The notes under the pieces: generated by a model
Database searches by the model: none
Seen by the model: only the letters and a program-made list of their open reading frames with translations
What the model was told of the DNA's origin: nothing
Virus record (IMG/VR): IMGVR_UViG_3300025771_000209
Coordinates: 1 to 22,708 of that record
Strand: one strand, 5' to 3'
Origin: a virus
Length of the DNA stretch: 22,708 nt
Shown here: positions 1-22,708 of the stretch, one piece after another
Position numbering within the stretch: the stretch's first letter is position 1
How the letters are laid out: every line of letters starts with the position of its first letter
Made by a program: the position numbers and the translations under genes

Positions 1-49
1 TAACATCTCAATCAAAGTTGTGAATAATTACGGTTGGGTAAACATCTAG

Positions 50-78
50 TTGCAATTAGAGGAGGGATGTAGTATACT
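50..78 (+). promoter_or_regulatory. sigma70-like promoter for the replication module
   Basis: A TTGCAA -35 box (50-55) and a TATACT -10 box (73-78) are separated by exactly 17 bp, the optimal spacing for the bacterial housekeeping sigma factor. The predicted start is near 85, just ahead of the SSB gene and the co-directional replication genes. That makes it the likely early promoter read by the host RNA polymerase. No sequencing evidence of transcription is available here; the call rests on box match, spacing and position. Confidence 0.7.
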
Positions 79-84
79 ATAGGT

Positions 85-105
85 GTTCCTTCGGGAACTC
101 TTTTT
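85..105 (+). other. UUCG-capped hairpin plus U-run in the 5' leader
   Basis: GTTCC (85-89) and GGAAC (94-98) form a perfect 5-bp stem around a TTCG tetraloop, followed by TCTTTTT (99-105). UUCG loops are exceptionally stable. The shape is that of a small intrinsic terminator. However, the promoter just upstream would start RNA at about 85, so the hairpin would sit at the extreme 5' end of the message, where such structures usually protect RNA from 5'-end decay. It could also terminate transcripts arriving from the left. The ribosome-binding GAGGA (113-117) lies outside the stem and stays accessible. Confidence 0.6.
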
Positions 106-127
106 CAACAACGAGGATTATCTCATT

Positions 128-502
128 ATGTCAAGTCAAGTAATCGAAGGTGTGGTGAACTTCTCAAACGTCACCAAGCACGATGTGTTCAACGGTCAGG
201 ACACTGGCACGTTCAGCATGACCATTACCATGTCTGAGGACGATGCGGCTACACTGGCGGCACAGGGTGTCAAGATCAAGGACTACGAAGGCAACAAGCA
301 GCGTAAGTTTAAGTCTAAGTACACCATCGGTATGTACGACGCCGAAGGCAACGCGTACAACGGTGAGGTTCCGTACAACTCTCGTGTGCGCCTGAAGTAC
401 AAGACAGGTCCAGCACACCCTGTCCACGGTACTCCAACGTATCTGGAAGCAGTCAAGGTGCTAGAGGAGGCAGAAGTTTCAGCAGAAGCTGTTGACTTCT
501 GA
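128..502 (+). CDS. T7 gp2.5-like single-stranded DNA-binding protein (short form)
   Basis: This 124-aa protein probably coats single-stranded DNA at the phage replication fork. The second half aligns by eye with T7 gp2.5 around its 'P-I/Y-x-G/N-S-x-L-K-V-K-Y' strand and the following L-E-x-V-x-V-L-E strand. The C-terminus is acidic (several Glu) and ends in Asp-Phe, like the gp2.5 tail that contacts the polymerase and helicase. At 124 aa it is about half the length of T7 gp2.5 (232 aa). The ATG at 128 is chosen because GAGGA lies 10 bases before it. A GTG at 83 in the same frame would translate the leader hairpin and has no ribosome site. It overlaps the primase-helicase by TGATG, so translation is probably coupled. 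The assignment rests on position, the tail and weak similarity. Confidence 0.7.
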   Translation: MSSQVIEGVVNFSNVTKHDVFNGQDTGTFSMTITMSEDDAATLAAQGVKIKDYEGNKQRKFKSKYTIGMYDAEGNAYNGEVPYNSRVRLKYKTGPAHPVHGTPTYLEAVKVLEEAEVSAEAVDF

Positions 503-2112
503 TGGACTCTAAATTCCTACACCACGAGGAGTGTCCCAAGTGTGGCAGTAGGAACAACGTGGCGGTCTACTCTAACGGTGGTCGCCACTGTTTTTCTGCC
601 GACTGTGACTATCACGTAAACGGTGAAACAGGAGAGGAAACACAGGTGTCAACACCTAGTAACCTGAACATGGGTGGTGTCGTTGCTGGCATACCAGAGC
701 GTCGTTTGTCTGCCAAGACCGTAGGTAAGTATCAGGTCACGGTGGAGTACGACGCTAACGGTAAGATAGCCCGGCACTTCTACCCGTACTACGATGTAGA
801 CACAGGTGAGTTAGTTGCTGCCAAGTCTCGCATCGTCAAGACCAAAGACTTCCTGTCGTCAGGCTCAATGTCTAACGTAGGTCTGTTTGGTCAGAAGCAG
901 TGCCGTGGCAAAGGGAAGTACGTCACGATCACTGAGGGCGAACTGGACGCCATGTCAGTGTACGAAATGTTCGGACACAAGTACGATGTGGTATCACTGA
1001 GGTCTGGTGCGTCTAGCGCATCAAAAGAGATCAAGGCACAGCTAGAGTGGCTTGAGGGTTACGATAACGTGGTCGTTTGTTTTGACCAAGACAAAGCAGG
1101 AGAACTAGCAGTAGAGCAGATCAAGGATCTGTTTAGTCCCAACAAGCTGAAGATATGCAGTCTGCCTCTGAAGGACGCCAGTGAAATGCTCATGGCTAAC
1201 AGGGTGCAGGAGTTTACACAGGCGTGGTGGGACGCAAAGGTGTACAGACCGGACGGTATCATTGCTGGTGCTGACACATGGGAGGCGCTGGTAAACAAGC
1301 GTCAGGTACAGAGCATACCTTATCCGTGGGACGGACTCAATGAACTCACCAGAGGACACAGACCCTACGAACTGGTCACTATCACCAGCGGTTCTGGTAT
1401 GGGAAAGTCCCAGTTTATCAGAGAGCTTGAGTACGATTTGCTCCACAGAACCGACGCCAATATCGGTGTACTTGCACTCGAGGAAGATGTCGCAACGACA
1501 GCTCTGGGAATTATGTCGGTGGCGTCATCTAGGCGGCTACACTTGGAGGAAGATACGCCTATTGATGAGCTTAGACCTCACTGGGAAGCAACGATGGGTT
1601 CTGGACGTTATTACCTGTTTGACCACTGGGGATCAACGTCTGCCGATGAGCTTCTTTCAAGAGTACGGCACATGGCAAAAGCCTGTGACTGTCGATACAT
1701 CATCCTCGACCACCTGTCCATCGTGGTTTCTTCTCAAGAGAACGGGGACGAACGGAAGGCTATAGACGAAATTATGACAAAGCTACGCACACTGGTGGCA
1801 GAGACAGGAATCACACTGTTCCTCGTGTCGCACCTGAAGCGTACCTCTGGCACAGCACACGAGGACGGAGGCCGCATAAGCCTACAGGATCTCAGGGGAT
1901 CTCAGTCTATCGCACAGCTATCAGATATTGTCATAGGCATGGAGCGTAACCAGCAACACGAGGACGAGGACACTAGGAACACAACGTGTGTACGCATACT
2001 CAAGAACCGCTACGCTGGAGAAACTGGACCCGCTTGCTGGCTACGGTACGACAAGTTTACCGGACGTATCCACGAGTGTGCCAACCCTAATCCACCGGAG
2101 ACTGAGTTTTGA
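502..2112 (+). CDS. Bifunctional DNA primase-helicase (T7 gp4-like)
   Basis: At 536 aa it is close to T7 gp4 (566 aa). It would make RNA primers and unwind DNA as a hexamer. In order it shows an N-terminal zinc site (Cys11, Cys14, Cys30, Cys35), a TOPRIM primase core with an E-G-x-x-D motif near residue 145 and a D-x-D motif near 194, then a RecA-like helicase. The helicase has Walker A GSGMGKS near 297-303, Walker B IILD near 400 followed by HLS, an SHLKR motif near 443 and a GSQSIAQLSD motif near 466. The start ATG overlaps the SSB stop (TGATG), and its TGA overlaps the polymerase TTG. All catalytic motifs appear intact, so full primase and helicase activity is expected. It would load the neighbouring polymerase and contact the SSB tail. 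Confidence 0.96.
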   Translation: MDSKFLHHEECPKCGSRNNVAVYSNGGRHCFSADCDYHVNGETGEETQVSTPSNLNMGGVVAGIPERRLSAKTVGKYQVTVEYDANGKIARHFYPYYDVDTGELVAAKSRIVKTKDFLSSGSMSNVGLFGQKQCRGKGKYVTITEGELDAMSVYEMFGHKYDVVSLRSGASSASKEIKAQLEWLEGYDNVVVCFDQDKAGELAVEQIKDLFSPNKLKICSLPLKDASEMLMANRVQEFTQAWWDAKVYRPDGIIAGADTWEALVNKRQVQSIPYPWDGLNELTRGHRPYELVTITSGSGMGKSQFIRELEYDLLHRTDANIGVLALEEDVATTALGIMSVASSRRLHLEEDTPIDELRPHWEATMGSGRYYLFDHWGSTSADELLSRVRHMAKACDCRYIILDHLSIVVSSQENGDERKAIDEIMTKLRTLVAETGITLFLVSHLKRTSGTAHEDGGRISLQDLRGSQSIAQLSDIVIGMERNQQHEDEDTRNTTCVRILKNRYAGETGPACWLRYDKFTGRIHECANPNPPETEF

Positions 2113-3755
2113 ACATCGTCTTTTGTGACATTGAAACTGACGGTTTAGACGCCACTACCATCTGGTGTGCTGTCTGCCGACACAACTTAGAGAGCGAGGT
2201 GATTTGTAATGAAGCAGATTTCAAGGCGTATGTATCGCGTAAAGCGCCAGCTAAATTCATATTCCACAACGGAATTGGCTTTGATGTTCCTGTGGTCGAG
2301 CGTATTTGGAATTTTACTTTTGACAGGAGCATGGTCGCTGACACTCTAGTAATGTCTAGGCTGGCTGACCCAAGCAGGTCTGGTGGACACTCGTTGCGTA
2401 ACTGGGGAAACATCCTAGGGTTTGCAAAGGGTGACCACGAGGATTGGTCGCAGCTTACACCACAGATGATTGACTACTGCATACGTGACGTAGAGTTGAC
2501 TGAGGCGGTGTACAACAGGCTACGGGTAGAGCTAGAGGGTTTCTCACAGGCCAGCATTGACCTAGAACACAGTGTGCAGTGGATCATACAGGAACAGGAG
2601 CGTAACGGGTGGCTACTGGATCAACGTCTGTGCCACACGCTGTGCGCTAGGTTCAAGGAGCGTATGTATGAAATCGAGGAAGAACTCCAGAGGGTGTTCC
2701 CGCCGATTGTTGAAGAAAGGATCTCTGAGAAAACAGGCAAGCGCCTTAAGGATAAAGTTACGGTATTCAATCCCGGCTCAAGGCAACAGGTGGCAGAAAG
2801 ACTTGAAGCTAAGGGTGCTGTTTGGTCGGAACTCACACCGTCTGGTAGGCCACAGGTGGACGAGAGGACGCTTGAGGAAAACAAACATATACCGGAAGCT
2901 GTTCTCGTCCTTGAGTACCTTCTTCTGCAGAAGCGTTACGCACAAGTATCCTCTTGGATAGAACACGTTGAGGACGACGGTAGGGTACACGGGAGAGTTA
3001 CAACCAACGGTGCTATCACAGGACGGATGACACACCAGAACCCTAACATGGCACAGGTTCCGTCAGTCAACTCTCAGTTTGGCAAGGAGTGTCGTGACTG
3101 TTGGATTGTACCAGAGGGACGCAAGCTGGTGGGAGTAGACGCCAGTGGACTAGAGCTACGTATGTTAGCTCACTACATGGGCGACGAGGAGTTTACAAAT
3201 GTCTTGCTTAGAGACGATATTCACACCAGAAATCAAACTGCTGCTGGACTTGCAACAAGACCTCAGGCAAAGACTTTCATCTACGCTTTCCTCTACGGAG
3301 CAGGAGACGCAAAGATTGGAAGTATCATCGGAGGAACTGCAAGAGATGGGTATGCGCTTAGGACACGCTTTCTACGAAATACACCTTCTCTTGAAACTCT
3401 ACGAGAGCGAGTTGGACAGGCGTCTAGGAAGGGTTACCTCACTGGCCTCGACGGACGAAAGCTCTGGGTCAGGTCAGAACATAGTGCACTGAACACGTTA
3501 CTACAGGCGGCTGGTGCTATCATTATGAAGAAGGCTCTGGTGCTTCTGGATGACTACGCTACTCAGCACAACATTGACTACAAGTTTATAGGGAACGTAC
3601 ATGACGAGATACAATCGGAGGTGGCTTCAGAACAAGCAGAGAAGTTCGGCTGGCTCGCAGTCGAGTGCATCAAGGCGGCTGGCATTTCTTTTGAACTCAG
3701 ATGTCCACTCGACGGAGAGTACAAGGTCGGACAAACATGGTCGGAGACACACTAA
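2109..3755 (+). CDS. Family A DNA polymerase with 3'-5' proofreading (T7 gp5-like)
   Basis: This is a 548-aa replicative polymerase. The N-terminal DEDDy exonuclease has D7-x-E9 (FCDIETDG), HNGIGFD near 53-60 and Y-x-x-x-D near 122-127. The polymerase domain has motif A VDASGLELR near 344, motif B RPQAKTFIYAFLYGAG near 384-399 and motif C VHDEIQ near 497. The C-terminus ends in His, as in T7. The residue equivalent to E. coli Pol I 762 is Tyr, the T7 state. It is about 150 aa shorter than T7 gp5. Much of the gap lies just before the FNPGSR motif, where T7 carries its thioredoxin-binding loop. Start is TTG at 2109: exonuclease motif I begins at residue 5, no ATG lies upstream, and GGAG (2097-2100) sits 8 bases before it. 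Its stop overlaps the next ATG (TAATG). Confidence 0.95.
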   Translation: MNIVFCDIETDGLDATTIWCAVCRHNLESEVICNEADFKAYVSRKAPAKFIFHNGIGFDVPVVERIWNFTFDRSMVADTLVMSRLADPSRSGGHSLRNWGNILGFAKGDHEDWSQLTPQMIDYCIRDVELTEAVYNRLRVELEGFSQASIDLEHSVQWIIQEQERNGWLLDQRLCHTLCARFKERMYEIEEELQRVFPPIVEERISEKTGKRLKDKVTVFNPGSRQQVAERLEAKGAVWSELTPSGRPQVDERTLEENKHIPEAVLVLEYLLLQKRYAQVSSWIEHVEDDGRVHGRVTTNGAITGRMTHQNPNMAQVPSVNSQFGKECRDCWIVPEGRKLVGVDASGLELRMLAHYMGDEEFTNVLLRDDIHTRNQTAAGLATRPQAKTFIYAFLYGAGDAKIGSIIGGTARDGYALRTRFLRNTPSLETLRERVGQASRKGYLTGLDGRKLWVRSEHSALNTLLQAAGAIIMKKALVLLDDYATQHNIDYKFIGNVHDEIQSEVASEQAEKFGWLAVECIKAAGISFELRCPLDGEYKVGQTWSETH

Positions 3756-4054
3756 TGAAACTAATGGATCCAAGTAGAGTAGGTGATATAGCAGAGTTTT
3801 ATGCGGTTACATGGTTGTGGGATAACGGTTACGAAGTTTACCTCAATCCCGGTTCAACCGGATTTGTAGACATGGTGGCTTGGAAAGACGGAGAGTGTAC
3901 TTTAGTTGACGTAAAAACACTACACAATAAGTACAAAACGGGACAGATAAAGCAAACTAGGACAGAACAACAAGTTAAATACAACGTAAGATTTCTAGGT
4001 TTTCACCCTAAGACTCGCAAACTACGATGGATAAACCACAAGGACACAGCATGA
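3755..4054 (+). CDS. Small PD-(D/E)XK endonuclease, Holliday-junction-resolvase-like
   Basis: This 99-aa protein has the compact PD-(D/E)XK nuclease signature: a helix with Glu14 (GDIAEF), then Asp39 (GFVDMV) and Asp52-x-Lys54 (VDVKT). The order and spacing match archaeal Hjc-type resolvases and related small phage or intron nucleases. The likely role is cutting branched or damaged DNA during replication or recombination, but the substrate cannot be read from sequence. ATG 3755 overlaps the polymerase stop (TAATG) with GGAG 8 bases upstream. An in-frame ATG at 3737 lies inside the polymerase gene and lacks this spacing. Its base composition is AT-richer than its neighbours (about 40% GC by hand count), which hints at separate acquisition. 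Confidence 0.75.
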   Translation: MKLMDPSRVGDIAEFYAVTWLWDNGYEVYLNPGSTGFVDMVAWKDGECTLVDVKTLHNKYKTGQIKQTRTEQQVKYNVRFLGFHPKTRKLRWINHKDTA

Positions 4055-4905
4055 ACAAACTTTACTCACTGGTAGACGATATCTACAAGGTGGTTTCTGA
4101 GAAGCAGCCAGCAGAAGGTGTTGACCTGATAGACGAGATAGACCGCTTTGGTGAGAACTGCAAGCGCCTCATGTCTAACCTGTTCACAGAGAAGCGTGAC
4201 GGACGTAAGCTGCGTATGTCTAACATCGGGCGTGATGATCGTTACCTGTGGAACGTGGTCAACAACCCAGACGTACAAGAGGAGATGACACCTAACACAT
4301 ACGTCAAGTTTATGTACGGGCATCTGATCGAAGAGATGCTGTTGTTTCTCACCAGACTATCAGGACACGAGGTGACAGATGAACAGAAGCAGTGTGAAGT
4401 TGCGGGTGTTACAGGGTCTATGGACTGCAAAATTGACGGTGTTGTCACTGATGTTAAGAGTGTCTCCACTTTTGGGTTTAAGAAATTCAAGGACGGAAGT
4501 CTGGCTTTTGATGATCCGTTTGGATACGTTGCTCAAATTAAAGGATACGCACATTCAGAAGGAGAAACTAAGTTCGGCTGGTTAGCGATGGACAAACAGA
4601 ACGGACACCTGACGTACCTCATGTACGACTCTGAGGACACACAGGCTCCCGTGTACGACAAGATCTCTTACGACATAGAGGAGCACATCAACCGCGTAAA
4701 AAAGCTCGTAGAGCAACCGGAAGCACCAGAGCACTGCCACGAAACCGTACCAGATGGCAAAAGTGGAAATCAAAAGCTCGCAGTCGGTTGTTCCTATTGT
4801 CCCTACAAGCATACCTGCTGGCCCGGACTAAGAACATTCATCTACTCAAGTGGTCCAAGGTACTTAACAGAGGTGGTCAATGAGCCGAAGGTCGCGGAAG
4901 TCTAA
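4051..4905 (+). CDS. Cas4/RecB-family PD-(D/E)XK nuclease with probable 4Fe-4S cluster
   Basis: This 284-aa protein shows the RecB/Cas4 nuclease layout: GHLIEE near residue 90, Asp125 (GSMD), Asp134-x-Lys136 (TDVKS) and the Q-x-x-x-Y motif Gln162/Tyr166 (AQIKGY). The C-terminus has C247-x2-C250-x5-C256, the spacing of the three C-terminal cysteines that bind a 4Fe-4S cluster in Cas4 and AddB. The fourth ligand could be Cys37 or Cys229. It occupies roughly the place of the T7 gp6 exonuclease, so a role in host DNA breakdown, primer removal or recombination end-resection is likely. Start ATG 4051 overlaps the previous stop (ATGA). An earlier in-frame ATG at 4027 lies inside the previous gene. 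There are no CRISPR repeats or other cas genes nearby, so a CRISPR role is not supported. Confidence 0.85.
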   Translation: MNKLYSLVDDIYKVVSEKQPAEGVDLIDEIDRFGENCKRLMSNLFTEKRDGRKLRMSNIGRDDRYLWNVVNNPDVQEEMTPNTYVKFMYGHLIEEMLLFLTRLSGHEVTDEQKQCEVAGVTGSMDCKIDGVVTDVKSVSTFGFKKFKDGSLAFDDPFGYVAQIKGYAHSEGETKFGWLAMDKQNGHLTYLMYDSEDTQAPVYDKISYDIEEHINRVKKLVEQPEAPEHCHETVPDGKSGNQKLAVGCSYCPYKHTCWPGLRTFIYSSGPRYLTEVVNEPKVAEV

Positions 4906-5290
4906 GCTAGGAAACTTTAGGTCGGAGTTTGAAAAAGATGTCGCAAAGCAGTTACAACCATTTGGCTTTAGCTACGAGCCGTTCCAAGTGGACTACATCA
5001 TCCCACGGAAGTACACCCCAGACTTTGTGTACGAAAGAGGAGACAGAGCTTACCTCATTGAGTGCAAAGGATACTTTAGAGCAGGAGATACGCAAAAGTA
5101 TAAAGCGATCTCTAGGTCATTACCGTGGACGCAAGAACTCATCTTTGTGCTGATGAAGCCTAACCAGAAAGTGAGTAAAAGTACCAAACTTACTATGGCT
5201 GAATGGTGTGACAAACACGAGATTTTATGGTATAATATAGATACACTTAAGGAGTTAGTCGATTATGTCTCTGACACTAGAAGAAATTAA
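4880..5290 (+). CDS. T7 endonuclease I homologue (Holliday junction resolvase)
   Basis: This 136-aa protein is close in size to T7 gp3 (149 aa). It aligns by eye through FRSxxE, YxIPxxYTPDF and the IECKG core. Catalytic residues of T7 endonuclease I (Glu20, Asp55, Glu65, Lys67) correspond to Glu18, Asp48, Glu61 and Lys63. The N-terminal basic segment (RRSRKSK) also resembles T7. It should cut four-way junctions and branched DNA, helping to resolve concatemers before packaging and to degrade host DNA. It overlaps the upstream nuclease by 26 bp. Its 3' part contains a strong internal promoter (5208-5236), and the next gene starts inside its last codons. Confidence 0.93.
   Translation: MSRRSRKSKLGNFRSEFEKDVAKQLQPFGFSYEPFQVDYIIPRKYTPDFVYERGDRAYLIECKGYFRAGDTQKYKAISRSLPWTQELIFVLMKPNQKVSKSTKLTMAEWCDKHEILWYNIDTLKELVDYVSDTRRN
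5208..5236 (+). promoter_or_regulatory. extended -10 sigma70-like promoter inside the endonuclease I gene
   Basis: GTGACA (5208-5213) matches the -35 consensus at 5 of 6 bases. A perfect TATAAT (5231-5236) follows after exactly 17 bp, and the TGG just before it (5228-5230) gives an extended -10 (TGn). Start is predicted near 5243, about 22 bases before the next start codon. It would raise expression of the 58-aa protein, the DUF3310 protein, the 86-aa protein and the RNR independently of the upstream nucleases. Confidence 0.75.
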
Positions 5291-5441
5291 GGAGCGTCTG
5301 TTGCGGTTATACGACCCTGATGATCTTCTGGAAGCACTACAGATTTCTGCTGAAGATATACTGGACAGATTTGAGGACAAACTGATACGCAAGCTAGACG
5401 AGTTTCAGGAGGAGCTAGAGGAAGAAGCGTATGCGGAATGA
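5265..5441 (+). CDS. Small acidic protein, 58 aa, unknown function
   Basis: This short gene begins at ATG 5265 with a clear AAGGAG (5249-5254) 10 bases upstream and the extended -10 promoter directly ahead. The product is strongly acidic and predicted helical: it reads EEIKERLLRLYDPDDLLEAL early and ends in a run of Glu. That pattern (YDPDDLLEAL...EDILDRFED) occurs in other marine phage small proteins of unknown function, from memory. No catalytic motif or membrane segment is seen. The last 11 bases overlap the DUF3310 gene. It could be a small regulatory or adaptor protein, but this is not shown by the sequence. Confidence 0.75.
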   Translation: MSLTLEEIKERLLRLYDPDDLLEALQISAEDILDRFEDKLIRKLDEFQEELEEEAYAE

Positions 5442-5787
5442 GTGGACAACTTATTTGGATAAACACGGTGAGGTTATGACTTACGGATCTATAGACGAAG
5501 CTAAACCAGAGGATTGGGACAGGGTGAACAAGAGTAAGACGTTTACAGGCAAATTGTTTCACCCCAGCGACAAACACAACCCTGTGACACAACCAGATCA
5601 CTACAACAAGGGAGCCATCGAAGCCATCGAAGCAATCAAGGCGTCCATGCACCCACAAGAATACAAAGGATATCTCAAGGGAAACTGCCTGAAATACTTG
5701 TGGAGGTACGAATACAAGAACGGCGTAGAGGATCTCAGGAAGGCCAAGGTGTACCTAGAGTGGTTAATCAAGGAGGTCGCCACATGA
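5431..5787 (+). CDS. DUF3310 protein (T7 gp1.7-like; possible nucleotide kinase)
   Basis: This 118-aa protein ends in a DUF3310 domain: PDHYN near residue 55, then IEAIEAI, GNCLKYLWRY near 88 and a final helix EDLRKAKVYLEWL. T7 gp1.7, which phosphorylates dTMP/dGMP-type nucleotides, carries a related domain. A role in dNTP supply is therefore plausible and fits its place two genes before the RNR. The first 50 residues are polar and not recognised. Start ATG 5431 overlaps the preceding gene by 11 bp with purine-rich AGGAGGAG/GAGG upstream. It overlaps the next gene by ATGA. Confidence 0.85.
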   Translation: MRNEWTTYLDKHGEVMTYGSIDEAKPEDWDRVNKSKTFTGKLFHPSDKHNPVTQPDHYNKGAIEAIEAIKASMHPQEYKGYLKGNCLKYLWRYEYKNGVEDLRKAKVYLEWLIKEVAT

Positions 5788-6044
5788 AAGTTGTAGAGGG
5801 CAAGTTCGGTAAGACAGACGAGACAAAAGATGAGATCACTGCGTCTGAGTTTTTATCTAGGTTTGCTTTGAAGGCTCTGGGGTACGAAGAGGAAGGACGC
5901 AAGATCAAGGTGGCTGTAATCATGTACGAGGACGGTGAGATGTTTGAAGTAGCGTCCAACGAACAGTACCCTGACGGAGTGTATATGCTGCTTCAGATGG
6001 CAGCACAGGCAATCATTAATGAGACGCTAGGAGTAACTGAATAG
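5784..6044 (+). CDS. Hypothetical protein, 86 aa
   Basis: I do not recognise a characterised family. The protein is acidic and soluble, with a predicted beta pair (IKVAVIMYEDGEMFEVASN) and a C-terminal helix (MLLQMAAQAII). Start ATG 5784 overlaps the DUF3310 stop (ATGA) and has a perfect AGGAGG (5771-5776) 7 bases upstream. An upstream reading of the same frame from 5700 lacks such a site. It is followed directly by the RNR gene, so it belongs to the same transcription unit. An accessory role in nucleotide metabolism would be a guess from position only. Confidence 0.75.
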   Translation: MKVVEGKFGKTDETKDEITASEFLSRFALKALGYEEEGRKIKVAVIMYEDGEMFEVASNEQYPDGVYMLLQMAAQAIINETLGVTE

Positions 6045-7913
6045 ATGGACGCATACCAACAGTACATACACAAGTCACGGTACGCTAGGTACTTGCCTGA
6101 GGAGAAGCGTCGGGAGACTTGGGAAGAAACAGTAGCGAGATACGTCAACTACTTTGCAAACAAGTTTGACATCGAAGACGTTTACGATGAAATCCTGACA
6201 GCTATCGACAACCTAGATGTTATGCCATCTATGCGAGCCTTGATGACCGCAGGAGAGGCACTGGAGCGTGACAATGTAGCAGGGTTCAACTGCAGCTACC
6301 TGCCTATAGATCACCCTAAGGCGTTCGATGAGTTGATGTACGTCCTGCTGTGTGGCACAGGTGTTGGCTTCAGTGTTGAGCGTCAGTACATACAGAAGTT
6401 ACCGGAGGTGGCAGAAGAGTTCCATGAAACAGATACAGTTATCAATGTTGCGGATTCGAAGATCGGATGGGCGAAATCGTTTAGGGAGTTGGTATCACTG
6501 TTGTACACAGGTCAGGTTCCCAGATGGGACGTTAGCAGAGTTCGACCTGCAGGTGCCCCACTCAAAACTTTCGGAGGTCGTGCAAGTGGTCCTGAACCTC
6601 TCATCGACTTGTTCAGATTCACAGTGGACCTGTTTCGGGCGGCTGCTGGACGAAAACTTAGCTCCATTGAGTGTCACGATCTTTGCTGCAAGATTGCTCA
6701 AATCGTCGTTGTCGGAGGAGTCAGACGATCAGCACTCATCAGCCTCAGTAACCTCACAGACGATAGACTCCGACGATGCAAACACGGACAGTGGTGGGTT
6801 GAAGAACCCCAGCGTGGACTAGCGAACAACTCAGCGTGTTACACAGAGAAACCAGACTTTGAGGCATTTCTAAATGAGTGGACCAGCTTATACGAATCAA
6901 GATCCGGAGAGCGAGGAGTATTTAGTAGAGTCGCAAGTCAAAAACAAGCTGCAAGAAATGAGCGAAGAGATGCTACCTTTGATTTCGGAACTAATCCGTG
7001 TAGCGAAATCATCCTCAGACCCTACCAGTTCTGTAATCTTTCAGAGGTTGTCGTTAGGCCACAAGATACACTCGCTAGCCTCAAACGAAAGGTTCGGGTT
7101 GCGACTATCCTTGGGACTCTACAGGCTACCCTTACCAACTTCAGATATCTGAGGAACATCTGGAAGACCAACACGGAAGAAGAGGCACTGCTAGGTGTGT
7201 CCTTGACAGGCATCATGGATCACCCGTTGCTGTCCGGGAGAGGAGACAATGCTAAACTCAAGAAGTGGCTTACGGAGATGCGTCAGGAAGCTATTGATAC
7301 GAACAAGGCGTGGGCTGAGAAACTTGGTATCAATCCGTCTACCGCAATTACTGCAGTTAAGCCTTCAGGTACTGTTAGTCAGTTGGTTGACAGCGCTAGT
7401 GGTATTCACCCTCGCTACAGCAGTCAATATATTAGACGAGTCCGTGCAGACGCTCGTGACCCGCTTTGTAGCGTCTTAGAGGCCGCAGGAGTGCCTGTAG
7501 AGGACGATCTCATGTCACCCAGTACTAGGGTATTCTCCTTCCCTATCGCGTCTCCTGAGGGCGCTGTGACAGCCTCAGAGATGGGTGCTATGGAGCAGCT
7601 AGAGCTATGGGAGATATATCAGGACTACTGGTGTGAGCACAAGCCGTCCATGACTTGCTACTACCGTGACGAGGAGTTTCTGGAGGTGGGACAGTGGTTG
7701 TACAACAAGTTTGATAAGGTCAGTGGCATCTCTTTCCTGCCCTACTCAGACCACACGTATCAACAGGCTCCTTACGAACCCGTGGACAAGAAGACGTACA
7801 ACGAGTTAGCCAAGGGTTTCCCTAAGGAAATATCGTGGGATATAGAAGAGGCCAGCGATATGACTGAGGGATCACAACAACTGGCCTGTACGGGGAACAA
7901 CTGTGAGTTATGA
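6045..7913 (+). CDS. Adenosylcobalamin-dependent (class II) ribonucleoside-triphosphate reductase
   Basis: This 622-aa enzyme reduces ribonucleotides to deoxyribonucleotides using a thiyl radical made with vitamin B12 cofactor. Cysteines match the monomeric class II enzyme of Lactobacillus leichmannii: Cys83 in FNCSYL (Cys119), Cys319 and Glu321 in NPCSE (Cys408/Glu410) and Cys330 in FCNLSE (Cys419), with the same 11-residue gap. The C-terminal C615-x4-C620 matches the Cys731/Cys736 shuttle pair. It is about 115 aa shorter than the L. leichmannii enzyme but seems catalytically complete. TAGGAG lies 11 bases before the ATG, which follows the previous stop directly. It is the last gene of the rightward module, and its stop is overlapped by a leftward gene. 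No thioredoxin gene is seen in the window, so reductant would come from the host or elsewhere in the phage genome. Confidence 0.95.
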   Translation: MDAYQQYIHKSRYARYLPEEKRRETWEETVARYVNYFANKFDIEDVYDEILTAIDNLDVMPSMRALMTAGEALERDNVAGFNCSYLPIDHPKAFDELMYVLLCGTGVGFSVERQYIQKLPEVAEEFHETDTVINVADSKIGWAKSFRELVSLLYTGQVPRWDVSRVRPAGAPLKTFGGRASGPEPLIDLFRFTVDLFRAAAGRKLSSIECHDLCCKIAQIVVVGGVRRSALISLSNLTDDRLRRCKHGQWWVEEPQRGLANNSACYTEKPDFEAFLNEWTSLYESRSGERGVFSRVASQKQAARNERRDATFDFGTNPCSEIILRPYQFCNLSEVVVRPQDTLASLKRKVRVATILGTLQATLTNFRYLRNIWKTNTEEEALLGVSLTGIMDHPLLSGRGDNAKLKKWLTEMRQEAIDTNKAWAEKLGINPSTAITAVKPSGTVSQLVDSASGIHPRYSSQYIRRVRADARDPLCSVLEAAGVPVEDDLMSPSTRVFSFPIASPEGAVTASEMGAMEQLELWEIYQDYWCEHKPSMTCYYRDEEFLEVGQWLYNKFDKVSGISFLPYSDHTYQQAPYEPVDKKTYNELAKGFPKEISWDIEEASDMTEGSQQLACTGNNCEL

Positions 7914-8093
7914 CATGAATAGGATAGAGTAACCTTCCCTTTTGCCTACGTCCTCTGGCTTGTCTTTCGGGTCATGGGGCGTAGGTATTCCTTGTTCCTG
8001 CATCTTCCTGATGCGTTCCTTTGACTTCTGGCACATACTGTGGTAGTCAATGGAGGTGTATGATACACTGTGGTCTTTATCTTTGTTCTTCAC
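7908..8093 (-). CDS. Hypothetical protein, 61 aa, last gene of the late module
   Basis: This small polar, Lys/Glu/Asp-rich protein has no recognised domain. It has a GTG start with a strong AGGAGG (8099-8104) 5 bases upstream, and it overlaps the end of the 585-aa gene by 17 bp. That is the usual coupling arrangement in this operon. Its stop codon lies inside the last codons of the convergent RNR gene (6-bp overlap). One cysteine (CQKSKERIRKM) is present and no membrane segment is seen. Coding is supported by ribosome site and position rather than homology. Confidence 0.6.
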   Translation of the reverse strand: MKNKDKDHSVSYTSIDYHSMCQKSKERIRKMQEQGIPTPHDPKDKPEDVGKREGYSILFMS

Positions 8094-9834
8094 GGTTTCC
8101 TCCTAATGTAAATAACCCCGCTCCACCTAGTATTTCTGCAGCGGCTCTATTTCTCTGTTGCTCTAAAAGCATACCTCTTTCGCTTGGCCTCGCGTCCATA
8201 AACGCTTGAAGATCCTCTCGACGCACTGCGCCCTCTCCTGTTATTACATTGCTTATCTGAGGGCCTTCTGTGCCAAGCTGCTTTCTTAATTTAAATATGT
8301 TAGCCTGCATAGGTGGAGTAACGGCTATCAATCTGTGTGGTAAAACTTGCTCAAACTGAGAAATTAAACTAGCGCCCTCTTCTCGACCTGTTACAGCCCT
8401 CACGCCCTGATCTAGTTTTGCTGGAATGTTCTCTAAGAAATTATGCTCATCTGACATTACTGCAAATATGTTTCCGTTAGGTTGAACTTTTACTAAAAAA
8501 TTTATACCTCCTTCAGTATACGCCCTTCCTGCTTTAGAGTCTGACAACCATATTCCGTTTTCTTTTGCACCTTCTAAGGTATTGCTATCGTCTTTTAGTG
8601 TCCACCTTGTTTTTCCGTTTCTCTCAGACTTAGGAAGCGCGTTAAACTCTGCATTTTTATCAGATACTTTTTTAAGTTCTGTCCAAAGCTGTTCTAAAGA
8701 AGGTTTACCGTCGTGCTTTGTAAAAGCCTTGTACAAGTCTCCTACGTATCCTCCAGCTTGAATTATGTCGTTATAGTGGTCGCCTGTTTGTGTGCCTATT
8801 CCGGGCGCTTTTATCAGAAGTATAGTTCCCTCATCATCTTTAAAAGATACACTGTTTCCTTTAGCGTCCGGTGTTTTCCATACGCTACCAAAATGATCTT
8901 CAATATATTTTAAGTCATCAGCGCCCATACTGGACTTACGTCCACCGCTTGTTGGATAGAGTTTACCTTCTTTAATTGCGCTAGCGTAAGATCCCTGCGT
9001 GTACGCAAAGTAGTCTGTAACACCTGACTTGTTCATTATTGTTTGCACTTGCTGTGCTATAGGCCCTTCTCTACCAGCTTGTCTGCCTATGTGCGATGTG
9101 TACTGAACCTGCGCTGTGGCTTTGTGTATTGCGTTATCAGCTAAAGCCCTTGCTGTGTGTCTCTGTGATCCCGGCGTAATTCCCATTTCTTTGTACAGTG
9201 CTCTTGATTGAGGGTCTAACAGGTACTCTACGCCGTCAACAGCAGATTTAAGACCCCAATTAAACATACCTGTTATTTTTTGCCTAGCTGTTCTAACTTT
9301 GTCAGCATCAATACCAGACACTGCGGATATTGCTTTGTCAGTTCCTGTTCCTATTGCTGACCTAATAGGCTTAGACGGATCAGGAGGGGTAGCTCCATAA
9401 AAGTTATCAATGTAATTAGCTATGGCGGCTATAGGACCGCCTCTGCCAGCCTCTGCTCCAAAGTAATCTACTGCCGCTTGTCCAGCTTTTTTAACACCGC
9501 TTACGCCTTTAGCTACTAAACCGCCACCAGCAGTTGAAGGAGCGAGAAAAGTGTCGCCTAGTGTGTTAATTAGCTCTTTGGGTATGCGCTGGTTTGGCAT
9601 CTCTTCTTGTGGATTACTCATGTTCATGCCAAGAACGCTTGCCCTAGGTATAAAAACGTCTTCTTTTACAAACTCCTCTGGGCTGGCTCCTATAGCAGAG
9701 CGTACAGGACGCAGTTCAGCTTCAGATAGTTCCTCGTAAGATTTTGCAAGTGCGCTAAATCCAGATTGATACGCTTCTGACTCTGCTTCAAATGATTTGG
9801 CGTAGTTGTTTAAAAACCTCTCCATCCACTTCAT
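8077..9834 (-). CDS. Large late protein, probable internal/ejected virion protein (585 aa)
   Basis: I do not recognise a named family. The protein is mostly soluble and charged, with a helical N-terminus (ERFLNNYAKSFEAESEAYQ), a Gly/Ala-rich segment around residues 100-135 and a repeated 'RSAIG' motif near residues 45 and 160. It is the fourth of four large consecutive proteins downstream of the tail tubular genes, the place where T7-like and P22-like phages encode proteins ejected with the DNA. ATG 9834 overlaps the preceding stop (ATGA). The part coding the C-terminal half (about 8300-8900) is AT-rich (two sampled lines 28-30% GC) compared with the rest of the window. No catalytic motif such as lytic transglycosylase was identified by eye. 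Confidence 0.7.
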   Translation of the reverse strand: MKWMERFLNNYAKSFEAESEAYQSGFSALAKSYEELSEAELRPVRSAIGASPEEFVKEDVFIPRASVLGMNMSNPQEEMPNQRIPKELINTLGDTFLAPSTAGGGLVAKGVSGVKKAGQAAVDYFGAEAGRGGPIAAIANYIDNFYGATPPDPSKPIRSAIGTGTDKAISAVSGIDADKVRTARQKITGMFNWGLKSAVDGVEYLLDPQSRALYKEMGITPGSQRHTARALADNAIHKATAQVQYTSHIGRQAGREGPIAQQVQTIMNKSGVTDYFAYTQGSYASAIKEGKLYPTSGGRKSSMGADDLKYIEDHFGSVWKTPDAKGNSVSFKDDEGTILLIKAPGIGTQTGDHYNDIIQAGGYVGDLYKAFTKHDGKPSLEQLWTELKKVSDKNAEFNALPKSERNGKTRWTLKDDSNTLEGAKENGIWLSDSKAGRAYTEGGINFLVKVQPNGNIFAVMSDEHNFLENIPAKLDQGVRAVTGREEGASLISQFEQVLPHRLIAVTPPMQANIFKLRKQLGTEGPQISNVITGEGAVRREDLQAFMDARPSERGMLLEQQRNRAAAEILGGAGLFTLGGNREEQR

Positions 9835-11558
9835 TCGTTTTCTTCCTGCTCTAGCTCCGATTCAACTTGCTTAAACACAGCATTTAGATAAGTGTAAATT
9901 TCTTTGCTGTCCCGCTGTAGCATACTACGCTTCACTGGGTCTTGAGTAGCCTTGATTGCTTTTTTAATTTCATCAAACATATCACGCTTTACGTAAGCAA
10001 CTTTAGCTCTTACATTTGCAGGTCCGGGACTCCTGAGTTTATTCTTAATATAAGCATACGGGCCAACAACAGCAGTCCCGCCTAAAACCCAGATAGCGTT
10101 GTGTACTTTGGATAACGCACTGTTACCTGCGTATTCATTTAAACCAAGCTCTGCAATGAATCTACCAAATCTGGTTTTTGCTTCTGTTGCTGCTTTAGCG
10201 TTTAGATCACCCAGCGTAGGTATAATCTTAGACATTTTATTAAATATGGTTTCTGTCTCAGGAACTACATCAAATACAGTTTGGTTTACTGCTTTACGCA
10301 CAGCCATAGCAGCTAAGTTTTTAGTCGTTAGTGAGTCTCCAGATACATCGTAGCCCATCCTTTCTGCCATTTTGTCGTACATACTTCTGGACACTCTAAA
10401 CCCTTGCAGCGTTCCTCCTTGTTCATCTATTATAGACAAAGCCATTCGATACAATTGAGCTACTTCTTTCCTAGCCGTGTCATTAGACATTAGTTTGCTG
10501 TTTGGTCCTTGCTGCATTTCGTCAAACTGCGCTTTTAAGTTAGCACGTAAATTATCGTCAAGTTGCGCCCAATTAATTTTCTTTTCGTTTTTAGCCAGCA
10601 TTTTCATCAGGCTGTCTTCTAGCTTATCGTAGTACCCTTGAAAAGCGTTGTGGTTTTGCTGTAGAGTTTTGTTGCCAGATACACCCGCAGATTTAGCCAT
10701 GTCTATAAGCTCTAGTTGATCTGCAGATGCAAGCTGTTCCTGAATCCCTAGTATTCCTTTAGGATCTTCTGTCAGTCTCACTTGTTCAGGTGTTTTCTTT
10801 TTGCCCTCAAACAAAACCTTGTATACGTCTGCGTCACCGCCAGCCAGAGGTTTAACTTCGTTACGCATACCTACACGTTCTAGCTTCATAAACTTCGTAG
10901 GTTGTTTTACCAGCGGTCCAGTACCTCTAGTAAAACCTAAGTCCATTACAGCAACGAGATTAGCAGCTTCGTTGGGGTAGGCTTCTTTAAACTGCTCCCA
11001 CGCTTCCATACCTTCTCCAGCAGCAGCCCACGCCAACTGACCGCCTTTGGTTTGCATCAGTGCCTGAAACTGCTCTGCAGCGCCTTCCTTTAGTCCCTCA
11101 GGCAGCATCCCTACACCTTTCTCAGCGCCAAACATTACCATCTCTGATCCAGAGTCAAAGATCATCCTGAGAGGCGTAGTTATTGTCTGGAGTAGAACAG
11201 AAGGTAGATTAGTAGACTGCCTGTACTGCTGTTCAAGTACCGCAGGGTCACTCATAGCCGCAGTAATACCTGCCATAGTCCCTGCTTGTTGACTTTGGCC
11301 TAATCTCTGAAAAGTTTGTGCTTGACGCTCAATACCTCTCTTGTAAGGCTCAGAGAAAAACCTGTTCCACAGAGAGAGTTCTTCTGTTTCAACACCAGAG
11401 TTATGTACGTCTACTGCGTCAGATTCAAACGCTCTTTCAAACGCTGACTCATCGTCTATAAGCATTTCTTTCTTTTTTTCGTCAGACACCAAAGGTTCGC
11501 CTTGTGCGGGTTCACCAAAGGCTCTGTCAAAGGCTTCCATATCTTCTGCAAGAGACAT
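9831..11558 (-). CDS. Large late protein, probable internal/ejected virion protein (575 aa)
   Basis: No named family is recognised. The N-terminus contains a duplicated short motif, AFDRAF (9-14) and AFERAF (39-44), each in an acidic context. The middle is long, helical and charged, and residues about 480-505 form a weakly hydrophobic segment (AIWVLGGTAVVGPYAY). The end is Glu-rich. Such motif-tagged, helical proteins behind tail genes are usually virion-internal, but that is inference. It starts 4 bases after the 402-aa gene stop, and its own stop overlaps the 585-aa gene start (ATGA). GGAGC just before the start can act as ribosome site. Confidence 0.7.
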   Translation of the reverse strand: MSLAEDMEAFDRAFGEPAQGEPLVSDEKKKEMLIDDESAFERAFESDAVDVHNSGVETEELSLWNRFFSEPYKRGIERQAQTFQRLGQSQQAGTMAGITAAMSDPAVLEQQYRQSTNLPSVLLQTITTPLRMIFDSGSEMVMFGAEKGVGMLPEGLKEGAAEQFQALMQTKGGQLAWAAAGEGMEAWEQFKEAYPNEAANLVAVMDLGFTRGTGPLVKQPTKFMKLERVGMRNEVKPLAGGDADVYKVLFEGKKKTPEQVRLTEDPKGILGIQEQLASADQLELIDMAKSAGVSGNKTLQQNHNAFQGYYDKLEDSLMKMLAKNEKKINWAQLDDNLRANLKAQFDEMQQGPNSKLMSNDTARKEVAQLYRMALSIIDEQGGTLQGFRVSRSMYDKMAERMGYDVSGDSLTTKNLAAMAVRKAVNQTVFDVVPETETIFNKMSKIIPTLGDLNAKAATEAKTRFGRFIAELGLNEYAGNSALSKVHNAIWVLGGTAVVGPYAYIKNKLRSPGPANVRAKVAYVKRDMFDEIKKAIKATQDPVKRSMLQRDSKEIYTYLNAVFKQVESELEQEENE

Positions 11559-11562
11559 TACG

Positions 11563-12771
11563 TTAAGCTCCTAGTTTAACAAACTTACCGTTGACCAGCT
11601 TGTATCTTGTGCCGTTTCTTCCGTTAGGCGCAAAGAATACTGTACCAGTTTCAGGGTCCTGATGGTATCCTATTTCTTTGTACTCAGGCGCTGACCAATC
11701 AATAGCATCAGCAGGAGCAACACCAGAAGCTAACTGCTGTACGTTCAACAAGTGTTTTTTGATGTTCTGAAGGGCCTCAATTTGTTTCTCTCTTGACATA
11801 CCTGTATAGATAGCATCAATAGTAGACTGTAGTGACATAAATTCGATGTTAGAGATTTGGCCCAATCCAGTTCCTGACGCTCCTGATTCTTTAGCCAGCT
11901 TTTTCATCTCGTTGATCTGGTCAAAGCCAAGTCTAGCTCTTATAGACAGCAGTTCTTTCTCTCTATCATACGCAGGAGTTCCGGGAACTGCCGCAGTCAC
12001 GCCACCGATAAACCCTGTCTCCGTAAAGCCGGGATCCATCAACTTATCAACGTCTTTAATAAAACTGGTAGTTTGAGCAATCAAATTAAGGGATGCTTCT
12101 TGATCTCCTTCACCTTTTCCGGGAGGAGGCAACGTGCTAATCAAAGATCCATCGTCAGCGTCTAGGATAGATACTGATCCGTCCTTACGTTCTACTGTTT
12201 TTATTCCTTGCGAAGCAGCAGGAGCTTCAGGCTTAAACGGACGTTCGTACAGAACCTCTCCTGTGGGGCTTACTAATGCACCACCAGCAGGAACATTTAC
12301 TGGCTTTCCTTGCGTTCCTGCTTTCATATCAACGCCAGCTTTGTACGCCTGCATAATTTGTTCCTGAGTACCGCCTTGCGCTAAAACAGACCTAACGCCT
12401 TCTTGCAAATCTGCCAGAGGAACACCACGGGCTGCTGCTTGAGTAATCGCCATCAGACCGCCTTGTGCGCCTCTCTGTTGCCCTGCAGTTTCTTTAGCAG
12501 TAGCCTGTTGTGCAGCGTTAAAAAACACCTTAGACAAAGCATCGTTACCTTCCATAGCGTACTTTTGACCCAGAGCGTTTAACTGAGCAGGGTCGTTGGC
12601 GTACTGCTGTAAAAGCTGTTGTGCTTCTCTGGAAGACCTACGCTCAGAAAAACCTTTGCCAACGTCAGTCAACATTCCACCAAGGGTTTGACCAAAGCCT
12701 TCCGTAGCTTTTCCTATTTGTTGTCCTATGTTGGCTCCTGCCGTAGCTAAGACGTTTGCGTTTATAGCCAT
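11563..12771 (-). CDS. Probable internal/ejected virion protein (402 aa)
   Basis: The N-terminal third is Ala/Gln-rich and helical (IGQQIGKATEGFGQTLGG...). A Pro-rich linker around residues 170-215 follows. Residues about 252-320 then form a helical block containing GFIGG, LLSIRARLGFDQI, GLGQISNIEF and LQSTIDAI. Blocks of this type (G-x-G-Q-x-S-x-x-E, then a helix) recur in podophage ejection or structural proteins in my recollection, so a virion role is likely. The final 60 residues are Pro/Gly/aromatic and probably beta-structured. AGAGGGTAA lies upstream of the ATG, and the previous gene ends 15 bases before. Confidence 0.65.
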   Translation of the reverse strand: MAINANVLATAGANIGQQIGKATEGFGQTLGGMLTDVGKGFSERRSSREAQQLLQQYANDPAQLNALGQKYAMEGNDALSKVFFNAAQQATAKETAGQQRGAQGGLMAITQAAARGVPLADLQEGVRSVLAQGGTQEQIMQAYKAGVDMKAGTQGKPVNVPAGGALVSPTGEVLYERPFKPEAPAASQGIKTVERKDGSVSILDADDGSLISTLPPPGKGEGDQEASLNLIAQTTSFIKDVDKLMDPGFTETGFIGGVTAAVPGTPAYDREKELLSIRARLGFDQINEMKKLAKESGASGTGLGQISNIEFMSLQSTIDAIYTGMSREKQIEALQNIKKHLLNVQQLASGVAPADAIDWSAPEYKEIGYHQDPETGTVFFAPNGRNGTRYKLVNGKFVKLGA

Positions 12772-12786
12772 TGTTGTTACCCTCTG

Positions 12787-14313
12787 TTAAGGTATTAAAT
12801 CAGTAATTATGTCAGTAACTCCACCCAGAAGCTGACCACCTAGACCCATAGAACCGGCAAACATACTGCCGTACAAGCTGGCGAGTCCTGCGCGTCTAGC
12901 GAGTTCTGCGTTGATGTTAGCCATCTGAGTTTCTAAGCCAAACTCACCTTGCTGTCTACGCGCTACGTCTGTCATGGACGCTACGTTCAACGCTGGTGAC
13001 AACGCTGACAGAAGCGCTGCCTGAGGTGCGTACCCTGCTTGCAACGCTTGTATTCCTAACTGTTGTTCAGCAGCTTGCAGCCCTTGTCCACCAGAAATAA
13101 GCCCTTGTCCTGTGGTCAGTGCCTGTAGCATTTGCTGTTGTCTAGCAGCGTCGAGTGCTTGTCTCTGGGCCGCTAAACCTGAACCAAGAGTAGCGTACTG
13201 CTGACCCAAGCCAGCCTGTTGTGCCTGCAGTCCACCAGCAACCTGAGCCAACTGAGCAGCCTGTTGTGCTGATGTAGCTGCCCTGCCAAGACCTTCAGAC
13301 TGCAACTGAGATTCAATCTGCTGTGCGCTGAGTCCAAGTTGTGACAACTGTGCAGCCCTCTGTTGTGCTGCTGACTGAAGCTGGCTAGAGAGTCCTGCTT
13401 GCTGACCAAACATACCACCTAAAGTCTGTGCTGTGCCTAAGGCTTGCTGACGTTCTGCTTGCGCTTGCTGCATTGCCATCAGTGATGCTCTGTCTTGTGC
13501 CTCTTCTTGTGCCTTAGACATTGCAAGCTGTTCTGGTGTACCTCCAAACATCGCTGTACGCACACCTAAGCGTCCCTGTTGAGCCAAACGCTCTTCCAAG
13601 GCTAACCGCTGTCGCTCTTCTTCAGGACGCTGTGTAGCCCTGATACGCTCAAATACTGAAGCCTCACGAGCAGCCGTAGGCGAAAGAACGTCCATAGCCG
13701 CTTGACTAGCTAGAGCACCGTATTGCCCTCTAAGGGCTTCTATATCAGCAGGAGCCTGTGCTCCTAACCCAGCAGCGCCCATGCCCAACGCTTGTTGTCC
13801 AAACTGACCTATGCCGGGACTAGGTTGTTGCCCTAGCATACCACCAACTTGTCCTGCAAACTGCCCACGCAACAAGTTAATGTCTGCTGGCTGCATCCCT
13901 GCAGCACCCATGAACTGACCACCTAGTCCAAACGCTTGTTGTGCTGCTTGTTGCTGTTGAGCTAGCCCAAAAGGTGCTTGACCCATCATTTGCTGGCCTA
14001 AGTCCATTACATCTGTACCAATAAACATTGATTCAAAAGCGCCCGGAGGTGCGCCACCAATGCGGTACTGTGCTTCACGCATCAAGGCATCTTGTATAGC
14101 ACGTTGTTGTGGACTGAGTTGATACTGTGTTCCTGACGGTCCTGCGGTTGTCGTACCAAGCCCAGATGTAACCGTAAAAGGTTGGAACGTAACATCAGGT
14201 GCTGTTGCTGTTGGAACAGGACCAAAAGCCTGAGTTACTTCTGTTGGTAACTCTTCGTACAAACCACTAGCAATATCGCTAATGAAGCCGCCAAAAAGAT
14301 TTCCAATAGCCAT
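12787..14313 (-). CDS. Gln/Ala/Gly-rich structural or ejection protein (508 aa)
   Basis: The composition is extreme: long stretches of Gln, Ala, Gly and Leu with QQ, QQQ and AQQ repeats (for example FGLAQQQQAAQQAFGLGGQF), interrupted by a charged coiled-coil block around residues 215-290 (ERIRATQRPEEERQRLALEERLAQQ). Repeated units include ADIxxLRGQ(F/Y)G (two copies, residues about 140 and 185) and LGQQ/GGMxGQQ. Both termini carry hydrophobic Gly/Ile-rich segments (IGNLFGGFISDIASGLY and GQLLGGVTDIITDLIP). Alternating helices of this kind suggest a virion-internal protein that partially unfolds during DNA ejection, like P22 gp7/gp20 or T7 gp14. Function is inferred from position. ATG 14313 overlaps the 77-aa gene stop (TGATG). 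Confidence 0.65.
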   Translation of the reverse strand: MAIGNLFGGFISDIASGLYEELPTEVTQAFGPVPTATAPDVTFQPFTVTSGLGTTTAGPSGTQYQLSPQQRAIQDALMREAQYRIGGAPPGAFESMFIGTDVMDLGQQMMGQAPFGLAQQQQAAQQAFGLGGQFMGAAGMQPADINLLRGQFAGQVGGMLGQQPSPGIGQFGQQALGMGAAGLGAQAPADIEALRGQYGALASQAAMDVLSPTAAREASVFERIRATQRPEEERQRLALEERLAQQGRLGVRTAMFGGTPEQLAMSKAQEEAQDRASLMAMQQAQAERQQALGTAQTLGGMFGQQAGLSSQLQSAAQQRAAQLSQLGLSAQQIESQLQSEGLGRAATSAQQAAQLAQVAGGLQAQQAGLGQQYATLGSGLAAQRQALDAARQQQMLQALTTGQGLISGGQGLQAAEQQLGIQALQAGYAPQAALLSALSPALNVASMTDVARRQQGEFGLETQMANINAELARRAGLASLYGSMFAGSMGLGGQLLGGVTDIITDLIP

Positions 14314-14546
14314 CAGTAAGTCCCTCCGTCAATCGTGCCTGTAGACAGAGTACCCGTAAACGTCAACGCGGGGATCGTTACAGTGCCTGTGAACGTAGGA
14401 GAAGCTGTGTTTGCCTTGGTTGCAATCGCTGTAGATATAGCGTTGAACTCAGTGTCAAACTCGCTACCACGAATAACTTTACCGCTATCCCCAGAAGGTA
14501 AACTGTCCTTAGCAGTAAAGTTTGTTGTCTTTGTATAGTTACTCAT
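14313..14546 (-). CDS. Short tail-fibre N-terminal-like structural protein (77 aa)
   Basis: The sequence resembles the N-terminal virion-attachment segment of podophage fibres: FTAKDSLPSGD near residues 10-20, KVIRGSEFDTEFNAI near 23-37, then ATKAN and Thr/Gly-rich beta-repeat residues. Here it ends after 77 aa, without the rest of a fibre. It might be a small virion decoration protein, a remnant of a fibre, or a separate adaptor. It overlaps the genes on both sides by 4 bp (ATGA with the tail tubular B-like gene, TGATG with the 508-aa gene), which argues for a functional gene. Confidence 0.65.
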   Translation of the reverse strand: MSNYTKTTNFTAKDSLPSGDSGKVIRGSEFDTEFNAISTAIATKANTASPTFTGTVTIPALTFTGTLSTGTIDGGTY

Positions 14547-16060
14547 ACTGTTTTACCCATTAGTGCTAATACGTTAATTTCTTGGAGGGATAAAGCAGAC
14601 CCATCAATGTCAGCTTCTAGTCCTATCGTAATAATACTTCCGTTACCTGTTGCTTGAACAGAGTTTCTAGTCGTAAGTTCACCACCAGTAAACTCACCGA
14701 TAGCAAACTCGTCAACACCGTAGTACGCAGGTACTTGGTTGCCTACAGTAAACTCGTAGGTTTTAAAGTCCGTAGCCAGATCGTAAGCCCACTTCATAAA
14801 CACTGTTGCGCCTGTAGCACCAACCAGAGTCGGCCTGAGTTTCTTGAGCAACTTTGTTTTAGCAGGATCACCAAACGTCAGACCCGGACTGTAGTACCTA
14901 AAGCGGTACGCTGTTGTGTTGTCTACGTAACCTGAGTACGTCCCTATTCCGTCAGTTGTTCCTATGTACAACGTACCGTCAGTTTTAACTTCAAACGACT
15001 TGTGTGGAATAGAAGTCCACCTAGTAACCCTGTACGCACCGTTCTCTAGCCTACCCTTTAGATCAAAGCAGTACGCCGTAAGTTGATCTGGGAACGTGAT
15101 AACGTAAAAAGAGTTCTCAGGGCTGTACACAGATGCCGTAGGTAACGTCCTGTTGTTAATCAAACTAATAATCTCAGTCTTTACGTTTAGACTCAGGTCA
15201 GATATAGGCAGTGACTTCTCTTGGATAGTACGTCCTAAACTCCTGAGTCCTGTGTTAGACATAAACAAAACATCTGTGCCGATGTGCTGGACAGAGTTTC
15301 TACAGATGCACCCAACGCCAGCTACCGTGTCAACCAGAGCCATATTAGCTGGACTAGAGGCTCCTCCGTACACAAGTATGCTGTGCTTACCAAAGATAAT
15401 CAGAGTGTTGTTGTGTGCTGCCAACGCTCTAACTTCGTCGTACCCATCAGGCCAAGCCTTAGATACATCTATAGAACCACTGGAACCACCAGTGAAGTCT
15501 GAACCTATCAAAAGATCAGACCAGTAAATCGTTTGTGTGTCTGTTGCGTTGTCTACTACCCACAGTCGTCCGTAAGCTGCCAGAGCCTCGTGACACTTGA
15601 GGGTTGCTGCAGTAGCCCCACCGTTAGCAACAGTAAACGTGCGTAGTCCTGTAGCGTTGTCGTACACCAGAGGATCGTACCCACGTTGGAAGAAGTACGC
15701 CTTGTCGTTAAAGTTTACAATCTTCCAGTTGTTAGTTGTAATAGTGTAAGCTGCAGGAGTAACATCAGTCAGGGTAGTTGTCCCTGTCATTATCTTGTTG
15801 TTACCTGCGCTGAACACTACCTCGTTACCTGCGTCATCGTAGAAGTAGTGGATCTTGTGTACGTAGTCTGAACCTAACTCTGTCTTGTCAGTAGTGATTA
15901 CGTCGATACCCTTACGTGCAGCAATACGTCCACGCTTGTCAATCACTGCGTTGTCAGCAACGTCAGCGTAAGAAGGATCCTGCGCGATAGGCGAGTCTTC
16001 TGTGTTGACACCTTTGAACGCTGGAGCAACTAGGTTAATACTTTGTAGCGGCTGTGCCAT
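14543..16060 (-). CDS. Tail tubular protein B-like / tail nozzle protein (505 aa)
   Basis: It begins with NLVAPAFKGVNTEDSP (about 9-24), followed by a segment describing 'NAVIDKRGRIAARKG'. This opening is shared by podophage tail hub and nozzle proteins (T7 gp12 and P22 gp10 type). The remainder is rich in Thr, Val, aromatic and Gly residues in repeated strand-turn units, consistent with a beta-propeller tail barrel. Its place directly after the gp11-like gene supports the role. In the virion it would form the lower tail tube that carries DNA and contacts the fibres. GTAGGAG precedes the ATG, and the gene ends overlapping the 77-aa gene. It is shorter than T7 gp12 (794 aa). Confidence 0.75.
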   Translation of the reverse strand: MAQPLQSINLVAPAFKGVNTEDSPIAQDPSYADVADNAVIDKRGRIAARKGIDVITTDKTELGSDYVHKIHYFYDDAGNEVVFSAGNNKIMTGTTTLTDVTPAAYTITTNNWKIVNFNDKAYFFQRGYDPLVYDNATGLRTFTVANGGATAATLKCHEALAAYGRLWVVDNATDTQTIYWSDLLIGSDFTGGSSGSIDVSKAWPDGYDEVRALAAHNNTLIIFGKHSILVYGGASSPANMALVDTVAGVGCICRNSVQHIGTDVLFMSNTGLRSLGRTIQEKSLPISDLSLNVKTEIISLINNRTLPTASVYSPENSFYVITFPDQLTAYCFDLKGRLENGAYRVTRWTSIPHKSFEVKTDGTLYIGTTDGIGTYSGYVDNTTAYRFRYYSPGLTFGDPAKTKLLKKLRPTLVGATGATVFMKWAYDLATDFKTYEFTVGNQVPAYYGVDEFAIGEFTGGELTTRNSVQATGNGSIITIGLEADIDGSALSLQEINVLALMGKTV

Positions 16061-16071
16061 ACGTCAGGCTC

Positions 16072-16719
16072 CTACGGAGTGTACCAGATGGTTTCTTCAG
16101 GGTGCTTCTGAGCGTCCATAGCAATCGCATCAGACAAAAACTTATCAGCAATACCAAAGTACTCAGGTGCTGATGTACCGCCTGTCTCGCCACGCTCACG
16201 CGCTAGTAATGCTACTGCTAAGTGAATCACAGGTTGACTAGGAATCAACAACACATCTGTGTCAGAGCTTAACTCAGGGTTCCTGAGCGTACAGTTGAAT
16301 CTCAGGCTGTACACACCGTCAGGCTTAGGATAGATGTCTACCTGAGTGTCACCACTGGAGTCAACACCGTTGTACGTGTAGTACTCAGGTGAGCCTGACA
16401 CGGGGTCTTGATTCAAGTACTTATTGTTAAACCAGTGCTGAGTCTGGTACTGCATAAAGATGTTTGAGGTATCGTTGATTACGTCGAGCACCTTGATCTT
16501 GTTCTGTGATCCAGTTAGCACGTAGTTAAAAATACCAGCAGACGTAGTAACCGTCAGGGTAGTCCTGAGTGCTGACCAATCCCAAGCATCCTCTACCATC
16601 TTCTTAGCGTCGTTTACAAAGTCACCTACCATCTTGCTGTACGTGTTGGCAGTAACGCTGGACACTTCTTCTTCACGTAAACGTCTGAGGACGTTGTTTA
16701 CTAAGTTTAAATATGTCAT
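16072..16719 (-). CDS. Tail tubular protein A-like (head-tail connector, gp11-like)
   Basis: This 215-aa protein starts with a helical hairpin (TYLNLVNNVLRRLREEEV, then VGDFVNDAKKMVEDAWDWSALR) typical of marine podophage proteins annotated as tail tubular A or connector. Beta-rich residues and a closing helix with ARERGE follow. Size and gene order (immediately before a tail tubular B-like gene) fit T7 gp11 (196 aa), which joins the portal to the nozzle. Primary sequence identity to T7 itself is low by eye. ATG 16719 overlaps the stop of the 846-aa gene (ATGA), so it is translated as part of the same late operon. Confidence 0.75.
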   Translation of the reverse strand: MTYLNLVNNVLRRLREEEVSSVTANTYSKMVGDFVNDAKKMVEDAWDWSALRTTLTVTTSAGIFNYVLTGSQNKIKVLDVINDTSNIFMQYQTQHWFNNKYLNQDPVSGSPEYYTYNGVDSSGDTQVDIYPKPDGVYSLRFNCTLRNPELSSDTDVLLIPSQPVIHLAVALLARERGETGGTSAPEYFGIADKFLSDAIAMDAQKHPEETIWYTP

Positions 16720-19256
16720 GCTCTACCGCCTCCAGTGCCAGTAAAGAGTCCTGCTAAGTAATCTGTAATTGGAAAAGAGCGACCAGCTAAAAGCGTAGGA
16801 TCGCTTTGTATACCCATAGAAATTTTTGGCGCTTCTGCGGTAAAGCCCTTGACTGCTGTTTTTTTACTAGATACGGGAGGCAAGTCTATGTCAGTACTTG
16901 GGCTGTCAATATCTTCTGTCTTGACACATTCACCGTTTTCATCACGCTCGTAGCCAGACGGACAATCGGGCTTTACACATTGACCAAAAACATTACGCTC
17001 TGTGCCTTCAGGACAAGGCTCCTGATCTGGGAGACACTTTCGTAAATCTGGATCCCAAGAGTACCCTTCGCCACAAACTGTGGGAGGTTCTATGCAAACC
17101 CCGTCTTCGTCTATATCCCAACCTTCGGGACACTGAATTTCAATTTCAACACATTCACCAGATAGATCGTCACGTTGAAATCCCTCAGGGCAGGTGATGT
17201 CTACCTCAATCGTGACGCATTCTCCTAAATCTTGATCCCATTCGTAGCCCTCGCCACAGACTACGGGAGGTTCTATGCAAACCCCGTCTTCATCAACGTC
17301 CCAACCTTCGGGACACTTAACTTCAGGAATATCAGGTACGCATTTCTCTAGTGCAGGATTCCAAGAATAGCCATCATCACAAACTTGAGGAGGCTCTATG
17401 CAAACGCCGTCTTCATCAACGTCCCAACCTTCGGGACACTGAACATCGGGGATCTTAACACACCCTTTGCCGTCTCCGTTGTCTATGAATCCTTCGGGAC
17501 AGACTTCAGGTATTTCAGGTACGCACTCCCCTAGATCGGCGTCCCATATTAGACCTTCTCCACACGGGTTTGGTATAGGAATACACTGTTTTAGCGCCTC
17601 GTCCCACTCTAAACCTTCGGCGCACTCAGGTAGTGAAATGTCTGCACTAGGGCACTCACCATCTTCATTTTGTAACCACTCAGGACAGCCATCAGGTAAA
17701 TCTAAGTTACACAAAAAGCTGATTGGGCTGTCTTCTGAACAGGGATCACCTAAAACTCCACCTATTGCGGTTAGTGATGCCCAATCTAAGCCCTCAAGAG
17801 CAGGCCACAAGAAGTCTAAAGAGCCACCGTCGTTGAAGTAGTCGTAAAGTGCTTTAACAGCATCAGTAGTACTCATTCCACCGTCTATCAACGCCTGTAT
17901 ACCGACCCCAACAAGACCGTTGATGGAATCGGTGGATATGTTAGTTTCTCCTTCTCTGAAAAAGTTACTAACGTCAATACCAGACTCACCTAGTAGGTCA
18001 GTGATGTAGGATTGTATCTTTTCTGTTCCCCAAGATCCTACAGCGTTGAGCACAATACCCTCTAGATCTTCTCCTTTTATTACTCCGGTTAGTATTCCTT
18101 CTATAATAGAAAGGGCGCTGTCCTGAGATATCCCAAGAATATCTGCGAGCATCTGGCCCTTTTCAATAGCCCAAGTACCCGCAGTGCCTACCACTTCTCC
18201 GTTTACTATCCACCCGCCGTAAGTGCCGGGATCAGCCGCTATTAGGTCGTCAAAAAAACCACCAACGCCTCCTAAAAGTGCTGACTGAAGAACTTTAGAT
18301 GGGTCTATTTCACCAGTGAGGATTGCCTGACCCAACATAGAGGATATAGCCCCTGCAGCCGCACCAGCACCAGCACCGCCACCTAAAGCACCAGCAATAC
18401 CGGGACCCACTGCACCACCAGTAAAACCGCCAACCATTACACCCGCGACAATAGCTCCCCAATCTACGCCGGGGGCTTCGTAAGTACGGACGTACGTTGA
18501 GCCGTTCCAGAGGTACTTGTCTCCGTCGCCGTTAGTGTACGATCCAACAATGCCGTACTTTTCCATAAGCTGTGCATTAATATCGCTAGCCAGCCACTTT
18601 TCCATACTCGCCAGAGAATCTTGCTGTATTGCTACGTCCGTACGTGCCCTACAAATTTCTTCATCGCGTCCAGTTAGCCCTGTACACGGATTCCTGTTGC
18701 TGTTTATTGCAGCGGTCATAAAGTTCGTAGGATCTACTAACTCTCCAGACTCAATGTAACTCTGCCGTTCGCTAATGTATTCCCAATAGGTATCCCAATC
18801 TAGATCATTCTGACTCTGGAACGTGGACATAGAGCCACTGTCCCAGTACTTTTTAATCTCCTCTTCAGTGTAGTAACCTCCGGGGTTTTCCCCGATTCCT
18901 GCAGTAGTAGACCCTTGGTAGTTTTCACCGCCTTCTTCGCCTGTCTCGAACGGAGGTGCCCAGTAGTAAACACGAACGCCAGCCTCATTGTAAAAGTGAC
19001 CGTCCTCTCCAATTGTCTTTTGCTTACGAGGGTCGCCCATTGGTCCGTCGTACGCAATGCACTCACCTTTTTCATTATAAATGTAACCTTCAGGACAGCC
19101 CTTATCTCCGCTTTCTGTGTCCGTTAGGTTAATGTTAGGATCGTCAGCGCCTAGCGTAGAATTATCGGCTGACGGCGTTTCCGCGATAATGGAGTCATTA
19201 AGAACCTCCTTATCTGTTAAACCGCTAAAAAGTCCTCTATTTGAACTAATAGCCAT
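16716..19256 (-). CDS. Large Cys-repeat late protein with glycine-zipper segment (846 aa)
   Basis: No family is recognised. The layout is: an acidic N-terminus with one isolated Cys repeat (residues 52-66); a polar region; a Gly/Ala-rich hydrophobic stretch (about 267-315, GGAGAGAAAGA-like) resembling glycine zippers; a helical region to about 500; then 13 tandem units of about 20 aa (about 522-777). Unit consensus is C-x-x-G-(Y/W/F), 6-9 mostly acidic residues, then a second C followed by V/I. Three units contain D-V/I-D-E-D-G, a DxDxDG loop typical of calcium sites. A basic, Pro/Gly C-terminus follows. Paired cysteines suggest disulphides formed outside the cell or in the virion. It lies between lysis and tail tube genes, so it may be a tail, adhesin or membrane-interacting ejection protein; this is inference. 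ATG 19256 follows the holin-like gene by 3 bases. Confidence 0.75.
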   Translation of the reverse strand: MAISSNRGLFSGLTDKEVLNDSIIAETPSADNSTLGADDPNINLTDTESGDKGCPEGYIYNEKGECIAYDGPMGDPRKQKTIGEDGHFYNEAGVRVYYWAPPFETGEEGGENYQGSTTAGIGENPGGYYTEEEIKKYWDSGSMSTFQSQNDLDWDTYWEYISERQSYIESGELVDPTNFMTAAINSNRNPCTGLTGRDEEICRARTDVAIQQDSLASMEKWLASDINAQLMEKYGIVGSYTNGDGDKYLWNGSTYVRTYEAPGVDWGAIVAGVMVGGFTGGAVGPGIAGALGGGAGAGAAAGAISSMLGQAILTGEIDPSKVLQSALLGGVGGFFDDLIAADPGTYGGWIVNGEVVGTAGTWAIEKGQMLADILGISQDSALSIIEGILTGVIKGEDLEGIVLNAVGSWGTEKIQSYITDLLGESGIDVSNFFREGETNISTDSINGLVGVGIQALIDGGMSTTDAVKALYDYFNDGGSLDFLWPALEGLDWASLTAIGGVLGDPCSEDSPISFLCNLDLPDGCPEWLQNEDGECPSADISLPECAEGLEWDEALKQCIPIPNPCGEGLIWDADLGECVPEIPEVCPEGFIDNGDGKGCVKIPDVQCPEGWDVDEDGVCIEPPQVCDDGYSWNPALEKCVPDIPEVKCPEGWDVDEDGVCIEPPVVCGEGYEWDQDLGECVTIEVDITCPEGFQRDDLSGECVEIEIQCPEGWDIDEDGVCIEPPTVCGEGYSWDPDLRKCLPDQEPCPEGTERNVFGQCVKPDCPSGYERDENGECVKTEDIDSPSTDIDLPPVSSKKTAVKGFTAEAPKISMGIQSDPTLLAGRSFPITDYLAGLFTGTGGGRA
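16925..17690 (-). repeat. tandem Cys-repeat array coding region
   Basis: About 13 units of roughly 60 bp run in tandem within the 846-aa gene. Three copies are nearly identical at the DNA level (about 17082-17136, 17265-17318 and 17388-17440, sharing TATGCAAAC and CCAACCTTCGGGACACT). Their offsets are 183 and 123 bp, three and two repeat units. The frame is preserved throughout, so it is a protein repeat that has expanded by duplication. Confidence 0.85.
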
Positions 19257-19259
19257 AGC

Positions 19260-19634
19260 TTACTTACCCTTTAGCTGCATCAGCTTGTCAGCACCACGTA
19301 TGCCAAAGCTGGCTGTGACTGCAACGTACAAAAGATATTGATACCACTCAGGTAGTCTATCTAGCTCTGCAAAGGCAACGCCTACGCGACCAATAATATC
19401 AAGATCGTTCATACCTACGCCCCACATAATTGCTATTACAGGCGCACTTAGGACTACTGTGAACCACTCGTCTTTCCACGAGGATGCACTAGCCTGTGCC
19501 ATGTGTTGTTCCCACGTAGCAGTGTTCTGTATAACCTGCATTGTGGCTGCATGTTTTGCTTGTGACTGCTCGTGACGGTTAGTCAACCAAGTCTTAGCGA
19601 GTCCAGCAAGAGGACTAATGAGTGCTTGCCACAC
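19260..19634 (-). CDS. Holin-like membrane protein, GTA-holin (3TM) type
   Basis: This 124-aa protein has a hydrophobic N-terminal helix (residues 2-16), a charged Gln/His region, then the motif SWKDEW (52-57) followed by two membrane segments (about 58-75 and 98-112, the latter ending ASFGIRG). The W(K/R)DEW-plus-two-helices pattern is that of the gene-transfer-agent 'holin 3TM' family. It probably helps to open the inner membrane at lysis. It uses a GTG start directly after the stop of the 57-aa membrane protein gene, so the two are adjacent and probably co-regulated. No endolysin is seen in the window. Confidence 0.65.
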   Translation of the reverse strand: MWQALISPLAGLAKTWLTNRHEQSQAKHAATMQVIQNTATWEQHMAQASASSWKDEWFTVVLSAPVIAIMWGVGMNDLDIIGRVGVAFAELDRLPEWYQYLLYVAVTASFGIRGADKLMQLKGK

Positions 19635-19808
19635 CTACGACTTACTCCTGTTACGCCAGCCTTGCACCGTGTCTGTTTCCCAGATACGTATACCTGTCCA
19701 CACGAGTGTAAACAACGCAGCCAAGGAAGGCAAAACGCCAGCCAAAGCACCTACACCTGTTGCTACAGAAACCGTATCCATTACCTCTTTCATCCCTTGA
19801 TCTGCCAT
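19635..19808 (-). CDS. Small holin-like membrane protein (57 aa)
   Basis: ATG 19808 starts 2 bases after the stop of the 155-aa gene and gives a 57-aa product. It has a polar N-terminus (MADQGMKEVMDT), one or two closely spaced hydrophobic stretches (about 17-42, GALAGVLPSLAALFTLVWTGI) and a short basic end (WRNRSKS). This is the pattern of class II-type small holins of marine podophages. It fills the otherwise empty space between two membrane-protein genes and abuts the next GTG start. Function in lysis timing is inferred from topology and neighbours. Confidence 0.7.
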   Translation of the reverse strand: MADQGMKEVMDTVSVATGVGALAGVLPSLAALFTLVWTGIRIWETDTVQGWRNRSKS

Positions 19809-19810
19809 CC

Positions 19811-20278
19811 TCATGCACCCTTGATAATTACCATCGTACCGTATATGATGCCTGACGTTACGATAGCGGCTATGGATACTAAGAAAGTGTCTAGTAGCAT
19901 CCGTTGTCTCTTTCTCTGTTTATAGATAACTTCTTCTCGTTGTGCCTTGATCTTACGTCTGAGCATTATCATCTCTTGGTAAGTCTCAACGCCGTATGAC
20001 CACACAATGAGTTCCCTTATCTGTTTCTCTTGTTCCTCTAGTTTCTTCTTAGCTATAACACTGTTGAGTGCTTGTTGCTCTACGGTTTCTCCGTCGAATA
20101 ACTTCTTGAAGACGCCGGGACTCTCAGCTTCTTTTTCTGCTTGTCTGATGTCAGACGCAAAGCTGTACCACTGCCCCAGCTTCTGAGCAACGTGTTCAAT
20201 CTCAGCACCTCTGTTTACTAGCGTCTGTATGCCTTTGAAGGTTGTAGACGCCATAGCAATAAGTGATAGAGGATCCAT
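19811..20278 (-). CDS. Coiled-coil protein with C-terminal membrane anchor (155 aa)
   Basis: The protein has a moderately hydrophobic start (DPLSLIAMASTTFKGI), a long charged helix rich in Glu/Lys (about 45-125, including KKKLEEQEKQIRELI) and one clear membrane segment at the end (about 132-152). Charges before the segment are basic (KQRKRQR), which would favour a cytoplasmic body. It sits next to two holin-like genes, so a lysis role (spanin-like or holin partner) is possible, but a spanin would normally carry the anchor at the N-terminus. The second of two close ATGs (20278) is in frame; the first is not. I do not recognise a characterised homologue. Confidence 0.65.
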   Translation of the reverse strand: MDPLSLIAMASTTFKGIQTLVNRGAEIEHVAQKLGQWYSFASDIRQAEKEAESPGVFKKLFDGETVEQQALNSVIAKKKLEEQEKQIRELIVWSYGVETYQEMIMLRRKIKAQREEVIYKQRKRQRMLLDTFLVSIAAIVTSGIIYGTMVIIKGA

Positions 20279-20286
20279 CCATTATC

Positions 20287-20595
20287 TTACCAAGACACGC
20301 CAGTGCCGGACGTAGGATTAGCTTGCTCTGCAATCTGTGCGTCGATGCTAGCCTCAACAGCGGCAACCTGCTCGTCACCCATTGCGGCCTTAGCCCAGCC
20401 CACAGCCATATCTTCGGTGATGTCAGCCCACTCGACAAACGTACCACTAGGAGCCTCAAGCCCTGCTGTGCCGTAGGATGATCCAGAGTTGTCTCCGTCT
20501 TCCTTTGAACAGCGCCAGTGTACGGTAGTCACTACGTTGGTGTGACCGTCTTGTGATACGTTGTAATCCATTGCGGATATAGTCCAGTTAAACAT
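20287..20595 (-). CDS. Conserved marine-phage hypothetical protein (102 aa)
   Basis: The sequence opens with WTISAMDYNVSQDGHTNVVTTVHWRC, a pattern I have seen in many marine phage proteins of unknown function that sit next to fibre genes. It reads as two beta strands (a 'read-out of W-x-I ... V-V-x-T-V-H-W' sheet), a Gly/Ser-rich loop and a C-terminal helix (VAAVEASIDAQIAEQ). AAAGGAG precedes the ATG, which follows the fibre stop by 3 bases. It may be a fibre assembly factor or small virion protein; there is no direct evidence. Confidence 0.65.
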   Translation of the reverse strand: MFNWTISAMDYNVSQDGHTNVVTTVHWRCSKEDGDNSGSSYGTAGLEAPSGTFVEWADITEDMAVGWAKAAMGDEQVAAVEASIDAQIAEQANPTSGTGVSW

Positions 20596-20598
20596 AGT

Positions 20599-22708
20599 TT
20601 ATGCTCCTTTAAGTGCCGCTACTTCGGCTTTTAAGTCTTGAATTTCTTTAATCATCATTGGTACTAGCTTGCTATAGTCTACTTGCCACATATCATCGTC
20701 AGTTTCACCTTGCGTTACTGCTTCAGGCGCAACGTCAACAAGTTCTTGTGCAACCATCCCGTACTTTTGATGCGAGCCATCAGTTTTCCAATCAAACGAA
20801 CGTACACGGATAGCATCAATGTTACCCGCTGGTGCGTCTACGATGTTTTCTTTGAGACGTTGGTCTGAAGATGTATTAAATTGTGTTGAATTGCTATAGG
20901 TTGTTACAGAACCTACATTGCCGTTAGAGTTGTAAAGTAACCAATGCCCCGCACTACCCGCAGTATATCGTGCTGTTTTATAGTAACCAGCATCACCGCG
21001 TAGCTCTATCCCCTCAGAGCCCCCACCAACAGAAGTAGTAACACCAATCAGCAAGTTACCAGAGCTATCAATACGCATACGCTCTGTGCCATCACAAGTA
21101 AATACTACGTTGGAACTAGAAACGGCATTGGTAAAATCTGAAGCAATGACTAGATCCGTCGCGTTATTATAAATTGCCCCAATGACGGTTCCAGATGAAT
21201 TTTCAAAATCAATTTCAGAGCCATTGGTTCCTTGTAAGGTCAAAACCCTATAATTTGCATAGGAATTTGGAGTAGTACCAATACCAACTTGACCAGAGCT
21301 ATCAATACGCATGGCTTCATTTAAATTAGAGCCGTTGTGCGTAGAGAAAGTAATAGCGCCTGTTCTGCTTGTATGGCTTACATTGATAAAGTTCATCTGA
21401 GATACAACTAAGCCATTACTGTTGTACCCACCTATGTTTGAAAAATTACCGTCTGTAGCTGATGTATTGCACAGGTTTATTACTGCCCCACTGTTAGTAG
21501 CAAGGTTTGTTGAAGTGCTAGACGCAGATTGCAGTATTGATGCGCTTGTTACTTCACTGCCAGCAGTTGTAATGCTTGATGATGTTTTACCAACTAGCAA
21601 TCTACCAGAGCTATCAATACGCATACGCTCTGTTAGCTCATCAGCAGTCGTAATAGCTGTGCCGTGAGTGTAGAACCTAAGCTGTGTTCCCCAGTCGATA
21701 CTGTTTTCTCGCGCAAAACCGATACCAGCAGAAAGGCCGTCATTAGAACCGCCAAGAATGGCTACTTCTGAGTTTGTGCTTCCCAAGCCACCATCAAGAC
21801 GCACCGCACCACCGTCAAAAGCACTTCCAGAAGTCTTGCTTGCTGTGTTTGAGGTAACGCCAACTTGCAAAGGATTTACCAGCGAGCTTATGCCAATACC
21901 AACATTACCGCTACTGTCGAGTGTCATGCCAACAGTCGGTGTTGAGCCATAAGCAAACAACAAATTCTGCCCACCGCTGGCAAAGTTTGTACCAATTCTG
22001 TACTGAAGCGTATTGCTTTCGTCCGTAAAGTCTATGTTGTGGCCCTGCCCCGCACCACCTTTTTGCAAAACAATTGAAGTGTAGCCAGTAGAGTCAATGT
22101 GCAAACCAGTTCCAAGAATAAATGAAGGGTTACTAGTACCAATACCAACGTTGCCGTTAGAGTCGATACGCATCGTTTCAGACCATGTTAATGTTCCTCC
22201 AGCAGTTCCAGAGACCGCTGTGTCCCATACATGAAATCCCTGTTGTTGCCTATAACGCCCTGCTAAATTTGAATTTTTGTAGATCCAATTTGTTCCGTTG
22301 TAATAAGCGTTGTTAGTTACAAACGTAGTATCGTTATCAGCAGAAAAAGACGCGTAAGGGCCAAGATCAATAGCGTCAAATGCTGCGCTCCAGCTACTTG
22401 GAGTAGTGCCAATACCAACGTTGCCGCTGGAGTCGATACGCATACGCTCTGAAGTATTAGTCCAAAACAACATATTATTGCTATTATGATCGTATTGAAT
22501 CAGCCCACGATACTGATCACTAGCTGATGTACCGTCAGCAAATGCCAGCCCACCTTGGCTAGTAGTTCCTGAATAAACGGTGATTCCTTCTGCGCCCGAT
22601 CCTGTTCCAACCACTAAGTTGTTACATTGTGCCGCATTAAACGTAGCAGGACTCGTAGTACCAATACCAACATTCTGACTAGCATCAATCGTAATAGCAG
22701 TGCTTGTG
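20599..22708 (-). CDS. Tail fibre with S74 self-cleaving chaperone domain (partial, N-terminus outside window)
   Basis: The frame stays open to the right edge (at least 703 codons; the GTG at 22614 is internal, because the residues before it, such as DASQNVGIGTTSP, continue the repeat pattern). The body has about seven repeats of (M/T)-x-(I/L)-D-x-S-x-x-x-G-I-G spaced roughly 80-105 aa, typical of trimeric beta-structured fibres. The C-terminus is a Peptidase_S74 intramolecular chaperone: SDQRLKENI with the Ser and the Lys five residues on forming the dyad, then FDWK, GMVAQEL, a Asp-rich turn and a closing coiled coil (IQDLKAEVAAL). Cleavage before or at this Ser-Asp would release an 89-90-aa chaperone after trimer folding. 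The fibre probably binds the host surface, and the ligand cannot be read from sequence. Confidence 0.85.
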   Translation of the reverse strand, partial: TSTAITIDASQNVGIGTTSPATFNAAQCNNLVVGTGSGAEGITVYSGTTSQGGLAFADGTSASDQYRGLIQYDHNSNNMLFWTNTSERMRIDSSGNVGIGTTPSSWSAAFDAIDLGPYASFSADNDTTFVTNNAYYNGTNWIYKNSNLAGRYRQQQGFHVWDTAVSGTAGGTLTWSETMRIDSNGNVGIGTSNPSFILGTGLHIDSTGYTSIVLQKGGAGQGHNIDFTDESNTLQYRIGTNFASGGQNLLFAYGSTPTVGMTLDSSGNVGIGISSLVNPLQVGVTSNTASKTSGSAFDGGAVRLDGGLGSTNSEVAILGGSNDGLSAGIGFARENSIDWGTQLRFYTHGTAITTADELTERMRIDSSGRLLVGKTSSSITTAGSEVTSASILQSASSTSTNLATNSGAVINLCNTSATDGNFSNIGGYNSNGLVVSQMNFINVSHTSRTGAITFSTHNGSNLNEAMRIDSSGQVGIGTTPNSYANYRVLTLQGTNGSEIDFENSSGTVIGAIYNNATDLVIASDFTNAVSSSNVVFTCDGTERMRIDSSGNLLIGVTTSVGGGSEGIELRGDAGYYKTARYTAGSAGHWLLYNSNGNVGSVTTYSNSTQFNTSSDQRLKENIVDAPAGNIDAIRVRSFDWKTDGSHQKYGMVAQELVDVAPEAVTQGETDDDMWQVDYSKLVPMMIKEIQDLKAEVAALKGA
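21040..22690 (-). repeat. dispersed fibre repeats (DSSGNVGIG type)
   Basis: Seven related coding repeats lie at about 21040-21085, 21265-21312, 21580-21630, 21885-21930, 22130-22175, 22395-22445 and 22630-22690. Two copies share an identical 26-base string (21061-21086 and 21607-21632), and three more differ by a few bases. The spacing of about 235-310 bp fits modular fibre growth by recombination. Confidence 0.8.

Follow-up and report, generated by a model that had tools for sequence, protein, structure and literature searches.

Unrelated nucleases alternate in one slot between polA and a cas4-like gene in near-identical marine phages

Free-standing homing endonuclease genes (HEGs) near essential genes have been described in ICP1 and other phages (PMC10448857) and in T4 (PMC2988022), and in the tape measure introns of ICP1 the HEG content varies within nearly unchanged flanks (PMC10448857). 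The same paper reports domain shuffling for T5orf172 homing endonucleases and T5orf172-associated domains in phage-satellite conflict, and there is a precedent for an endonuclease that interferes with a co-infecting phage (PMC11620839). The Endo VII family includes true junction resolvases, while its 'endonuclease clade' is characterized by a C-terminal motif and by a phage that encodes endonuclease I (endo I) (PMC6083498). The locus considered here lies in a window of 22,708 nt, the whole stretch of viral DNA that was analysed (IMG/VR record IMGVR_UViG_3300025771_000209). Like the HEGs of ICP1 and other phages, it has small endonucleases of several families beside replication genes, including a T5orf172 domain with shuffled DNA-binding modules as in the ICP1-type genes. 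Unlike the phage HEGs of these sources, it lies outside recognised introns, is filled in every readable locus of the window's clade and alternates unrelated superfamilies in near-identical genomes, with genes that have hardly decayed; homing at this slot is our inference from sequence patterns. A literature search that covered few subscription papers, with PMC6775973, PMC9038755 and PMC9599517 searched by term, returned no report of the slot.

The genes described here lie on the plus strand. The gene for DNA polymerase A (polA, 2109..3755; Pfam DNA_pol_A, 6e-49) is followed at 3755-5290, as the original prediction had it, by three overlapping nuclease ORFs: the first occupies 3755-4054, the second begins at 4027, or at 4051 by its conserved start, and ends at 4905, and the third occupies 4880-5290. 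The first (3755..4054) encodes an Hjc-like PD-(D/E)XK protein of 99 aa, recognised by weak Pfam matches, a PDB profile and an AlphaFold model; the second (4051..4905) a Cas4/RecB-like exonuclease, recognised by PHROG 1990 and by conserved motifs and cysteines; and the third (4880..5290) a T7 endonuclease I homologue. The polA stop codon TAA at 3753-3755 has one base in common with the ATG of the Hjc-like gene. The cas4 frame is open back to a first ATG at 4027, and the conserved start, common to relatives with a swapped neighbour, is at 4051; the end of the Hjc-like gene and the beginning of cas4 thus have 4 nt in common at the conserved start, and 28 nt if cas4 begins at ATG 4027, and cas4 overlaps the endo I gene by 26 nt. 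We refer to the position of the Hjc-like gene as the slot. Its left junction (3722..3757), delimited by differences between the window and its nearest relative, L166, comprises the 3' tail of polA and the overlapping start codon, and its right junction (4051..4054) is the ATGA in which the slot-gene stop overlaps the cas4 start and at which, from 4051, the alignment with L166 resumes.

The predicted membership in three nuclease families was confirmed for endo I by Pfam and PHROG and for the Cas4-like protein by PHROG, whereas the Hjc-like assignment is weak. In particular, endo I matches PF05367 (Phage_endo_I, 2e-17; 63.6 bits vs a curated cut-off of 29.1) and PHROG 945 (7e-33), and its catalytic residues are conserved in relatives (E18 in 195/196; D48, E61 and K63 in 196/196); T7 gp3 endonuclease I has the same Pfam domain and four catalytic residues, and no notable difference from it was found. 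The Cas4-like protein matches PHROG 1990 (2e-38), and a Pfam search gives no clear family match. Residues D133, D142, K144, Q170 and Y174 are kept in 293/293 relatives, so that the RecB motifs GxxD, DxK and QxxxY are present. Canonical Cas4 proteins have one N-terminal and three C-terminal Fe-S cysteines; this arrangement is absent from the 293 aligned sequences, in which the near-invariant cysteines C237, C255, C258 and C264 are all C-terminal, and we therefore call the protein Cas4-like, not Cas4. Of the proposed 'Cas4/RecB-like Fe-S nuclease', the RecB part stands; with cysteines outside the canonical arrangement, the Fe-S part is no more than plausible. Phage Cas4-like exonucleases (PHROG 1990; SIO1 NP_064755.1) have in common with it the RecB motifs, four cysteines and a place before endo I.

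Within the window's clade the Cas4-like exonuclease and the T7-type endo I form a stable pair, which loosens further out; both belong to the replication/recombination module. Their genes adjoin in 115/115 uncut window-clade loci and in seven of the ten named Cas4-bearing phages inspected, and the Cas4-like gene has this place before endo I in SIO1, P12053L and HMO-2011. HTVC115P has both genes with two ORFs in between, and in T5S1 and HTVC104P endo I was not found in the stretch inspected. Outside the window clade endo I is not universal, there being none within at least 1.5 kb in 21 of 58 uncut loci of the pelagiphage-like band.

The slot, by contrast with this pair, has a variable occupant within near-identical flanks. 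Its contents were counted with queries other than the slot gene (contigs recur between the scans, so the loci are non-independent; L160 and L206 were assigned to GIY by hand from translations). With the Cas4 query the 77 readable slots hold GIY-YIG genes in 34 cases, Hjc in 23, Endo VII in 19 and HNH in one; with endo I the 72 readable slots hold 42 GIY, 22 Hjc and 8 Endo VII; and with polA the 78 hold 37 GIY, 27 Hjc and 14 Endo VII. No slot was empty in any of the three sets. On representatives the families were identified by matches to Endonuclease_7 (1.5e-14 and 4e-16) and T5orf172 (about 1e-12), and slots of the pelagiphage-like clade gave HNH_3 matches of 5e-7 and 3e-7. The nearest relative, L166, has a GIY-YIG gene where the window has the Hjc-like one: one flank, of 3161 nt, is 99.62% identical and the other, of 3565 nt, 99.72% (~6.7 kb together), and the slot genes are wholly different. 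Among 116 window-clade loci, the window included, 23% have the slot DNA in common, whereas the DNA of polA, cas4 and endo I is common to 100% and that of the gene ranking second in variability to 85%; in these and the pelagiphage-like-band counts, as in a tally of 285 slots, some of the loci had been retrieved by searching with slot genes.

These contents rule out a stable three-nuclease module. The original prediction had the three nucleases dividing labour in one pathway, a very improbable reading now: all three are intact with conserved catalytic residues and Cas4-like and endo I are indeed linked in the window clade, but the Hjc-like gene is absent from most close relatives (54/77, 50/72 and 51/78 readable slots), replaced by other nuclease families in near-identical genomes. 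The proposed co-occurrence in relatives thus holds for Cas4-like and endo I and fails for the third member, whose absence from most close relatives the original prediction had itself named as grounds for refutation. The variation might also reflect metagenomic chimeras joining different genes into a conserved backbone, since the loci of the window's clade are contigs assembled from environmental DNA; this is exceedingly unlikely, as the allele types recur in many contigs with the same junctions and frames overlapping both neighbours, and multi-gene slot variants are orderly.

The exchange of slot genes is visible in the Cas4 tree (118 rows), which requires at least 25 changes of slot label, a parsimony count on one gene whose tree may be disturbed by recombination; changes forced by strongly supported branches number 15 for GIY, 14 for Hjc and 10 for Endo VII. 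In the left flank of the window-L166 pair, six of 12 differences lie no more than 31 nt from the polA stop, and the nearest of the others is 558 nt away. Similarly, in eight swapped pairs chosen among sister rows of that tree, differences cluster in the last 50 nt of polA, which suggests that the last ~30-50 nt of polA tend to be exchanged along with the slot gene. Hjc alleles are exchanged too: divergence at four-fold sites is 0.59 for hjc vs 0.33 for cas4, 0.24 for endo I and 0.27 for polA (276 non-independent pairs), and there are reverse cases with near-identical hjc within diverged flanks. Where a slot holds two genes, a second copy of the polA tail precedes hjc, with 12-14 nt exact in 9 of 22 distinct junctions (0/1100 in shuffles and 0/275 in interior windows), a repeat that is partly a consequence of the overlapping start codon. 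Finally, flanks were compared between loci of the same and of different slot type; of the 102 loci of the inner clade, no more than 70 had complete flanks, and 10 were left out, their cas4 start being unparsed. At the beginning of cas4 the divergence ratio was 1.20, 1.08 and 1.20 in three successive 30-nt windows, and elsewhere it was 0.97-1.13. Beyond ~90 nt there is no association with slot type, and thus the comparison revealed neither a type-specific target nor an immunity mark of the sort that homing would lead one to expect.

The Hjc-like protein scores below the curated cut-offs of Pfam Hjc (PF01870, 6e-4; 20.1 bits vs 21.1) and PDDEXK_5 (3e-4), and its best PHROG is 5018, of unknown function (6e-12). 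Its family profile matches archaeal Hjc structures in PDB (2.4e-5 to 1.4e-3), the match to I-Ssp6803I (2OST) being not significant (E 0.083), and residues E14, D39, D52 and K54 are kept in 97/97 relatives. The AlphaFold model (pLDDT 85) has the same minimal PD-(D/E)XK fold as I-Ssp6803I and archaeal Hjc (1GEF, 2WCW), with Z scores of 9.7 for I-Ssp6803I, 9.6 for 1GEF and 9.5 for a SPARDA chain. Since SPARDA domains and tRNA-splicing endonucleases also rank near the model, the fold does not discriminate between Hjc and homing enzymes. The catalytic motif of archaeal Hjc is ExK; the 99-aa protein differs in having a DxK site. A tblastn search (1e-2) of 50,697 phage records gave no match to the gene, and GTDB genomes contain three loci, all in the phage-like order polA-hjc-exonuclease-endo I, one of them with a non-Cas4 exonuclease. 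Since it occurs across divergent relatives and adjoins cas4 in the two-gene slots examined, the Hjc-like gene was probably in the slot earlier than its competitors; it may have begun as a junction resolvase and may still be one in some lineages.

The GIY alleles combine one catalytic domain with shuffled, recognition-like modules at the N-terminus. The 91-aa catalytic domain is constant in 52/53 (two of 55 carriers were unparsed and L192 is truncated), and it is preceded by 41 N-terminal parts that clearly differ in kind, a count of distinct strings, not families, six of them cut at an internal ATG. In two representative Endo VII alleles PF02945 lies C-terminally, at 65-134 and 67-136 of 139 aa, and the window-clade phages with such alleles encode an adjacent endo I. 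The alleles thus show both features published for the homing-type members (DHHRN, F-CphI-like; PMC6083498) and are candidate members of that clade. Searches that reach close relatives only placed 80/80 GIY relatives (the best 80 of 204) and 43/44 Endo VII relatives at the polA-cas4 locus.

The GIY modules, several common alleles in near-identical flanks and a slot type without flank association would also be expected from competition without copying, in which the enzymes make a putative attack on co-infecting relatives or satellites elsewhere in the genome, rare types have an advantage and ordinary recombination in the flanks moves the alleles. This account, for which the endonuclease interference and phage-satellite conflict cited above are precedents, is possible but rather doubtful; homing would account just as well for the short exchange tracts and their position at the end of polA.

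The decay by frameshift or truncation expected of a homing slot is nearly absent, 222/224 slot genes being full length by profile match. Their median dN/dS of 0.06-0.11 (34 hjc pairs only; at most 90 sequences each for cas4 and endo I) indicates purifying selection like that on core genes; all three nuclease genes of the trio are under such selection and keep their catalytic residues. A slot that is never empty, with full-length genes and low dN/dS, also fits a needed function: it might supply one junction- or flap-cutting nuclease, with unrelated families replacing one another. The Hjc family, like Endo VII, includes true junction resolvases. A relocated Hjc was sought in nine records whose slot holds another gene and was not found (0/9, fragments only; controls 3/3), nor was it in a second scan of 10 records, seven of them in the first set. 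In the pelagiphage-like band Hjc is commoner where endo I is missing nearby (18/21 loci vs 23/37 with it; p 0.08 by Fisher's test, on loci that are related and were in part retrieved with Hjc), a trend that hints that Hjc can stand in as resolvase there. Nevertheless, we regard interchangeable resolvases as unlikely. Endo I adjoins cas4 in every uncut window-clade locus; GIY alleles shuffle recognition-like modules, and Endo VII alleles resemble the non-resolvase clade. In the pelagiphage-like clade 21 of 62 unique slots hold another gene beside Hjc, always on the polA side and nuclease-like by motif in 17 cases; coexisting with Hjc, these genes are not simply its substitutes. The HTVC115P-like clade does without a slot gene, its polA-cas4 junction being empty and uninvaded in at least 60 of 74 readable loci; empty slots were seen only in this more distant set.

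We consider it rather likely that the window's trio is the Cas4-endo I pair plus one allele of a contested slot in which homing-type free-standing endonucleases land. At co-infection, the enzyme of one phage would cut the DNA of its rival at or near the polA-cas4 locus, and repair with the cutting phage as template would copy the slot gene of that phage, along with about 30-50 nt of polA and, in cas4, possibly some hundreds of nt, and so displace the rival allele. Filled and undecayed slots, relatives confined to one locus, the lack of a flank mark and the uninvaded HTVC115P-like junction argue against homing. A broader scheme, which we put forward tentatively and with less than even confidence, is that in a widespread group of marine phages at least five endonuclease types (Hjc-like and other PD-(D/E)XK, GIY-YIG, Endo VII-type and two HNH kinds) contest a permanently filled slot, either overwriting one another or killing rivals at co-infection; a former resolvase would have been drawn in as a contestant, and rare types would be favoured, so that none wins.

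The unrelated nucleases in the slot of near-identical marine phages suggest selfish or rival-fighting genes contesting a position, not a three-enzyme team, and an 'Hjc-like' annotation in such phages does not denote a fixed recombination partner. The slot is a natural allelic series, with unrelated nucleases in a single position of one genome backbone. With such a series one could test whether free-standing endonucleases earn their place in a phage by harming relatives that co-infect the cell, and also whether nucleases of the resolvase type and of the homing type can stand in for each other.

The plus strand of the 22.7-kb window carries genes for SSB, primase-helicase, PolA, three nucleases, DUF3310 and ribonucleotide reductase, a layout of the cobavirus/HMO-2011/HTVC115P kind of marine phage. 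The three nuclease ORFs lie where the original prediction placed them, each overlapping its neighbours: a 99-aa Hjc-like gene (3755-4054), a Cas4/RecB-like exonuclease gene (cas4, 4051-4905) and a T7 endonuclease I homologue (endo I, 4880-5290). The catalytic residues of all three are kept throughout the relatives. Among the predicted family assignments, endo I is clear and PHROG clearly identifies the Cas4/RecB-like exonuclease, whereas the Hjc-like call is weak by sequence. Modelled with AlphaFold (pLDDT 85), the Hjc-like protein resembles three structures about equally well: the homing endonuclease I-Ssp6803I (Z 9.7 over 94 residues, 2.8 A), archaeal Hjc (Z 9.6 over 88 residues, 2.3 A) and a SPARDA chain (Z 9.5). 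The fold therefore does not decide between them.

Relatives with Cas4 87-100% identical differ in the gene held between polA and cas4 (the slot). Pfam matches of slot representatives were to Endonuclease_7 (1.5e-14 and 4e-16), T5orf172/MUG113, i.e. GIY-YIG (about 1e-12), and, weakly, HNH (0.015). The tally was restricted to loci fetched by a non-slot query, 80 per scan, with contigs recurring between scans. The Cas4 query gave 77 readable slots (34 GIY-YIG, 23 Hjc-like, 19 Endo VII-type and one HNH), the endo I query 72 (42 GIY-YIG, 22 Hjc-like, 8 Endo VII-type) and the polA query 78 (37, 27 and 14, respectively), with 3, 8 and 2 unreadable slots left out; no readable locus of the three scans had an empty slot. 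The window's slot DNA is common to 23% of the 116 window-clade loci (Cas4 profile score at least 470; one is the window's own copy), and polA, cas4, endo I, primase and ribonucleotide reductase are common to 100% of the loci spanning them. After the slot gene, the most variable member of the module is DUF3310 (5441-5787), two ORFs past endo I, with homologous DNA in 85% of the loci spanning it. In two environmental relatives, L116 and L233, the polA end bears an inserted gene for alternative oxidase (Pfam AOX, 4.7e-67), possibly an auxiliary metabolic gene, which in L116 precedes a slot gene of the Endo VII type; at L451 a 186-aa ORF, possibly an oxygenase, lies between an Endo VII-type slot gene and cas4, with similar spacing at L452.

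Slot genes have been swapped between near-identical genomes. Upstream of the slot the window and one relative, L166, are 99.62% identical across 3161 nt, and downstream of it 99.72% across 3565 nt, yet the window's slot gene is Hjc-like and that of L166 is GIY-YIG. Six of the 12 left-flank differences fall in the final 31 nt of polA, the next being 558 nt away, and 8 of the 10 right-flank differences lie in the first 400 nt. Eight swapped sister pairs have 30 differences per 400 nt in the last 50 nt of polA versus 67 per about 2,760 nt in the next 350 nt (13 per 200 nt versus 6 per 1,400 nt in the four closest pairs). Placing the four slot states on a Cas4 DNA tree with 118 loci takes at least 25 changes, fewer than the shuffled mean of 50, so that the states are also clustered; strongly supported branches force 15 changes for GIY-YIG, 14 for Hjc and 10 for Endo VII, and the row nearest to the window carries GIY-YIG. 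Four-fold-site divergence among 27 inner-clade Hjc carriers (in the 276 pairs where every gene could be read, with few hjc sites in each) is 0.59 in hjc versus 0.33 in cas4, 0.24 in endo I and 0.27 in polA, and some pairs show the reverse (window and its relative L171, 0.08 in hjc and 0.14-0.29 in surrounding genes). Since hjc is out of step with its flanks in both directions, Hjc genes have also been exchanged between backbones, and Hjc is an allele of the slot like the others.

The Hjc-like gene was found neither in the inspected stretches of ten named Cas4-bearing relatives nor by tblastn in 50,697 phage records. Environmental contigs carry it often: IMG/VR has 532 matching stretches, of which the best 80 were fetched. 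In GTDB genomes the family occurs at three loci, all with phage-like gene order. Endo I lies immediately 3' of the Cas4-like gene in seven of the ten named relatives (SIO1, P12053L, ICBM1, phiM6, CRP-4, HMO-2011 and CRP-13); two ORFs separate them in HTVC115P, and endo I was not found in the inspected stretch of T5S1 or HTVC104P. An S-adenosylmethionine decarboxylase is annotated right after the Cas4-like gene of HTVC115P (4862-5260) and HTVC104P (4863-5240). Endo I adjoins cas4 in all 115 uncut window-clade loci and in all 28 of the next band; of 58 uncut loci in the pelagiphage-like band, 37 have it at most 1.5 kb away, and the other 21 (e.g. L279, L286, L309) show none over 1.5 kb or more downstream of cas4. 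The co-occurrence expected of all three nucleases was thus borne out for the Cas4-like gene and endo I in the window clade but not for the Hjc-like gene, present in 23 of 77, 22 of 72 and 27 of 78 readable slots of the three scans. At three loci (L044, 3562-4362; L062, 4480-5277; L518, 5266-6084) a different protein of ~266 aa, which looks like another RecB-family exonuclease, takes the place of the Cas4-like gene between hjc and endo I.

A pelagiphage-like Cas4 query (L060) fetched 80 loci, giving 62 unique readable slots after 10 duplicates and 8 unreadable ones were dropped. By motif-based labels, Hjc stands alone in 20 of the 62 and with one or two polA-side genes in 21 (nuclease-like in 17, of unassigned kind in 4); of the others, which lack Hjc, 9 have GIY-YIG and one more a GIY-YIG double, 7 and 3 have HNH-like genes of a first and a second kind, and one has Endo VII. 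Of these labels Pfam bears out T5orf172 and, for one of the HNH kinds, HNH_3, with two representatives each; the other HNH-like kind and two PD-(D/E)XK-like kinds, without a Pfam nuclease match, are labelled by our own reading. At L300 the slot is filled by a tandem of two distinct GIY-YIG genes. Where hjc shares its slot with a second gene, a copy of the polA tail precedes it, with 12-14 nt shared in 9 of 22 distinct junctions and 9-11 nt in 5 (in 1100 shuffles, at least 12 nt in none and at least 9 nt in 4%), in part because the start codon overlaps the polA end. Among the 74 readable junctions fetched with the Cas4 of HTVC115P, at least 60 have no gene between polA and cas4, which overlap; a whole clade can therefore do without the slot gene. 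GIY-type relatives (best 80 of 204) adjoin cas4 in 80 of 80 loci, and of 44 loci with a readable match to an Endo VII-type relative, 43 have it in the slot region.

The exchange of slot genes is shown; how it comes about is inferred. Of three readings we put first that homing-type copying of the slot endonucleases would move the alleles. Several endonuclease superfamilies with homing members (listed in PMC6083498) meet at one junction beside polA, and the polA-side exchange tracts are short. The same 91-aa catalytic domain recurs in 52 of the 53 parsed GIY-YIG alleles, behind many and varied N-terminal parts, several zinc-ribbon-like; in this the alleles resemble the T5orf172 homing genes described in PMC10448857. 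The Endo VII slot profile matches N-terminal parts of some GIY-type slot proteins (L206 and related), suggesting a zinc-ribbon module common to different nuclease superfamilies. In the Endo VII alleles the motif is C-terminal and the host phages also encode endo I, two properties of the non-resolvase Endo VII clade in the account of PMC6083498.

The lack of empty alleles and the scarce decay in the window clade do not fit homing: judged by profile match, 222 of the 224 Hjc, GIY-YIG and Endo VII genes in 285 unique slots are full length. Two further readings come next, in second place a competition gene that moves by ordinary recombination without copying, and in third a needed but swappable structure-selective nuclease, i.e. 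an interchangeable resolvase. PMC11620839 describes a case in which an endonuclease puts a co-infecting phage at a disadvantage. Two further misfits with homing are in the flanks, where no variants linked to slot type were seen beyond about 90 nt, and in the slot genes' close relatives, none of which was seen at another locus in close-relative searches except one Endo VII-type. Hjc is carried by 18 of 21 pelagiphage-like loci without nearby endo I versus 23 of 37 with it, a trend among related loci (p 0.08) that does not fit homing either. Together these observations leave room for both other readings, and also for Hjc being a true resolvase in some lineages. Homing-type copying and competition without copying overlap in their sequence predictions, and their odds are not fully exclusive.

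Homing endonuclease gene hotspots near essential genes, differing in content within nearly unchanged flanks, are published (PMC10448857); set against the hotspots as that source presents them, the slot here is single, always filled and open to several superfamilies. The literature searched held no report of the polA-cas4 slot, and one always-filled slot with several superfamilies in near-identical genomes is a new form of such a hotspot as far as those searches reach. Median dN/dS is 0.071 for hjc (34 pairs), 0.105 for the GIY-YIG domain and 0.063 for Endo VII, next to 0.094 for cas4 and 0.162 for endo I; the slot genes are working genes, whoever gains from them.
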